The notes beneath the pieces are model-generated. The model ran no database searches and was not told the DNA's origin. It worked only from the letters and a program-made list of their open reading frames with translations. Both the position numbers and the translations under genes were made by a program. Shown here piece by piece: positions 1 to 64,000 of a stretch of 64,000 nt of DNA (its first letter is position 1; the number at the start of each line of letters is the position of its first letter). Source of the stretch: Burkholderia metallica (GTDB taxonomy: Bacteria; Pseudomonadota; Gammaproteobacteria; Burkholderiales; Burkholderiaceae); assembly GCF_902832845.1 (NCBI RefSeq), contig NZ_CADFDB010000002.1, positions 186,001-250,000 on the forward strand, in the 5' to 3' direction.

Positions 1-413
1 GAGCCGGCGCGCCCGCTCGCGCGGCGCCGCGCGAAGTCGCATCCGCTGCGCGACGTGGCCGGCCTGCTGCGCTCGCTGTCGTACGTCGGCGCGACCGCGC
101 AGATCGCGATCGAGAAAGCGCCGCAGCAGGCGGCCGACCGCAAGCGCGCGCTGTTCGACCGCTTCGGGCAGGCCGCCGCCGACCGTTTCGTCGAATGCTA
201 TCGCGCGGCGGCCGACCTCGCGCCCGCCCGTTTCGTCGATCCGCGCTACGCGGATCGCCTGCTCGCGCTGTTCCTGATCGACAAGGCATCGTACGAGCTG
301 TGTTACGAGGCCGCGAACCGGCCCGACTGGCTGAGCGTGCCGGTCGGCGGCCTCGCGGCGCTGGTCGAGCGCCTGCTGGGCGACGGCGGCCGCCCCGAAG
401 ACGGAGAGACCCG

Positions 414-417
<4 letters not shown>
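1..417 (+). CDS. TreS/maltokinase, C-terminal part (gene runs off the left edge)
   Basis: The open frame enters from the left edge and ends at the TGA at 415-417, so only about the last 138 residues are visible. The sequence matches the C-terminal end of maltokinases (Mak/Pep2), with [16 protein letters not shown] followed by helices rich in Ala and Arg. In Burkholderia this enzyme is usually the second half of a TreS-maltokinase fusion. TreS interconverts maltose and trehalose, and maltokinase makes maltose-1-phosphate for alpha-glucan synthesis by GlgE. The fusion cannot be confirmed here because the N-terminal part is outside the window. The stop overlaps the glgB start (ATGA at 414-417), which implies translational coupling. 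Confidence 0.85.
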
Positions 418-2621
<2,204 letters not shown>

Positions 2622-2653
2622 TCACCCGCGCCTTCGACACGGAGATCCGCCCC

Positions 2654-4780
2654 ATGCCGACCGCCCTGCCCACCCGTCTCGAATCCGGCCGAAGCTACCC
2701 GCTCGGCGCGACCTGGGACGGCCTTGGGACCAACTTCGCGGTATTTTCCGCGCACGCGCATCGCATCCAGCTGTGCGTGTTCGATCCGACCGGCCGCAAG
2801 GAGCTCGCGCGCCTCGACCTGCCCGAATGCACCGACGAGGTGTGGCACGGCTACCTGCCCAACGCGCATCCCGGTACCGTGTACGGGTTTCGCGCGGACG
2901 GCCCGTATCAGCCGCAGCACGGCCACCGCTTCAACCCGACCAAGCTGCTGCTCGACCCTTACGCGCGCAAGCTTGTCGGCCAGTTCCGCTGGTCGGACGC
3001 GCTGTTCGGCTATCGCGTGCATTCGAATCGCGCGGACCTGTCGATGGACCGCCGCGATTCGGCGCCCGCGATGCCCAAGTGCGTGGTGGTCGACGAGGCG
3101 TTCGACTGGAGCAACGACCGGCGCCCGCGCGTCGCGTGGCGCAACACGGTGATCTACGAAACGCACGTGCGCGGCGCGTCGATGCGGCGCGCCGGATTGC
3201 GCGTGCCGGAACGCGGCACGTTCTCCGCGTTCGCGCATCCGGCGTTCATCGATCATCTGCTGTCGATCGGCGTGACGACCGTCGAACTGCTGCCGATCCA
3301 TGCGTTCCTGCAGCAGCGCGAGCTCGTGAAACGCGGGCTGCGCAACTACTGGGGCTACGACACCGCTGCATACTTCGCGCCGGAGCCCACGTATCTCGCG
3401 ACGCGGCGGCTCGACGAGATGCGCATCGCGATCCGGCAGTTGCACGCGGCCGGCATCGAGGTCGTGCTCGACGTCGTGTACAACCATACGGCCGAAGGCA
3501 ATCAGCTCGGCCCGACGCTGTCGTGGCGCGGGCTCGACAACGCGAGCTACTACCGGTTGATGCCGGACGACCCCCGCTATCACGTCGACGAGACGGGCTG
3601 CGGCAACACGCTGAACCTGTCGCACCCGCGCGTACTGCAGATGGTGATGGATTCGCTGCGCTACTGGGCCACTGCGTTCAACGTCGACGGTTTCCGCTTC
3701 GACCTCGGCGTGACGCTCGGCCGCGAGGACCACGGCTTCGATCCCGGCGCGGGATTCTTCGACGCGTTGCGGCAGGACCCGGTTCTCTCGCAGCGCAAGC
3801 TGATCACCGAACCGTGGGATCTCGGCCTCGGCGGCTACCAGCTCGGCCGCCATCCGCCCGGCTTCGCCGAGTGGAACGACCGCTTTCGCGATACCGTGCG
3901 GCGCTTCTGGCGCGGCGACGCGGGCCAGCGGCCGGAACTTGCCGCGCGCCTCGCCGGGTCGGCCGACCTGTTCAACCACCATCGGCGTCATACGTGGGCG
4001 TCGGTCAATTTCATCACCGCGCACGACGGCTTCACGCTCGCCGATCTCGTGTCGTATGCGGGCAAGCACAACGACGCGAACGGCGAGGACAACCGCGACG
4101 GCCGCGACGACAACTGCAGTGCGAACTGGGGCGTCGAAGGGCCGACTGACGATGAGGCGATCCGCGCGGTGCGCGCGCGCGTCGCCCGCTCGATGCTCGC
4201 GACGCTGTTTACCGCGCTCGGCACGCCGATGCTGGTCGCCGGCGACGAATTCGGCCGCACGCAGCACGGCAACAACAACGCGTACTGTCAGGACAACGAG
4301 CTGTCGTGGCTCGACTGGGATCTCGCGCGCAGCGACGAAGCCGTGACGCTGATGCGCTTCGTGTCGCGGCTCGCCGCGCTGCGGCGCATGTATCCGTCGA
4401 TGTCCGCGCCGAGCTATCCGTCGGGCGACCGCGACGCGGCGCCGGGCATGGCCGAGATCGGCTGGTTCGACGAGCGCGGCGACGCGCTGACCGTGCCCGC
4501 ATGGCAGGACCACGAGCGCCGCGCGCTGACGATGCGGCGCGTCGGCCCGGGCCGCACCGGGCGCACCGAGGCGCTGCTCGTAATGCTGAACGCGTCCGCC
4601 GAGACGGTCGTGTTCACGCCGCCCGCGCCGGCGCTCGACTATCGCGTGCTGGTCGACACGGCCACGCCGGACGCCGGCCCGCGTTCGTGGCCGGCCGACG
4701 GCCTCGACGTCGCCGCGCACGCGGTCGCGATCGCGGTGGCCGTCGTGCCGGCCGACTGGCCTTCGGGAGACTCGCCATGA
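2654..4780 (+). CDS. glgX: glycogen debranching enzyme GlgX
   Basis: This 708-residue GH13 isoamylase-type enzyme hydrolyses alpha-1,6 branches of limit dextrins. The ATG at 2654 follows a GGAG site and gives MPTALPTRLESGRSYPLGAT, a typical family start. A CBM48 domain (about 15-105) precedes the barrel. Catalytic motifs are DGFRFDLGVTLGR near residue 346 (nucleophile), LITEPWDLG near 385 (acid/base) and ITAHDGFTLADLV near 455. A gap of 32 nt separates it from glgB, the only junction in the operon without overlap. The stop overlaps the treZ start in ATGA at 4777-4780. It would release maltotetraose-sized chains that MalQ and TreY can use. Confidence 0.96.
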   Translation: MPTALPTRLESGRSYPLGATWDGLGTNFAVFSAHAHRIQLCVFDPTGRKELARLDLPECTDEVWHGYLPNAHPGTVYGFRADGPYQPQHGHRFNPTKLLLDPYARKLVGQFRWSDALFGYRVHSNRADLSMDRRDSAPAMPKCVVVDEAFDWSNDRRPRVAWRNTVIYETHVRGASMRRAGLRVPERGTFSAFAHPAFIDHLLSIGVTTVELLPIHAFLQQRELVKRGLRNYWGYDTAAYFAPEPTYLATRRLDEMRIAIRQLHAAGIEVVLDVVYNHTAEGNQLGPTLSWRGLDNASYYRLMPDDPRYHVDETGCGNTLNLSHPRVLQMVMDSLRYWATAFNVDGFRFDLGVTLGREDHGFDPGAGFFDALRQDPVLSQRKLITEPWDLGLGGYQLGRHPPGFAEWNDRFRDTVRRFWRGDAGQRPELAARLAGSADLFNHHRRHTWASVNFITAHDGFTLADLVSYAGKHNDANGEDNRDGRDDNCSANWGVEGPTDDEAIRAVRARVARSMLATLFTALGTPMLVAGDEFGRTQHGNNNAYCQDNELSWLDWDLARSDEAVTLMRFVSRLAALRRMYPSMSAPSYPSGDRDAAPGMAEIGWFDERGDALTVPAWQDHERRALTMRRVGPGRTGRTEALLVMLNASAETVVFTPPAPALDYRVLVDTATPDAGPRSWPADGLDVAAHAVAIAVAVVPADWPSGDSP

Positions 4781-6648
4781 GATCACGCTCCGTCCGCCCC
4801 GCCGGCACGCACGCGTTCGATGCGTCGTTCGGCGCGACCTGCATCGATGCCGGCCGCACGCGCTTCCGGCTGTGGGCGCCCGCGAGCCGCACGGCCGCCG
4901 TCGAAATCGACGGCGAAAGCACGTCGGCCGTCGCGATGACCGCGCTCGCCGACGGCTGGTTCGAGGTCGTCGCGCCGTGCGGCCCCGGCACGCTGTATCG
5001 CTACCGGCTCGACGGCGAGCTTGCGGTGCCTGATCCCGCATCGCGCTTCCAGCCCGGCGGCGTGCACGGCCCAAGCCAGGTCGTCGATCCCGCTGCATAC
5101 CGGTGGCGCCACGACGCGTGGCGCGGCCGCCCGTGGCACGAGACGGTGCTGTACGAGCTGCACGTCGGCGCATGCGGCGGATACGCGAGCGTCGAGCGGC
5201 GGCTGCCGGCGATCGCCGCGCTCGGCGTGACCGCGATCGAGCTGATGCCGGTCAACACGTTCCCCGGCACGCGCAACTGGGGCTACGACGGCGTGCTGCC
5301 GTTCGCCCCCGCGGCGTCCTACGGGCGGCCCGAGGAACTGAAGGCGCTCGTCGACACCGCGCACGGGCTCGGGTTGCAGGTGTTCCTCGACGTCGTCTAC
5401 AACCACTTCGGCCCGGACGGCAACCTGCTGTCGCGCTACGCGCCCGCGTTCTTCCGCGCGGACCGACAGACCGCGTGGGGGCCGGCCATCGACTTTTCGC
5501 GCGCGCAAACGAGCGCGTTCTTCATCGAGAACGCGCTGTACTGGCTCGACGAATTCCGTTTCGACGGGCTGCGCATCGACGCCGCGCACGCGATCGACGA
5601 CGATGCGTGGCTGCGCGAGCTCGCGCGCCGCGTGCGCACGTATGCGGGCGACACGCGCCACGTGCATCTCGTGCTGGAGAACGAGCGCAATGCGGCGAAC
5701 CTGCTCGGGCCGGGCGGCTTCGACGCGCAATGGAACGACGATTTCCACAACAGCGCGCACGTGCTGCTGACCGGCGAGCGCGACGGCTACTACCGTGCGT
5801 ACGCGGACGCGCCGCTGCGCCATTTCGCGCGCACGCTCGGCGAGGGCTTCGCGTACCAGGGCGAACCGTCGCCGCTGCACGACGGCGCCGCACGCGGCGA
5901 GCCGAGCGCGCACCTGCCGCCGACCGCGTTCGTCGCGTTCCTGCAGAACCACGACCAGATCGGCAACCGCGCGTTCGGCGAGCGGCTGCGCGCGCTCGCG
6001 AACGACGACGCGGTACGCGCGGCGACCGCGCTGCTGCTGCTCGCGCCGTCGATCCCGCTGCTGTTCATGGGCGAGGAAGACGGCAGCACGCAGCCGTTCC
6101 AGTTCTTCACCGACTATCGCGGCGCGCTCGCCGACGCGGTGCGCGACGGCCGGCGCCGCGAATTCGCGGCCTTTCCGGCGTTCGCCGATGCCGCGCATCG
6201 CGACGCGATTCCCGATCCGAACGACATCGCGACGTTCGTGCGTTCGACGCTGCACGGCAGCAGCGACGAGACCACGCCCGACACCGACGCATGGCGGCGC
6301 TTCTACCGCAGCGCACTCGCCGTACGCGCGGCGCTCGTGACGCCGAACCTGCCCGGCGCGCGCGCGCTCGGCGTCGACCTGCTCGCGGGCCAAGGCGACC
6401 CGCAGGCGCTCGCCGCGCGCTGGCGCCTCGGCGACGGCAGCACGCTGACGATCGCGTTGAACCTCGGTTCGCACGACGCGGTGCTGCCCGCGCTGCCGGT
6501 CGGCAAGATCGTGTTCGAGACGCCGCCGCGCGCGCGCGACCGGCTGCCGGACCTGCGGCTGCCGCCGCGCGCATGCATCGTGTGGCGCGACGGCGAGGTC
6601 AACGACGATGCGCGGCGGCACCGCGCGAACGGACAGGAGCGCGCATGA
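4777..6648 (+). CDS. treZ: malto-oligosyltrehalose trehalohydrolase TreZ
   Basis: This 623-residue GH13 enzyme cleaves trehalose from the reducing-end trehalosyl unit made by TreY. The start at 4777 overlaps the glgX stop. An N-terminal CBM48-like domain (TRFRLWAPASRTAAVEI, about 25-105) leads into a barrel with LYELHVGACGGYASVERRL. Motifs are DGLRIDAAHAI near 265 (nucleophile), LVLENERNAANL near 300 (acid/base) and AFLQNHDQIGNRAFG near 390. This last motif is the TreZ form of region IV, which separates it from GlgB. The stop overlaps the malQ start (ATGA at 6645-6648). Confidence 0.96.
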   Translation: MRSRSVRPAGTHAFDASFGATCIDAGRTRFRLWAPASRTAAVEIDGESTSAVAMTALADGWFEVVAPCGPGTLYRYRLDGELAVPDPASRFQPGGVHGPSQVVDPAAYRWRHDAWRGRPWHETVLYELHVGACGGYASVERRLPAIAALGVTAIELMPVNTFPGTRNWGYDGVLPFAPAASYGRPEELKALVDTAHGLGLQVFLDVVYNHFGPDGNLLSRYAPAFFRADRQTAWGPAIDFSRAQTSAFFIENALYWLDEFRFDGLRIDAAHAIDDDAWLRELARRVRTYAGDTRHVHLVLENERNAANLLGPGGFDAQWNDDFHNSAHVLLTGERDGYYRAYADAPLRHFARTLGEGFAYQGEPSPLHDGAARGEPSAHLPPTAFVAFLQNHDQIGNRAFGERLRALANDDAVRAATALLLLAPSIPLLFMGEEDGSTQPFQFFTDYRGALADAVRDGRRREFAAFPAFADAAHRDAIPDPNDIATFVRSTLHGSSDETTPDTDAWRRFYRSALAVRAALVTPNLPGARALGVDLLAGQGDPQALAARWRLGDGSTLTIALNLGSHDAVLPALPVGKIVFETPPRARDRLPDLRLPPRACIVWRDGEVNDDARRHRANGQERA

Positions 6649-8867
6649 CGACCGACGTATCGATCGCCGAACTCGCGCGCGCGGCCGGCCTGGAACCCGA
6701 CTGGACCGACGCGGGCGGCATCGCGCGGCGGGTGGACGACGACGCGCTCGCCGCGCTCGTCGACACGCTCGGCTGGCCGTGCGGCACGGCGGCCCAGCGC
6801 GTGGCGAGCGCCGCCGCGCTCGCCGACGCGAACGCGGCGGCGCCGCGCATCGTCACCGGCGATGCGGGCCGGCCGCTGACATTGCCGGCCGCGATCGCGC
6901 CGCCCGGCGCGCGCTTCCGGATCACGCTCGAAGCGGGCGGGCACGTCGACGGGCACGTGGGCGGCGCCAGCGAACACGGCACGCTGCCGCCGCTCGCGAT
7001 GCCCGGCTATCACGCGCTCGATGTCGGCAACCAGCGGATCGGCATCACGATCGCGCCGCCGCGCCCACCGGCGCCCGACCCGCGCGCGGCGGATGCGGGC
7101 GGCCGCTGGGGCATCGCGGCGCAACTCTACAGCCTGCGCCTCACCGGCGACGACGGCGCGGGCGACTACACCGCACTGGCGCGGCTGGCCGCGCAGGCGG
7201 CACGGCACGGCGCGCACGCGGTGGCGATCAGCCCGACGCACGCCGGCTATCCGGCGCTGCCCGAGCACGACAGCCCGTATTCGCCGTCGTCGCGGCGCTG
7301 GCACAACGTCGCGTATCTCGATTGCGACGCGGTGCCGGGCGCCGACGCCGCGCGTCACGCGCCCGGCACCGCCGACGCGCCGCTGATCGACTGGCCGCAC
7401 GTGCTGCCGCTGAAGCTGCGGCGCCTGCGCGCGTGCTTCGACGCGTGGCGCGCGAGCGACGACCCGTCGCACCGAGCGTTCGAGCGGTTTCGCGCGGCGG
7501 GCGGCGCGGCGCTCGACGCCCATGCGCGCTTCGATGCGCTGCAGGCGTTCTGCATCGAGCACGGAGCCGGCGCGGACTGGCGGCACTGGCCGGCGCCGTG
7601 GCGCGAGCCGGGGTCGGCCGACGTCGACGCGTTCGCGCACGCCCATGCCGACACGGTCGCGTTCCACACGTACCTGCAATGGTGCGCGTCGCGCGCGCTC
7701 GGCGACGCGCAACACGCGGCGCGCGGCGCGGGCATGGCGACCGGGCTGATCGCCGACCTCGCGGTCGGCTCCGATCGCGCGGGCAGCGATGCGTGGGCGC
7801 ATCGCGCGATGCTGCTGCGCGGCGTGTCGGTCGGCGCGCCGCCCGACCTGTTCAACGCGGCCGGCCAGGCGTGGGGCGTGACGACCTGGACGCCCGCCGC
7901 GCTGCGCGCGGAAGGCTTCGTGCCGTTCGTCGAGCTGCTGCGCGCGGCGTTCGCGCATGCGGGCGGCATCCGCATCGACCACGTGCTCGGCTTCGCGCGG
8001 ATGTGGATCGTGCCGGACGGCGGCTCGCCGCGCGACGGCGCGTACCTGCGCTATCCGGTCGACGATCTCGTGCGGCTCGTCGCGCTCGAGGCCGCCCGTC
8101 ATCGTGCGATCGCGATCGGCGAGGATCTCGGCACGGTGCCGGCGGGGTTTCGTGAACGGCTCGGCGCGCAGGGCATCGCCGGGATGCGCGTGCTGTGGTT
8201 CGAGCGCGACGCGGACGGTGCGTTCCGGCCGCCGTCGGCATGGGATCGCGACGCGATCGCGATGTCGTCGACCCACGATCTGCCGACCGTCGCCGGCTGG
8301 TGGCGCGGCGTCGATCTCGCGTGGCGGCGGATCGCGGCCGACGCGGCGCGGCAATCGGACGACGCGGATGCGCGCAACGTCGGCACGCTTGCGCCGGATG
8401 AGGCGGACAAGGCAGACGCGCGCGACCCGGCCCCCCGCGTCGCACGCGCGGCTGACTCGCCTGACACCGCGCCGCGCCCGGAAGGCGGCCCCGTCACGCC
8501 GCCGCCCGCCGTCGACCCGGATCTCGTCGCCGCGCAGGCGGCGCGCGCCGCCGACCGCGCGGCGCTGTGGCGCGCATTGCAGCGTGCGGGTTGCGCGCCG
8601 CCGGAGGCCGCCGCCCCGCCGGCGGATGCGCCGCCGGTCGGCGCGATACTCGCGCACGTCGCGCGCAGCCCGTCGCCGCTCGCGATCCTGCCGCTCGAGG
8701 ATCTGCTCGCGCTCGACATGCAGCCGAACCTGCCGGGCCCGCCCTGCGGCCATCCGAACTGGCGGCAGCGCCTGCCGCGCGCGGTCGACACGCTGTTCGA
8801 CGCCGCCGTGCGCGAGCGCATCGCGGCCATCGCGCAGGCGCGACGTACGCGGGAGCCCGGCCCATGA
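6645..8867 (+). CDS. malQ: 4-alpha-glucanotransferase MalQ with a low-complexity insert
   Basis: This 740-residue GH77 amylomaltase transfers glucan segments between maltodextrins and feeds the TreYZ pathway. The start overlaps treZ, and the stop overlaps treY (ATGA at 8864-8867). Active-site motifs are RIDHVLGFARMWIVP near 443 (nucleophile Asp), IGEDLGTVP near 491 (acid/base Glu) and SSTHDLPTVAGWW near 542. Between about residues 565 and 630 the protein carries a linker rich in Ala, Asp, Pro and Arg with no obvious fold, after which the GH77 C-terminus resumes (LAILPLEDLLAL). The insert stays in frame and the codon use is normal, so the gene looks intact. Confidence 0.94.
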   Translation: MTTDVSIAELARAAGLEPDWTDAGGIARRVDDDALAALVDTLGWPCGTAAQRVASAAALADANAAAPRIVTGDAGRPLTLPAAIAPPGARFRITLEAGGHVDGHVGGASEHGTLPPLAMPGYHALDVGNQRIGITIAPPRPPAPDPRAADAGGRWGIAAQLYSLRLTGDDGAGDYTALARLAAQAARHGAHAVAISPTHAGYPALPEHDSPYSPSSRRWHNVAYLDCDAVPGADAARHAPGTADAPLIDWPHVLPLKLRRLRACFDAWRASDDPSHRAFERFRAAGGAALDAHARFDALQAFCIEHGAGADWRHWPAPWREPGSADVDAFAHAHADTVAFHTYLQWCASRALGDAQHAARGAGMATGLIADLAVGSDRAGSDAWAHRAMLLRGVSVGAPPDLFNAAGQAWGVTTWTPAALRAEGFVPFVELLRAAFAHAGGIRIDHVLGFARMWIVPDGGSPRDGAYLRYPVDDLVRLVALEAARHRAIAIGEDLGTVPAGFRERLGAQGIAGMRVLWFERDADGAFRPPSAWDRDAIAMSSTHDLPTVAGWWRGVDLAWRRIAADAARQSDDADARNVGTLAPDEADKADARDPAPRVARAADSPDTAPRPEGGPVTPPPAVDPDLVAAQAARAADRAALWRALQRAGCAPPEAAAPPADAPPVGAILAHVARSPSPLAILPLEDLLALDMQPNLPGPPCGHPNWRQRLPRAVDTLFDAAVRERIAAIAQARRTREPGP

Positions 8868-11656
8868 CGCCGCGCGCGACGCTGCGGCTGCAGCTGCATG
8901 CCGGTTTCACGTTCGACGACGCGGCCGCGCACGCCGGCTACTTCGCGCGGCTCGGCGTGAGCCACCTGTACCTGTCGCCGATCGCGACGGCCGAGCCCGG
9001 TTCGCGGCACGGCTACGACACCGTCGATTACGGCACGATCAACCCCGAACTCGGCGGCGAAGCCGCTTTCGTGCGGCTCGTCGATGCGCTGCGCGCGCAC
9101 GGGCTCGGCGTGATCGTCGACATCGTGCCGAACCACATGGGCGTCGGCGGCTCGACGAACGGCTGGTGGAACGACGTGCTCGAATGGGGGCCCGCGAGCG
9201 CGTATGCGCATCACTTCGACATCGACTGGCATCCGCCCGACGCGGCGCTCGACGGCAAGGTGCTGCTGCCCTGCCTCGGCATGCCGTACGGCGACGCGCT
9301 CGCGGCCGGCGACATCACGCTCGGCGCCGATCCGGCCACCGGGCGCTTCTTCGTGTCGTGCCCGGGGCGGCGGCTGCCGGTCGCCGCGGCCACCTATGCG
9401 GACATCCTGCGCATCGCGAACCGCGCGGACCTGAACGCGCTCGCCGAACGCTTCGACGCCGTGCTGCCGTGCGACAGCGCACGGCTGGCCGCCGCGCACG
9501 CGGCGCTGCGCGATCACGCGGCCGCGCAAGGCCCGCATGCGCTCGACGCGGTGTTGCGCGGCGCCGATCCGCGCCGCGCGCGCTCGCGCGCCTGCCTGCA
9601 CCGGCTGCTCGAACGCCAGCACTACCGGCTCGCGTGGTGGCGCACGGCCGCCGACGAACTGAACTGGCGCCGCTTCTTCGACATCGCGACGCTCGCGGCC
9701 GTCCGCATGGACGACGACGCGGTGTTCGACGCCGCCCATGCACTGCCGCTGCGGCTTCATGCGGCCGGATACGTCGACGGCCTGCGGGTCGATCACGTCG
9801 ACGGTCTCGCCGATCCGCGCGGGTATGGCCGGCGGCTGCATGCGCGACTGGCCGCGCAACGCGACGCGCGACCTTACGTCGTCGTCGAGAAGATCCTCGC
9901 GCCCGGCGAGCAGTTGCGCGCCGACTGGGCCGTCGAAGGCACGACCGGCTACGACTTCATGAACGACGTCGGCGCGCTGCTGCACGATCCGGCCGGCGCC
10001 GCGCCGCTCGCCGAGCACTGGGCGCACGTGTCGGGGTCGTCGCGCACGTTCGCGCAGGAGGCATGCGACGGCAAGCGGCGCGTGCTGCTGCGCCAGCTCG
10101 CCGTCGAGCATGCGCGCGCGGCGCGGGCGCTGCACGACATCGCGCGTGCTGCGCCCGCGACGCGCGACGTCAGCCTGATCGCGATTCGGCGCGTACTCGG
10201 CGAACTCGCGGTGCAGTTGCCCGTATACCGGATGTATCCGGCGCGGGGTGAAGAACCCGCCGACGCCGACCGCCGCGTGCTCGCACAGGCGTACGCAGCC
10301 GCGAGCGCGGCCATCGATCCGGCCGATCGGTTCGCGCTGGACCGGGTCGCGACGTGGCTCGGGTTACCGGTCGCGCACATCCCGCGCGCGGACGCCGACG
10401 CGCTGCACGCGGCGCGCGTCGCGTTCGCGCAGCTCACCGCGCCGCTGGCCGCGAAGGGCGTCGAGGATACGGCCCACTATCGTTACGGCCGGCTGCTGTC
10501 GCGCAACGAGGTCGGCGCCGACGCGGGCGACTTCAGCCTGTCGCGCGGCGCGTTCCATGCGCGCAACCGGCGCCGCGCGCGCACCGTGCCGCACGGGCTC
10601 GTCGCCACCGCCACGCACGACCACAAGCGCGGCGAGGATGCGCGTGCGCGTCTGGCCGTGCTCAGTGAAATACCGGACGCGTGGCGCACGGTGTCGCTCG
10701 ACTGGTCCGCGCTCAACCGGCCGCACCGCGGCGGCGCGCATCGCGACGCCGCGTGGGCGCCGGGGCCGGCCGCCGAGGCGATGCTGTACCAGACGCTCGT
10801 CGGCTGCTGGCCGCCCGAACTCGCACCCGACGATGCGGCCGGGCTCGCGGCGCTCGCCGAACGCGTCGCGCAGTGGCAGACGAAGGCGCTGCGCGAAGCG
10901 AAGCGGCACACCGACTGGCTCGCGCCCGATCCGCGCTACGAGCGCGATTGCGACGCGTTCGTCCGCGCGATCCTGACGCCGCGCGGCGCCGGCGATTTCG
11001 CGCACCGGCTGCACGCGTTCGTCGCGCGGATCGCGCCGGCGGCCGTCGTCAACAGTCTGACGCAGGCCGTGCTGCGGATGGCGTCGCCCGGTGTGCCCGA
11101 CCTGTATCAAGGTACCGAGTCATGGGATCACTCGCTCGTCGATCCGGACAATCGCCGCGACGTGCCGTTCGCGGCGCTCGCGGCCGAGCGGGTCGACGCG
11201 CCGGTCGCGTCGTATCTGGCCGCGTGGCCCGACGCGCGCGTGAAGCGCGCGCTGGTCGAGCGCATGCTGGCGCTGCGCGCGCGGTGGCCGGCGACGTTCG
11301 CGGATGGCGCGTACGTACCGCTGCGCGTGCGTGGCCCGCTCGGACGGCATGCGATCGCGTTCGCACGATGTGACGAGGCGGCCGCCGTCGTGGTCGTCGC
11401 GACCCGGCTCGCTTGCCGGTGGCTCGGCGAAGCGCCCGGGTTGCCGCGCGTCGAACCGGCGCAATGGGGCGATACGGCGGTCGTCCTGCCGCGCGGCATG
11501 GACGGGCCCTGGATGGACTGGCTGAATGGCGGGGATAAGGGCGATGCGGGCGATGCGTTCGACGTGCCGGGCCGCGTGCTGCCGCTCGCCCGTTGCCTGG
11601 CCACGCTACCCGTCGCGGTGCTGGTGGCCGCGCGCGGGCCCGTCACGCATCGGTGA
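8864..11656 (+). CDS. treY: malto-oligosyltrehalose synthase TreY
   Basis: This 930-residue GH13 enzyme isomerises the reducing-end alpha-1,4 bond of maltodextrins to alpha,alpha-1,1, the first step of the TreYZ route. The start (MTPRATLRLQLHAGFTF) overlaps malQ. Typical motifs are GSRHGYDTVDYGTINPELGG, DGLRVDHVDGLADP near residue 305, VVEKILAPGEQL near 341 and ATATHDHKRGEDARAR near 583. The long inter-domain helical region of TreY is present. It is the last gene of the operon, and its 3' end overlaps the opposite-strand gene at 11,643 by 14 nt. Confidence 0.95.
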   Translation: MTPRATLRLQLHAGFTFDDAAAHAGYFARLGVSHLYLSPIATAEPGSRHGYDTVDYGTINPELGGEAAFVRLVDALRAHGLGVIVDIVPNHMGVGGSTNGWWNDVLEWGPASAYAHHFDIDWHPPDAALDGKVLLPCLGMPYGDALAAGDITLGADPATGRFFVSCPGRRLPVAAATYADILRIANRADLNALAERFDAVLPCDSARLAAAHAALRDHAAAQGPHALDAVLRGADPRRARSRACLHRLLERQHYRLAWWRTAADELNWRRFFDIATLAAVRMDDDAVFDAAHALPLRLHAAGYVDGLRVDHVDGLADPRGYGRRLHARLAAQRDARPYVVVEKILAPGEQLRADWAVEGTTGYDFMNDVGALLHDPAGAAPLAEHWAHVSGSSRTFAQEACDGKRRVLLRQLAVEHARAARALHDIARAAPATRDVSLIAIRRVLGELAVQLPVYRMYPARGEEPADADRRVLAQAYAAASAAIDPADRFALDRVATWLGLPVAHIPRADADALHAARVAFAQLTAPLAAKGVEDTAHYRYGRLLSRNEVGADAGDFSLSRGAFHARNRRRARTVPHGLVATATHDHKRGEDARARLAVLSEIPDAWRTVSLDWSALNRPHRGGAHRDAAWAPGPAAEAMLYQTLVGCWPPELAPDDAAGLAALAERVAQWQTKALREAKRHTDWLAPDPRYERDCDAFVRAILTPRGAGDFAHRLHAFVARIAPAAVVNSLTQAVLRMASPGVPDLYQGTESWDHSLVDPDNRRDVPFAALAAERVDAPVASYLAAWPDARVKRALVERMLALRARWPATFADGAYVPLRVRGPLGRHAIAFARCDEAAAVVVVATRLACRWLGEAPGLPRVEPAQWGDTAVVLPRGMDGPWMDWLNGGDKGDAGDAFDVPGRVLPLARCLATLPVAVLVAARGPVTHR

Positions 11657-11870
11657 CGTCGGCTTCTTTCGTGTCGTTGCGCTGTACGCACCGCACGAGC
11701 GACAGGCCGTCGGCCGTCAGCGCGGGCCGGCGCTCGCCCGATGCGGGGTCGTACTGCATCACGATCAGGTGTCGCTCGACCAGCGCGACGAAGTCCTCGC
11801 GGTCGATCTGGATCTGCTCCGGCGCGCGATGCACCAGGAGCAGCGTAGCGAATTCGTGGGCGGACAGCAT
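11643..11870 (-). CDS. small conserved hypothetical protein (75 aa)
   Basis: This short cytoplasmic protein starts MLSAHEFATLLLVHRAP and has coding-like composition with no membrane segment. It converges on treY and overlaps its 3' end by 14 nt. The ATG at 11,870 is preceded by GGGGAACG, a moderate ribosome binding site. I do not recognise a family. The alternation of hydrophobic and charged residues suggests a small folded domain, possibly winged-helix-like (VALVERHLIVMQYD), but this is a weak inference. Confidence 0.6.
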   Translation of the reverse strand: MLSAHEFATLLLVHRAPEQIQIDREDFVALVERHLIVMQYDPASGERRPALTADGLSLVRCVQRNDTKEADVTDA

Positions 11871-12084
11871 GCTCGTTCCCCGTGGGCGGCTGCGCGAGAT
11901 GCGCGCCGGCGCGCAGACAGGCATGCACGGATCGTGCCGGTTCGCTCGGCGGTGGCGCCGCCCGTGCCGCCTGCGCGCGGCGCGATGCGGCACCGCGCCG
12001 CTCACGGCGGCCGGTGCAAAGTTTTCAACGGTGTGTAACGCGGAGAGCCGACCGGCGTGCGACCCGCCGGAAACGGCTGTCGGG

Positions 12085-12426
12085 TCAGGAGCCTCGCGAC
12101 CGGAACAGGCCGGCGCGCACGCGGCCGGCCGGTGCGCGGAAAACGCCGCTGTGCAGCACCATGCCGCCGTCACCCTCGCTGCCGCCCTTGCTCAACATGT
12201 CCGCGCAGGCGGCCTCGATGCGCGCCCGGCCTTGCTCGAATGCATCGCGCAAGTCGGCTTCCAGCGCGGAATTCGCGCCGAAATGATCTTCCAGCGCTTC
12301 GACCGTGATCGCGCAAGGCTGCGGTTCGCCGTCGACGTCGATGACGAAGCGCAATTGAAGCGCGGCGCCGTCGAACACGGGCGGTTCGTCGGTCAACGTC
12401 ACGCGACGGGGAGAATCGGCCGGCAT
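12085..12426 (-). CDS. DUF1488-like small protein (113 aa)
   Basis: The ATG at 12,426 has a GGAGGG site about 10 nt upstream, so I prefer it to the longer frame that opens further upstream. The core LTDEPPVFDGAALQLRFVID, followed by CAITVEALEDHFGA and a helical end ending in Ile-Glu-Ala-Ala, looks like the DUF1488 family of small uncharacterised proteobacterial proteins. The last roughly 20 residues are Arg/Gly rich. It follows a putative 50-codon gene by 4 nt. No biochemical role is known to me for the family. Confidence 0.7.
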   Translation of the reverse strand: MPADSPRRVTLTDEPPVFDGAALQLRFVIDVDGEPQPCAITVEALEDHFGANSALEADLRDAFEQGRARIEAACADMLSKGGSEGDGGMVLHSGVFRAPAGRVRAGLFRSRGS

Positions 12427-12430
12427 CGTG

Positions 12431-12583
12431 TCAGGCCCTCCGCGCCGCGAGGCGATCGAACCGCTGGTTACTGATGAACGCGGGCAATTCGGCGTCATCG
12501 AAGCCGTCGACCGCGAGAATGTCGAGCTTCCCATCATCCAGCCTGTCGCGCATGAGCGCCTCCATCAGCGTGGCGACACACAT
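12431..12583 (-). CDS. putative small protein (50 aa) upstream of DUF1488
   Basis: A 50-codon frame starting MCVATLMEALMRDRLDDGKL and ending LAARRA lies just upstream of the DUF1488 gene with a 4-nt gap. Composition is coding-like, with regular acidic and hydrophobic spacing (ILAVDGFDDAELPAFISNQ). The ribosome binding site is weak. It could be a real member of a small operon with the neighbour, or merely the transcribed leader. I do not recognise a family. Confidence 0.45.
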   Translation of the reverse strand: MCVATLMEALMRDRLDDGKLDILAVDGFDDAELPAFISNQRFDRLAARRA

Positions 12584-12665
12584 CGTGCCGCTTCATCCCG
12601 ATGGAGCAAGCGGCATGCCGGCACGCCCGTTCGCGCAGGCGATACCGGACGGCCCATCGGGTCGG

Positions 12666-13046
12666 TCACTGCAGCACGCGCGCTGCGTCGAGCATCGCAT
12701 CGGTCAGCTCGATCGTCAGCGTCGCATGCTCGTCTGGCTGGCGGTCGAGCAGGTCCTGCACCGTGTGGCGCAGGATCGCGTGCACGCGCATCCGCGTGCT
12801 TTCGTCGAGATCCGCGTAGCGCTCCATCGTGTCGCAGTCGAGCACGAGCACGACCGAATGTCGCTCGGTCTCGGGCGGCGGGTCGGCCGCCTCCATCCAC
12901 GCGGCCTGAAACTTGACCGTGCCGGTTGCCACGTCGACATGGACCGTCGTATCGAAACCGTCGGCGTCGATCGTCTCGTTGTCGTCGTCGGCGTCGGTCT
13001 CGTCAACGTCGTCGTTCTCCAGCTGATTGCGGGAATGCGATTGCAT
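12666..13046 (-). CDS. acidic hypothetical protein (126 aa)
   Basis: The ATG at 13,046 is preceded by a strong GGCAGGAGGACATC site, so the long upstream frame is not used. Residues 10-32 are almost entirely Asp, Glu and Asn (NDDVDETDADDDNETIDADG), followed by a folded-looking part (TTVHVDVATGTVKFQAAW) and a helical C-terminus. It is cytoplasmic with no signal or membrane segment. I recognise no family. It could be in the same transcription unit as the two small genes downstream, with an 82-nt gap. Confidence 0.65.
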   Translation of the reverse strand: MQSHSRNQLENDDVDETDADDDNETIDADGFDTTVHVDVATGTVKFQAAWMEAADPPPETERHSVVLVLDCDTMERYADLDESTRMRVHAILRHTVQDLLDRQPDEHATLTIELTDAMLDAARVLQ

Positions 13047-13670
13047 GATGTCCTCCTGCCAGATGGCGGATTGGCATGTCCTGTTCGCGCTCGAACGCTG
13101 TCGTTCGGCACGGGGCACCCGCTTGCTGCGCCCGTGCCGGCGCCCGTGCCGGTATCGGTGATCGCGATTTGCGCGATTCCGGCGACGAACGCGTATCACC
13201 GGTTGAAGCGTCGGCGTCGATGCGCTCGCGATGTGCCGGGCCGCGCAGACGGCTACCGTGCGCGTGGTGGCGACGGATAGGGCCGACCGGGAACGGCATC
13301 GGCATCGGCATCCGCTCGCCGCATCCGTGAACCCAGCGGTCAGCGGATCGCCGCTCCGCCAGCCGCACACGCGGCTGCCGGATCAGCGCGCATGCAACGC
13401 CCTGCCGGATTCGGCGCCCATCACGTCGAATGCCCGGTTGCATTCGATTGCCGCATCCTCGACGCACGGCCTGCTTTCATTCACCGTAGGCCGCACGCTG
13501 CCGCCCCGTGGGGACGCACATGCAGCAGGCATCGCGCTTCCACGATACCCGGCCGGTCAACCACCCGGACGCATCGTCACCATGCACGACAACATAGGAC
13601 TACGATTAAATCGCCGATCGCAAACGCGTGTCTGGGTTCGTCGACGCGCTGCGACCGGCCGGGATACCCC
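13047..13670. other. 624-nt intergenic stretch
   Basis: No frame here has convincing coding character: the open frames are Arg/Ala/Pro rich and lack ribosome binding sites. I see no clear promoter, RNA or repeat. The 3' end, around 13,590-13,615, is locally AT-rich. Confidence 0.4.
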
Positions 13671-13832
13671 TCATCGTCGCACGACGCCCAGCAGCAGCGT
13701 GACCAGGAAGATCACGACGAAGATGTAGAACAGGATCTTCGCGATCTCGGCCGCGCCGGCCGCGATCCCGCCGAAGCCGAACACGGCCGCGACGATCGCG
13801 ATGATGAAGAAGATGATGGCGTATCGAAGCAT
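13671..13832 (-). CDS. DUF1328 small membrane protein (53 aa)
   Basis: The protein ([20 protein letters not shown], then [18 protein letters not shown] and [15 protein letters not shown]) matches the DUF1328/YtjA family. Two membrane helices are separated by the conserved [14 protein letters not shown] turn. The start follows a strong AGGAGGTATCC site, so the longer upstream frame is rejected. It is an inner-membrane protein of unknown function. It lies downstream of rpoN on the same strand but about 350 nt away, so it probably has its own promoter. Confidence 0.88.
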
Positions 13833-14177
13833 GGATACCTCCTGGATGGCAGCTGTCGTCAGCACACGTCGTCGTCGTTCACGCATCGGGCTTGTGCTCC
13901 GGGTTGCCGAGCCTCGTCGTGAACTCGGTTTTATCAATTGCCTGTTCGCTCATCGCCCCGGCCGCCGACTTCGCTTGCGGCCCGAGGTCCCGGATAGCCA
14001 CCGGATCGTGGCCGCCCGGAAGTGCAATACGCGGCGCATGCCGCCGGGCTCGCGATCCGGTCTGCAATACGGCATGCGACACCGCATGCGATCCGGCCGG
14101 CATGGCGGCACGCCTGCCGTCGGCGCGCGCCGATGCGGCGATCGGCTCGCACGCACGATGGCCATGCCGGGCAGACA

Positions 14178-15638
14178 TCACGCGGCGTCGCGGCGACGCA
14201 GGTCGGCCGGCGGAATCTTCATCGCCTGGCGATACTTCGTCACCGTGCGACGCGCGAGCAGGATGCCGCGGCCCGCGAGGTTGTGCGCAAGCGCGACGTC
14301 GGACAGCGGATCGGTCTGCCGCTCGCCCGCGATCATGTCGCGGATCAGCACCTTCGCGGCCGCCGCCGAGCACACGCCCTTGCCGGCCGCCTCCAGCTTG
14401 CGCGGGAAGAAATGCTTGAACTCGAACGTGCCGTGCGGCGTGGCCATGTACTTGTTGCCCGTCGCGCGCGACACGGTCGATTCGTGCAGGTCGAGCTCTT
14501 CGGCGATGTCGCGCAGCACGAGCGGCTTCATCGCGATCTCGCCGTAGCGGAAGAAGTCGCGCTGCCGCGCGACGATGCATTCGCCGACACGCTGGATCGT
14601 CTCGAAGCGCTTCTGCACGTTGCGGATCAGCCAGCGCGCTTCCTGCAGTTGCTGGCCGAGCGGCGAATCGCGCTCGCCGCTCGACTGCGCGAACAGCGTC
14701 GCATAGCGTTCGTGCAGTCGCGCGCGCGGCAGCACGGCCGGGTTGATCGTCACGATCCATTCGTCGCGCACCTGACGCACGATCACGTCGGGCACCACGT
14801 AGTCGCCGCGCGTGCTGCCATAATGATTGCCGGGGCGCGGGTCGAGGCTGCGCACCAGCGCGCAGGCCGCCTGCAGCGTCTGCGCATTGCAGCCGATGCG
14901 CCGCTGGATCTCGGCCGTTTCGCGGCGCGCGAGCCGCTCGAGATGCTCGCGCGCGATCGCCTTTGCTTCCGCGAGTGCCGGCGTGCCGGCCGGAATCGCG
15001 TCGAGCTGCAGCACGAGACACTCGGACAGCGAGCGCGCGGCCAGCCCCGGGCGGTCGAGCATCTGCACGAGCCGCAGCGCGACCGCGAGATCCTGCTCCG
15101 TCAACAGCAGCGCGGGATCGGCCGCCACCAGCAGTTCGGCCAGCTCCTGACGCAAGTAGCCGTCGTCGTCGAGCGCGTCGATCACGATGCGCGCGGCTTC
15201 GCGGTCGCGCCGGTTCAACGGGTAGAGCCGCAGCGCATCGTGCAGCTGCTGATGCAGCGACGGTTCCGCGGCCAGCCATTCGCTGGGCGACAGACCGCCC
15301 GCATCGTCGCCGTGGCGGCTCGCGTCGCGCGGTGCGGGCGCGGCCGTCAACGACACCTCGGACGCCTCCGGCACCTCGGGCACGTCGTCAGATTGCGGGC
15401 GAGCGTCGTCAGGCTCGGGCACTGCTTCGGGCGCGGCGGCTTCGGCCTGCGGCCCGGGTGCGTCGCCCTCAGCCTCCTCGTCGCCCTGGCCATCCTCGAG
15501 AAACGGATTCTGATCGAGCGCCTGCCGCAACTCCTGTTGAAATTCGAGCGACGACAACTGCAGCAACCGCAGCGATTGCTGAAGCCTCGGCGTAAGTGCG
15601 AGATGCTGTCGCATCTGCAGTGCAAGCGAGACGGACAT
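14178..15638 (-). CDS. rpoN: RNA polymerase sigma-54 factor RpoN
   Basis: This 486-residue sigma-54 protein directs transcription from -24/-12 promoters with NtrC-type activators. Region I is visible (MSVSLALQMRQHLALTPRLQ, 1-50), then an acidic region II, the core-binding region and a HTH. The diagnostic RpoN box ARRTVTKYRQ lies at about 462-471. The ATG at 15,638 has a CAGGAGG site. None of the usual rpoN neighbours (lptB upstream, hpf and ptsN downstream) is present. This suggests an additional copy, as in Burkholderia genomes with two rpoN genes. A sigma-54-dependent regulator lies 0.7 kb away. Confidence 0.94.
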   Translation of the reverse strand: MSVSLALQMRQHLALTPRLQQSLRLLQLSSLEFQQELRQALDQNPFLEDGQGDEEAEGDAPGPQAEAAAPEAVPEPDDARPQSDDVPEVPEASEVSLTAAPAPRDASRHGDDAGGLSPSEWLAAEPSLHQQLHDALRLYPLNRRDREAARIVIDALDDDGYLRQELAELLVAADPALLLTEQDLAVALRLVQMLDRPGLAARSLSECLVLQLDAIPAGTPALAEAKAIAREHLERLARRETAEIQRRIGCNAQTLQAACALVRSLDPRPGNHYGSTRGDYVVPDVIVRQVRDEWIVTINPAVLPRARLHERYATLFAQSSGERDSPLGQQLQEARWLIRNVQKRFETIQRVGECIVARQRDFFRYGEIAMKPLVLRDIAEELDLHESTVSRATGNKYMATPHGTFEFKHFFPRKLEAAGKGVCSAAAAKVLIRDMIAGERQTDPLSDVALAHNLAGRGILLARRTVTKYRQAMKIPPADLRRRDAA

Positions 15639-15801
15639 CGAGAGTCCTCCTGACGTTTCGTGGGTTCGTATCGGTATTCGGTCAGGATTTACGCAGCTTC
15701 CATGCCAGGCACGCAGATCGCGCTACGTCGCGGATCACGCGGGATCGCACCCTGCGTTGCAGCCGGGCGGAGCCGCTTTTTTACAAGCCGGCGGCAAGTT
15801 T

Positions 15802-15817
15802 GGGCACGTTTTTCGCG
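15802..15817 (+). promoter_or_regulatory. candidate sigma-54 (-24/-12) promoter
   Basis: The sequence GGCACGTTTTTCGC has GG at 15,803-15,804 and GC at 15,815-15,816, exactly 10 nt apart. It matches the consensus TGGCACGN4TTGC at GGCACG and three of the last four bases. It points at the CBS-domain fragment starting at 15,856 and lies between rpoN and a sigma-54 activator gene. Such matches occur by chance in GC-rich DNA, so the context carries much of the weight. Confidence 0.45.
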
Positions 15818-15855
15818 CACGGCCCGGTACGCGCCAGCTTCATGTCGAATCGGTA

Positions 15856-16077
15856 ATGGATCGGTGGTGGTGTAACCGGCAGCAGCCGGTCGCGCGGACC
15901 GACTCGATCCGCCACGCCGCGCAATGGGTGGAGCGCTACGACATTGGCACGCTGCCCATGTGCGACGACAACCGGGTGGTGGGAAGGATGACGAGCCGCG
16001 ACCTTGCGATGCGCGCGACCGAACGCGCCGACGTAGCGAACACGCTCGACGGCGTGTCGCACCCGCAGCGGACGTAA
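15856..16077 (+). pseudogene. CBS-domain protein fragment (73 codons)
   Basis: The frame contains IRHAAQWVERYDIGTLPMCD and DNRVVGRMTSRDLAMRATER. This is the second half of a CBS domain, as in the small two-CBS proteins that bind adenylate nucleotides. The first beta strand and the usual VxDVMT start are missing, and no second CBS domain follows. It is either a decayed remnant or a very short single-domain protein. No convincing ribosome binding site precedes the ATG at 15,856, and a frame just upstream (ATG at 15,842) closes after four codons. It lies behind the candidate sigma-54 promoter. Confidence 0.5.
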
Positions 16078-16331
16078 CGGTAAGGCACGCTGCTGATCGC
16101 TCGAAGAAAGGTCGGCCGGATGATGCGATGCAGGCGCCCGGTCAGAAGCGCTGCCACGGCGCCAGAAACGGGCCTCGGCCGCGCAAGACCGCTGGATGCC
16201 CGTGTCGCCAACCGGCCTGTCGGGTCACACGTGTGTTCGCGCGCGCCGATGCGAGTTCGGCTTCGCGCCCACCGACCGGCTTGCCGCCCATCGCGTTCCC
16301 GCCGGCCGAAGCCCGATCGGTCGCGCCCAGA

Positions 16332-17699
<1,368 letters not shown>

Positions 17700-18153
17700 C
17701 GTGGCTCCTTGTGAAGCGGCCCGGCACACGTATCCGCCGGAACCGCAGCGGTTTCAGCGAGGTCCGGCCGTCGGTCACACGACGATACGGCATGATCAAT
17801 GCACTCGTCCCGACTGGCTATCCTCCCGTAAAAAAGCGGTCCCTTTCAGTATAGGAGAGCGATGTCGCGCATGCGCCGATCATCGAATAAATCTATCCGT
17901 TCACGGTAACTGCATTGCCGGATTCAATGCGACGCAATCGGTAAGAACGCCTCGTGCTCGCGCCGGATATGCGGTGCGAAGTGGCCTCGATGGCGTCTTT
18001 TGCTTATATATCCGCGCTTTGCGGTCAAACTTTCCGGCCTGATTTTTTGCATGTCGAAATCCGGCGATGACAACGGCGCTGACTCGATGACTCCGCCGGC
18101 TCGCGCAGCCCTGCCGATTCATCACGCACGACGCACATCAGACGCGTCGTCAG
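17700..18153. other. 454-nt intergenic region with AT-rich patches
   Basis: No gene is supported. AT-rich patches at about 17,880-17,900 and 18,000-18,060 could hold promoters for the flanking genes. No perfect palindrome or clear -24/-12 element was found by eye. Confidence 0.35.
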
Positions 18154-18618
18154 TCAGTCGGCCACAGCATCGCCGCCCCCGTCGCGCGCATGCGAGATCG
18201 CCTCGACGAGCTTCAGCTCGTCGTCGATCGACAGCGTCGTATCGATCACTTCTCCGCCGAACGGTGCGAGCGCCGTGCTCAGTGTGTAGATGTCGAGTTG
18301 CGTCGCGGCCAGCCCGAGCGACACGGTGCCCGGATGCGCCTTGCGCGCGACGCGGTCGATCAGTGCGTCGTCCACCGGCTTCTCGCGCCATGCATCGAGG
18401 GACGATTCGATGTGCGCCACCACGCTGTCGATGAGCGATCCGGGCGGCGAGCGGCCGGGGTCGACCGCATGGGCGCGCAACTGTCCGTCGGCTGCGCATT
18501 CGACGATCGCCACACCCGACAGCGCGACGACGTGCCGGTCGCGCAACGTATCGAGTTCGGCGAGCGCGCGATGGGCGGCCGCGAGGTCGGGATAGGACAA
18601 CACGATCAGCGTATTCAT
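18154..18618 (-). CDS. DUF1269-like protein (154 aa)
   Basis: The start MNTLIVLSYPDLAAAHRALAEL resembles DUF1269 proteins, with their beta strand followed by a helix of the xxAxxAxxxL type. The C-terminal part (LSTALAPFGGEVIDTTLSIDDELKLVEAI) also fits. The Gly-rich central membrane hairpin of classical DUF1269 proteins is missing, so this would be a soluble variant. A paralogue with the hairpin lies at 25,155. The ATG at 18,618 has a GGAG site 7-8 nt upstream and is preferred over the ATG 12 nt earlier. Function is unknown. Confidence 0.72.
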   Translation of the reverse strand: MNTLIVLSYPDLAAAHRALAELDTLRDRHVVALSGVAIVECAADGQLRAHAVDPGRSPPGSLIDSVVAHIESSLDAWREKPVDDALIDRVARKAHPGTVSLGLAATQLDIYTLSTALAPFGGEVIDTTLSIDDELKLVEAISHARDGGGDAVAD

Positions 18619-18664
18619 CTGCGACTCCATGAAATCATGGCGGCCGATTGCGCAGGCATCGCGC

Positions 18665-19303
18665 TCAATGCGGCAGCCCGAACGCGGCCTTCAGGCTCGC
18701 GACGATCATCTGCATCGCGATCGCCGCGAGAATCATCCCCATCAGCCGTTGCGTCACCGCCGTCACGCGCGGCGACAGGTAATGGCCGATCAACGGTGCC
18801 GACAGCAACGACACGGTCAGCAGCACGAGAAACGCGGCGAGCCCGAGCGCGAACGCGGGTTCCTGCCCGGTCGAGAATGCGTTGTGCCCGAGCACGATCA
18901 TCGTCGCGATCGTGCCGGGGCCCACGAGTAGCGGAATCGTCAGCGGATAGATCGCGACGCTTTCGGCCGCGGCCGGGTCGGCGCCCTCGTCGTCGCCCGG
19001 CGAATGCTGGCGGCTCGGCGTGCCGTGCAGCATCGACAGCGCGATCAGGAGCACCAGCAGCCCGCCCGCGAGACGAAAATCGTCGATCGTCAGGCCGAAC
19101 ACGTGCAGGATAGCGCCGCCCGCGACGGCCGATACGATGCAGCCGACCGTCACGCCGATCGACGCGGTCAGCGCGACCTTGCGGCGCACGCCGTCCGCCG
19201 CGCCTTCCGTCAGCGACAGGAACACCGGAATGTTCGCGATCGGGTTCATGATCGCGAACAGCGCGGCGAATACCTTGATGGCAAAGGTCAGGTCGAAGGC
19301 CAC
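18665..19303 (-). CDS. MarC-family integral membrane protein
   Basis: The 212-residue protein carries the family signature near its N-terminus (FAALFAIMNPIANIPVFLSL) and six predicted membrane helices. The second half includes IPLLVGPGTIATMIVLG, another MarC hallmark. I choose a GTG start at 19,303, with a GGGAG site, because the family begins close to this point and upstream codons look non-coding. MarC proteins lie in the inner membrane and their substrate is unproven. A hydrophilic loop rich in Asp and Glu lies around residues 100-115. Confidence 0.85.
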   Translation of the reverse strand: MAFDLTFAIKVFAALFAIMNPIANIPVFLSLTEGAADGVRRKVALTASIGVTVGCIVSAVAGGAILHVFGLTIDDFRLAGGLLVLLIALSMLHGTPSRQHSPGDDEGADPAAAESVAIYPLTIPLLVGPGTIATMIVLGHNAFSTGQEPAFALGLAAFLVLLTVSLLSAPLIGHYLSPRVTAVTQRLMGMILAAIAMQMIVASLKAAFGLPH

Positions 19304-19425
19304 TGGCTCGCTCCCGTGTCGCGCGGCGCTTCGCGCGCCGGTTCCGCTTCGTTTCCGATGCACGGCGCGCGCCATGCTGCTACGATCGACGCACCGCGAT
19401 CACGCACGACGGAGGGCCCCGACCG

Positions 19426-19647
19426 ATGCAGCAAGCCACCGACACCTTCATGGATCACGAGATTCGCGTCGATGCGACGCGCACCGCGACCGGCGCGTGG
19501 GTCGCGCAGGTGCGGATCTTTCGCGACGGCGCGCCGGTCGATCTGCCCGCGCCCGAGCTCGTCACACCCGAATGGCTCACGTGCGACGAAGCGCTGCGCG
19601 GCGGCATCGACCAGGGCCGCGTCATGATCAGGACACGCGACCGATAA
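19426..19647 (+). CDS. small conserved hypothetical protein (73 aa)
   Basis: The protein MQQATDTFMDHEIRVDATRT continues into alternating beta-strand-like segments (GAWVAQVRIFRDGAPVDLPA) and ends VMIRTRDR. A GGAGGG site precedes the ATG by about 10 nt. It is soluble, with no motif I can tie to a function. It is divergent from marC with a 122-nt gap that could hold both promoters. Confidence 0.65.
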   Translation: MQQATDTFMDHEIRVDATRTATGAWVAQVRIFRDGAPVDLPAPELVTPEWLTCDEALRGGIDQGRVMIRTRDR

Positions 19648-19684
19648 CGGCAACCGGTTCGTCGGCGCGCCCGGCTCGACGCGA

Positions 19685-20062
19685 TCACGCATCGAAATCC
19701 AGATCGCCGATCAGGATCTCGCGGTCGCGCTGGGTGCGCGAGCTGAAGTCGACCGGCAGCGTCATCTGCCAGCGTTCGATCGTGACCGGCAGCGCCGCGA
19801 GGTAGCGGTCGAAGCGGCTGCGGTCGGGGTCGGCCAGCAGCGCCTCGATCGCGTCGTCGCACCACGCGAGCCGCGCGTTCAGCGGGTTCGGCAGCCCGAC
19901 CGTCGACGTGAGGCCGACCACGTCGACGCAGGTCGGGCCGCCCTGCCCGTCGTGCGGCACCACGTCGACCTTCACTTCGCCGGGCTCATACAGGCCGCGC
20001 ACGCGCGCCGCGATGTGCGGCGCAAACTCGGTTTCAAAACGGGCACGCACATCGGGGTTCAT
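19685..20062 (-). CDS. hypothetical protein (125 aa), partner of the Rieske reductase
   Basis: The start MNPDVRARFETEFAPHIAAR has a strong CCGGAGGCGAG site. The protein is soluble, with a YEPGEVKVDVVPHDGQGG segment and a helical C-terminus ending GDLDFDA. I do not recognise a family. It follows the Rieske/FAD reductase gene on the same strand by 37 nt, so the two are probably co-transcribed. Confidence 0.6.
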   Translation of the reverse strand: MNPDVRARFETEFAPHIAARVRGLYEPGEVKVDVVPHDGQGGPTCVDVVGLTSTVGLPNPLNARLAWCDDAIEALLADPDRSRFDRYLAALPVTIERWQMTLPVDFSSRTQRDREILIGDLDFDA

Positions 20063-20099
20063 CTCGCCTCCGGGTTCGAATCACGTCGTCACGCCGCCG

Positions 20100-21632
20100 T
20101 CACGCGGCGACCATCTGCCGCTCGAATGCGGCTTCCGCCTTCAGGCTGTCGAGATCGCGGCCGAGCGTCGCGACCGCGAGCCGTGTATTGCCGCGCCAGT
20201 ATGCGATCGAGCAGTCGTGCGCGCCGAGCTCGCCGTCGATCTCGACACGATCCCATTGCTCCGCATGCCCGACGTAGCGGATCGACACGTCGTAATGCTG
20301 GCTCCAGAAAAACGGCACCGCGTCGAACGGGCGCTGCTGGCCGAGCAGGTTGCGTGCGGCGACGCTGCCCTGCCGCTCGGCCACGACCCAGTGCTCGACG
20401 CGAATCCGCTCGCCCGTGTGCGGATCGGGCCAGCGTGCGATGTCGCCGGCCGCGTAGATATCGGGCACGCTCGTCCGCAAGAAGCGGTCGACCGTCACGC
20501 CGTGCTCGACGGCGAGCCCCGCGTCCTGCGCGAGCGCCACGTTCGGATGCACGCCGATGCCGACCAGCACGACGTCGGCCGGCAGCACGTCGCCGTTCGA
20601 CAGCGCCACGCCGTCCTCCGTGATCCGCGCGGGTGTCACGCCGAGATGGAACACGACGCCGTGCGATTCGTGCAGCGCCTTCAGCGAGTCGCCGAGCGCT
20701 TCGCCGAGCACGCGCGCCATCGGGTGCGGATCGGGCGCGACGACCTGCACGACGAGCCCGCGCGTGCGCAACGCGGCGGCCGCTTCGAGCCCGATGAAGC
20801 TCGCGCCCACCACGACGCAGCGGCGCGCCGTCTTCAGCTTGCCGATCAGCGCATCGCAATCGGCGCGCGAGCGCAGCATGCATACGTGCGGCAGATCCGC
20901 ACCGGGGATGGTCAGCCGGTTCGGCTCGGCGCCCGTCGCGAGCAGCAGCGCGCCGTATCCGACACGGCTGCCGTCGGCCAGCTCGACCGCGTGCTGCGCC
21001 GTATCGATGCGTGTGACGCGCGCCCCGCACCGCACGTCGATCCGCTGGTCGGTATAGAACGACGGCGCGCGCAGCGGCAGCCAGTCGGCCTCGGCCGTGC
21101 CGGCGAGATAGTCTTTCGACAGGTTGGGCCGGTCGTACGGCGGATCGGCATCGGCGGTGAGCAGCGTGATGGGATGCGGATAGCCTTCCTGCCGCAGCGT
21201 CACGGCGGCCGCGATCGCCGCGGCGCCGCCGCCGACGATCACCACCGACGCGGGCAGTCCGGCCGCATTCAGCGCGGGCGGCACGGCGGCCGGCCGCGCA
21301 TCGAGCACGACGGCGCGGCCGTCGCGGCGTTCGACGCGCCAGCACGGCAGCCCGTCGAGCGCCGGTGCGCGTTGCAGTTCGCCCGTGCGCAGGCAGAACG
21401 CCGCGTGATGCCACGGACAGCGGATCGTGTCGCCGACCAGCAGCCCTTCGGCCAGCGGCCCGCCGTAGTGCGGACATTGCGCGCCCACCGCGAACAGTTC
21501 GTCGGCGTGGCGCACGAGCAGCACCGCTGCGTCGCCGACATGGCCCTCGATCATCGCGCCGTCCGCGAGATCGTCGAGCGCGATGCCTTGTGTGAGGTCG
21601 GGGCGTGAAGACGAAGCGTCGCTTCCAGTCAT
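20100..21632 (-). CDS. Rieske-domain FAD/NAD(P)-dependent oxidoreductase
   Basis: The 510-residue protein joins an N-terminal Rieske [2Fe-2S] domain to a pyridine-nucleotide-disulfide-type reductase, as in AIFM3-like proteins. The Rieske ligands are visible as CPH and CPWH (Cys53, His55, Cys72, His75). An FAD-binding VVIVGGGAAAIAAAVTL follows near 129, and an NAD(P)-binding CVVVGASFIGLEAAAAL near 268. IYAAGDIARWPD marks the second FAD motif. A C-terminal reductase domain (HYDVSIRYVGHAEQWD) resembles that of rhodocoxin and putidaredoxin reductases. It probably moves electrons from NAD(P)H to an unidentified acceptor. It is divergent from the formate dehydrogenase gene with a 234-nt gap. Confidence 0.88.
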   Translation of the reverse strand: MTGSDASSSRPDLTQGIALDDLADGAMIEGHVGDAAVLLVRHADELFAVGAQCPHYGGPLAEGLLVGDTIRCPWHHAAFCLRTGELQRAPALDGLPCWRVERRDGRAVVLDARPAAVPPALNAAGLPASVVIVGGGAAAIAAAVTLRQEGYPHPITLLTADADPPYDRPNLSKDYLAGTAEADWLPLRAPSFYTDQRIDVRCGARVTRIDTAQHAVELADGSRVGYGALLLATGAEPNRLTIPGADLPHVCMLRSRADCDALIGKLKTARRCVVVGASFIGLEAAAALRTRGLVVQVVAPDPHPMARVLGEALGDSLKALHESHGVVFHLGVTPARITEDGVALSNGDVLPADVVLVGIGVHPNVALAQDAGLAVEHGVTVDRFLRTSVPDIYAAGDIARWPDPHTGERIRVEHWVVAERQGSVAARNLLGQQRPFDAVPFFWSQHYDVSIRYVGHAEQWDRVEIDGELGAHDCSIAYWRGNTRLAVATLGRDLDSLKAEAAFERQMVAA

Positions 21633-21866
21633 GACGTGGCTCCCGAAAAGTCAGGTAACGATCCCATTATCGACATCCCTCCTGAAAAGAACAGGTACAG
21701 ACGCCCCGCAGCGCACGCAAACGCGGACTGTAGCTTGCACGCGGCCCATGGCGGGCGTAGAACGTCACGAACGTTGCGGCGCAACACGCCAGCCGGCCTG
21801 CGGGGTACATCGCGCGTCCTGCGCAATCCGCGTGCCGCCTTCACCCGTCACCAGGAGGGCTCCCCG

Positions 21867-23027
21867 ATGGCCACCGTTCTGTGCGTGCTCTACCCCGATC
21901 CGGTCGACGGCTACCCGCCGCGCTACGTGCGCGATGCGATTCCGGTCATCACCCACTACGCGGACGGACAAACCGCGCCGACGCCCGCCGGCCCGCCCGG
22001 CTTCCGGCCCGGCGAACTCGTCGGCTCGGTGTCCGGCGCGCTCGGATTGCGCGGCTATCTGGAAGCGCACGGCCACACGCTGATCGTCACGAGCGACAAG
22101 GACGGCCCCGACTCCGAATTCGAGCGCCGGCTGCCGGACGCCGATGTCGTGATCTCGCAGCCGTTCTGGCCCGCGTATCTGACGGCCGAACGGATCGCCC
22201 GCGCGCCGAAGCTGAAGCTCGCGTTGACGGCCGGCATCGGCTCCGATCACGTCGATCTCGACGCCGCCGCGCGCGCCCACATCACCGTCGCCGAAGTCAC
22301 CGGCTCGAACAGCATCAGCGTGGCCGAGCACGTGGTGATGACGACGCTCGCGCTGGTGCGCAACTACCTGCCGTCGCATGCGATCGCGCAGCAAGGCGGC
22401 TGGAACATCGCCGATTGCGTGTCGCGCAGCTACGACGTCGAGGGCATGCATTTCGGCACGGTGGGCGCGGGGCGCATCGGGCTCGCCGTGCTGCACCGGC
22501 TGAAGCCGTTCGGCCTGCATCTGCACTACACGCAGCGCCACCGGCTCGACGCGTCGGTCGAGCAGGCACTCGGGCTCACGTATCACGCCGATGCCGCGTC
22601 GCTCGCGGGCGCCGTCGACATCGTCAACCTGCAGATCCCGCTGTACCCGTCGACCGAGCGCCTGTTCGACGCGGCGATGATCGCGCGGATGAAGCGCGGC
22701 GCGTACCTGATCAACACCGCGCGCGCGAAGCTGGTCGACCGCGACGCGGTCGTGGCGGCCGTCACGTCCGGGCATCTCGCGGGCTATGGCGGCGACGTGT
22801 GGTTTCCGCAGCCGGCGCCGGCCGATCACCCGTGGCGCACGATGCCGTTCAACGGGATGACGCCGCACATCTCCGGCACGTCGCTGTCCGCGCAGGCGCG
22901 CTACGCGGCCGGCACGCTGGAGATCCTGCAATGCTGGTTCGACGGCAGGCCGATCCGCAACGAATACCTGATCGTCGACGGCGGCACGCTCGCGGGAACG
23001 GGCGCGCAATCGTACCGGCTGACGTGA
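21867..23027 (+). CDS. fdh: NAD-dependent formate dehydrogenase
   Basis: The 386-residue protein belongs to the D-2-hydroxyacid dehydrogenase superfamily. It has the formate dehydrogenase form of the key motifs: LTAGIGSDHVDLDAA, the Asn-bearing VTGSNSISVAEHVVM, the NAD fold GTVGAGRIGLAVL, INTARAKLVDR with the active-site Arg, and MTPHISGTSL with the active-site His. It oxidises formate to CO2 with NAD+ in the cytoplasm and needs no metal. The ATG at 21,867 follows CAGGAGGGC. It is monocistronic and convergent with the MocR gene downstream. Confidence 0.93.
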   Translation: MATVLCVLYPDPVDGYPPRYVRDAIPVITHYADGQTAPTPAGPPGFRPGELVGSVSGALGLRGYLEAHGHTLIVTSDKDGPDSEFERRLPDADVVISQPFWPAYLTAERIARAPKLKLALTAGIGSDHVDLDAAARAHITVAEVTGSNSISVAEHVVMTTLALVRNYLPSHAIAQQGGWNIADCVSRSYDVEGMHFGTVGAGRIGLAVLHRLKPFGLHLHYTQRHRLDASVEQALGLTYHADAASLAGAVDIVNLQIPLYPSTERLFDAAMIARMKRGAYLINTARAKLVDRDAVVAAVTSGHLAGYGGDVWFPQPAPADHPWRTMPFNGMTPHISGTSLSAQARYAAGTLEILQCWFDGRPIRNEYLIVDGGTLAGTGAQSYRLT

Positions 23028-23059
23028 CATGACATGACGCGCGACAGGCGACGGAACGT

Positions 23060-24484
23060 TCAGTCGATGCAGCAGGCGACGAGCTTGCCGACCGCGATCA
23101 CCGCCTGCTCGATCTCCGGCGACCACGGGCTGCTGTAATTCAACCGGATGAAATTCCGATAGCTGTCCGTGATCGAGAACATGTAGCCCGGCCCGATCGT
23201 GATCCCCTGCTCCAGCGCGAGCTGGTACAGCCGCATCGCATCGACCTGCGCGGGCAACTCGACCCACAGCACGTAGCCGCCCGCCGGGCTCGAGATGCGC
23301 GTACCTTCCGGGAAGAACCGCGACACCACCGTGCGCATCAGGTTCGCCTGCTGCGCGTACGTCTTGCGAATCCGCCGCAGATGATGTTCGTAGCCGTCGC
23401 GTTCGAGAAACTCCGCGATCGCGAGCTGCGGCAGCGACGGCGTCGCGAGCGTGTTCAGGAATTTCAGCTTCTCGACCTGGTCGCGATAGCGCCCCGGCAG
23501 CGCCCAGCCGATCCGGTATGCGGCCGTCAGGCTTTTCGAGAACGACGCGCAATGCAGCACGATGTCGTGCCGGTCGAACGACTTCAGCGTGCTCGGATGC
23601 GAGTTGCCGAAGTACAGTTCGTTGTACACACCGTTCTCGATCAGCGGCATGCCCGCGTTCGTCGCGAATTCCACCAGCTCTCGCTTGCGCGCGTCCGGCA
23701 TCTGGAAGCCGAGCGGGTTCTGGAAGTTCGGCATCACCATGCACGCGGCGATCGGCTGCGATTTCGCGATCGCGGCCAGCGCCGCGACGTCGATCCCGTA
23801 TTCCGGATGCGTCGCCACCTCGATCGCCTTCATCCCCATCCGCTCGATCGCGTGCAGCATCGCGTAGAACGTCGGCGACTCCACCGCGATCGTGTCGCCC
23901 GGCTTCGCCACCGCCTGCAGACACAGGTTGATCGCCTCCGTCGCGCCCACCGTCACGATGATCTCGTTCGGGTCCACCGACATCCCGTTTTCCAGGTAGC
24001 GCCGCGCGATCTGCCGGATCAGCCGCGGATGGCCGGGCGGCAGCCCGTCGGTCACGCCCCACAGCGACTTGTCGCGGCCGGCCGCGTACGCGTAGCGGTT
24101 CAGCTTCTCGAACGGGAACAGGCTCGGGTCCGGATACGGCGAGCCGAGCGGCACCGCGTCGTCCGTGCCGATCGAGCGCAGCGTCGACAGCACGAGCCGG
24201 CTCACGTCCACCGACGACGAAATCGCGATCGGTTTCGATGGCCGCAGCTCGCGCACCGGCGCGTGGCTGTCGTCGCGACGCAGGTTCACGAAATAGCCGG
24301 ACTGCGGGCGGCTTTCGAGCAGCCCGCGGCTTTCCAGCAGCAGATACGCATGCAGCACGGTCGTGATGCTGATCCGGTGCTGCTGGCTCGCCTGCCGCAC
24401 CGACGGCACGCGATCGCCGTGTCGATATACGCGCTGCCGGATGAGTCTCTCTATGTCGTTTGCAAATTTCTCGTAGAGCTTCAT
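23060..24484 (-). CDS. MocR-type regulator (GntR HTH plus aminotransferase fold)
   Basis: This 474-residue protein has an N-terminal GntR winged helix (1-75) with VPSVRQASQQHRISITTVLH, joined to a fold-type I aminotransferase domain (about 100-470). The Schiff-base lysine is Lys317 in CASFSKSLTAA. The PLP-ring aspartate, normally in a D-x-[AVI]-Y motif, is replaced: the sequence is IENGVYNEL with Asn284. This argues that the domain senses PLP or an amine rather than catalysing fast transamination. The target is unknown. It may regulate its own gene or others nearby. Confidence 0.9.
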   Translation of the reverse strand: MKLYEKFANDIERLIRQRVYRHGDRVPSVRQASQQHRISITTVLHAYLLLESRGLLESRPQSGYFVNLRRDDSHAPVRELRPSKPIAISSSVDVSRLVLSTLRSIGTDDAVPLGSPYPDPSLFPFEKLNRYAYAAGRDKSLWGVTDGLPPGHPRLIRQIARRYLENGMSVDPNEIIVTVGATEAINLCLQAVAKPGDTIAVESPTFYAMLHAIERMGMKAIEVATHPEYGIDVAALAAIAKSQPIAACMVMPNFQNPLGFQMPDARKRELVEFATNAGMPLIENGVYNELYFGNSHPSTLKSFDRHDIVLHCASFSKSLTAAYRIGWALPGRYRDQVEKLKFLNTLATPSLPQLAIAEFLERDGYEHHLRRIRKTYAQQANLMRTVVSRFFPEGTRISSPAGGYVLWVELPAQVDAMRLYQLALEQGITIGPGYMFSITDSYRNFIRLNYSSPWSPEIEQAVIAVGKLVACCID

Positions 24485-24871
24485 CCGCCTCGCCCCGCCA
24501 GCGGTGAACCGGCCTGCGATGCACGGCCGGCACGATCGCGCCGACGGACGAAGCCGGATAGCCGTGCCCGGGCGCGGGGAGCCCGGGTCGAACCTCGTCC
24601 GTTATCGAAATTGAAAGCGGATACCAATGCGAATCTCATCTAGACAAGGTTCGGCATCCTACTGCGTCATTTCGACGAATGTAAGTGACAGTTGGGCGGG
24701 AAAACGTGAAATCCGGCCGGCGTGGTGAACAGATTCGAATGCGGCGGCATGGCCCGCGCGATCGCACGGCAACCCGTCGCCGCGCTGCACCGGCGCACGT
24801 CGTCGCGCACGGCCGCGCGCGGCCGGCAGTCGATCACGCGAGGCCCGTTCAGACGCGGGCCTCGCGTATGG
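24485..24871. other. 387-nt intergenic region upstream of the MocR gene
   Basis: The region holds the presumed MocR promoter, with AT-rich sequence around 24,600-24,690, and a strong hairpin at 24,836-24,867 that ends the next operon. No open frame is convincing. Confidence 0.4.
24836..24867 (-). terminator. 12-bp GC-rich stem-loop downstream of the 82-aa gene
   Basis: ACGCGAGGCCCG at 24,836-24,847 and CGGGCCTCGCGT at 24,856-24,867 are perfect complements around an 8-nt loop. The stem lies 4 nt beyond the stop of the minus-strand gene at 24,872. No U-tract follows, so it may act with Rho or protect the 3' end rather than be a classical intrinsic terminator. Confidence 0.55.
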
Positions 24872-25120
24872 TCAAGCGTCGTCGACGTTGTCCGCGTAGT
24901 GATCGATCGCGACCTTGCATGCGTCGAACACCACCGTCAGCGACGCGGCGTCGTTCGACTCGACCCACTGGCGGATCTGCAGGAATTGCCCGGTGCCGAG
25001 ATCGGCGATGCGGGCCGGATCGTCGGTCGTCACGTCGACGATCGCGATCGCGCGGTTGGCGGGCAGCGGCGACAGCGTCGCCGCGATGTCGAAGCGCCGG
25101 TACGATTGGTCGATGCGCAT
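24872..25120 (-). CDS. small hypothetical protein (82 aa)
   Basis: The protein starts MRIDQSYRRFDIAATLSPLP, after a CGGGAGAACGAC site, and ends VAIDHYADNVDDA. It is soluble and shows beta strands around NRAIAIVDVTTDDPARIADL. I recognise no family. It follows the DUF1269 gene on the same strand by 34 nt, so the two are likely co-transcribed and may share a stress role. Confidence 0.65.
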   Translation of the reverse strand: MRIDQSYRRFDIAATLSPLPANRAIAIVDVTTDDPARIADLGTGQFLQIRQWVESNDAASLTVVFDACKVAIDHYADNVDDA

Positions 25121-25154
25121 GTCGTTCTCCCGATGCGGTTCGCAGCCGGCGCGC

Positions 25155-25610
25155 TCAGTCGAGCGTCTGGCGGAACACCTTGCCGCCGAATCCGGTCACG
25201 ACGTTGTCGACCGAGAACGGCGTGGCCTCCTTCGCTTCCAGGATGATCGCGACGCTGCCGGGCACAAGCCGCGCGGCGACCATCTCGACGAACGTGCCGT
25301 CGAGCAGCGCATTGCCGGCCGCTTGCGCGAGAATGCCGGCGCCCGCGCCGGCCGCCATCCCTGTTATCGCGCCGATCGGCCCGGCGAGCAGGCCGAGCAG
25401 CCCGCCCGCGATCGCGCCGATCACGCCGCCCTTGAACGGCCGCGATTCGGCGTCGAGCACCGCGAGCTTGCCGGTCGTGTCCTTCTCGACGACGACGCCG
25501 TTCTCGATGTGGAATCCTTCGTTCTTCTCCGACAGCGCCTCGAAATCGGCTGCGGCCTTGTGGGCCGTGTCGACGCTGTCGAACACGGAGACGATCAGTT
25601 GCCTGGTCAT
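25155..25610 (-). CDS. DUF1269 family membrane protein (151 aa)
   Basis: The protein begins MTRQLIVSVFDSVDTAHKAA and has the central Gly/Ala-rich membrane hairpin typical of DUF1269 (GGVIGAIAGGLLGLLAGPIG, then AITGMAAGAGAGILAQAAG, about 80-120). It ends with strands (SVAIILEAKEATPFSVD). The family is found in many bacteria with no agreed function. The ATG at 25,610 has a GCGAGGTATCGC site. It sits in a small operon with the 65-aa and 82-aa genes. Confidence 0.85.
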   Translation of the reverse strand: MTRQLIVSVFDSVDTAHKAAADFEALSEKNEGFHIENGVVVEKDTTGKLAVLDAESRPFKGGVIGAIAGGLLGLLAGPIGAITGMAAGAGAGILAQAAGNALLDGTFVEMVAARLVPGSVAIILEAKEATPFSVDNVVTGFGGKVFRQTLD

Positions 25611-25676
25611 GCGATACCTCGCTCGGTGGGTGTCAATGGCTGCCGGCGCACCGCACGCGGCACGCCGGGGCTGGAT

Positions 25677-25874
25677 TCAGAGGCCGGTGGCCGCCGCGCG
25701 GGCGCGCGCCGCATCGGCATACGCATGCGCGGCCGCCCGCTGCAGCCGGGAGACGAACGGCGCGCGGGCGAGCATCGGATCGGCATCGCGCGTGTCGCGC
25801 GCCAGCCGGTACGCGTCCGACGCCGCTTGCTGCAACTCGATCGCCTGTTTCGCTTCGGCGGACTGCGTGTTCAT
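25677..25874 (-). CDS. small helical hypothetical protein (65 aa)
   Basis: The start at 25,874 (MNTQSAEAKQAIELQQAASD) is chosen because a GAGGAGG site lies just upstream; a start 24 nt earlier would bury that site. The protein is rich in Ala, Arg and Asp and is probably all helix. I recognise no family. It lies 66 nt upstream of the DUF1269 gene on the same strand. Confidence 0.6.
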   Translation of the reverse strand: MNTQSAEAKQAIELQQAASDAYRLARDTRDADPMLARAPFVSRLQRAAAHAYADAARARAAATGL

Positions 25875-25925
25875 CCGGCCTCCTCGTGGCAGTGACATCG
25901 AACCTGCATGCGGCTTGCGTGCCTG

Positions 25926-26375
25926 TCAGCGGCGCTCATGCGCGTCGTCCTCGACGTCGGCGACGTCGGCCGGAAAGCGGTGCTGGCCGAAACTCAGAAT
26001 CAGCACGCCGACCGCGAGCAGCACGATCCCGAGCGTCGTCATCAGCATCCGTTCGGGGCTGTCGGTCGCGCCGCGCAGGATCAGGTCGCGCGCGAGCGAC
26101 GTCATCGCGATGAACAGCGGAAACCGCACGGGCAACCGGCCGAGCCGCAGGTAGCGCACGTTCATCGCGAGCACTTCCAGATACAGGAACATCAGCAGCA
26201 GGTCGGTCAGCGACACTTCGCCGGCGACCACGACCTTCCACGCCTCCTGCGCCATCGCAAACGCGGTCGCGAGCCCGATCACGATCAGCCCCGCCAGTTC
26301 GGCCGCATGCAGGAAATGGCCGAAGCGGCGGCGGATGCGCTCGGCCGGCGAGCAGGAAACGGTGGTCGTATTCAA
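25926..26375 (-). CDS. PsiE-family membrane protein
   Basis: The 149-residue protein has four predicted membrane helices (LAGLIVIGLATAFAMAQEAW; LLLMFLYLEVLAMNVRYL; FPLFIAMTSLARDLIL; LGIVLLAVGVLILSFG). It matches the phosphate-starvation-inducible PsiE family of unknown function. No suitable ATG exists; the likely start is TTG at 26,375, which overlaps the stop of the upstream LysR-like gene (TTGA). This implies translational coupling and low expression. The C-terminus is short and acidic. Confidence 0.8.
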   Translation of the reverse strand: MNTTTVSCSPAERIRRRFGHFLHAAELAGLIVIGLATAFAMAQEAWKVVVAGEVSLTDLLLMFLYLEVLAMNVRYLRLGRLPVRFPLFIAMTSLARDLILRGATDSPERMLMTTLGIVLLAVGVLILSFGQHRFPADVADVEDDAHERR

Positions 26376-26755
26376 GGTGACGGTCGCGATGATGAGGCTC
26401 GAACGGCGCCGGCCGGCGAGAAGGCGGCTTCACGCACGGACGGCGCGGATTGCATGGCTTGCGGGACATCGTCCGCGTCCGGCTCGTGCGGTGCGCGCGG
26501 GCCGGCCGCACCGGTTGCCTGCTCGACCGCGGACAGCGTGCGGCGGCAGCACACGTGAAACGCGTCGCCTGCGTCGCTGCACGCGACGTCGTCGTGCTCG
26601 CAGCACAGCAGCAGGCGACAGCCGAGGTACCGTTCGAGCCAGTCGATCCGTTCGCTCACCTGCGCTTCGTCGAGCCGCAGCGCGGACGCCGCGCCGGACA
26701 GGCCGCCGTGCTCGACCACCGCGACATACACACGCATCGCATCCAGCAGGTTCAT
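26372..26755 (-). CDS. stand-alone LysR-type DNA-binding domain protein (127 aa)
   Basis: Residues 1-60 form a LysR winged HTH (MNLLDAMRVYVAVVEHGGLS, AASALRLDEAQVSERIDWLE). The normal effector-binding domain is missing and is replaced by about 60 residues of Pro/Ala/Ser-rich sequence. Four cysteines (LLLCCEHDDVAC and HVCC) lie just after the HTH and could bind metal or sense redox state, though this is speculation. The ATG follows a GAGGAGCG site. The stop overlaps the psiE start. It is either a truncated LysR gene kept in frame or a small dedicated regulator. Confidence 0.7.
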   Translation of the reverse strand: MNLLDAMRVYVAVVEHGGLSGAASALRLDEAQVSERIDWLERYLGCRLLLCCEHDDVACSDAGDAFHVCCRRTLSAVEQATGAAGPRAPHEPDADDVPQAMQSAPSVREAAFSPAGAVRASSSRPSP

Positions 26756-27144
26756 GGTGACGCTCCTCGTCGGCGGGCGCAGCGGAACCTAATCTACTGC
26801 ACACGGCACGCACGCTCAAGAGCACAGCGCCGCACGCGCCAGGAGTACAGCTGCGCGGGCGCCGCCCAAAATCCGGCCCTGTTTGACGCATTCGGATGAC
26901 AGATTGGCGATACGTGTTCCAAAGACCGGCCGAAGCTGCTAGATTGCTTGCTCGACGACGTTACGCGGCGCGGGCGGCTCACGCGCCGGACGGCCGGCCG
27001 CCACCGCTGCGGCCCGTTGCGCGAGGTCCGCGCAACGTCCTTCATCCGCATGACACAAAGAGAACAGTCGCATGACACAGTTCAACCGTTCGCGTTCGCG
27101 CGCCACGGCCCGCCCGTTCCAACACGACTGACCGGCAGGCCGCG
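26756..27144. other. 389-nt intergenic region between divergent genes
   Basis: It separates the LysR-like gene (minus) from the DyP peroxidase gene (plus) and must hold both promoters. A TTGACG hexamer at 26,883-26,888 could be a -35 element, but no good -10 lies at the right distance. No gene or strong palindrome was seen. Confidence 0.35.
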
Positions 27145-28185
27145 ATGCAGACACCTCCCCCGCTCTCCCAGGCCGTTCACAGCACGATCACGCGCAGCGC
27201 GATCTTCCTCGTGGCGACGATCAATCCCGGCGCCGATCACGCCGACACGATCCGTTCATGGTGCGGCGACATCGCCGCGCTCGTGCGCTCGGTCGGCAAG
27301 CGCGTGCCGGGCAGCAACCTCACGTGCGTATGCGGCTTCGGCTCCGACGCATGGGATGCGCTGTTCGGCAACCCGCGCCCCGCTTCGCTGCATCCGTTCC
27401 GCGAATTCGGCGCCGGGCAGCGCGTCGCGGTCGCGACGCCGGGCGACATCCTGCTGCACATCCGCGCGGACGCGATGGACCTGTGCTTCGAACTCGCGAC
27501 GCAACTGCTCGGCGCGCTCGGCGACGCCGTTACAGTCGTCGACGAGGTGCACGGCTTCCGCAATTTCGACCAGCGCGCGATGATCGGCTTCGTCGACGGC
27601 ACCGAGAACCCGGAAGGCCGCGAGGCGATCGACTTCACGGTGATCGGCGACGAAGACGCGAACTTCGCGGGCGGCAGCTACGTGCTCGTGCAGAAGTACC
27701 TGCACGACATGGCCGGCTGGAACGCGCTCGCGGTCGAGACGCAGGAGCGCATCATCGGCCGCACGAAGCTGTCCGACATCGAGCTTGCGCCGGACGTGAA
27801 GCCGTCGTGTTCGCACAGCTCGCTGACCACGCTCGACGAGAACGGCGAGGAAGTGAAGATCCTGCGCGACAACATGCCGTTCGGGCGCCCGGGCGCCGGT
27901 GAATTCGGCACCTATTTCATCGGCTATGCGCGCTCGCCGGCGCCGATCGAGCAAATGCTCGAGAACATGTTCGTCGGCCGCCCGCCCGGCAACTACGACC
28001 GCCTGCTCGACTACAGCCGCGCGGTCACCGGCTCGCTGTTCTTCGTGCCGTCGGCCGACCTGCTCGAGGCGCTCGCCGATCGCGCGGCGCCGGCCGAAAC
28101 GGCCGCGCAGCCGGAACCCGCGGCGGCCGCGCCGCATCGCGACGGGTCGCTGAACATCGGCTCGTTGAAAGGCGTTCCGTCGTAA
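27145..28185 (+). CDS. DyP-type peroxidase, encapsulin cargo
   Basis: This 346-residue heme peroxidase shows the DyP signature GFVDGTENP with catalytic Asp151, the proximal His224 in KPSCSHSSL and Arg241 in ILRDNMPFG. No signal peptide is present. The last residues DGSLNIGSLKG (333-343) after an Ala/Pro-rich linker match the cargo-loading peptide of family 1 encapsulins, and the shell gene follows. DyP enzymes use H2O2 to oxidise dyes, phenols or heme-like substrates; the natural substrate here is unknown. Two hairpins and an AT-rich promoter-like stretch separate it from the shell gene. Confidence 0.94.
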   Translation: MQTPPPLSQAVHSTITRSAIFLVATINPGADHADTIRSWCGDIAALVRSVGKRVPGSNLTCVCGFGSDAWDALFGNPRPASLHPFREFGAGQRVAVATPGDILLHIRADAMDLCFELATQLLGALGDAVTVVDEVHGFRNFDQRAMIGFVDGTENPEGREAIDFTVIGDEDANFAGGSYVLVQKYLHDMAGWNALAVETQERIIGRTKLSDIELAPDVKPSCSHSSLTTLDENGEEVKILRDNMPFGRPGAGEFGTYFIGYARSPAPIEQMLENMFVGRPPGNYDRLLDYSRAVTGSLFFVPSADLLEALADRAAPAETAAQPEPAAAAPHRDGSLNIGSLKGVPS

Positions 28186-28226
28186 TACGGGGGGCGAAGG
28201 GCGTTCGGCGCGCAACCTGCGCCGGG

Positions 28227-28250
28227 GCCGGGGCCACACCCGGCCCCGGC
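28227..28250 (+). terminator. GC-rich stem-loop after the DyP gene
   Basis: GCCGGGGCC at 28,227-28,235 pairs perfectly with GGCCCCGGC at 28,242-28,250 across a 6-nt loop, about 40 nt after the DyP stop. No T-run follows. A second palindrome (GGCTTGCGCAAGCC, 28,271-28,284) lies just beyond. Either could reduce read-through into the shell gene. Confidence 0.45.
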
Positions 28251-28522
28251 GGCTGAACACCGCCCGCCCCGGCTTGCGCAAGCCCGGCTGGATGAATATT
28301 CGTAAGAATCTTCAGTGCGCACCGGGCGTTGAACCGGAACCGATTCAGCCCACCGCCGCACGTGACCCGAGCGGCACAGGCACACCGGCACGAACCCGGC
28401 ATCGCCAACCGCCGCATCGTTCGTACCTGTGCATACCGACGCCAGCACCTGAACTGCATAACAGTTGCGCCATCGCACGGTATCGTTTCGCGTTGTGCTG
28501 CAGCAGTGTCGACAGAGCCTGC

Positions 28523-28567
28523 TAATATGTTTTTTCGTCCGTGATCGGCGCGCCTGACGTCAGGCGC
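28523..28567 (+). promoter_or_regulatory. putative encapsulin promoter (-10) and 18-bp palindromic operator
   Basis: A TAATAT hexamer at 28,523-28,528 resembles a -10 box, without a clear -35. Downstream, 28,550-28,567 reads GCGCCTGACGTCAGGCGC, a perfect 18-bp palindrome ending 61 nt before the shell gene ATG. Its place just after the presumed transcription start suits a repressor site. Confidence 0.45.
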
Positions 28568-28628
28568 AGTCGTTCCGCCGATCGGCCCACCATGAAGTGT
28601 CATCGCTGACGTGAGGCAGCCCAAATCC

Positions 28629-29444
28629 ATGAATAACCTGCACCGCGAACTCGCCCCGATCTCGTCTTCCGCCTGGGAACAAATCGAGGAGGAAGTGGCA
28701 CGCACGTTCAAACGATCGGTGGCCGGCCGCCGCGTCGTCGACGTCGACGGCCCCGAAGGCCCCGAGCTGTCGGCGGTCGGCACCGGGCACCTGGTCGACG
28801 TCACCGCGCCGCGCGAGCTGGTGAATGCGCGGCTGCGCGAAGTCCGCACGATCGTCGAGCTGACGGTGCCGTTCGAACTGAGCCGCGATGCGATCGACAG
28901 CGTCGAGCGCGGCGCGCGCGACGCCGACTGGCAACCGGCGAAGGACGCCGCGCAGCGGCTCGCGTTCGCCGAAGACGGCGCGATTTTCGACGGCTATCCG
29001 GCGGCCGGCATCCTCGGCATCCGCGAAGGCACGTCGAACCGCAAGCTCACGCTGCCGGCCGACGTCAGCGCGTACCCCGACGCGATCAGCGACGCGCTCG
29101 AGGCGCTGCGGCTCGCCGGCGTCGACGGCCCGTATTCGGTCGTGCTCGGCTCGGACGCGTACACCGCGCTCAGCGAAGCGCGCGACCAGGGCTATCCGGT
29201 CCTCGGCCACATCAAGCGGATCGTCAGCGGCGAGATCATCTGGGCGCCGGCGATCAGCGGCGGCTGCGTGCTGTCCACGCGCGGCGGCGATTACGAGCTG
29301 CACCTCGGGGAAGACGTTTCCATCGGCTACACGAGCCATACCGACAAGGTCGTCCGCCTGTACCTGCGCGAGACGTTCACGTTCCTGATGCTGACGAGCG
29401 AAGCATCGGTTGCCGTGGCGCCGCAGGGCAATCCGGCGGCCTGA
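28629..29444 (+). CDS. family 1 encapsulin shell protein
   Basis: The 271-residue protein (MNNLHRELAPISSSAWEQIE) has the HK97-fold encapsulin sequence, including FKRSVAGRRVVDVDGPEG, LSRDAIDSVERGARDADW and AISGGCVLSTRGGDYELHLG. It self-assembles into a protein shell that encloses cargo bearing the C-terminal loading peptide, here the DyP peroxidase. The ATG at 28,629 is chosen over a GTG 18 nt upstream because the family starts at MNNLHRELAPI. Its ribosome binding site (GAGG) is rather distant, 12 nt away. The gene is spaced 443 nt from the DyP gene, unusually far for this pair. Confidence 0.95.
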   Translation: MNNLHRELAPISSSAWEQIEEEVARTFKRSVAGRRVVDVDGPEGPELSAVGTGHLVDVTAPRELVNARLREVRTIVELTVPFELSRDAIDSVERGARDADWQPAKDAAQRLAFAEDGAIFDGYPAAGILGIREGTSNRKLTLPADVSAYPDAISDALEALRLAGVDGPYSVVLGSDAYTALSEARDQGYPVLGHIKRIVSGEIIWAPAISGGCVLSTRGGDYELHLGEDVSIGYTSHTDKVVRLYLRETFTFLMLTSEASVAVAPQGNPAA

Positions 29445-29455
29445 CCGGTCGCCCG

Positions 29456-29484
29456 CGCGCGACGCCTGCCGGGTGTCGCGCGCA
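29456..29484 (+). repeat. stem-loop between the encapsulin and small gene
   Basis: GCGCGCGAC near 29,456 pairs with GTCGCGCGC near 29,476, extended inward by wobble and GC pairs around a short loop. It lies 12 nt after the encapsulin stop. It could be a partial terminator or an mRNA 3'-end stabiliser. There is no T-run. Confidence 0.4.
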
Positions 29485-29546
29485 ACGGGCCGCACTGCCG
29501 GCCGCATGTTCGTCGCCGATCGAACCCATCTTGCATGGAGTGTGTG

Positions 29547-29816
29547 ATGAGCGATACGAATGAGTCATTGCAGGCGCTGCAGGCGTCGGTCGACACGCTG
29601 AAGCAGGCCGTCGACGCGAACGCGGGCAGTCAGGCGGCCGACACCGCCGTGTTGTTTACCGTGATGTCGCTGGTCCTGGCCGAGTTGCCGCCCGACACGC
29701 GTAACCTGATCGAAGATTCGTTCTCCGTCTGGGCCAATGGTCTGCCGAATGCGGCACTGTCGACTGACGTGAAGCAGATCGCCCGGCAGCGGCTCGCGAT
29801 GAAACTTTCGGACTGA
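29547..29816 (+). CDS. small hypothetical protein downstream of the encapsulin (89 aa)
   Basis: The protein MSDTNESLQALQASVDTLKQ begins with an amphipathic, coiled-coil-like helix (about 5-30) and ends QIARQRLAMKLSD. The ATG at 29,547 has a GGAG site 6 nt upstream. It has no signal or membrane segment and no C-terminal loading peptide. It follows the shell gene by 102 nt on the same strand. I do not recognise a family; it could be unrelated to the compartment. Confidence 0.65.
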   Translation: MSDTNESLQALQASVDTLKQAVDANAGSQAADTAVLFTVMSLVLAELPPDTRNLIEDSFSVWANGLPNAALSTDVKQIARQRLAMKLSD

Positions 29817-30436
29817 CCTCGGCACGCGTCGGTTGCGCTGCGTCCGGCCTGGACCGTGCAACCCGCCCTCGCGTTCGGCCGCGCCACACGCATCGTCTGC
29901 GGTGCGTGTGCGGGCGCACTTGACCGGCCGACGCGCACTCGCGCGGCCGCGCTCGCGCCGCGCCCGTCCTCCCGCATCCCCGCACCCCCATCGACCTTCG
30001 GCGCCCTGCGCGCCGATGTCGCACCGCGATCCGTTCGCGTTCCGCCCGCTCCCGCTTCCGGCCATCACACGCTGCGCCCGCCGCGCACGCCCGTGCCGCC
30101 TCGCGTGCGCCCGTCTGTACTCCTTGCCGCCCGCGCACGCGCGCTTGCGAGGGTGCAATTGGCGGCCGGGCCGGCGCGGAACTGTGTCTTGGATGACCTC
30201 CGGCGATTCGCTATTTTGAACGCAGTCGAAGCGATGGCGTGGGCTCCTCCCGGCACGCACGCTGGCCGCCCCGACCGCGCCGCTGCACGACACCGGCGCG
30301 CGTTGCGCGACAGCGCGGGCGCGGCCCGCGCACCGCCGCGCCGCGCGTCGTGCCTGCACGGTCGGGACGCGCGAGCGCCGCACCGCATCGGGACTTCACC
30401 CTTCGACCCACTTTCACCGACAGGAGCCAGACCACC
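29817..30436. other. 620-nt C-rich intergenic region before clpG
   Basis: The plus strand is markedly rich in C with runs of short pyrimidine repeats (about 29,940-30,130). No frame has a ribosome binding site and family-like sequence. The 3' half carries a promoter-like element at 30,189-30,217, leaving a leader of about 210 nt before clpG. Confidence 0.4.
30189..30217 (+). promoter_or_regulatory. candidate clpG promoter
   Basis: TTGGAT at 30,189-30,194 and TATTTT at 30,212-30,217 are separated by 17 nt, a fair sigma-70 match in otherwise very GC-rich DNA. The -35 part (CTTGGAT) also resembles a heat-shock sigma-32 -35 element (CTTGAAA), but the -10 does not match the sigma-32 consensus well. 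Confidence 0.35.
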
Positions 30437-33283
<2,847 letters not shown>

Positions 33284-33291
33284 AACCCGCA

Positions 33292-33341
33292 TGCCCCGCT
33301 CGCCCGGGGCACGCATGACCGGCTCCGTCCGCGGGACGGAG
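33292..33341 (+). terminator. two adjacent hairpins after clpG
   Basis: TGCCCCG/CGGGGCA form a 7-bp stem with a 6-nt loop at 33,292-33,311. CTCCGTCC/GGACGGAG form an 8-bp stem with a GCG loop at 33,323-33,341. Both lie between clpG and the molybdoenzyme gene. There is no strong T-run, so the termination strength is uncertain. Confidence 0.45.
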
Positions 33342-33407
33342 TCGCCCCCACGCCGCGACACGGCGCAACCGAGCCGCCCGCACCGGGAACGGCAGATGGA
33401 GATTCAC

Positions 33408-35687
33408 ATGACAAATCGACGCGAAGTGCCAGGCATCAGGAAGTACGACGGGCCCGCCGGTGGTTGGGGCGCGCTTCGCGCGACAGCCGAGGCGGTGCGC
33501 ACGCAAATGGAAACCATCGAGGCGCCGATCGTGCTGATGCGGACCAACCAGCCCGACGGCTTCGACTGCCCCGGCTGCGCATGGCCCGACAAGGAACACA
33601 AGTCGACGTTCCAGTTCTGCGAGAACGGCGCGAAGGCCGTCACGTGGGAAGCGACGACCAAGCGCGTGACGCCCGAGTTCTTCGCGGCGAACACCGTGTC
33701 GTCGCTGCTGCGCATGTCGGACTACGAGCTGGAGAACATGGGCCGGCTCACGCATCCGCTCGTCTACGACCGCACGACCGATACGTTCCGCGCGATCGAA
33801 TGGGACGACGCGTTCGCGCGCATCGGCGAAGTGCTGCGCACGCTGTCGCCCGACCAGGTCGAGTTCTACACGTCGGGCCGCGCATCGAACGAAGCCGCGT
33901 ACCTGTTCCAGCTGTTCGCGCGCGAGTACGGCACCAACAACTTCCCCGACTGCTCGAACATGTGCCACGAGCCGACCAGCGTCGGCCTGCCGCAGTCGAT
34001 CGGCATCGGCAAGGGCACCGTGTCGCTGGAGGACTTCGACCACTGCGAGCTGATCATCTCGATCGGCCACAACCCCGGCACGAACCATCCGCGGATGATG
34101 GGCACGCTGCACGAGTGTTCGCGCCGCAACGTGCCGATCATCGTGTTCAACCCGCTGCGCGAGCGCGCGCTCGAACGCTTCGCCGATCCGCAGGACATGA
34201 TCGAGATGGCGTCGTTCGGCTCGACGCGCATCGCATCGACGTACTACCAGGTCGACGCGGGCGGCGATGCGGCCGCGCTGAAGGGCATCATGAAGGCACT
34301 GCTTCAGCTCGAAGCCGAGCGCGGCGACGTGCTCGACCGCGATTTCATCGCGCAGCACACCAACGGCTTCGACGCGTTCTCGGCCGACCTCGAAGCCACG
34401 TCGTGGGACGACATCGAACGCGCGAGCGGCTTGAGCCAGGCGCAACTCGAACAGGTCGCGCTCGCCTACGCGAAGTCGAACGCGACGATCGTCACGTACG
34501 GGATGGGCGTCACGCAGCACAACAAGGGCACCGCAACCGTGCGCCTGATCGCCGACCTGCTGCTGATGCGCGGCAACATCGGCAAGCCCGGCGCCGGCGT
34601 GTGCCCGCTGCGCGGCCATTCGAACGTGCAGGGCAACCGCACGGTCGGCATCACCGAAAAGCCGTCAGCCGAGTTCCTGAAGAAAATCGAGGACGTGTTC
34701 GGCTTCACGCCGCCCGTCCATCACGGGCATGACGCCGTGCAGGCGATGCAGGCGATGATCGACGGCACCGCGAAGGCGCTGCTGTGCCTCGGCGGCAACT
34801 TCGCGGTCGCGCTGCCCGATCCGGAACAGTCGTTCCCGGCGATGGCGAAGCTCGACCTGAGCGTGCATCTCGGCACCAAGCTGAACCGCTCTCACCTGCT
34901 GGTCGGCAAGGAAACCTTCATCCTGCCGGTGCTCGGCCGCACCGAGCTCGACATGCAGGCGGGCGGCCGGCAGTCGATCACCGTCGAGGATTCGATGTCG
35001 ATGGTTCACGCGTCGGCCGGCAAGCTCAAGCCGGCGTCCGACCAGTTGCGCTCGGAACCCGCGATCATCGCGGGAATCGCGCATGCGACGCTGCCGGCGA
35101 GCAAGGTCGTGTGGCTCGACCTGATCGCCGACTACGACCGCATCCGCGACCTGATCGATCGTACGGTGCCCGGCTTCGAGGCGTTCAACGAGCGCATCCG
35201 CACGCCGGGCGGCTTCCGCCTGCCGCTACCGCCCACCGAGCGCGTGTGGCCGACGCCGACCGGCAAGGCGATGTTCTCGGTCTACAAGGGCGTGAAGGAA
35301 GATGCCGACGTGCTCGGCGCCGAGCAGGTGCTGCGGCTGATCACGCTGCGCAGCCACGACCAGTACAACACGACGATCTACGGGCTCGACGATCGCTATC
35401 GCGGCGTGTTCGGGCGGCGCGACGTGCTGTTCATGAACCCGGCGGATCTCGCGAAGTACGGGCTCGAACACGGCGACCTCGTCGACATCGAGACGCTCAC
35501 CGCATCGGGCCGCACGCTGCGCCTCGAGAAGATCACGGCGATCGAGTACGACATCGCGCCGGGTTCGGTCGGCGCGTACTACCCGGAAGCAAACGTGCTG
35601 GTGCCGCTCGACTACATCGACAAGGAAAGCGGCACGCCGTCGTACAAGTCGGTGCCGGTGCGCGTCGTGCGCTCGGCGGTCGTCTGA
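33408..35687 (+). CDS. FdhA/YdeP-family molybdopterin oxidoreductase
   Basis: The 759-residue protein is a catalytic subunit of the FdhF/YdeP group that binds a bis-MGD molybdenum cofactor. Motifs include PDGFDCPGCAWPD (Cys54, Cys57), EFYTSGRASNEAAYLFQL, CSNMCHEPTSVGL, GVCPLRGHSNVQGNRTVGI and a C-terminal MGD-binding domain (LRSHDQYNTTIYG). No twin-Arg signal is seen, so it is cytoplasmic. Its true substrate is not established for the family; YdeP is linked to acid resistance in E. coli. The ATG at 33,408 is preceded by GGAG. FdhD and MoeA at the end of the window would help mature it. Confidence 0.88.
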   Translation: MTNRREVPGIRKYDGPAGGWGALRATAEAVRTQMETIEAPIVLMRTNQPDGFDCPGCAWPDKEHKSTFQFCENGAKAVTWEATTKRVTPEFFAANTVSSLLRMSDYELENMGRLTHPLVYDRTTDTFRAIEWDDAFARIGEVLRTLSPDQVEFYTSGRASNEAAYLFQLFAREYGTNNFPDCSNMCHEPTSVGLPQSIGIGKGTVSLEDFDHCELIISIGHNPGTNHPRMMGTLHECSRRNVPIIVFNPLRERALERFADPQDMIEMASFGSTRIASTYYQVDAGGDAAALKGIMKALLQLEAERGDVLDRDFIAQHTNGFDAFSADLEATSWDDIERASGLSQAQLEQVALAYAKSNATIVTYGMGVTQHNKGTATVRLIADLLLMRGNIGKPGAGVCPLRGHSNVQGNRTVGITEKPSAEFLKKIEDVFGFTPPVHHGHDAVQAMQAMIDGTAKALLCLGGNFAVALPDPEQSFPAMAKLDLSVHLGTKLNRSHLLVGKETFILPVLGRTELDMQAGGRQSITVEDSMSMVHASAGKLKPASDQLRSEPAIIAGIAHATLPASKVVWLDLIADYDRIRDLIDRTVPGFEAFNERIRTPGGFRLPLPPTERVWPTPTGKAMFSVYKGVKEDADVLGAEQVLRLITLRSHDQYNTTIYGLDDRYRGVFGRRDVLFMNPADLAKYGLEHGDLVDIETLTASGRTLRLEKITAIEYDIAPGSVGAYYPEANVLVPLDYIDKESGTPSYKSVPVRVVRSAVV

Positions 35688-35691
35688 TGCA

Positions 35692-35735
35692 CGGGCAGGC
35701 TCGCGGCGCGGCGCCGGCCGCGAGCCTGCCCGCTT
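35692..35735 (+). terminator. 16-bp perfect stem-loop terminator
   Basis: CGGGCAGGCTCGCGGC at 35,692-35,707 pairs perfectly with GCCGCGAGCCTGCCCG at 35,717-35,732 around a 9-nt loop, followed by CTTCTTCCC. It lies 4 nt after the molybdoenzyme stop and before the convergent permease gene. The long stem strongly suggests a terminator even though the T-tract is short. Confidence 0.7.
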
Positions 35736-35817
35736 CTTCCCGAAACGCTTTCCCGGGCCGCCCCATCGCAACCGATGCGGCGGCCGCCTTCGTTCTCCGC
35801 GTTGAACAACGCCCCGC

Positions 35818-37239
35818 TTACCGCGCGGCCGTCGGCGGCAGATGCGCGCCGGTCTGCCGGCGCCGGTACGCGCTGTCGCGCGTCGCGAGCCAGTAGTACA
35901 GCGGCGACGTCAGCACGAGCCCAACGAGCCACGACAGGTCCGCGCCGCCGAGATGCGCGGGGATCGGGCCTGCATACATCGGCGTGTTCATGAACGGAAT
36001 CTGCACAAGGATGCCGATCGCATACGCGAGCAGCGCCTGCGGGTTGAAACGGCCGTAGATCCCGCCATCGGCCATGAAGATCGACTGGATGTCGTACTTG
36101 CCCTTGTGGATCACGTAGAAGTCGATCAGGTTGATCGCGGTCCACGGCACCAGCACGACGAGCAGCGCGAGCACCAGATCCACCAGATTGCCGACGAAGT
36201 TCGTCGACGCGCCGATCGCCGCGTAGCAGCACGCGACGAAGATCACGACCGACACCACCGCACGCGCCCTGGCGGTCGGAATCCACTTGTACGCGAACGT
36301 CTGCACCGACGTGATCACCGCGAGCACCGCGCCGTACAGGTTCAGCGCGTTGTGGCTGATCACGCTCAGCAGGAACAGCACGAGCATCAGCGGGCCGAGC
36401 GGGCCCGTCGCCTGCTTGACCGCGTCCATCGTGTCCGCGCCGGCCGGCACCGCGAGCACCGCGACCGCGCCGAAGACGAACGCGAGCGTCGAGCCGATCG
36501 TGCAGCCGAGATAGGTCGCCCAGAACGTCGACGCGACGCCGACGTCCTCCGGCAGATAGCGCGAATAGTCCGACACGTACGGCGCGAACGCGATCTGCCA
36601 CAACGCCGACAGCGACACCGTCGCAAGCCAGCCCGCGAAGTCGAAGCCGCCGCGCGTCAGGAAATCGTCGGTGCTCACATGCGTGAGGATCATCCAGAAG
36701 CCGACGACGATGCCGATGCCGAGCACCCACGTGCCGATGCGGTTCAGGATGTGGATGAACCGGTAGCCGACGATGCCGATCAGCCCCGACCCCACCGCGC
36801 CGATCACGATGCCGACGGGCACCGGCACCGACGACGCGATGCCGTGCACCGACTTGCCGGCGAGCACGATGTTCGACGCGAAGAAGCCGACGTACATCAC
36901 GGCCGCGATCACCGTGACGAGCAGCGCGCCCCACGAGCCGAACTGCGCGCGGCTCTGGATCATCTGCGGGATGCCCATCTGCGGCCCCTGCGCCGAATGC
37001 AGCGCCATCAGCACGCCGCCGACCGCCTGGCCGACGACGATCGCGACGATCCCCCACATCAGGTTCAGGTGGAAGAGCTGCACGCCGAGCGCGCCGGTCA
37101 CGATCGGCAGCGGCGCGATGTTGCCGCCGAACCAGAGCGTGAACAGGTCGCGCACCTTGCCGTGGCGCTCCGCGGGCGGCACGTAGCCGATCGTATGCTT
37201 CTCTATCATCGGGGACGCATTGCGTTCCGCGTTCGTCAT
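35818..37239 (-). CDS. NCS1-family nucleobase/hydantoin-type permease
   Basis: The 473-residue protein has about 12 membrane helices and NCS1 features such as LWFGGNIAPLPIVTGALG in helix 1, APYVSDYSRYLP in the middle and NLIDFYVIHKGKYDI near helix 9. NCS1 carriers take up cytosine, uracil, allantoin, hydantoins or thiamin precursors. The start MTNAERNASPMIEKHTIGYV at 37,239 follows AGGAGAC. It is divergent from a LysR gene and close to an amidohydrolase/Rid/FMO cluster, which suggests a nitrogenous substrate shared with that cluster. Confidence 0.9.
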   Translation of the reverse strand: MTNAERNASPMIEKHTIGYVPPAERHGKVRDLFTLWFGGNIAPLPIVTGALGVQLFHLNLMWGIVAIVVGQAVGGVLMALHSAQGPQMGIPQMIQSRAQFGSWGALLVTVIAAVMYVGFFASNIVLAGKSVHGIASSVPVPVGIVIGAVGSGLIGIVGYRFIHILNRIGTWVLGIGIVVGFWMILTHVSTDDFLTRGGFDFAGWLATVSLSALWQIAFAPYVSDYSRYLPEDVGVASTFWATYLGCTIGSTLAFVFGAVAVLAVPAGADTMDAVKQATGPLGPLMLVLFLLSVISHNALNLYGAVLAVITSVQTFAYKWIPTARARAVVSVVIFVACCYAAIGASTNFVGNLVDLVLALLVVLVPWTAINLIDFYVIHKGKYDIQSIFMADGGIYGRFNPQALLAYAIGILVQIPFMNTPMYAGPIPAHLGGADLSWLVGLVLTSPLYYWLATRDSAYRRRQTGAHLPPTAAR

Positions 37240-37637
37240 GGTGAAGTCTCCTGTCCTGCGCGACGATGCGCGCGTGCCGTTTCGCGCCGGCGCGCGTCGG
37301 GGTGCGCGCCGGCAATCGGGCCGGATGCGCGAGCGACGGCGCGCCGCGTGCACGCGCGGCGGTGTCGGGCGAAGCGGCGAATGCGCGGCAGGCGGGGACG
37401 GATGACCTGTCCCGCCGGCACGCGCGCGGCCGCTTCGTGTGCTTCGTGATCCGGGTTGAAGGCGATGGTGCGCCACGCTCGGCGGGACCGGAAAATACTA
37501 AAAATATTTCTGCGACATACGAAAAAGCTCTGCAGCGGAAATGCCGCCGGCGGGAGGCTTTCAGGTAAGGTGCTACGCACAACCATGGACAGATTGCGCC
37601 CGCGGCGGCACGCCGGGGCCGTGCATCAGAGGTGCTT
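37240..37637. promoter_or_regulatory. divergent permease/LysR control region (398 nt)
   Basis: Most of the region is GC-rich, but 37,491-37,520 is AT-rich and contains AAATACTAAAAATATTT (37,493-37,509), an inverted repeat with 5-nt arms and a 7-nt spacer. It has the shape of a LysR T-N11-A site. It is a likely binding site for the LysR protein controlling the permease. Confidence 0.45.
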
Positions 37638-38561
37638 GTGGCTCACTACACTTTGCGGCAACTGAAATACTTCGTGACGACGGTGGAATCGGGCAGCGTC
37701 GCCGAGGCATCGCGCCAGCTCTTCATCGCGCAACCGTCGATCTCCAGCGCGATCAAGGGGCTGGAAGAAAGCTTCGGCGTGAAGCTGTTCATCCGCCACC
37801 ACGCGCAGGGCGTGTCGCTGACGCCGAGCGGCACGCGCTTTTACAGGAAAGCGCAGGAGCTGCTGCGTATCGCGCACGAATTCGAACAGAACGCGCTCGC
37901 CGACAACGACGTGATCACCGGGCAGATCGACATCGGCTGCTTCGAGACGGTCGCGCCGCTCTATCTGCCGCAGCTGATCGCGGGCTTTCGCGAGCGCTAC
38001 CCGGGCGTGAACATCCGGCTGCGCGACGGCGACCAGCAGGAACTCGTGCAGGGCCTGACGTCCGGCACGTTCGATCTCGCGCTCATGTACGACCACGATC
38101 TCGACGGCACGATCGAGACCGAACCGCTGATGCCGCCGCAGCAGCCCTACGTGCTGCTGCCGGAGAATCACCGGTTCGCGGGGCAGACGCACGTGTCGCT
38201 GCGCGACCTGTGCGTCGAGCCGATGATCCTGCTCGACGTGCAGCCGAGCCGAACGTATTTCGTCAGCCTGTTTCACGAGCTCGGGCTCACGCCGAACATC
38301 GTGTTCGGGTCGCCGTCGATCGAGATGGTGCGCGGGATGGTCGGCCAGGGGTTCGGCTTCTCGCTGCTCGTCACGCGCCCGCATTCCGAATACACGTACG
38401 ACGGCCAGCGCGTCGTGACGATCGGCCTCAGCGAAACGGTGAGCCCGTCGGGACTCGTGAGCGCACGGCTGAAACGCGGCCAGCTCACGAAGCAGGCGCA
38501 GTCGTTCGTCGATTTCTGCCGCGAACGGCTCGCGCAGCTCGTCGCGGAAACCGCGCAATAA
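37638..38561 (+). CDS. LysR-family transcriptional regulator
   Basis: The 307-residue protein has the N-terminal winged HTH (LRQLKYFVTTVESGSVAEAS, QPSISSAIKGLEESFGVKLF) and a type 2 periplasmic-binding-like sensor domain (about 90-295). The start is a GTG; of two in frame (37,632 and 37,638) the second has the better AGAGG site. It faces away from the permease gene and is followed by a bidirectional terminator shared with the M20 amidohydrolase gene. It probably controls the permease and perhaps the whole cluster. Confidence 0.9.
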   Translation: MAHYTLRQLKYFVTTVESGSVAEASRQLFIAQPSISSAIKGLEESFGVKLFIRHHAQGVSLTPSGTRFYRKAQELLRIAHEFEQNALADNDVITGQIDIGCFETVAPLYLPQLIAGFRERYPGVNIRLRDGDQQELVQGLTSGTFDLALMYDHDLDGTIETEPLMPPQQPYVLLPENHRFAGQTHVSLRDLCVEPMILLDVQPSRTYFVSLFHELGLTPNIVFGSPSIEMVRGMVGQGFGFSLLVTRPHSEYTYDGQRVVTIGLSETVSPSGLVSARLKRGQLTKQAQSFVDFCRERLAQLVAETAQ

Positions 38562-38568
38562 CGACAAG

Positions 38569-38604
38569 AAAAAACGCACGCGCCGCGGGACGCGGTGCGT
38601 GCGT
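38569..38604 (-). terminator. Rho-independent terminator of the amidohydrolase operon
   Basis: On the minus strand a 14-bp stem (ACGCACGC/GCGTGCGT at the base, CCGCG/CGCGG at the top, one G-U pair between, 3-nt loop) at 38,574-38,604 is followed directly by TTTTTT. It lies 17 nt after the stop of the M20 gene. This is the clearest intrinsic terminator in the window. Confidence 0.85.
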
Positions 38605-38621
38605 GTCGGCCGCTCGCCGCG

Positions 38622-39785
38622 TCAGACGGCCGCAGCGAGATGCGCGGCCAGCCGCCCCAGCATCGCGTCGCAGCCGTGGAGCTGGTCGAGCGTGACGAAC
38701 TCGTCGGGCTTGTGCCCCTGGTCCATGCTGCCGGGCCCGCACACCACGGTCGGAATGCCGGCCTGCCCGAACAGCCCACCCTCGGTGCCGAACGCCACCG
38801 TGCCGAACGCATCGGAGCCGCTCAGCATCGCGAGCAGCCGCGCGGCTTCGCTGTCAGGCGCGGTGGCGAGCCCCGGATACGCGCCCAGCGGCTGCAGCCG
38901 GATATCGGTATCGGGCTGCACCGCGCGCATCGTCGGCAACAGTTCGGATTCCGCATAATCGAGCAGCTTGTTCGGCACGTCGTGCGCGTCGAAATCCGGC
39001 AGCGCACGCACCTCGAAATCGAATTCGCATTCGGCCGGCACGATGTTCAGCGCGCGGCCGCCCTTGATGAGCCCCGTCTGCACGGTCGAGAACGGCGGAT
39101 CGAAACGGCTGTCGTGCCGTTCGGGCCGCGCGAGCGCCGCGCCGATCTCGCCGAGCCGGCCGATCAGCTTCGCCGCGTAGTCGATCGCGTTGACGCCCGA
39201 TGGCGCGTACGCCGAATGGCACGCGGCGCCCTTCACGTGGCAGCGCATCGCGAGCTTGCCCTTGTGACCGAGCACCGGCTTCAGTTCGGTCGGCTCGCCG
39301 ATCAGGCACAGGCGCGGCCGGTGCGCGCGCGCGGCCAGCGCGTCGAGCATCGGCCGCACGCCGAGGCAGCCGACTTCCTCGTCGTACGAGAACGCCAGAT
39401 GCACGGGCGTGCCGAGCGGCCGTGCGACGAACGCCGGCACGGCCGCCAGCACCGACGCGATGAAGCCCTTCATGTCGGCCGTGCCGCGGCCGTACAGGCG
39501 GCCGTCGCGCTCCGTCAGCCGGAACGGCTCGACCGTCCACGCCTGCCCGTCCACCGGTACCACGTCGGTATGGCCCGACAGCGCGATGCCGCCGCGATCG
39601 CGCGGGCCGATCGTCGCGTACAGGCTTGCCTTCGTGCGCTCTGCGTTGTAGAACAGTTCGCTCTCGACGCCGAAGCCCGCGAGATAGTCGCGGATGAAAC
39701 CGATCATCTCGAGGTTCGAATCGCGGCTGACCGTCGCGAAAGCGATCAGCCGCTCCAGCAACGCGCGGCTCGACGTGTCATTCAT
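38622..39785 (-). CDS. M20-family amidohydrolase, acetylornithine deacetylase-like
   Basis: The 387-residue protein is an ArgE/DapE-type zinc enzyme. Metal-binding motifs are LSGHTDVVPVDG (His), GRGTADMKGF (Asp bridging two metals) and SYDEEVGCLG (catalytic Glu pair). A dimerisation domain lies between about 180 and 290. By sequence it is annotated as acetylornithine deacetylase, but its neighbours (DUF1028, Rid protein, FMO, NCS1 permease) argue for another N-acyl or N-carbamoyl amino-acid-like substrate. Its start overlaps the DUF1028 stop by 8 nt. An intrinsic terminator follows. Confidence 0.88.
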   Translation of the reverse strand: MNDTSSRALLERLIAFATVSRDSNLEMIGFIRDYLAGFGVESELFYNAERTKASLYATIGPRDRGGIALSGHTDVVPVDGQAWTVEPFRLTERDGRLYGRGTADMKGFIASVLAAVPAFVARPLGTPVHLAFSYDEEVGCLGVRPMLDALAARAHRPRLCLIGEPTELKPVLGHKGKLAMRCHVKGAACHSAYAPSGVNAIDYAAKLIGRLGEIGAALARPERHDSRFDPPFSTVQTGLIKGGRALNIVPAECEFDFEVRALPDFDAHDVPNKLLDYAESELLPTMRAVQPDTDIRLQPLGAYPGLATAPDSEAARLLAMLSGSDAFGTVAFGTEGGLFGQAGIPTVVCGPGSMDQGHKPDEFVTLDQLHGCDAMLGRLAAHLAAAV

Positions 39786-40455
39786 CGCCCGGCACTCCGT
39801 AGCTCGGCGCGGCGGTCGGGTTCAGCGCGCGCGTCTGGTAGTCCTGCATCTGCGGTCGATACGCACGCCACAGCGCGTCGAGCTGCCCGATCGGGTCCAC
39901 GTCGGCCCAGTCGATACGCAGATCGACGATCGGCCAGGTCACGTCGCCGGCCACCTGCAGCGCGGCCGAATGCACGGGCCCCGCCTCGCCGCCGGCTTTC
40001 ATTGCCGCGTGCATCGCGGCCAGCAGCCGATCGGCGAGCACGCCGGGCGCCTGTTCGAACGCGCGCACCATCGCGTCGATCACGGCCGGCGCGGCCAGCA
40101 GGTTGCCGGCCGCCACGCATTGCTCGCCCCGCACCGCATGATGCGTGCCGAGCGCTTCCTTGCCGGTGAAGCACGCCGTCTGCCCCTGCCCGTCGATCAC
40201 CGTCACCTGCCGGTACTGGCTCCAGCCGTTCGCGCTGAGCGCGCGGTCGAGTGCGGCGGCCGGCGCGAGCTGCTCGTGCTCGATCAGGTCGAGCGTCTGG
40301 GGCCCCAGCGCCGGCAGCGTGACGTTCTGCGTCGCGACCGCGCCGACGCCCGCGCGTACCCACGGGCAGCGTGCGCCCACCGCGATGCTCGACGAGCTGA
40401 TCGCGATCCCGAGCTGGCCCGTCTCCGGGCAGCGCCCGACGATGGAGAAAGTCAT
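39778..40455 (-). CDS. DUF1028 family protein
   Basis: The 225-residue protein starts MTFSIVGRCPETGQLGIAIS and has the DUF1028 core with a Cys and small residues (SSSIAVGARCPWVRAGVGAV, ATQNVTLPALGPQTL). The family has an Ntn-hydrolase-like fold and often sits next to amidohydrolases and Rid proteins, but its reaction is not settled. No signal peptide is seen. The ATG at 40,455 has an AGGAGG site. It overlaps the M20 gene downstream and lies 8 nt from the Rid gene upstream, so the three form an operon. Confidence 0.88.
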   Translation of the reverse strand: MTFSIVGRCPETGQLGIAISSSSIAVGARCPWVRAGVGAVATQNVTLPALGPQTLDLIEHEQLAPAAALDRALSANGWSQYRQVTVIDGQGQTACFTGKEALGTHHAVRGEQCVAAGNLLAAPAVIDAMVRAFEQAPGVLADRLLAAMHAAMKAGGEAGPVHSAALQVAGDVTWPIVDLRIDWADVDPIGQLDALWRAYRPQMQDYQTRALNPTAAPSYGVPGDE

Positions 40456-40463
40456 GTTGCCTC

Positions 40464-40901
40464 CTATGCGCGGTTCGGCTGCCAGTTGTCCGGGATCACC
40501 GCGATTACGTCGATTTCCATCAGCCACTGCGGCTGGCCGAGCGCGGACACGACGAGCCCCGTCGAGATCGGGTACACGCCCTTCAGCCACTTGCCGACTT
40601 CCTGGTACACGGGCTCGCGATAGCGCGGGTCGATCAGGTAGGTCGTCGTCTTCACGATGTGCGTGAGGTCGCTGCCGGCTTCTTCCAGCAACTGCTTCAC
40701 GTTCTTCATCGCCTGCTCGGCCTGCGCGCGCGGATCGCCGAGGCCGGTCAGGTTGCCGTCGAAATCGGTGCCGACCTGGCCGCGCACGTAGACGGTGTTG
40801 CCAGCCCGCACGGCCTGGCACAGGTCGTTGTCGAGCGTCTGGTTCGGGTAGGTATCCTTCGTGTTGAACATGCGGATACGGGTATGGGTCGGTTCGCTCA
40901 T
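40464..40901 (-). CDS. Rid-superfamily protein without the catalytic Arg
   Basis: The 145-residue protein has the YjgF/YER057c/UK114 fold (VRAGNTVYVRGQVGTDFDGN, QAEQAMKNVKQLLEEAGSDL, HIVKTTTYL). RidA enzymes that deaminate enamines or imines carry an Arg in a PARS motif; here the matching segment is YPISTGLVV with Ile112. It is therefore unlikely to be a classical RidA and fits better with the Rid subgroups found in catabolic operons. The N-terminus is extended by about 20 residues. It lies between the FMO gene (75-nt gap) and DUF1028. Confidence 0.85.
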   Translation of the reverse strand: MSEPTHTRIRMFNTKDTYPNQTLDNDLCQAVRAGNTVYVRGQVGTDFDGNLTGLGDPRAQAEQAMKNVKQLLEEAGSDLTHIVKTTTYLIDPRYREPVYQEVGKWLKGVYPISTGLVVSALGQPQWLMEIDVIAVIPDNWQPNRA

Positions 40902-40976
40902 CGAAATCCTTCAGTCGTCAAGGGTCGCGCCGCCGCACCGGGCACGAACGCGGTGCGGCTGGCGGCAGGGGTCCGT

Positions 40977-42317
40977 TCAGTTCACCGCATCGGCAAGCGG
41001 CTGCGCGTCGGCGCGCGACACGCCGCCGTCCTGCGCCGCGGCCGACGTCGCGCGGCGCTGCGATGCGTCGTGGTATTCGAGGTAGGTGCGCTGTATCGCG
41101 ATGTGATCGGCGATGTGCCGCGCGTCGTGCCACACGCCCCAGATGAAGCTGGAGCCGCGCCGCGACAGCCACGGCAGCCCGAGGAAATAGATGCCCGGCT
41201 CCTTCGACACGCCGCGCTGATGCTGCGGCTTGCCGTCGTCGGCGAATGCGTCGACCTTCAGCCAGTCGTAGTCGACCGCATAGCCCGTCGCCCAGACGAT
41301 CGACGTGACGCCCGCGCCGGCGAGGTCGAGCGCGAGAATCGGATGCGCGACACATTCCGGGTTCGGCAGGATGCGGCGGGCCTCCGGTTCTTCCGGCAGG
41401 TCGAGGCCGTTACGCGCCGCATAGGCGTCGGCCGCGTCGAGCAGCGACAGGTAGTTCTCGTCGCCGCGTGCGAGATTGATCGCCAGATCGCGTTCGAACA
41501 CGGCCACGCCGCCGTCGAACGATTTCGTCAGCCCGACGAGCGTCACGCCCTGGTTCGCGAGCCGGCGGAAATCGACCGTATGGCCGCCGCGCGCGCCGCT
41601 TACCGCGATCGTCACGTGTTCGCGGCCGGGCGTCGCGACTTCCTTGTCCCATTCGCCGAGCACGCCGAGCCACCAGCAGAAGTCGCGGCCGCGATACGCG
41701 CGCGGCGGGCGATCGTGCGGGCCGACCGACAGGTACACCTGCCGGCCCGCGCGCTGCAGTTCGTCGGCAATCTGCACACCCGACGAACCCGCGCCGACCA
41801 CCAGTACCGCGCCGTCCGGAAGCTGGCCCGGGTTGCGGTAGTCGGCGGAATGGATCTGCACGAGGCGCGCGTCGTCCGGCGCGATCGGCGGAATCACCGG
41901 GCGCTGGAACGGCCCCGTCGCGACGACCACGCGGTTCGCCTCGATCGTGCCGTCGGACGTCTCGACGACGAAACCCGGCTTGCCCGTATTGCGCACGACC
42001 TTCTTCACCTCGACGCCCGTACGGATCGGCGCGTTGAACTTGCGCGCATACGCTTCGAAGTAGTCGGCGACCTGGTCTTTCGACGCGAACGCATCGGGAT
42101 CGAGGCCGTCGAATTCGAGGCCGGGGAAGCGGTCGTGCCACGCGGGGCCGTTCGCGACCAGCGAATCCCAGCGCCCCGTGCGCCAGCGCTCGGCGATGCG
42201 GCTGCGCTCCAGCACGAGATGCGGCACGCCCAGCTTGCCCAGGTGCTCACTCATCGCCACGCCGGCCTGACCGGCGCCGACGACGAGCGTATCGATTGAC
42301 GTTGTTTCGACTGCCAC
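40977..42317 (-). CDS. flavin-containing monooxygenase-like protein
   Basis: The 446-residue protein has an FAD motif (TLVVGAGQAGVAMSEHLGKL), a second Rossmann motif for NADP (VLVVGAGSSGVQIADEL) and ATGYAVDYDWLKV near the end, as in class B FMOs. HSADYRNPGQL occupies the place of the FMO fingerprint in variant form. It probably hydroxylates a nitrogen or carbon of a small substrate. It heads the FMO-Rid-DUF1028-M20 operon. The ATG has a GGAGACAGCC site. The region upstream (42,318-42,623) is intergenic. Confidence 0.87.
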   Translation of the reverse strand: MAVETTSIDTLVVGAGQAGVAMSEHLGKLGVPHLVLERSRIAERWRTGRWDSLVANGPAWHDRFPGLEFDGLDPDAFASKDQVADYFEAYARKFNAPIRTGVEVKKVVRNTGKPGFVVETSDGTIEANRVVVATGPFQRPVIPPIAPDDARLVQIHSADYRNPGQLPDGAVLVVGAGSSGVQIADELQRAGRQVYLSVGPHDRPPRAYRGRDFCWWLGVLGEWDKEVATPGREHVTIAVSGARGGHTVDFRRLANQGVTLVGLTKSFDGGVAVFERDLAINLARGDENYLSLLDAADAYAARNGLDLPEEPEARRILPNPECVAHPILALDLAGAGVTSIVWATGYAVDYDWLKVDAFADDGKPQHQRGVSKEPGIYFLGLPWLSRRGSSFIWGVWHDARHIADHIAIQRTYLEYHDASQRRATSAAAQDGGVSRADAQPLADAVN

Positions 42318-42623
42318 GGCTGTCTCCTTCTGAAGTGCGGCTCATGCGACGCTCGTGTCGTCGCGTGAGGGGGAATGGAGACATTCTGCTGACAGGCCGC
42401 GTGGCGCGAAATGATGTTTTTTGTTGGTGTTGACGAGCAAAAAGCTGGGCGTGGCGGGGATGGCGGGCGGCGTATGGGCCGGGAGCGGTTCGATGCGTCC
42501 GTGTCGCGCCGACGCTCACGCGTGCATCGACTCGACGCCTGTCGTGTCGCGCCTGCGGGGCCGTCGTCGACGCTGCCGGCGCCGCCGGCGTTGGCTGCAC
42601 CGTCCCGCGCCGCCACCCTCGCG
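42318..42623. other. 306-nt intergenic region before the FMO operon
   Basis: It holds the presumed promoter of the FMO operon. A local AT-rich stretch (about 42,408-42,440, ATGATGTTTTTTGTTGG) is the only feature that stands out. It is also the end of the Reb locus; no clear terminator was found. Confidence 0.35.
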
Positions 42624-43223
42624 CTATACGCCTTTCTTGTCCAGCAGGGCCTGATACTTCTGCAGGCTCTCGTCGATCCTGTCGAGCGCGACGCTCGCGG
42701 CCTCGCCTTCGATCGCTTCCGCGGCACCCGCGACGATCGCCGCGGTCGCCACGAACAGATCGGTCAACAGCAGACCCACCGCATCCATCGCCATCCCGCG
42801 CACGTTCTCGTCGACGGTCTTCTGCGCCAGATCCTTCATCAGTACGCTCTTGCCCGCGATCGCCAGCGACGTCGTCGCCTCGAAGTAGTTGGCCGCCGCC
42901 TGCGCGACCATCCCGCCCGCCTGCGTGATCAACATGTTCGGGCCGACGGCGATCTGCGTCGTCGCATAGGACGCCGCCTCCGCATTGATCGCCTGCACGG
43001 TCTGCAGCGCGGAGCCGCCCGACCCGGCCGCACCGGCGACCGGGTCGGGCGCTTTCAGCGCATCGGTGAACCGGCGCAGCCGGCTCACCGGCCACGCGCG
43101 CGCGCCGGCCTTCGGTGTCCCGGCCGGCGTCGTGGCTTCGACTGCGGCGTCCGCGTCCGTGACGGCGTCCGGCGTCTGCGTCGCACCGTCGCCGCGTCCG
43201 CCCAAAAGACCTTTCATGTTCAT
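42624..43223 (-). CDS. R-body-locus protein of unknown function (199 aa)
   Basis: The protein begins MNMKGLLGGRGDGATQTPDA with a disordered N-terminus (about 1-70). A helical, Ala-rich domain follows (LQTVQAINAEAASYATTQIA, GGMVAQAAANYFEATTSLAI, KSVLMKDLAQKTVDENVRGM). The pattern of small and amide residues resembles a diverged RebB domain, but I cannot assign it firmly. Two ATGs 6 nt apart are possible starts, and neither has a strong ribosome binding site. It is the last gene of the sigma factor-rebB-orf unit, so it probably belongs to the R-body system. Confidence 0.65.
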   Translation of the reverse strand: MNMKGLLGGRGDGATQTPDAVTDADAAVEATTPAGTPKAGARAWPVSRLRRFTDALKAPDPVAGAAGSGGSALQTVQAINAEAASYATTQIAVGPNMLITQAGGMVAQAAANYFEATTSLAIAGKSVLMKDLAQKTVDENVRGMAMDAVGLLLTDLFVATAAIVAGAAEAIEGEAASVALDRIDESLQKYQALLDKKGV

Positions 43224-43252
43224 GGTTCACGTATCCCGAGAGTCATCGCGAC

Positions 43253-43570
43253 CTAATGCGCCGAACCCGTCTGCGGCCCGGCCGCCGGAACCTGCGGCAA
43301 GCCGCCCGATCCGCCACCCGTCCCACCGCCCGACGCGCTCTTCGGCGACGCTTCGACGGACAGGATCATCGCCACCGCCTTCGACACGACGGCGTTCGAA
43401 ATCTGGTTCAGCGCGGCCTGCTGCTGCGTCATGTTCTGCGCCGAGATGCCGACCGCCTGGCTGAACATCTGGTAAAGCGTACCCAGCGCCTGGGCCGGAG
43501 ATCCCGCGACGACGTTGACGTTGGTCTGTGTCACCGCGTCGGTAATCTGCTCATTGACTTTGTCTGCCAC
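43253..43570 (-). CDS. RebB-family R-body protein (copy 1)
   Basis: The 105-residue protein contains the RebB core NEQITDAVTQTNVNVVAGSP followed by LGTLYQMFSQAVGISAQNMT. R-body proteins polymerise into coiled ribbons that can extend abruptly. The start is GTG at 43,570, with a GAGGAGGCCTC site; there is no ATG in the right place. The C-terminus is a Gly/Ser/Pro-rich tail (about 80-105) missing from the other three copies. It lies 114 nt downstream of the sigma factor gene and 29 nt upstream of the 199-aa gene. Confidence 0.88.
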   Translation of the reverse strand: MADKVNEQITDAVTQTNVNVVAGSPAQALGTLYQMFSQAVGISAQNMTQQQAALNQISNAVVSKAVAMILSVEASPKSASGGGTGGGSGGLPQVPAAGPQTGSAH

Positions 43571-43684
43571 GAGGCCTCCTCGGATCTCGGCTCCGGCATG
43601 CGATTGAAGGAACGGACGGGCCGGCAGGCCAGCGACGCCGCACATGCCGTTAGGAACGCTGCATACCCGCGTTCGTGAACGTGC

Positions 43685-44242
43685 TTACGCGAGTTCGTCG
43701 CGCAACTTCTTGCGCAACAGCTCGACGCGCTTTCTGGCGAGCGGTTCGTTGATCCCGAGCGCCGCCGCGATGTGCAGGTAGGACCGGTCCTCCTCGAACT
43801 TCAGCGTGAACAGCATCTGCTGCTGAGGTGGCAGCGTGGACAACGCGTGCTGCAGACGCAGCAACTGCTGTCGAAGCAGCAGTTGCTGCTCCACCGACGG
43901 CGCGTGACCCGCCAGCTCGACGATATGGTCGTCGTCCCAGCCCGGGTCGAATTCGAGCATGCCGCGCTCGCGCAACCGGCGCCGCGCGCCGTCGAGGAAG
44001 GCGTGATTCAGCACCAGAAAGAGAAAACCGGAGAGGTTCTGAACGCGCTCCGGCGAGCGCTGCAGGTAAATGTGGACCTTGAGTGCGGTATCGGAGAGCA
44101 GGTCGTCCGCGCGGTGAATATCGCCCTTGCATAACAGGCGCGCGCGGCGCCGCAATTTCCCCTGCATTTCCCGCCACGTGCGATCGAGCTGCTGCGCCGG
44201 AGACTCGGGCGTCGCGGCAGCGTGCTGGTTCGAGGTTGTCAT
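43685..44242 (-). CDS. ECF-like sigma factor of the R-body locus
   Basis: The 185-residue protein has a sigma-70 region 2 (DDLLSDTALKVHIYLQRSPE, LSGFLFLVLNHAFLDGARRR) and a region 4 HTH (LSTLPPQQQMLFTLKFEEDR, SYLHIAAALGINEPLARKRV). This is the layout of ECF sigma factors. No anti-sigma gene is adjacent. Sigma factors accompany reb genes in other bacteria, including Pseudomonas aeruginosa, so it is the likely activator of the reb genes. Two perfect palindromes lie 59-84 nt upstream and may be its control sites. Confidence 0.88.
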   Translation of the reverse strand: MTTSNQHAAATPESPAQQLDRTWREMQGKLRRRARLLCKGDIHRADDLLSDTALKVHIYLQRSPERVQNLSGFLFLVLNHAFLDGARRRLRERGMLEFDPGWDDDHIVELAGHAPSVEQQLLLRQQLLRLQHALSTLPPQQQMLFTLKFEEDRSYLHIAAALGINEPLARKRVELLRKKLRDELA

Positions 44243-44649
44243 CCCGTGTCTTCCTTTTTCATGGAAAACACAGAATCGATTCGACGCCGGGAATGGCGCT
44301 GTTACCCGTGTAACACCGTTATAACGATAATCGGTTTCGGTAAATTTTCTTGATTATTATGAACGGAATTTTCAATTCCCCGGTATTGCCCGATCCGTTG
44401 TTTCAGGTGCGTCGCCGGACCTGAATATCGGCATTGCGATGAAAAAGAACGACTGCCGCCACGACGTGTTCGCTGGCCGGCATGCCGCTATCCATGCCGA
44501 TCGACCCAGCGCCGTTGCCGCCGAAGTGCCGCCCTGTACGGACTGCTGGCCGATTATCTCGATACTTTCATTTTTCTTTTTTCACGCAATGCCGAAGACA
44601 GCGTTTTTCGCTAGGTGGTCGTATCGTCAAACAACCTCGCGCGGAAAAC
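44243..44649. promoter_or_regulatory. divergent sigma factor/Crp-Fnr control region (407 nt)
   Basis: The region is far more AT-rich than its neighbours. Besides the two palindromes it holds TTGATTATTATGAA (44,350-44,363), which matches the first half and spacing of the FNR consensus TTGATN4ATCAA but only part of the second half. It probably contains promoters for both flanking genes. Confidence 0.45.
44301..44326. promoter_or_regulatory. two adjacent perfect palindromes upstream of the sigma factor gene
   Basis: GTTACCCGTGTAAC (44,301-44,314; 5-bp arms, 4-nt spacer) is followed after 2 nt by CGTTATAACG (44,317-44,326; 10-bp palindrome). They lie in a sharply AT-enriched stretch between the sigma factor gene and the Crp/Fnr gene. 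The spacing and shape suit dimeric regulators. Confidence 0.5.
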
Positions 44650-45324
44650 ATGCCTGCCCTTGCTAACGCTCAGACGCTGCGCAATATACCGATACTCACC
44701 GACCTCCCGGAAAGCCTGATCGCTCACGTGGAGCGCCATGTCACGCCGTGGCCCGAACACGGCAATCGCCTGTTGTTCTTCAAGGGCGATCCGGGTGATT
44801 TCGTCGCGTTCGTGCACTGCGGACGCGTCTACAAGACGCTGCACGAACCCGGCGGACGCGAGATCATCCTCGGTCACTCGATGCCGGGCGAACTCATCGG
44901 CGAGAACACGCTGATCCGCGCACACCGGCGCAACTTCACGGCCCAGTTGAGCGCCGACTGCCGCATCTCGCTGCTGCATCGCCCGTATTTCGCGCCGCTG
45001 CTGGCCAACGCGGAATTCATGGGGCGCATCCACGAGCAGCTGTGCCGGCACATCCACCAGTTGAGCGACTTCGTCGAATCGGCATGCCTGTACCGGCTCG
45101 AAGCGAGGCTCGCGCGCCATCTGCTGAACCGCATGCAAGGGAATGATCTCGAGGTGCCGCTGCCGGAGAACCAGAGCGTCCTCGCGGCGATGCTCAACGT
45201 CAGCCGGCCGCGACTGAACAGCAGCCTGCAGAAGATGCAGCGCGACGGCCTGATCCGGCTTCACGAACACGGCGTGACGATCGAGAAGCCGGAACTGCTC
45301 CGGACCATCGTCGACGCCAATTGA
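44650..45324 (+). CDS. Crp/Fnr-family transcriptional regulator in the R-body locus
   Basis: The 224-residue protein has a cyclic-nucleotide-like sensor domain (FFKGDPGDFVAFVHCGRVYK, LGHSMPGELIGENTLIRAHR), a dimerisation helix and a C-terminal HTH (NQSVLAAMLNVSRPRLNSSL, QKMQRDGLIRLHEHGVTI). The four N-terminal cysteines of FNR are absent, so it does not hold an FNR-type iron-sulphur cluster; the ligand is unknown. The ATG at 44,650 has a poor GCGGAAA site. It lies between two groups of reb genes and on the other strand, so it is a good candidate regulator of the locus. Confidence 0.88.
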   Translation: MPALANAQTLRNIPILTDLPESLIAHVERHVTPWPEHGNRLLFFKGDPGDFVAFVHCGRVYKTLHEPGGREIILGHSMPGELIGENTLIRAHRRNFTAQLSADCRISLLHRPYFAPLLANAEFMGRIHEQLCRHIHQLSDFVESACLYRLEARLARHLLNRMQGNDLEVPLPENQSVLAAMLNVSRPRLNSSLQKMQRDGLIRLHEHGVTIEKPELLRTIVDAN

Positions 45325-45406
45325 CGGCCGGGCACGCACGAGCGTCGTGCGGTGCCGCGGCGCGGGGGAAAGCGCGGGCGCCGGATCGGGCGGCGCGCGG
45401 GGAGGA

Positions 45407-45730
45407 TCAGCCGCGCCAATGGCCGATCGCGTTCAGCAGTTGCGCGACCGCGGACAGTTGTGACGCAAAGCTGTCGTTCGCCGAGCGCGCGGCGCCGGCC
45501 GCCGCCGCCGGCGAGCCGGCATAGAGCTGCATGACGCCGACGGTCGTGGCGGCGAGGTTGGACATGGCCTGGTTCGCCTGCATCTGCACCGCGTTGTGCA
45601 GCAGGATCGCGGAGGCGTGGCTGTTCGACTGCATGAGCGTGCCCAAGGCCACGGCGGGCGCCTCGCCCACCACCTTGACGTTGGATTGCGTGACCGCATC
45701 GGTCACCGCGGCGGAAACCTGTTCCGGCAT
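45407..45730 (-). CDS. RebB-family R-body protein (copy 2)
   Basis: The 107-residue protein reads MPEQVSAAVTDAVTQSNVKV followed by VGEAPAVALGTLMQSNSHAS, the RebB signature. The second half is helical and Ala/Ser rich, ending LLNAIGHWRG. A CCAGGAGCAACGAC site precedes the ATG. It is the last gene of the second reb unit. It lacks the N-terminal cysteines of copies 3 and 4 and is more diverged from them than they are from each other. Confidence 0.9.
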   Translation of the reverse strand: MPEQVSAAVTDAVTQSNVKVVGEAPAVALGTLMQSNSHASAILLHNAVQMQANQAMSNLAATTVGVMQLYAGSPAAAAGAARSANDSFASQLSAVAQLLNAIGHWRG

Positions 45731-45851
45731 GTCGTTGCTCCTGGTTGGCTCGCCGCTGCGGTGCAGTCACGGCGAAAGCATGAGTGGGTCGGTCGGCGAC
45801 GCCCCGCCGCACGGGCCGTCGATGCTGTGCGCGCATCGACACGACATCGGG

Positions 45852-45890
45852 CGCCGGGCGGCGGCCACCGATCGGGGCCGCCGCCCGGCG
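45852..45890 (-). terminator. 15-bp perfect stem-loop between reb copies 2 and 3
   Basis: CGCCGGGCGGCGGCC at 45,852-45,866 pairs perfectly with GGCCGCCGCCCGGCG at 45,876-45,890 around a 9-nt loop, 18 nt past the stop of copy 3. No U-tract follows on the minus strand. It may end most transcripts or protect the upstream mRNA and so set the ratio of Reb subunits. Confidence 0.55.
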
Positions 45891-45908
45891 TCGACGCCAG
45901 CCTGCGCG

Positions 45909-46265
45909 TCAGACAAGCGCCTTGCCGAGCGCGAGCACGTCGGCCAGTACGGACAGCACGCCGTTCGAGCCGATTTCCGTCGAGGCGGCGCCTGCGCTCG
46001 CCGGCCCGAGCGTGTACAGCTGCATCGTGCCCACGTTCGTCGAGGTCGGCAGTTGCACCGCCGACTGCGACTGCTGCTGTACCGCGTTCTCGAACAGCAC
46101 GCTGAGCGAATGGCTCTGGGCCTGGTACAACGAGCCCGTTGCCATCGCCGGCGCTTCGCCGACCACCTTGACGTTGGTTTGCGTGACCGCGTCGGTGATC
46201 GCGGCGTTCACCGCGCACGTCTTGCAGTTGCACGGGTCTTTCAGGTCATCTGCGTTATCTGCCAT
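45909..46265 (-). CDS. RebB-family R-body protein (copy 3)
   Basis: The 118-residue protein begins with a short Cys-bearing leader (MADNADDLKDPCNCKTCAVN) before the RebB core AAITDAVTQTNVKVVGEAPA, then MATGSLYQAQSHSLSVLFEN. The tail (STEIGSNGVLSVLADVLALG) is nearly the same as in copy 4. The ATG at 46,265 has a CAGGAGAAATACG site. The three cysteines in CNCKTC could form disulfides that stabilise the ribbon; that is an inference. Confidence 0.92.
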   Translation of the reverse strand: MADNADDLKDPCNCKTCAVNAAITDAVTQTNVKVVGEAPAMATGSLYQAQSHSLSVLFENAVQQQSQSAVQLPTSTNVGTMQLYTLGPASAGAASTEIGSNGVLSVLADVLALGKALV

Positions 46266-46381
46266 CGTATTTCTCCTGATTCGCGAACAGGCGCCGCATC
46301 GAATCGGCTCTGCCCGTTCTGTCGTTTGCTCCGGAACACCGCGCGGCACCGCTGTTCAGGCGCCGGCGGCCATGCGGGGCC

Positions 46382-46415
46382 GCGGCACGGCGGCGGCGTT
46401 GGCGGCGCGTGCCGC
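46382..46415 (-). repeat. stem-loop between reb copies 3 and 4
   Basis: GCGGCACG at 46,382-46,389 pairs with CGTGCCGC at 46,408-46,415 across a GC-rich 18-nt loop. It lies about 40 nt past the stop of copy 4. No T-run follows. Its role could be mRNA processing or stability. Confidence 0.4.
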
Positions 46416-46452
46416 TTGCGCCGCCGTTCAACCACGGCGTTGCGATGGCACG

Positions 46453-46785
46453 TCAGCCCTTGACGGCCTTCCCGATCGCGATCACGTCGGCCAGAATCGA
46501 GATGATCCCGTTCGCGCCGATTTCCGTGGCGGCCGCGCCCGCGCTTTCCGGCCCGATCGTGTAGAGCTGCATCGTCCCCACGTTCGTCGACGTCTGCGAC
46601 TGGATCGCGGCCTGCGACTGCTGCTGCACCGCGTTCTCGAACAGGATGCTGAGCGAATGGCTCTGGGCCTGGTACAGCGAGCCCATCGCCATTGCCGGCG
46701 CTTCCGCGACCACCTTGACGTTGACCTGTGTGACCGCATCGGTAATCGCGGGATTCACCTGGCACACTTGACACGTATCAGCCAT
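46453..46785 (-). CDS. RebB-family R-body protein (copy 4)
   Basis: The 110-residue protein (MADTCQVCQVNPAITDAVTQ, VNVKVVAEAPAMAMGSLYQA) has the full RebB core and a C-terminus ending DVIAIGKAVKG. It shares most positions with copy 3, so the two arose by duplication, and it has two leader cysteines (CQVC). An AAGGAGCTAC site precedes the ATG. It follows the 218-aa gene by 81 nt. Confidence 0.92.
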   Translation of the reverse strand: MADTCQVCQVNPAITDAVTQVNVKVVAEAPAMAMGSLYQAQSHSLSILFENAVQQQSQAAIQSQTSTNVGTMQLYTIGPESAGAAATEIGANGIISILADVIAIGKAVKG

Positions 46786-46866
46786 TTGTAGCTCCTTGGT
46801 TCACGTAGTTGAGAGATCGCACATCGGGGGCCGGCCGGTCTCGTTTTCTGCCGAATAACCCGCGTG

Positions 46867-47523
46867 CTACTCCATGGACGCTGCGCCGCGGGTATCGTGA
46901 ACGGTCGTGACGACGGCGATGGGCAGTTCGGGCGCGTCGGAAGGTTCGGCCGGGGCGTCGGCGGCGCTGCGCAGCCGTGCCTCCATCGCGTCGAGCCGCG
47001 CGGAGAGCCGTTCGGCGAGCGAATCGACGTATTGCCGGAAGCAGGCGTCGATTTCCTGCCGGATCAGGCCGGTCAACTGTTCGCCGATCATCGCCAGCGC
47101 CTCGCGGGTGCTGTCCTGGATCTCGGCCGCGGCACCGGCCTGCGCGTCGCCGTCGCCCGACGGCTCGTTCGCGTCGAGCACGCCCGCCACTTTCCGCTGT
47201 TCCGACGCCAGCATGCCGAGCGTCGTCTCGTTCTGTGCGTCGATCGTCTGGAGGATGCCGCGCATCTTCTCGTACGCCTTCTGCTGGTTGAGCTGCAGGA
47301 AGTGCTTGATCTGTTCGCGCGCTTCCTGCCGGGTTTTCAACTGCGGCAACGGCCGGTTCGCGGCGGGCGCCGGCGCGGCCGTGCCGGCGGCCGTCGCCGG
47401 CGGATTTCCGTGCCTGCCCGACAGTTGGTCCAGCAGCGCCTGTTCTTCGGCCGGCGCGAGGGGCCGCCCCAATCGCTTCTCCGCGAGCTGCCGCAGCAGC
47501 GGGTCGAGTGCGTCTTGGCTCAT
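46867..47523 (-). CDS. coiled-coil protein at the head of the reb unit (218 aa)
   Basis: The protein starts MSQDALDPLLRQLAEKRLGR and has a Pro/Ala-rich linker (about 38-60). Long amphipathic helices follow (QKAYEKMRGILQTIDAQNET, ALAMIGEQLTGLIRQEIDAC) that look like coiled coils. There is no membrane segment or signal. I know of no function; its place directly before two reb genes on the same strand suggests an assembly, scaffold or regulatory role in R-body formation. The start follows GAGGTAAGCC and is 3 nt from the stop of a 34-codon frame upstream. Confidence 0.75.
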   Translation of the reverse strand: MSQDALDPLLRQLAEKRLGRPLAPAEEQALLDQLSGRHGNPPATAAGTAAPAPAANRPLPQLKTRQEAREQIKHFLQLNQQKAYEKMRGILQTIDAQNETTLGMLASEQRKVAGVLDANEPSGDGDAQAGAAAEIQDSTREALAMIGEQLTGLIRQEIDACFRQYVDSLAERLSARLDAMEARLRSAADAPAEPSDAPELPIAVVTTVHDTRGAASME

Positions 47524-47526
47524 GGC

Positions 47527-47631
47527 TTACCTCGTCTCGAAGTCCGCCCGCGGCGCCGGTGCGTGCGGGCGGGGAGCGGACGGACGCCGTGCGGCGGTGC
47601 GCCGGTCGGCAGGCTGCAATGGATATCGCAT
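47527..47631 (-). CDS. putative 34-aa basic small protein at the head of the reb unit
   Basis: A 34-codon frame (MRYPLQPADRRTAARRPSAP, then Pro/Arg-rich, ending ADFETR) has a strong CGGGAGAACACC site. Its stop lies 3 nt before the start of the 218-aa gene. This arrangement suggests a translated leader or small protein coupled to the next gene. The Arg/Pro-rich composition is also what random GC-rich DNA gives, so coding is uncertain. Confidence 0.45.
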   Translation of the reverse strand: MRYPLQPADRRTAARRPSAPRPHAPAPRADFETR

Positions 47632-48071
47632 GGTGTTCTCCCGGAAATGGACGTGCGATGGCCTGACCGGAAATTCGGCAGGACCGCTGCAGGGACGAAC
47701 CGTGAGACGAGTCTGTGAAATCGGGCTCCGCGTGCGCGGTGCGCGCCGATGGCGGGTCAGCGATACGTGTGGTGGGCGTGCGGCGAGGACGGCGGGTAGA
47801 AAGGAATACATTTCGCGGACATGCCGTGTCGCGCGAAAGGTCGATTTCTATATGCGTGCGTGCCGCGACACCGGATGGCCGGATCGGGAAATTCGGCGGC
47901 GCGCACGATGCGTTGCGCGACGCGCGAATGCGATTCCAGCGGTTGCGCGGGCATCGGAATCACGTCGCCGACATAGTGGAAGGAGATGCGGCCGTCCTCG
48001 GGCATCAGGCCAGGGCGACCCCGATCGAACGGTTCGTCCTGCCGGGAATGCATCGGCGCCTGCGTGTAATT
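47632..48071. other. 440-nt region upstream of the reb unit
   Basis: It must hold the promoter of the 47,631-45,407 unit. A 98-codon minus-strand frame (47,757-48,053, starting MHSRQDEPFDRGRPGLMPED) is open but has no family match I know and no clear ribosome binding site. I leave it uncalled. Confidence 0.35.
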
Positions 48072-49268
48072 TCATGCGAAGTGACGTTCGGCGGCCGGAT
48101 ATTTCAATTGTGCGAGCCAGTAGCCGCCGACCGGCGCGGCGGTCGTTTCCGCCTGCGGGGGAACGGCAACCTGCGGCTTCTCCGGCAGCATGGCGCCATC
48201 GGGCACGTGCGCGCGGCCCGTACGCAGCGACACGGGATGGGCAGCGGGCTTGGCCGGCGACACCGGCGCGGACGTCACGGCCTTCGCCGCGTCGATCAAC
48301 GTCTCCTTGTTGCCGTCCCACTTGGGCAGTCTGGCGGGCGGCAGCGGCACGACCTTGTCGAGATTGGGCAGACGCAGGTCGGGATCGCGCTCGAGGCGAT
48401 CGGCAAGGACGCTGTAGCGCTCGGCGCGGGCACGATCCTTCACGCTCCCCGCTATAGGATCGCCGTCATCGAACGCACCGAACAGATATGCAGCACTCTT
48501 AGCGCTACCGTACTTCACGCCCTCATGCAGAATCTTGAGTGCTCGCACATTGTCCTCGTCCATCGACTTGTCGGTGCCGACCAGTGTCGTTCCAAGCGCG
48601 TACGCGGCATCTCCGTTGCCCTGGGCGACGCCGCATTCGAGCATTTTGAGCGCAATCTTTCGATTCCCCCAGAAACCGGATTTCGGATCATCGTAGGCGG
48701 CGTCGAGCTTGTTGCCCAAGTACGCCATGGCGCTGGGGCTGCCCTTGTCCGCTGCAAGTTGCCGGAAGGCATAAGCACGACTGGCATCCTGCTTGACGCC
48801 CACTCCGTTCATGTAATACGCGCCCATCAGATCGTAGGCCGCGGGGATGCCCAGCTTTATCGCCTCTTCGGTGATCTGCACGGCGCGTTCGGTATTGCGA
48901 TCCACGCCCACCCCCTGGGCATACGCATTCGCCAGATTCAGCATCGCCTTCCAGTGCTTGCGCTCGGCCGCCTTCGTCCACAAGTCGACAGCGCCCTTGT
49001 AGTCGCGCTGGTTCGGCCACAACAATGCACCCGTCATCTTCATCGCCTGCTGATTCCAGCGATCCGCCTCGGGATCGATTGCCGGAACCACGGCGGCTTC
49101 GTGCACGCAAACGAACGTCTCGCGATGCGGATTGAAAGCGTCGAGCGACATGTTTCGCGGAAGAGAATCGTGCATCGAGCAGGCGGCACATGCGAGGAAC
49201 AGGCAAGCAGAAAATAACCGGGGCAATCCGATACGGTTGGCGGAGGTCGAACACAATTGATTTAGCAC
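48072..49268 (-). CDS. Sel1-repeat putative lipoprotein (398 aa)
   Basis: An N-terminal hydrophobic segment (LPRLFSACLFLACAACS) ends in cysteines, consistent with a signal peptide and possible lipid attachment, though the lipobox is not perfect. Sel1-type repeats follow (AAERKHWKAMLNLANAYAQG, ITEEAIKLGIPAAYDLMGAY, QLAADKGSPSAMAYLG; about 85-260). A Pro/Ala-rich C-terminus ends AQLKYPAAERHFA. Proteins like this are often found near type VI secretion effector genes in Burkholderia, but no secretion gene is in this window. It lies at the start of a stretch with lower GC. Confidence 0.82.
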   Translation of the reverse strand: MLNQLCSTSANRIGLPRLFSACLFLACAACSMHDSLPRNMSLDAFNPHRETFVCVHEAAVVPAIDPEADRWNQQAMKMTGALLWPNQRDYKGAVDLWTKAAERKHWKAMLNLANAYAQGVGVDRNTERAVQITEEAIKLGIPAAYDLMGAYYMNGVGVKQDASRAYAFRQLAADKGSPSAMAYLGNKLDAAYDDPKSGFWGNRKIALKMLECGVAQGNGDAAYALGTTLVGTDKSMDEDNVRALKILHEGVKYGSAKSAAYLFGAFDDGDPIAGSVKDRARAERYSVLADRLERDPDLRLPNLDKVVPLPPARLPKWDGNKETLIDAAKAVTSAPVSPAKPAAHPVSLRTGRAHVPDGAMLPEKPQVAVPPQAETTAAPVGGYWLAQLKYPAAERHFA

Positions 49269-49795
49269 GATTTGGGAAGCCTGCTCAGGAAAAGCGAACG
49301 CTTGTTATACGGTCATCATGGAACGGATGAATGAAGCGGGTTCGCGCGTCCCCTTGCTTTCGGGCAATTTCGTTGGCCGAAGCCGGTCCGCCAGCCACGG
49401 GGTTGCGGCTCAGTTCGGCCAGGAAGAGACTCTCGGTCTTCGCTTGGCTGCGACGCTCGAACGACGCGTCCATCTCGAAAGCGGCCGTTTAGACGCTCGG
49501 ATCTTGAATCGGCTATAGGCGTCTCGGCGTCAAGCGCTTGCCGGAACTTGGTCCGACCTGCTACTTGCTCGGCGAGGCAACGCTTGAGATGTAGCTCAGC
49601 AGCGGGGAAATCTTCTGCCCCGTCCCGTAATCATGTTTCGTTCCGACCACGAAGCTAAAGCGATTGTTGATCGTGCGCGTGACGGGCGCTGTTATCGCGG
49701 GGGAGCGTGGACTTTCGCTACAATTGAACCCGATGCGCCTGTATTTTAGCGGGCGACCCTTCGACTCAAGGAAGGAGTACCAGGGAAACGTTTCG
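49269..49795. other. 527-nt gene-poor stretch with possible gene debris
   Basis: Short frames on both strands are open but have no supported start. On the minus strand 49,561-49,680 reads as a protein-like C-terminus (RFSFVVGTKHDYGTGQKISP, ending SVASPSK) that loses sense upstream, where it runs antisense to the TetR gene. It may be the 3' remnant of a deleted gene. The base composition is closer to average than that of the core genes. Confidence 0.35.
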
Positions 49796-50398
49796 ATGCG
49801 AGCGAGCAAGCGGCAAATGGTGGTGGATACCGCGACGCGACTCTTCTCGATACACGGCTTCCAGTCGGTCGGTATCGAGCGGATTATCAGCGAATCCGGG
49901 GTTGCGCGGATGACTTTGTACCGGCACTTCGCTGGCAAGGACGATCTGATCCGCGAGGTCCTTGTCCAACGGTACGCACTCATCTTCGCAAGCGTCGAGC
50001 CGCACATATATGCGCAAGACGACCCCACAGACAAAGTGAAAGCGGTCTTCGACTGGTATGGAGCGTGGTTCCGGGCTCCCGAGTTTGCCGGCTGCCTGTT
50101 TGAGCGTGCGCTTGCTGAGTTCGGACGGGATCACCCGAACATATCGGAGGTCGCCATTCGCTACCGTCTGGACATGACACGGCTAATGGCATGCACGCTG
50201 GAAGGGATACTCCCCACTGCGAAAGCAGCATGGTTGAGCGGGATCTTCATGTTGCTTCTCGATGGCGCCACCGTAGAAGCCCGAGCGTCAAACAACACCC
50301 AGTGCGCTACGGAGGCTTGGCATGCGGCCGAAACCCTTCTGATGCAGTATCTGCCAAGCTCGCCTCCAGCAAGAAAAATCTCACAAACAGGGAAGTAA
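49796..50398 (+). CDS. TetR-family transcriptional regulator
   Basis: The 200-residue protein has an N-terminal TetR HTH (VVDTATRLFSIHGFQSVGIE, SGVARMTLYRHFAGKDDLIR) and a helical ligand-binding domain. The ATG at 49,796 is preceded by AAGGAGTACCAGGG. Directly after its stop a short frame begins at 50,400 (MPALAIEPAGLYTYV) and soon loses protein character. This suggests that the partner gene has been cut off by a deletion. The codon use is less GC-biased than in core genes, a sign of transfer. Confidence 0.87.
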   Translation: MRASKRQMVVDTATRLFSIHGFQSVGIERIISESGVARMTLYRHFAGKDDLIREVLVQRYALIFASVEPHIYAQDDPTDKVKAVFDWYGAWFRAPEFAGCLFERALAEFGRDHPNISEVAIRYRLDMTRLMACTLEGILPTAKAAWLSGIFMLLLDGATVEARASNNTQCATEAWHAAETLLMQYLPSSPPARKISQTGK

Positions 50399-50399
50399 C

Positions 50400-50654
50400 A
50401 TGCCCGCGTTGGCGATTGAGCCGGCGGGTCTGTACACGTACGTGTTCGCGGCTATCCGCACAGATGGATCAGCGGCTAGGACCCGGATTCCAGAAGGTGT
50501 GACACAAAGCCGACGCAAATATGCCTGCTCGCAACTTGACCATAAAATAGACCAACCGGTATCATTTGACGCGCGCCGGCAGGTTAGTTGGTGTGGGGTG
50601 GGACACGATACGCGGCGTGCGCCTTCAGAACGGCGCAATAAATGGCAACGTTAA
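50400..50654 (+). pseudogene. possible truncated gene start downstream of TetR
   Basis: An 84-codon frame opens 1 nt after the TetR stop, with GGAAG upstream. Its first 25 or so residues (MPALAIEPAGLYTYVFAAIR) look like a genuine N-terminus and the remainder is Arg/Ser-rich and unlike a protein. The simplest reading is a TetR target gene joined by deletion to unrelated DNA. This is tentative. Confidence 0.3.
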
Positions 50655-50664
50655 GGGGCTCGCA

Positions 50665-51021
50665 ATGTTTTCAGGTCAACGGAACGTACTGACAGGCGCG
50701 CTGCTGGCATTGGCGTTGATGAGCGGCTGTACATTGCCGCAAAGCAAATACGCAATGACGCCCGAAGAAGCACAGCTCTACCAACTTCAGTTGCAGAAGT
50801 CGCAAGCGGCAGCCGAGGCTTATAACAAGACCCCAGAGGGAAAAGCAGCAATCCGCCAAAGGTTTGAGCATGATGCTCAGTGGGAGGCCGACCAGCAGGC
50901 TGCGGAGGGCGCAGAAATCCAGAAGCGTATGTCGCCGAACTATCGACCGCCGGCACCGCCTGAACAGCACATGTGCTCGATCAACTATGGGGACACGGTC
51001 GGATTGGTGCCTTGCCCATAG
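50665..51021 (+). CDS. small lipoprotein (118 aa)
   Basis: The start MFSGQRNVLTGALLALALMS leads to a lipobox LMSGC with Cys24 as the acylation site. The mature part is helical and Gln/Ala/Glu rich (AQLYQLQLQKSQAAAEAYNK) and ends with two cysteines (MCSINYGDTVGLVPCP). The ATG at 50,665 follows AAGGGG and is preferred over a start 99 nt upstream. I do not recognise a family. It lies in the AT-richer island and may pair with the exported protein downstream. Confidence 0.7.
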   Translation: MFSGQRNVLTGALLALALMSGCTLPQSKYAMTPEEAQLYQLQLQKSQAAAEAYNKTPEGKAAIRQRFEHDAQWEADQQAAEGAEIQKRMSPNYRPPAPPEQHMCSINYGDTVGLVPCP

Positions 51022-51212
51022 TGCGAAGTGTCGTCGGGATACAGGTCGTCGCACCTGATTGCAGGGACGGCCTGACGGACAGCGTGGGTGGATGCCCCCA
51101 GGATGTTTCCGTACCCCCAACCTCAGGTCGGGCGACTCTCTGCCATGGAGCTTTGCCAACTGGACGCCTTTCAATTGACCGATATCGCATTCCTTTGATG
51201 ACAGGTGGACCC

Positions 51213-51800
51213 ATGTCGAATGTACGGACTGTCTTGAAGGCCCTTTCTGTAGCATTGGCCGCAGGTGCCTTGCTCTGTGGCGCGGCAGCGTCTCGGGCGG
51301 CTTCTGATAATGCCAGCCCGAGCGCAAATGGAGCGGTCGCACACGAGCTCTTCGATAAGGGAGACGACTATTTTTGGGTCTTGGTGCGCAATCCAAAAAA
51401 TGACGGCTACCAATGTTCAATCAGTTTCGTGACCCCCAATGGAACATATTCAATTCATGGTCCAATGGATGCGGAAATGGCAAAGTCGGGGTCCGGAATG
51501 TTGTGGTTCGAAAGTCCGCGTATTCCAAAGACCGCTGACTCGACGCGGCGCGTGATGCTCGCTGTTCGTGGGAATGACGGCACGTTCAACTGGCCTGCCC
51601 TGCAGACTACCATCGGGAATAAGTCAAACGGCACGCTTATGGTTGCCGTGAAAATCATGTCGGTGCTGAAGGAAAAAGCGGACACGAACAACCTTTCGGT
51701 TTCTCTCGCCGGTAACGAGGTGTTCAAGGCCAAGCTGGTCGGACTGCAGGCGGCCTATGCGCGGCTCGCCGGATGTATGGCGGAACATTCGGGAAGCTAG
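51213..51800 (+). CDS. exported hypothetical protein (195 aa)
   Basis: A clear signal peptide (MSNVRTVLKALSVALAAGAL, cleavage near AASRA-AS) directs export to the periplasm. The mature protein is beta-rich with two cysteines (GYQCSISFVTPNGTYSIHGP and RLAGCMAEH) that could form a disulfide. The ATG at 51,213 has an AGGTGG site. I do not recognise a family. Its size, export and presence beside a lipoprotein in a low-GC island fit periplasmic immunity or adhesion accessory proteins, but nothing in the sequence proves this. Confidence 0.7.
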   Translation: MSNVRTVLKALSVALAAGALLCGAAASRAASDNASPSANGAVAHELFDKGDDYFWVLVRNPKNDGYQCSISFVTPNGTYSIHGPMDAEMAKSGSGMLWFESPRIPKTADSTRRVMLAVRGNDGTFNWPALQTTIGNKSNGTLMVAVKIMSVLKEKADTNNLSVSLAGNEVFKAKLVGLQAAYARLAGCMAEHSGS

Positions 51801-52586
51801 CGTCAACAAATCTGCACTCCAAAATTTCGGCTGCGGACGCCGTTCACACGGCATCATGTCACGCTCAGTCGTGATCGGCTCGTCAGCGACCTGACGCCAC
51901 CGGATTTGGCAGACCTCGGCATCAGGCGTGTTCAGTCTCGCAGCGAGCGTGACGCGGGCGCGCTGCTGTCTTCGCAGAACCCACGTTTGAAAAATCCCTC
52001 CTCCCGTGCGCCGGTAGTTGGCCGCTCGCTGACCGATGATGCAAACGGGTTCGGCAGAAAATGCCGCCCGTACTGGCGCGGTATCGTGCGTCAGCTTGAG
52101 CATACTGGCTCAGACTGACGGTAAGAGCTCATGATGAAGGGCTCGTCGCTCGACACGCATCCAGCAGCCGTCAACATGATTCCGCTCAAGGTTGCGTGGC
52201 CGTTGTGCCCCTAAAGCAGCCATGCGCAGTACGTGGCGTTGTGTGACCGGTCGGGGTCGATCTGCGCCGGTCGCCCCTCGGAGGACAACGGCCGGCCGCG
52301 GTCGGCCGCCAGCCGTCGGACGCCAGCCACGCGCCGCCAGACGGTCAAAGCATCTGAACGCCGAATTTCGACCCGAGACCTGCCCTGTCCGACTACCGGC
52401 GGATGCGTCCGGTCGCCGAACTCGCCCTCCAGTTTGCACAACCCCTCGCGCCCTCGCGAACCGATGACCTATCAGCCGAACCGCGGCTTGCCATTACCTC
52501 CTGGATACGCGACATTTCCGAAACCGCTCTCAGGGAAGCAGACCACCCTGATCCAGTACAGTTTGTCAACGCAGCATCCAGGAACA
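51801..52586. other. 786-nt stretch without a supported gene
   Basis: Open frames exist on both strands, such as a minus-strand frame reading LTHDTAPVRAAFSAEPVCII near 52,100, but none has both a ribosome binding site and recognisable sequence. The stretch looks like a patchwork of decayed sequence at the edge of the island. The 3' end must hold the promoter of the LysR gene. Confidence 0.35.
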
Positions 52587-53477
52587 ATGCGCATCCCACC
52601 GCTAAAAGCCATCGTCGCGTTCGAGAGTGTCGCCCGGACAAAGAGCGTCAATCGGGCAGCTGATGAATTAGGGTTAACGCCATCGGCGGTCAGCCATCAG
52701 ATTGCCAATCTCGAATCCATGATTGGAAGACCCTTGTTCACGAGGCTGGGGCGGGGACTCGTGCTGACGCCAACGGGCCAGCAGTACCTGGTCGATGTCA
52801 CCGGATCGCTCGCCGACCTGAGCCGCGCGACCGAGCGTGCATCGAGCCAGTCGGGTATCGAGATTCTTCGCATTCATTCGAGTCCCAGCTTTGGGTTGAT
52901 GTGGCTGCTGCCGCGGCTGGCCTCGTTTCAGGAAGCGAACGGCGACATTCAGTTGAATCTCGCGTGCTCGTACGAGGACGTGTCGTTCACCTCGGGCCAC
53001 TATGATCTCGACATCAGGCATGGCTACGCCCATTGGACCGATGGCGAGATCAAGACGCTACGCAACGAGTTCATCACGCCGCTTGCATCGGCGGAATACC
53101 TCGAACAACACCCGGTGCGTACCCCCGATGATCTGCTCGAACGGCGCCTGATCTTTTCGGAAACGCCGCTCGTACAGTGGAAGCAATGGTTCGGCAAGTT
53201 CGGCGTCGCGGTATCGCACAAGGCATACGATTTCGCGTTCGACCGCTCGTACATGTCTCTCGAAGCCGCGGCATTGGGACACGGCATTGCGCTCGAAAGC
53301 ACGATGCTCGCATCCGTCCATCTCAAACGAGGTTCACTCGTACCGGTCTTCGATCGCACGCATGCGGTCGAGGTCGGAGCGCATCACCTCGTATACCCTG
53401 CCCGGAATCTGGACTTGCCACGCGTGTCCAAATTTTTAGACTGGATCGAGCGAGAGACCAGCCGCGCCGCCGTGTAG
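52587..53477 (+). CDS. LysR-family regulator (GcvA-like)
   Basis: The 296-residue protein has the LysR HTH (LKAIVAFESVARTKSVNRAA, TPSAVSHQIANLESMIGRPL) and a sensor domain of the GcvA type (YEDVSFTSGHYDLDIRHGYA, LEAAALGHGIALESTML). The ATG at 52,587 is reached after CCAGGAACA, a weak site. It is followed on the same strand by SDR and MFS genes, which it probably controls. GC content returns to core level in this gene. Confidence 0.9.
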   Translation: MRIPPLKAIVAFESVARTKSVNRAADELGLTPSAVSHQIANLESMIGRPLFTRLGRGLVLTPTGQQYLVDVTGSLADLSRATERASSQSGIEILRIHSSPSFGLMWLLPRLASFQEANGDIQLNLACSYEDVSFTSGHYDLDIRHGYAHWTDGEIKTLRNEFITPLASAEYLEQHPVRTPDDLLERRLIFSETPLVQWKQWFGKFGVAVSHKAYDFAFDRSYMSLEAAALGHGIALESTMLASVHLKRGSLVPVFDRTHAVEVGAHHLVYPARNLDLPRVSKFLDWIERETSRAAV

Positions 53478-53665
53478 CGTCGCGCCGCGCCGGTCGGGGC
53501 GGCGGCTCCCCGGCGTCACGCCAAAGGCCGCATTCCGACACCCGTGAGCCTCCGTTGCAGCCACACCTGAAAATTCTTCAGCAATAGTTGAGCCGAACTG
53601 CATTGATCGAGCTGGTTGAAGCACTGAAACTGCGTCCACCAACTAACATGATCGATGGAGACAAC

Positions 53666-54415
53666 ATGTTGCTCGACAGCAAAGTGGTAATCGTAACCGG
53701 TGCCGCCTCGCCGCGCGGCATCGGCAAGGCGACCGCAAAGGCGCTCGCCGCGCAAGGCGCGCGCGTCGTGATTCTGGATCTTCACAAGGAAGACGCCGAG
53801 CGTGCTGCACACGAGTTCGGCGGCGACAACCTCGGCCTCCGCTGCGATGTGACCGACAAAGCCGCATGTCTATCTGCCGTCGCGGCGGTCATCGAGAAGT
53901 ACGGCCGTGTAGATGGCCTGATCAACAACGCAGGCATCACGCAGCCTTTGAAGACGATGGACATCGGCGCCGACAACTTCGATGCGGTCATCGACGTGAA
54001 CCTGCGCGGCACGCTCTATATGTCGCAAGCGGTCATTCCACACATGCGGGCGCAAAGGAGCGGCAGCATCGTCTGCATGTCATCCGTTTCCGCACAACGC
54101 GGCGGCGGCATCTTCGGCGGTCCGCACTACAGCGCAGCCAAAGCCGGTGTACTCGGTCTCGCTCGCGCGATGGCGCGTGAGCTCGGCCCGGACAACATCC
54201 GCGTCAACTCGATCACCCCAGGTCTCATTCAGACCGACATCACCGGCGACAAGCTCACGGCCGAGATGCGCGCCGACGTCATCAAGGGCATCCCGCTCGG
54301 CCGGCTCGGGGATGCCGCGGACGTCGCGAACGCCTGCCTGTTCCTCTCGAGCGACCTGTCGACTTACCTCACGGGCATCACGCTCGACGTCAACGGCGGA
54401 ATGCTGATCCATTAA
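53666..54415 (+). CDS. short-chain dehydrogenase/reductase (SDR)
   Basis: The 249-residue protein has the classical SDR pattern: a nucleotide-binding TGAASPRGIGKATAKAL, NNAG in DGLINNAGITQP, an active-site Ser in MSSVSAQRGGG and YSAAK with the catalytic Tyr and Lys. The Asp in VILDLHKED suggests NAD over NADP. It reversibly oxidises an unknown alcohol. The ATG at 53,666 has a GGAG site 6 nt upstream and is chosen over one 18 nt earlier. It lies in a unit with the MFS transporter (79-nt gap). Confidence 0.9.
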   Translation: MLLDSKVVIVTGAASPRGIGKATAKALAAQGARVVILDLHKEDAERAAHEFGGDNLGLRCDVTDKAACLSAVAAVIEKYGRVDGLINNAGITQPLKTMDIGADNFDAVIDVNLRGTLYMSQAVIPHMRAQRSGSIVCMSSVSAQRGGGIFGGPHYSAAKAGVLGLARAMARELGPDNIRVNSITPGLIQTDITGDKLTAEMRADVIKGIPLGRLGDAADVANACLFLSSDLSTYLTGITLDVNGGMLIH

Positions 54416-54494
54416 GCACGACATCGGCCGCGGTTGCGGCGGCTGGTCAATGCACCCGGCGGTAAAACCCGGGGCGATATGGCAGGAGACAACC

Positions 54495-55823
54495 ATGAAA
54501 ACGAAGGCCACCGCGCCGTCAATGGCGGGCGATGTCACGACGCTCGCCGACTCGACGAGCTTCGAAACAAAAACGTATGCGAAAGTCGGACGGCGCCTGA
54601 TACCGTTCCTGATGCTGTGCTACCTGGGCGCTTATCTCGATCGTGTCAACGTGGGTTTCGCAAAACTGCAGATGCTCAACGACCTGCGCTTCAGCGAGAC
54701 CGTGTATGGCCTTGGCGCCGGCATTTTCTTTCTCGGTTATTTTCTCTTCGAAGTGCCGAGCAATCTCATGTTGCACAGAGTAGGCGCACGAAACTGGCTC
54801 GCTCGCATCATGCTGACCTGGGCCGTGATCTCGGCCTCGTTTGCCTTCGTCAAGTCGCCCACGACGTTCTATGTTCTCCGCTTCATGTTGGGCGTGGCCG
54901 AGGCGGGGTTCGCGCCAGGTGTCATTCTGTACCTGACTTACTGGTTTCCTTCGGCACGGCGCGCAAAAGCACTCTCGCTCTTTTTCATGGCTATTCCGCT
55001 GGCCGGCATCGTCGGCGGCCCGCTGTCCGGTTACATCCTGCATGCGTTCCAGGGCGTACAAGGATTGGCTGGCTGGAAGTGGCTGTTCATCCTCGAAGCG
55101 CTGCCGTCGTTGCTCCTTGGTGTCGCGATCCTGTTCTACCTCGATAACGGTATCGCTGCCGCGAAGTGGCTCACCGATGCGGAGAAAGCGCTCCTCGTGC
55201 GAAACGTGGCGAACGACAACGCGCACAAGATCGCGCATGTGTCGATCGGGTCGTTCATCGGCGATCGTCGTTTGTGGTTGATGGCCTCCATCTACTTCTG
55301 CGTCGTGCTCGGTCAATATGGGCTCACATTCTGGCTGCCGACGATCATCCGCAGATCCGGCGTGGCCGATCCGCTGTGGGTGGGCGTGTTTACTGCCATC
55401 CCGTACCTGTGCGCCATCATTGCGCTGCCGCTGGTGGGAGCGAGCGCGGACCGCCATCGCGAACGCCGTCTGCATCTTGCGATCCCGATGCTCATATCGG
55501 CAGTCGGCTTCGCCACGCTGCCGGCGCTGGGCGGTGTCGGCGCGTCGCTGGTGTGTGTCAGCGTTGCCGCCGCAGGCATTCTCGCTTCGTCGTCACAGTT
55601 CTGGTCGCTGCCGACCGCGCTTCTCGGCGGCATGTCCGCGGCGGCGGGTATCGCGGCGGTGAACTGTTTCGCCAATCTCGCCGGCTTCTTCTCGCCGGCC
55701 ATCGTGGGCTGGTTGAACGATCTGACCGGTAAATCGACGGCGGGGCTCCTCTTCATCTCCGTCGCCATCGTCATCGGTGCCGGGCTCGTTTTCCTCGTGC
55801 CGGCCAAAGCCGTCAATCGCTGA
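54495..55823 (+). CDS. MFS transporter, anion:cation symporter family
   Basis: The 442-residue protein has 12 predicted membrane helices and family motifs such as CYLGAYLDRVNVGFAKLQML in helix 1 and GVAEAGFAPGVILYLTYWFP in helix 4, typical of the ACS group (phthalate, tartrate or glucarate-type carriers). The ATG at 54,495 has a CAGGAGAC site. With the SDR enzyme and LysR regulator it makes a small uptake-and-oxidation module for an organic anion that I cannot name. Confidence 0.9.
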   Translation: MKTKATAPSMAGDVTTLADSTSFETKTYAKVGRRLIPFLMLCYLGAYLDRVNVGFAKLQMLNDLRFSETVYGLGAGIFFLGYFLFEVPSNLMLHRVGARNWLARIMLTWAVISASFAFVKSPTTFYVLRFMLGVAEAGFAPGVILYLTYWFPSARRAKALSLFFMAIPLAGIVGGPLSGYILHAFQGVQGLAGWKWLFILEALPSLLLGVAILFYLDNGIAAAKWLTDAEKALLVRNVANDNAHKIAHVSIGSFIGDRRLWLMASIYFCVVLGQYGLTFWLPTIIRRSGVADPLWVGVFTAIPYLCAIIALPLVGASADRHRERRLHLAIPMLISAVGFATLPALGGVGASLVCVSVAAAGILASSSQFWSLPTALLGGMSAAAGIAAVNCFANLAGFFSPAIVGWLNDLTGKSTAGLLFISVAIVIGAGLVFLVPAKAVNR

Positions 55824-56252
55824 CGCCGTCCGCCCCTGCAAAGACTCGCCTTTTTTGAATCAAGGATCCGTCATGAACATTCCGTATCGGATGGGCTGAC
55901 GCTTGCCGAGCGCGCCGTCGCCGCTTGTCGCCACTTCACGGTAATCGGCAATTCCGATTTTTAATTTGGCAAAGCACGCCGCGGCCACGCGCTCTTTCAA
56001 CGCCACGTCCCGACAATTCTTGACTGTGTCCATACCTACGAACTGGTAGGATGTCCGTCGCCTGTCATAGTCGGCAGCCACAGGGCGCTTAACTGTCCCC
56101 TTTTAAAACTCGCGATCGGCCGACCTGCCGCGCCCTGAGCGACACGGTCCGCCAACCGCACCCCTACCCCGTAGAACCCCGCAACACCCCGGCCTCGCCC
56201 CGCGCGACCCGTTGCAGTAACCGTTGGAGTGGCGCCTCGCGCGCCAGCAAGC
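55824..56252. other. 429-nt intergenic region
   Basis: A short T-run (TTTTTT, about 55,851-55,856) after the MFS gene could be part of a terminator. A 73-codon minus-strand frame (55,860-56,081, with FVGMDTVKNCRDVALKERVA) is more protein-like than most non-coding frames, but no family is recognised and no ribosome binding site supports it. Confidence 0.35.
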
Positions 56253-56408
56253 ATGAAGAACCCGAAGCAGCCGCCCCGCCCCCCGCACGACAAAGACCGC
56301 ACGCCGCTCGCGCGTGCCGGCGCGTTGCTGCTGATGGCCGGCCTGCTGTACCTGCTGTGGCCGTCGGCCGAAACCGCCTACCTCGCGATGGAGTCGGTCA
56401 TACGCTGA
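56253..56408 (+). CDS. small single-pass membrane protein (51 aa)
   Basis: A 51-codon frame begins MKNPKQPPRPPHDKDRTPLA, followed by one hydrophobic helix (AGALLLMAGLLYLLWPSAET) and ends AMESVIR. The N-terminus is Pro/Lys-rich and basic, so it would face the cytoplasm. The ribosome binding site is poor. It ends 44 nt before the trp leader peptide. The layout of a charged head and one helix is typical of real small membrane proteins. I know no family. Confidence 0.5.
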   Translation: MKNPKQPPRPPHDKDRTPLARAGALLLMAGLLYLLWPSAETAYLAMESVIR

Positions 56409-56432
56409 CGCCGCCGCGCGTCCCGCCCGTGA

Positions 56433-57635
<1,203 letters not shown>

Positions 57636-57803
57636 GCGGCGCTGCGGATGCGCATTGCGGGGACGCGATGCGCTCCGGAGGTTACCTGCTCCGAAAGCCC
57701 CACACGTTCCAGCGACAGGCATTGACCGTCGGCATGCTGCACAAAGCGATATCGCTCGGAACGTGGGACTCCAAAGCGATCGAAAACTAGCGTCCGCCCG
57801 TTC

Positions 57804-58724
57804 TCACGTGATCTGATACGTCGACGCCGGCACGAACTCCTCGGGCAACGGCCGGTCACCCAGTTCCAGCACCGACCGCTCGATCGTGCGCGTGATCGCA
57901 TCGAGCGCGAGCGCATTCGGCGCGAGGCCGAACGGCTCGGCCACCTCGTTCGCGATCGCCTCGAGCGCGATCAGCGTGTACGAAATGAACACGCAGATCA
58001 GCGGCGTGAAGAACTCCGTCGAATCGACGAGCCCGAACGGCAGCAGCACGCAATACGCATACACGGTGCGATGCAGCAGCACGCTGTACGAAAACGGAAT
58101 CGGCGTCGACAGGATGCGCTCGCACCCCCCGACCGATTTGCCGAGCTCGTCGAGCTGCGCCTCGAACATCCAGCAGGTCGTTTCGCTGCCGGGCGCGCGG
58201 CCCAGCGCGCGGACGATACCGCCGCGCAGTTCGTCGAGGATCGCGACCGGCTTGTAGCATTTGCCGCCGAGCGCGGCCGTGCGCTCCGCGCCGAGAATGC
58301 GATGCAGGTCTTCGGTCGGATCGGTATGACGCAGCTGATGCTTCAGCGCATACGCGAGCGCGATCAGCAGATCGGCGAGCCGGTTGCGCTCGGCATCGCT
58401 CACGCCGTCGGGCAGGTAGCGATGCAGTTGCGACGTCACGGCGCGTGCGGCGATCAGCAGGTTGCCCCACAGATGCCGCGCCTCCTTGAAGCGCTCGAAG
58501 CTCGCGTTGTTGCGAAACCCGAGAAAGATCGCGAGCGCGAGCCCGAACAGCGTGAACGGCGCTGTGTTGAGCGGAATCTTCTCGCCGAAGATGCGCCCGT
58601 TCGTGAAGACCGCCAGCGTGCTGACGACCGCCATGAACACGAGCTGCGGAATGATCGATTGCAGCACGGAGCCGTTCCATACGAACAGCATCCTGAGCCA
58701 GTTCTGTCGTGGTCTGACGATCAT
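57804..58724 (-). CDS. bestrophin-family membrane channel protein
   Basis: The 306-residue protein starts MIVRPRQNWLRMLFVWNGSV and carries bestrophin/UPF0187 features, including FLGFRNNASFERFKEARHLW and a C-terminal YTLIALEAIANEVAEPFGLA. Four membrane helices are predicted. Bacterial bestrophins form pentameric ion channels, cation-selective in the studied cases. The start at 58,724 is preferred by family alignment, though its ribosome binding site is poor; an in-frame ATG 39 nt upstream is an alternative. Confidence 0.88.
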   Translation of the reverse strand: MIVRPRQNWLRMLFVWNGSVLQSIIPQLVFMAVVSTLAVFTNGRIFGEKIPLNTAPFTLFGLALAIFLGFRNNASFERFKEARHLWGNLLIAARAVTSQLHRYLPDGVSDAERNRLADLLIALAYALKHQLRHTDPTEDLHRILGAERTAALGGKCYKPVAILDELRGGIVRALGRAPGSETTCWMFEAQLDELGKSVGGCERILSTPIPFSYSVLLHRTVYAYCVLLPFGLVDSTEFFTPLICVFISYTLIALEAIANEVAEPFGLAPNALALDAITRTIERSVLELGDRPLPEEFVPASTYQIT

Positions 58725-58789
58725 GGTGTTGTCTCGACTGCCAAAGTAATACGCAAACGCCATCCGTTGCGCGCGCACCCGATGCGCAA

Positions 58790-58810
58790 CGGCCCGCGCG
58801 TGGCGGGCCG
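58790..58810 (-). terminator. stem-loop between cioB and the bestrophin gene
   Basis: CGGCCCGC at 58,790-58,797 pairs with GCGGGCCG at 58,803-58,810 around a 5-nt loop. It lies 78 nt past the stop of the oxidase subunit gene and upstream of the bestrophin gene, so it likely ends the cioAB transcript. Only a short TT follows on the minus strand. Confidence 0.5.
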
Positions 58811-58887
58811 CTTTCACTCGGGTGCCGGGCCAGGCTGGGCGCAATGATACGCCCGCGCCGGCCGTGCCCCGTCACATCGCTTGCCGC

Positions 58888-59895
58888 TCAGTGATAGCCG
58901 ATGTCGCCCTCGCGCACCTTGCCGCGGAACACGCGGTACTGCATCGCGTTGTACACGAGGATGATCGGCAGCACGATCACGGTGCCGACGAGCGCGAACA
59001 GCTGGCTCGAATGGCTCGACGACGCGTCCCAGATCGTCAGCGACGGCGGCACGATGTTCGGCCAGATGCTGATCACGAGCCCCGTGTAGCCGAGGAACAC
59101 GAGCGCGAGCGTCAACAGGAACGGCGTGGCCTCGTGCGCACGCTTCACCGTGTGGAAGATGCCCCACACGCAGGCGACGACGAGGACCGGCACCGGCAGG
59201 AACCAGCCGAGGTTGCCGCTGCCGAACCAGCGGTGCGCGACGGCCGGCAGCCCGATCACGGTCCACAGGCTCACCACGCCCATCACCGCGAGCAGCACGC
59301 CCGTGAGCGGCTTCATCAACAGCCGCATCTTGCGCTGCAGTTCGCCGTCGACCTTCAGGATCAGCCAGCCGCAGCCGAGCGTCGCATAGGTGACGAGCAC
59401 GCCGATCCCGCACAGCATGCTGAACGGCGACAGCCAGTCGAACGGCCCGCCCGCGAACTGGTGGTTCTCGATCTTGATGCCCTGCAGCAGCGAACCAAGC
59501 ACGATCCCCTGGCAGAACGCGGCGAGCGCCGAGCCCCCGATGAACGCGAGATCCCACATGTGCTGCGTGCGCGTGGCCTTCGCGCGCAATTCGAACGCGG
59601 CGCCGCGGAAAATCAGGCCGACCAGCATCAGCACCAGCGGCAGGTAGTTCGCGGGCAGCAGCGTCGAATACACGACCGGGAACGCGCCGTAGAGGCCCGC
59701 GCCGCCGAGCACGAGGAACGTCTCGTTGCCGTCCCACACCGGCGCGACGGTGTCGAGCATCACCTGGCGCTCGGCTTTCGCGTCGAAAAACGGAAACAGC
59801 AGGCCGATGCCGAGATCGAAGCCGTCCAGCATCACGTAGATGAATACGCCGAGGCCGATGATCGCGGCCCACACGACAGGAAGATCGATGTGCAT
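58888..59895 (-). CDS. cioB: cytochrome bd-type quinol oxidase subunit II
   Basis: The 335-residue membrane protein (MHIDLPVVWAAIIGLGVFIY, VMLDGFDLGIGLLFPFF) has about eight helices and the CydB signature WDGNETFLVLGGAGLYGAFP. It forms the bd oxidase with subunit I, encoded just upstream with a 3-nt gap. The short length and sequence type resemble the cyanide-insensitive oxidase CioB of pseudomonads. Confidence 0.92.
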   Translation of the reverse strand: MHIDLPVVWAAIIGLGVFIYVMLDGFDLGIGLLFPFFDAKAERQVMLDTVAPVWDGNETFLVLGGAGLYGAFPVVYSTLLPANYLPLVLMLVGLIFRGAAFELRAKATRTQHMWDLAFIGGSALAAFCQGIVLGSLLQGIKIENHQFAGGPFDWLSPFSMLCGIGVLVTYATLGCGWLILKVDGELQRKMRLLMKPLTGVLLAVMGVVSLWTVIGLPAVAHRWFGSGNLGWFLPVPVLVVACVWGIFHTVKRAHEATPFLLTLALVFLGYTGLVISIWPNIVPPSLTIWDASSSHSSQLFALVGTVIVLPIILVYNAMQYRVFRGKVREGDIGYH

Positions 59896-59898
59896 GGC

Positions 59899-61299
59899 TT
59901 ACTCCGCTTCGGTCACGTTCAGCGGCGTGGACAGCGCGCTCTTGCGCAGCCCCGGATGCCGGTGCAGCTCGATATACCCGGCCTGCGCGGCCGGCCCGCG
60001 CTTCATCAGTTTCATCATGTAGTAGATACCCGTTCCGAACACCAGGAAATACACGACCACGAAGATCAGCAGCGACACGCCGACCTGCTGCGCGCTGAGC
60101 GGCGCGACGGAATCGACGGTGCGCAGCACGCCGTAGACGGTCCACGGCTGACGCCCGACCTCGGTCGTGATCCAGCCGGCCAGCAGCGCGACGATGCCCG
60201 ACGGCCCCATCGCCACCACGAACCACTGGAACCAGCGCGTTTCATACAGGCGCCCGCCCTTTCTCAGCAGCAACCCGAGCAGCGCGGTGAGCAGCATCAG
60301 CATCCCGAGGCCCGCCATGATCCGGAACGTCCAGAAGATGATCGGCGAATACGGGCGGTCCTGCGGCGCGAATTCCTTCAGCCCGCGAATCTCGCCGTCC
60401 CAGCTGTGCGTGAGGATCAGGCTGCCGAGGTGCGGCACCTGGATCGCATAGCGGGTGGTTTCGGCCTGCATGTCGGGCAGCCCGACGAGGTTCAGCGCGG
60501 TGCCGCCCTTCTCGGTTTCCCACAGCCCCTCGATCGCCGCGATCTTCGCCGGCTGGTATTCGCGCGTGTTCAGCCCGTGCGCGTCGCCGACGACGATCTG
60601 GATCGGCGCGAGAACCAGCAGCATCCACAGCGCCATCGAGAAGCTGCGCTTCACCGGCTCGTCGCGGCGCCCCTTCAGCAGGTGCCATGCGCCGCATGCG
60701 GCGACGATGAAGCCCGCGACGATGAACGCGGCGATCGTCATGTGCACGAGACGGTACGGGAACGACGGGTTGAAGACGACCTTGAACCAGTCGACCGGCA
60801 CGACGAGGCCGTTCTCGATCTTGTAGCCCTGCGGCGTCTGCATGAAGCTGTTCGACGCGAGAATCCAGAACGTCGAGATCAGCGTGCCGACCGCGACCAT
60901 CAGCGTCGCGAAGAAGTGCGCGCGCGGGCTCACGCGCTGCCAGCCGAACAGCATCACGCCGAGGAAGCCGGCTTCGAGGAAGAACGCCGTGAGCACTTCA
61001 TACGTGAGCAGCGGGCCGGTGATGTTGCCCGCGACGCGCGAGAAGCCGGCCCAGTTCGTGCCGAACTCGTACGCCATCACGACGCCGGAGACCACGCCCA
61101 TCCCGAAGCCGATCGCGAAGATCTTCGACCAGAACTGGAACATGGATTTGTAGGCGGCGTCGCCGGTGACGAGGTAGCGCCATTCCAGCACCGCCAGGAA
61201 GCTCGCCATGCCGATGCTGATCGCGGGAAACACGATGTGGAACGACACCGTGAACGCGAATTGCAACCGGGCGAGATGGAACGCATCGAAGATTTCCAT
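59899..61299 (-). CDS. cioA: cytochrome bd-type quinol oxidase subunit I (CioA-like)
   Basis: The 466-residue protein carries the hemes of bd oxidase and reduces O2 to water using quinol. Motifs are LARLQFAFTVSFHIVFP with the heme-ligand His, the GRQPW quinol-domain motif (TTEVGRQPWTVYG) and many membrane helices. The quinol-binding loop is short, as in CioA-type oxidases that tolerate cyanide. The ATG at 61,299 gives the family start MEIFDAFHLA; codons upstream are not protein-like. It is co-transcribed with cioB. It is divergent from fdhD. Confidence 0.93.
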   Translation of the reverse strand: MEIFDAFHLARLQFAFTVSFHIVFPAISIGMASFLAVLEWRYLVTGDAAYKSMFQFWSKIFAIGFGMGVVSGVVMAYEFGTNWAGFSRVAGNITGPLLTYEVLTAFFLEAGFLGVMLFGWQRVSPRAHFFATLMVAVGTLISTFWILASNSFMQTPQGYKIENGLVVPVDWFKVVFNPSFPYRLVHMTIAAFIVAGFIVAACGAWHLLKGRRDEPVKRSFSMALWMLLVLAPIQIVVGDAHGLNTREYQPAKIAAIEGLWETEKGGTALNLVGLPDMQAETTRYAIQVPHLGSLILTHSWDGEIRGLKEFAPQDRPYSPIIFWTFRIMAGLGMLMLLTALLGLLLRKGGRLYETRWFQWFVVAMGPSGIVALLAGWITTEVGRQPWTVYGVLRTVDSVAPLSAQQVGVSLLIFVVVYFLVFGTGIYYMMKLMKRGPAAQAGYIELHRHPGLRKSALSTPLNVTEAE

Positions 61300-61726
61300 G
61301 ACCGTAATTTGCTCGTGGTTGTGAGGACGTACGCCCGAAGCAGGAAATCGCGCGACGGCTTGGCGACAACACATGCGAACACAAACGGTTACTCGCATGG
61401 CATCGAAGCGTGAATGACGATATCGCGTTTGCAACGATACTCGCAATCGTTCGAACGTGCGCTGAAACTGTGCTGCTGCCGTGGCCGAAGATGTGTGCAC
61501 GGAAAACACATTTCGTGCCTGCGGGACGCTCAGCTGTACTGCTTTCCGCGTAGCGGCGCTGTACATCCGGCTCGCCTTTCATCCCCGTTAACATCCGATC
61601 CAACGCTTGCCTGCCGCCACGGCGCGCCTTCTCCGGCCGAATCCGCCCGGCAGCATCGATTCCCGTGGTTGGGCGCATGCGCCCGACCCGGCCGGCCCCC
61701 CCGGCCGATCCCCTGGAGAAAACCGC
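61300..61726. promoter_or_regulatory. divergent cioAB/fdhD control region (427 nt)
   Basis: The region must contain the promoters of both operons. I looked for an FNR/Anr box (TTGATN4ATCAA) and found no good match. The part around 61,400-61,450 is relatively AT-rich. No gene is supported. Confidence 0.4.
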
Positions 61727-62599
61727 ATGGAGTCCTGCATCCGCCGCGACGACCCGACCGGCAGCACCGCGTGTCATGTGACGCGTCACCGTGCCGGCGA
61801 AGCGCGCGACACCGTCGACCGCGTCGTCGACGAAACGCCGGTTGCACTCGTATTCAACGGCATCGCGCACACGGTCATGATGGCCACCCCGATCGATCTC
61901 GACGTATTCGGCCTCGGCTTCGCGCTGAGCGAAGGCATCGTCGAGCGCGCGTCGGACGTGTTCGACATCGAAAGCGAATGGCGGCCCGGCAGCGCCGAAG
62001 TGCGGCTCACCGTGTCGCAGCAGGCATTCATGGCGATGAAGGCGCACCGGCGCGCGCTGGCCGGCCGCACCGGCTGCGGCGTATGCGGGATCGAAAGCAT
62101 CGCACAGCTCGACCTGCACCCGCCGCGCATCGCCGCCGCCGGCTCGGCCGCCGGGATCGGCGCGCAAGCGCTCGAACGCGCCGCGCGGGCGTTGCCGGCC
62201 CGTCAAACGCTGATGCGGGAGACGGGCGGCATCCACGCGGCCGCGTGGTGCGACCGCGATGGCGCGGTGCTCGACGTGTTCGAGGACGTCGGCCGCCACA
62301 ACGCGCTCGACAAGCTGATCGGCCGGCTCGCGCGGCGCCGCGCGAACCTTCACGACGGCTTCGTGTTCCTGTCGAGCCGCGCAAGCTACGAACTGGTGCG
62401 CAAGGCCGCGCGGGTCGGCATCCCGATGATCGCGACGATCTCGGCACCGACGTCGCTTGCGATCGACGTCGCCCGCGAAGCCGGCGTGCGGCTGCTCGGC
62501 TTCTGTCGCAACGACGGCTTCGTCGAGTACGTGTCGCCCGACGCCATCCACCCTGATCAACCGGCGCCCGCTCGGGCGCATCCGGCGCTCTCCCGATGA
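61727..62599 (+). CDS. fdhD: formate dehydrogenase accessory sulfurtransferase FdhD
   Basis: The 290-residue protein moves sulfur from a desulfurase to the molybdenum cofactor of formate dehydrogenases. The key CxxC is visible in GRTGCGVCGIES (Cys117, Cys120). HDGFVFLSSRASYELVRKAA and the ISAPTSLAIDVAREAGVRL segment are typical. The ATG at 61,727 follows CTGGAGAAAACC. It overlaps moeA by 4 nt (ATGA at 62,596-62,599), which links cofactor synthesis with cofactor sulfuration. The FdhA-like enzyme at 33,408 is a possible client. Confidence 0.93.
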   Translation: MESCIRRDDPTGSTACHVTRHRAGEARDTVDRVVDETPVALVFNGIAHTVMMATPIDLDVFGLGFALSEGIVERASDVFDIESEWRPGSAEVRLTVSQQAFMAMKAHRRALAGRTGCGVCGIESIAQLDLHPPRIAAAGSAAGIGAQALERAARALPARQTLMRETGGIHAAAWCDRDGAVLDVFEDVGRHNALDKLIGRLARRRANLHDGFVFLSSRASYELVRKAARVGIPMIATISAPTSLAIDVAREAGVRLLGFCRNDGFVEYVSPDAIHPDQPAPARAHPALSR

Positions 62600-63810
62600 A
62601 CCCACTGACCGATTTCGATACCGCGCAGCAGCATTTCGCGAGCGCATTCGCGCCGCTCGACGCCACCCGCGCCGTCCCGGTCGCGCAAGCCGCCGGCCAC
62701 GTGCTGGCCGCGCCGCTCACCGCCGTGCTCGACCAGCCGCCGGTCGACCAGAGCGCGATGGACGGCTACGCCGTACGTCACGCGGATCTCGCATCGGGCG
62801 AGCCGCTGCCCGTCGCGCAACGCTGCTATGCGGGCGACACGCCGGCGCCGCTGGCCCCGCGCACGGTCGCGCGCATCTTCACCGGCAGCGTGATACCGCC
62901 CGGCGCGGACACCGTCGTGATGCAGGAGCACGCCCGCGAGCAGGACGGCCGGGTCGTATTCGACGCGCCGCAGCGCGACGGCACGCATATCCGCCGCCGC
63001 GGCGAGGAAGTGCGCGCCGGCGACCTGCTCGTGCCGGCCGGCGTGCGCATGGGCGCGATGCACGTCGGCGTGGCGGCCGCGCAGGGGCTCGCGCGCGTCG
63101 ACGTGCGGCCGGCGCTGCGCGTCGGCATCCTGACGACCGGCGACGAGCTCGTCGCGTGCGGCCAGCCGCGTGCTCCGCAACAGATTTACAACAGCAATGC
63201 GCCGATGCTCGCCGCGCTGGTCGCGGGAACCGGCGCCGCGGTCGCGATGAACGTGCATGCGGCCGACACCGCGCCCGCCGTCGATCGCGCGCTGCGCGAC
63301 CTGCACGCGGGCTGCGACCTCGTGATTTGCGTCGGCGGCGCGTCGGTCGGCGACAAGGATCTGCTGCGGCCCGCACTGCACGCACTCGACGCATCGTTCA
63401 TCGTCACCGGTGTGCGCATGAAGCCGGGCAAGCCGGTTGCACTCGCCCGGCTCGACACGCGGCCGGTGGTGCTGCTGCCCGGCAATCCGGGCGCCGCGAT
63501 GACCGCGTTCGCGCTGTTCGTCGCGCCGCTGATCCGCCGGCTGCAAGGCCGCGACGCGCGCGTGCCGATCGTGCCGTCGCTGCCGATCGACGCCGACTTC
63601 GAGCCCGATGCGCAGCGCGAGCGCTTCGTGCGCGTGCACTGCGCGGTCGGGCTCGACGGTGCGCCCGGCCTCGATACGCTGCGCCAGCAAGGCGCCGGCA
63701 CGCTGCAATCGCTCGTGCAGGCGAGCGGGCTGGCCCGGCTGCCGGCCGGGCGGCGCATCGCGCGCGGCGACGCGGTTCCGTATTACGAATTCGCGCAGTG
63801 GCTCGCATGA
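62596..63810 (+). CDS. moeA: molybdopterin molybdenumtransferase MoeA
   Basis: The 404-residue protein inserts molybdate into adenylated molybdopterin to give Mo-cofactor. It shows VDQSAMDGYAVRHADL near residue 50, IFTGSVIPPGADTVVMQEHA, the MoCF domain GILTTGDELV and CVGGASVGDKDLLRPAL, and LPGNPGAAMTAFALFV near 297. The start overlaps fdhD, so the two are translationally coupled. No other molybdopterin gene is in the window. The region after 63,810 to the right edge shows no supported gene. Confidence 0.93.
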   Translation: MNPLTDFDTAQQHFASAFAPLDATRAVPVAQAAGHVLAAPLTAVLDQPPVDQSAMDGYAVRHADLASGEPLPVAQRCYAGDTPAPLAPRTVARIFTGSVIPPGADTVVMQEHAREQDGRVVFDAPQRDGTHIRRRGEEVRAGDLLVPAGVRMGAMHVGVAAAQGLARVDVRPALRVGILTTGDELVACGQPRAPQQIYNSNAPMLAALVAGTGAAVAMNVHAADTAPAVDRALRDLHAGCDLVICVGGASVGDKDLLRPALHALDASFIVTGVRMKPGKPVALARLDTRPVVLLPGNPGAAMTAFALFVAPLIRRLQGRDARVPIVPSLPIDADFEPDAQRERFVRVHCAVGLDGAPGLDTLRQQGAGTLQSLVQASGLARLPAGRRIARGDAVPYYEFAQWLA

Positions 63811-64000
63811 GCGCGACGGCCGTCATGCGTCCGACCCACGGCATTCGCCGCCGCGCCGCCCGCATCGCGAACTGTATTCCTGCAATTCGGACGCGATTGT
63901 GCCCCTGCCGGGAAAACCCGGCGGACTATCCTCACGATGAGGCTCGTCACGCGCCGCGCGAGCGCACATCCGCACGCGTTCGTCCGACCGGGGACGCCTC

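Follow-up and report, generated by a model that had tools for sequence, protein, structure and literature searches.

The reb locus of Burkholderia metallica raises the question of which proteins belong to its R-body system, how their expression is controlled and what triggers the ribbon. It was studied within a 64,000-nt stretch of contig NZ_CADFDB010000002.1, hereafter the window. Its gene set is of a known kind, an R-body locus that looks intact; R-bodies are coils of protein ribbon able to spring open. Burkholderia is among the genera with reb genes in at least 10 species, according to the part of PMC13430693 available, and no test of R-body role or trigger in Burkholderia was found in the open-licence literature consulted. 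Searches of the open-licence literature for R-bodies together with pC3, or for R-body, holin and reb together, also found no paper. Beyond a previous sequence-only reading of this DNA, we describe predicted promoter elements, a proposed feedback wiring, cysteine tails and a leader ORF.

Gene content and partner proteins of the reb locus

The sequence-only reading claimed a complete-looking reb locus with four RebB-type proteins, and named a RebB profile search as one check. This search matched every one of the four short proteins to the RebB family (Pfam PF11747, 75-84 bits against a cut-off of 24; the rebD-type ORF was scanned with a short upstream extension), and no further RebB match was found in the 7.55-Mb draft genome. 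The near-duplicate pair described among them shows 78% identity. Profile matches also support the proposed ECF sigma factor and Crp/Fnr-type regulator. The sigma factor has regions 2 and 4 only, as in ECF factors, with Sigma70_r4_2 and TIGR02937 above cut-off and Sigma70_r2 just below it (22.7 versus 24), and no anti-sigma gene is found among the eight genes of the cassette. The regulator shows a cNMP-type domain and a Crp helix-turn-helix, and its closest solved chain is 7pza (E 1.4e-15). As had been noticed, it does not contain the N-terminal cysteine cluster of the FNR oxygen sensor, with no cysteine in residues 1-50. The 199-aa and 218-aa proteins are likewise present as described (Table 1). 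Two details needed correction: the fourth Reb most likely starts at the GTG at 43570, which has a strong ribosome-binding site ahead, and not at the upstream ATG, and a leader ORF of 34 codons begins at position 47631, which had been taken as the right-hand edge of the locus. Of 22 cassettes, 19 share its MR start and have its stop exactly 3 nt upstream of the following ATG (17 with 34 codons, one with 36 and one with 21); the other three differ.

Table 1. Features of the reb locus, with positions in the window
Feature	Position	Strand	Basis or remark
199-aa RapA/S4-type protein	42624..43223	-	only in RebB-bearing genomes; behind rebD
rebD-type RebB-family protein, GTG start, 105 aa	43253..43570	-	PF11747 75.8 bits
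predicted sigma-dependent promoter of rebD, TTCAC-N16-CGTT	43655..43679	-	22/22 cassettes
ECF-type sigma factor (FecI2 position)	43685..44242	-	TIGR02937 3.8e-16, Sigma70_r4_2 1.1e-10
palindrome GTTAC-N4-GTAAC, predicted Crp-type binding box of sigma gene	44301..44314	.	conservation
predicted sigma-dependent promoter of crp gene, TTCAC-N16-CGTT	44581..44605	+	22/22 cassettes
Crp/Fnr-type regulator (RcgA/RebR-like position)	44650..45324	+	HTH_Crp_2 6.9e-13, cNMP_binding 1.6e-11
reb3, RebB-family subunit, no cysteine	45407..45730	-	PF11747 75.3 bits
reb2, RebB-family subunit, N-terminal C12-x-C14-x2-C17	45909..46265	-	PF11747 79.6 bits
reb1, RebB-family subunit, N-terminal C5-x2-C8	46453..46785	-	PF11747 83.8 bits
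218-aa helical protein, HP2.2-type partner	46867..47523	-	RebB co-occurrence, relatives, AF2 model
predicted sigma-dependent promoter of reb1, TTCAC-N16-CGTC	46877..46901	-	22/22 cassettes
leader ORF, 34 codons (MRYPLQ...)	47527..47631	-	stop 3 nt before 218-aa gene
predicted sigma-dependent promoter of leader ORF / 218-aa gene, TTCAC-N17-CGTC	47694..47719	-	22/22 cassettes

All eight genes are intact, in agreement with the claim of completeness, and the window shares their collinear arrangement with 21 other Burkholderia loci. The median pairwise dN/dS was 0.15-0.35 per gene across these 22 loci, indicating purifying selection; together with the shared gene order, this makes the locus more than chance. 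A fading relic, with reb genes kept by linkage and no ribbon made, would fit the absence of RebB from 32 of 65 species in the genus and the remnant loci found (internal loss in L053, the 199-aa gene only in L059, and 27 residues of the 218-aa gene in L061); nevertheless, intact genes under this selection in the window and its 21 relatives, as well as promoter elements conserved across cassettes, make it highly improbable.

The sequence-only reading considered the 199-aa and 218-aa proteins as possible new parts of the system. Instead, they are partners of known kind, since the locus fits the published Group 2 reb synteny. In the part of the account available (Raymann 2013, PMC3583457), Group 2 loci are defined by a pair of hypothetical proteins, each about 205-220 aa long, and often contain a sigma factor and a cyclic-nucleotide-type regulator; the locus has both regulators beside reb, as well as two reb-only partners of 199 and 218 aa. 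To judge from place, size and relatives, the 199-aa protein is of RapA/S4 type and the 218-aa protein of HP2.2 type. The former was found in 28 of 65 genus genomes, all RebB-bearing, and its gene lies directly behind rebD in every named locus where both were labelled. This place and its extended N- and C-terminal regions are as in the description of Reb group S4, in which RapA is filed (PMC13430693, in the part available); RapA sits with R-bodies in P. aeruginosa PA14 (Wang et al. 2021, PMC8322103, likewise). The 25 near-full-length genus copies of the 218-aa protein all belong to RebB-bearing genomes, and relatives are present in 22 of 27 loci of other lineages. Among the 32 RebB-less genus genomes, none contains the 199-aa protein and one (G011) shows a 27-residue remnant of the 218-aa protein.

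No Pfam or NCBIfam model matches either partner above cut-off. When the 199-aa family was compared with Reb by hhalign, the outcome was no more than suggestive: a match at the expected place, at a probability below 3% and with 4 of 200 column shuffles scoring as high, while the 218-aa family gave nothing against the Reb profile. Searched against the PDB by sequence, none of the three family profiles (199-aa, Reb and 218-aa) gave anything better than E 0.25. The AlphaFold model of the 199-aa protein is poor (mean pLDDT 55); that of the 218-aa protein (AF2) is a helical hairpin with a mean pLDDT of 76 and helices around 90, without matches to PDB structures under E 0.001. On the basis of Pfam, conservation and the PA14 work, Reb1-3, RebD, the RapA-type protein and the 218-aa helical protein would build or dress the ribbon.

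Predicted promoter elements and a proposed regulatory switch

An unprompted bipartite search on 27 loci of other lineages gave TTCAC-N16-CGTT as the top pair, present in 25 of them. Exact cases numbered 56 against 1.95 expected from shuffles, were found in all 27 loci and lay without exception within the module span plus 400 bp. All 22 Burkholderia cassettes carry TTCAC-N16/17-CGT(T/C) before each of four genes, namely crp, rebD, reb1 and that of the 218-aa protein; the crp element starts 69 bp before the gene, and the rebD element ends in CGTC in two cassettes. Spacing is mostly N16 in the 27 other loci, and N17 in the window's promoter of the 218-aa gene. An earlier candidate, TTCACA-N17-CGTC, drawn from the alignment before this gene, was only partly right. 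The reb1 promoter lies inside the 3' end of the 218-aa gene, and the C-terminal tail VHDxxxxASME, which overlaps it, was rejected as a conserved protein motif: its conservation is at least partly at the DNA level, because the GTTCAC and GCGTCC codons over both boxes are invariant (25/25 loci) and the codons between them vary.

In 21 Burkholderia loci outside the discovery set, TTCAC-N16-CGT(T/C) showed 72 cases against 2.05 expected. Eight other Burkholderiaceae loci (L107-L109, L111-L114 and L117) gave 11 cases against 0.35, although three of them are discovery loci (L111 covers the same stretch as L093, L112 as L080 and L113 as L081); the truly new ones contain seven cases, in 5/5 loci. No case was found in the four Burkholderia reb loci that lack sigma and crp matches (0.30 expected). 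Shuffles keep base composition only in the 27-locus searches, and two-base blocks were shuffled in the Burkholderia and Burkholderiaceae tests. Nearest-gene labels of the elements are wrong in some loci (L079, L087, L103), because crude crp start calls are too long. A FecI2 motif for PA14 is published as a logo (PMC4362757, in the part available).

The second element, the palindrome GTnAC-N4-GTnAC, is found upstream of the sigma gene in every one of the 22 cassettes, at a distance of 57-59 bp, and also upstream of it in 18 of the 27 loci of other lineages. These 27 loci contain 21 exact boxes, three of which are elsewhere than before the sigma gene. Among the nine loci without an exact box, a copy with one mismatch lies near the sigma start in seven, and the other two have a two-mismatch palindrome, as judged post hoc. 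In each arm of the box, the third base is not that of the RebR consensus. Within the window alone neither pattern goes beyond chance: two sigma patterns against 0.46 expected (9 of 100 shuffles reach two) and two Crp boxes against 0.60 (11 of 100). The case for both elements is comparative, and the loci compared are partly related.

The control region looks like a self-reinforcing two-gene on-switch. The sigma factor would recognise the element before crp, rebD, reb1 and the leader ORF/218-aa gene, and the Crp-type protein would bind the palindrome before the sigma gene. Since each would raise the other, a rare cell crossing a threshold might lock on and make ribbons while most cells stay off. 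Such mutual activation would explain the stochastic R-body expression of PA14, although positive feedback need not give bistability. In the parts of PMC8322103 available, the rebP1 promoter requires both FecI2 and RcgA, R-bodies are expressed in 0.26% of cells, possibly heritably, and neither the cause of these rare cells nor the mutual wiring of the two regulators is settled; the words feedback, bistab and motif are absent from the paper. In the part available, PMC13390426 only cites the 0.26% figure.

A one-way cascade, in which a ligand acts through the Crp-type protein on sigma and then on reb, would make the sigma element of crp minor and the response graded rather than locked. The best-placed element is indeed the Crp box before the sigma gene, and the RebR protein of A. 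caulinodans controls reb directly, with temperature-dependent activation and repression by a second protein (PMC5527310, in the part available). We consider this cascade unlikely, as the element before crp is exact in every Burkholderia cassette and present by position in 18 of the 27 other loci (where several crp genes are called from too early a start), and PA14 shows single bright cells among dark ones (PMC8322103, in the part available). Seven loci of Dyella/Lysobacter type speak against the switch: there crp follows the reb genes and has no exact sigma element of its own. As a whole, the explanation that the locus makes Group 2 R-bodies, as its genes predict, under a mutual-activation switch and with cysteine tails on two subunits, is probable.

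Cysteine tails of Reb1 and Reb2

In a Reb tree of 85 rows and 73 columns, drawn from 25 chosen loci, whose bootstrap had not settled, reb3 is the sister of the CxxC clade (support 90/93) and the rebD-type protein falls within the RebD branch (97/99); as identical proteins had been merged, the window's reb1 has no separate row. Reb1 shows an N-terminal CxxC in 25 of 25 cassettes, and Reb2 shows CxCxxC in 20 of 22 and CxxC in the other two. Counting distinct ORFs from named loci, not every existing locus, such tails are present in 46 of 95 cassette Rebs and in none of 168 others. The remaining cassette Rebs comprise 45 without cysteine, three with one and one with two or more elsewhere; the 168 others comprise 139 without cysteine, 28 with one and one with two, in a broken frame (L117). 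Among the 86 Reb ORFs of L079-L105, 82 have no cysteine; the four exceptions are RebD rows with cysteines upstream of the probable start.

According to the part of PMC13430693 available, no Reb has a second cysteine and no role for disulfides in Reb was seen; we found nothing else on R-bodies with cysteine or disulfide in the open-licence literature consulted. Reb1 (25/25) and Reb2 (22/22) depart from this generalisation and narrow it, while their RebB membership stands. Both genes would have gained the tails in this Burkholderia lineage, and the tails could cross-link the ribbon or bind metal, which is the weakest step of the proposal; they suggest a trigger other than pH. That they are neutral ornaments or folding-only metal sites, with opening driven by pH as in Caedibacter, has nearly an even chance: low pH is given as the trigger of the Caedibacter ribbon (PMC8322103, in the part available), the published analysis sees no part for disulfides, and the tail drifts in length and letters outside the cysteines. 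Against this, CxxC is kept in every Reb1 and Reb2 of the cassettes while adjoining residues change.

Implications and comparison with known systems

The sigma element, the Crp palindrome and the switch reading are new, as are the CxxC/CxCxxC tails, to which we ascribe a putative function. In other genera, the same sigma element also precedes some further genes within reb loci, and these are candidates for the killing factor sought since Caedibacter. The most extensive proposal joins a bistable sigma/Crp switch on Group 2 R-bodies across several families, a thiol- or metal-gated ribbon in one Burkholderia lineage and payload enzymes commanded by sigma; that all three hold together is doubtful. 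If so, redox or metal state, not pH alone, would decide ribbon springing, and the variable enzyme genes commanded by the element in related loci (lysozyme, esterase, others) would be the long-sought payload. The mapped elements make the question of rare expression and regulator wiring in PA14 directly testable.

The locus shares RebB-family subunits with rebA-D of Caedibacter taeniospiralis (type 51 R-body), whose RebC has no homologue found outside that species (Raymann 2013, PMC3583457); unlike the window, the published account, in the part available, mentions no sigma/Crp pair there. The Azorhizobium caulinodans reb operon also has a Crp-Fnr activator, RebR, and a 5-4-5 palindrome with GT..C arms; however, the box there directly precedes reb itself and PraR acts as a repressor, whereas the box of the window lies before the sigma gene (PMC5527310, in the part available). 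The term sigma factor is not mentioned in that paper. All four Group 2 partner kinds (HP2.1, HP2.2, HP2.3 sigma and HP2.4 regulator) are represented in the window, HP2.1 and HP2.2 being matched by size (199 and 218 aa, near the 205-220 aa range), place and company; promoter elements are given here and not in the synteny account of PMC3583457, in the part available. The P. aeruginosa PA14 cluster (rcgA, fecI2, rebD, rapA, rebP1P2) has the same gene kinds and paired RebB-type subunits (PMC8322103, in the part available). In contrast to PA14, the window shows a divergent crp, three RebB-type subunits, cysteine tails, a permuted order and no genes between the RapA-type and 218-aa genes. A Pseudomonas relative other than PA14 (L101) shares 45% identity with the window in sigma, 42% in Crp and 48% in the RapA-type protein over the aligned parts.

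The reb cassette of the window and its distribution

The cassette lies on a contig of 623,771 bases in a draft genome of 7.55 Mb. The minus strand is transcribed in the order leader ORF, HPb, reb1, reb2, reb3, sigma, rebD and HPa, with crp on the plus strand between reb3 and the sigma gene. All four short proteins that the sequence-only reading had taken for RebB-type proteins matched RebB well above cut-off, and no further RebB match was found elsewhere in the genome. Neither HPa nor HPb matched a Pfam or NCBIfam family above cut-off or a PHROG at E 0.01. HPa has a Pro/Ala-rich variable N-terminus and a core that is near-invariant from about residue 73. In the predicted structure of HPb, residues 65-118 and 129-189 make up a long helical hairpin, accompanied by a short pair of helices at the N-terminus and by loose ends, and this model had no PDB match under E 0.001; the place and company of its gene suggest a ribbon-associated or assembly role. 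The leader ORF has 34 codons, and a leader ending 3 nt before the HPb gene is found in 19 of 22 cassettes (the window and 21 relatives, L032-L052); it could encode either a leader peptide or a small protein. Furthermore, the window RebD shows a Gly/Ala-rich C-terminal tail that is absent from the four rows of other genera in one RebD alignment.

Features located in the window (positions relative to the window)
Feature	Position	Strand	Description
Cassette	42624-47719		eight-gene reb locus
HPa	42624-43223	-	199 aa
RebD tail	43253-43350		Gly/Ala-rich, C-terminal
Crp box	44301-44314		predicted, upstream of sigma start
HPb	46867-47523	-	218 aa
Leader ORF	47527-47631	-	upstream of HPb
Neighbouring genes	40464-42317 and 48072-49268		flavin-dependent oxidoreductase (FMO), RidA-family protein, Sel1-repeat/DUF6396 protein
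Second Crp box	18753		
Additional N17 match to sigma element	51627		outside cassette

Among 65 Burkholderia species genomes, RebB was found in 33, HPa in 28 and HPb in 26. RebB was present in all 28 genomes with HPa and all 25 with a near-full HPb, and five RebB-bearing genomes had neither HPa nor HPb. One genome without RebB (G011) nevertheless has 27 HPb residues, and in G014 the HPa match and the single RebB are on different contigs. RebB was found in 30/299 of the family sample (29 above cut-off) and 11/398 of the phylum sample (10 above cut-off).

Besides the window, 24 Burkholderia loci with a recognisable cassette were analysed (L032-L055), and the cassette is complete and collinear in 21 (L032-L052). 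L053 lacks sigma, rebD and reb2 as well as parts of crp and reb3, L054 is interrupted by a contig end, and in L055 the orientation of crp is reversed. Twelve of the 21 coincide with loci from named genomes (L067-L078) and were counted once; the hosts of these include B. lata, B. arboris, B. cepacia, B. anthina, B. paludis, B. catarinensis and B. ubonensis. Decayed cassettes, with an internal loss in L053, HPa alone in L059 and 27 HPb residues in L061, point to recurrent loss within the genus.

Replicon placement was judged on the 13 of 24 loci from near-complete assemblies (four contigs or fewer). The cassette is on a replicon of 0.85-1.4 Mb in eight and of 3.4-3.9 Mb in five. The small replicon, labelled chromosome 3 in two named records and represented in PLSDB by two records (1.26 and 0.88 Mb), presumably corresponds to pC3, the cepacia-complex megaplasmid. 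Ten of the 21 relatives have the FMO/RidA flank next to the cassette, and one more (L075) has it 4 kb off; the flank is absent from six loci with 9-kb flanks and was not seen in four within the approximately 3 kb examined. Since this flank is present in some relatives and missing in others, the cassette occupies more than one neighbourhood and is probably mobile as a unit.

Cysteine tails of Reb1 and Reb2

A published account holds that Reb proteins seldom contain a cysteine and never a second one (PMC13430693). Reb1 shows C-x2-C in 25/25 cassettes, and Reb2 shows C-x-C-x2-C in 20 and C-x2-C in two of 22; L054 and L055 also have C-x2-C in the corresponding second Reb copy. The remainder of the tail is variable. 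Among distinct Reb ORFs, an N-terminal CxxC was found in 46/95 from cassettes versus 0/168 from other loci. A tree of 85 Reb rows shows that one gain suffices for the CxxC proteins (support 91/91), whose clade is sister to reb3 of the same cassettes (90/93), both values coming from a rough bootstrap on few columns. The tails are not start-codon artefacts, because the ribosome-binding sites at the reb1 and reb2 starts are conserved. They may serve cross-linking, redox or metal binding.

Relatives in other genera and additional module genes

The HPa alignment retrieved 39 loci from named genomes, of which 12 are Burkholderia cassettes. The other 27 (L079-L105) come from Paraburkholderia, Trinickia, Chromobacterium, Paludibacterium, Dyella, Lysobacter, Pseudomonas, two divergent Burkholderia and two MAGs; selected via HPa, these 27 are uninformative on the frequency of HPa itself. 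Profiles from the Burkholderia cassettes recognised sigma, Crp and RebD each in 27/27 and HPb in 21/27, clustering added an HPb in L099, and HPb was not found in L091, L092, L094, L105 or L103, the last of which stops at a contig end. A common gene order is crp-sigma-rebD-HPa-(other genes)-HPb-reb-reb. Place and company, rather than sequence comparison with the PA14 or Raymann proteins, suggest that HPa belongs to the RapA/S4 family and HPb to the HP2.2 family.

The additional genes are mostly between HPa and HPb, an interval that is empty in the window. They were grouped, and one or few representatives per group were scanned. The groups include a phage-type lysozyme in nine loci (PF00959, 6.8e-48; PHROG endolysin), an esterase in 11 (PHB-esterase match slightly under cut-off), a patatin-type phospholipase in two, Bestrophin-like membrane proteins in seven, partly between sigma and rebD, small unmatched proteins about as long as holins in six, and an unmatched protein of 711-767 residues, described below, in eight. 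In L079-L089, from Paraburkholderia, Trinickia, Chromobacterium and a Rhodocyclales MAG, the interval holds lysozyme, esterase, small-protein and phasin-sized genes, some behind the sigma element described below, which is directly upstream of a small-protein gene in L079 and of the esterase in L085. These genes are the best lead to released factors, and the window has none of them.

The protein of 711-767 residues is encoded behind the RapA-type gene in its eight loci, from Dyella, Lysobacter-type hosts and Pseudomonas (L091, L092, L094, L096-L098, L101, L102). Three copies were without a Pfam match; searches with the L101 copy found nothing in PHROG and nothing in the PDB better than E 0.15. 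It contains HSHxxGILP and HIHxGEG stretches, which we take to be reminiscent of metal-dependent hydrolases. Between sigma and rebD, two divergent Burkholderia encode a 213-aa protein (L056:3328-3969, L103, L105), without Pfam match in the L056 copy, and Chromobacterium L082 encodes two adjacent DUF2589 proteins (6201-7403) whose groups occur in six loci.

Sigma element, Crp box and a putative switch

In the 27 loci, the 350 bp ahead of module genes were screened for every combination of a 5-mer with a 4-mer spaced by 15-17 bp. The top pair, TTCAC-N16-CGTT, was found in 25/27 loci, and the best pair in shuffled sequence in nine. An exact scan gave 56 cases in 27/27 loci versus 1.95 expected, all 56 inside the module span plus 400 bp, preceding crp, rebD, reb, HPb and some other genes. 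Outside the discovery loci, 72 cases of TTCAC-N16-CGT(T/C) were found in the 21 Burkholderia cassettes versus 2.05 expected. Eight other Burkholderiaceae loci, three of them discovery loci, gave 11 cases versus 0.35 expected; the five truly new ones have seven, with at least one in each. No element occurs in the 31 kb from four Burkholderia reb loci that have neither a sigma nor a crp match (0.30 expected), nor in the remnants L059 and L061. Among the phylum loci, five short ones that show no sigma match in the 3.2 kb examined yielded a single element, at N17, and none at N16; of three with a distant sigma, two carry one element each.

The window cassette shows four elements, with N16 before crp, rebD and reb1 and N17 before leader/HPb, and each is kept in 22/22 cassettes; several cassettes have one or two surplus matches to the loose pattern. 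The case for this predicted promoter is comparative, across loci that are partly related, and in the window taken alone the count is not above chance. In two Paraburkholderia modules an element lies past the crp end (L100:12383, L104:12309), possibly marking a further target gene.

The predicted Crp box, GTnAC-N4-GTnAC, is 57-59 bp upstream of the sigma start in the window and in 21/21 cassettes. No other copy was found in the stretches of L032-L052 examined, so none precedes reb there. In the 27 other loci, the box is upstream of the sigma gene in 18, with three more boxes elsewhere in those loci; the exact box is absent from nine, where near matches were judged post hoc. The closest solved relative of the Crp protein is 7pza, named as a putative cAMP-binding type.

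From this arrangement we infer that sigma would act at the element before crp and Crp at the box before the sigma gene, which would give a mutual-activation loop; binding at both sites, the direction of action, bistability and ribbon formation are likewise expected rather than observed features. The reported target of A. caulinodans RebR, GT(A/G)(A/C)C-N4-G(T/G)(T/C)AC, is like the window Crp box in layout but differs in the third bases (PMC5527310). In PA14, both regulators are reported to be required, and rebP1 to be expressed in 0.26% of cells, in striations and possibly heritably (PMC8322103). A mutual-activation loop would produce such a rare-cell expression pattern.
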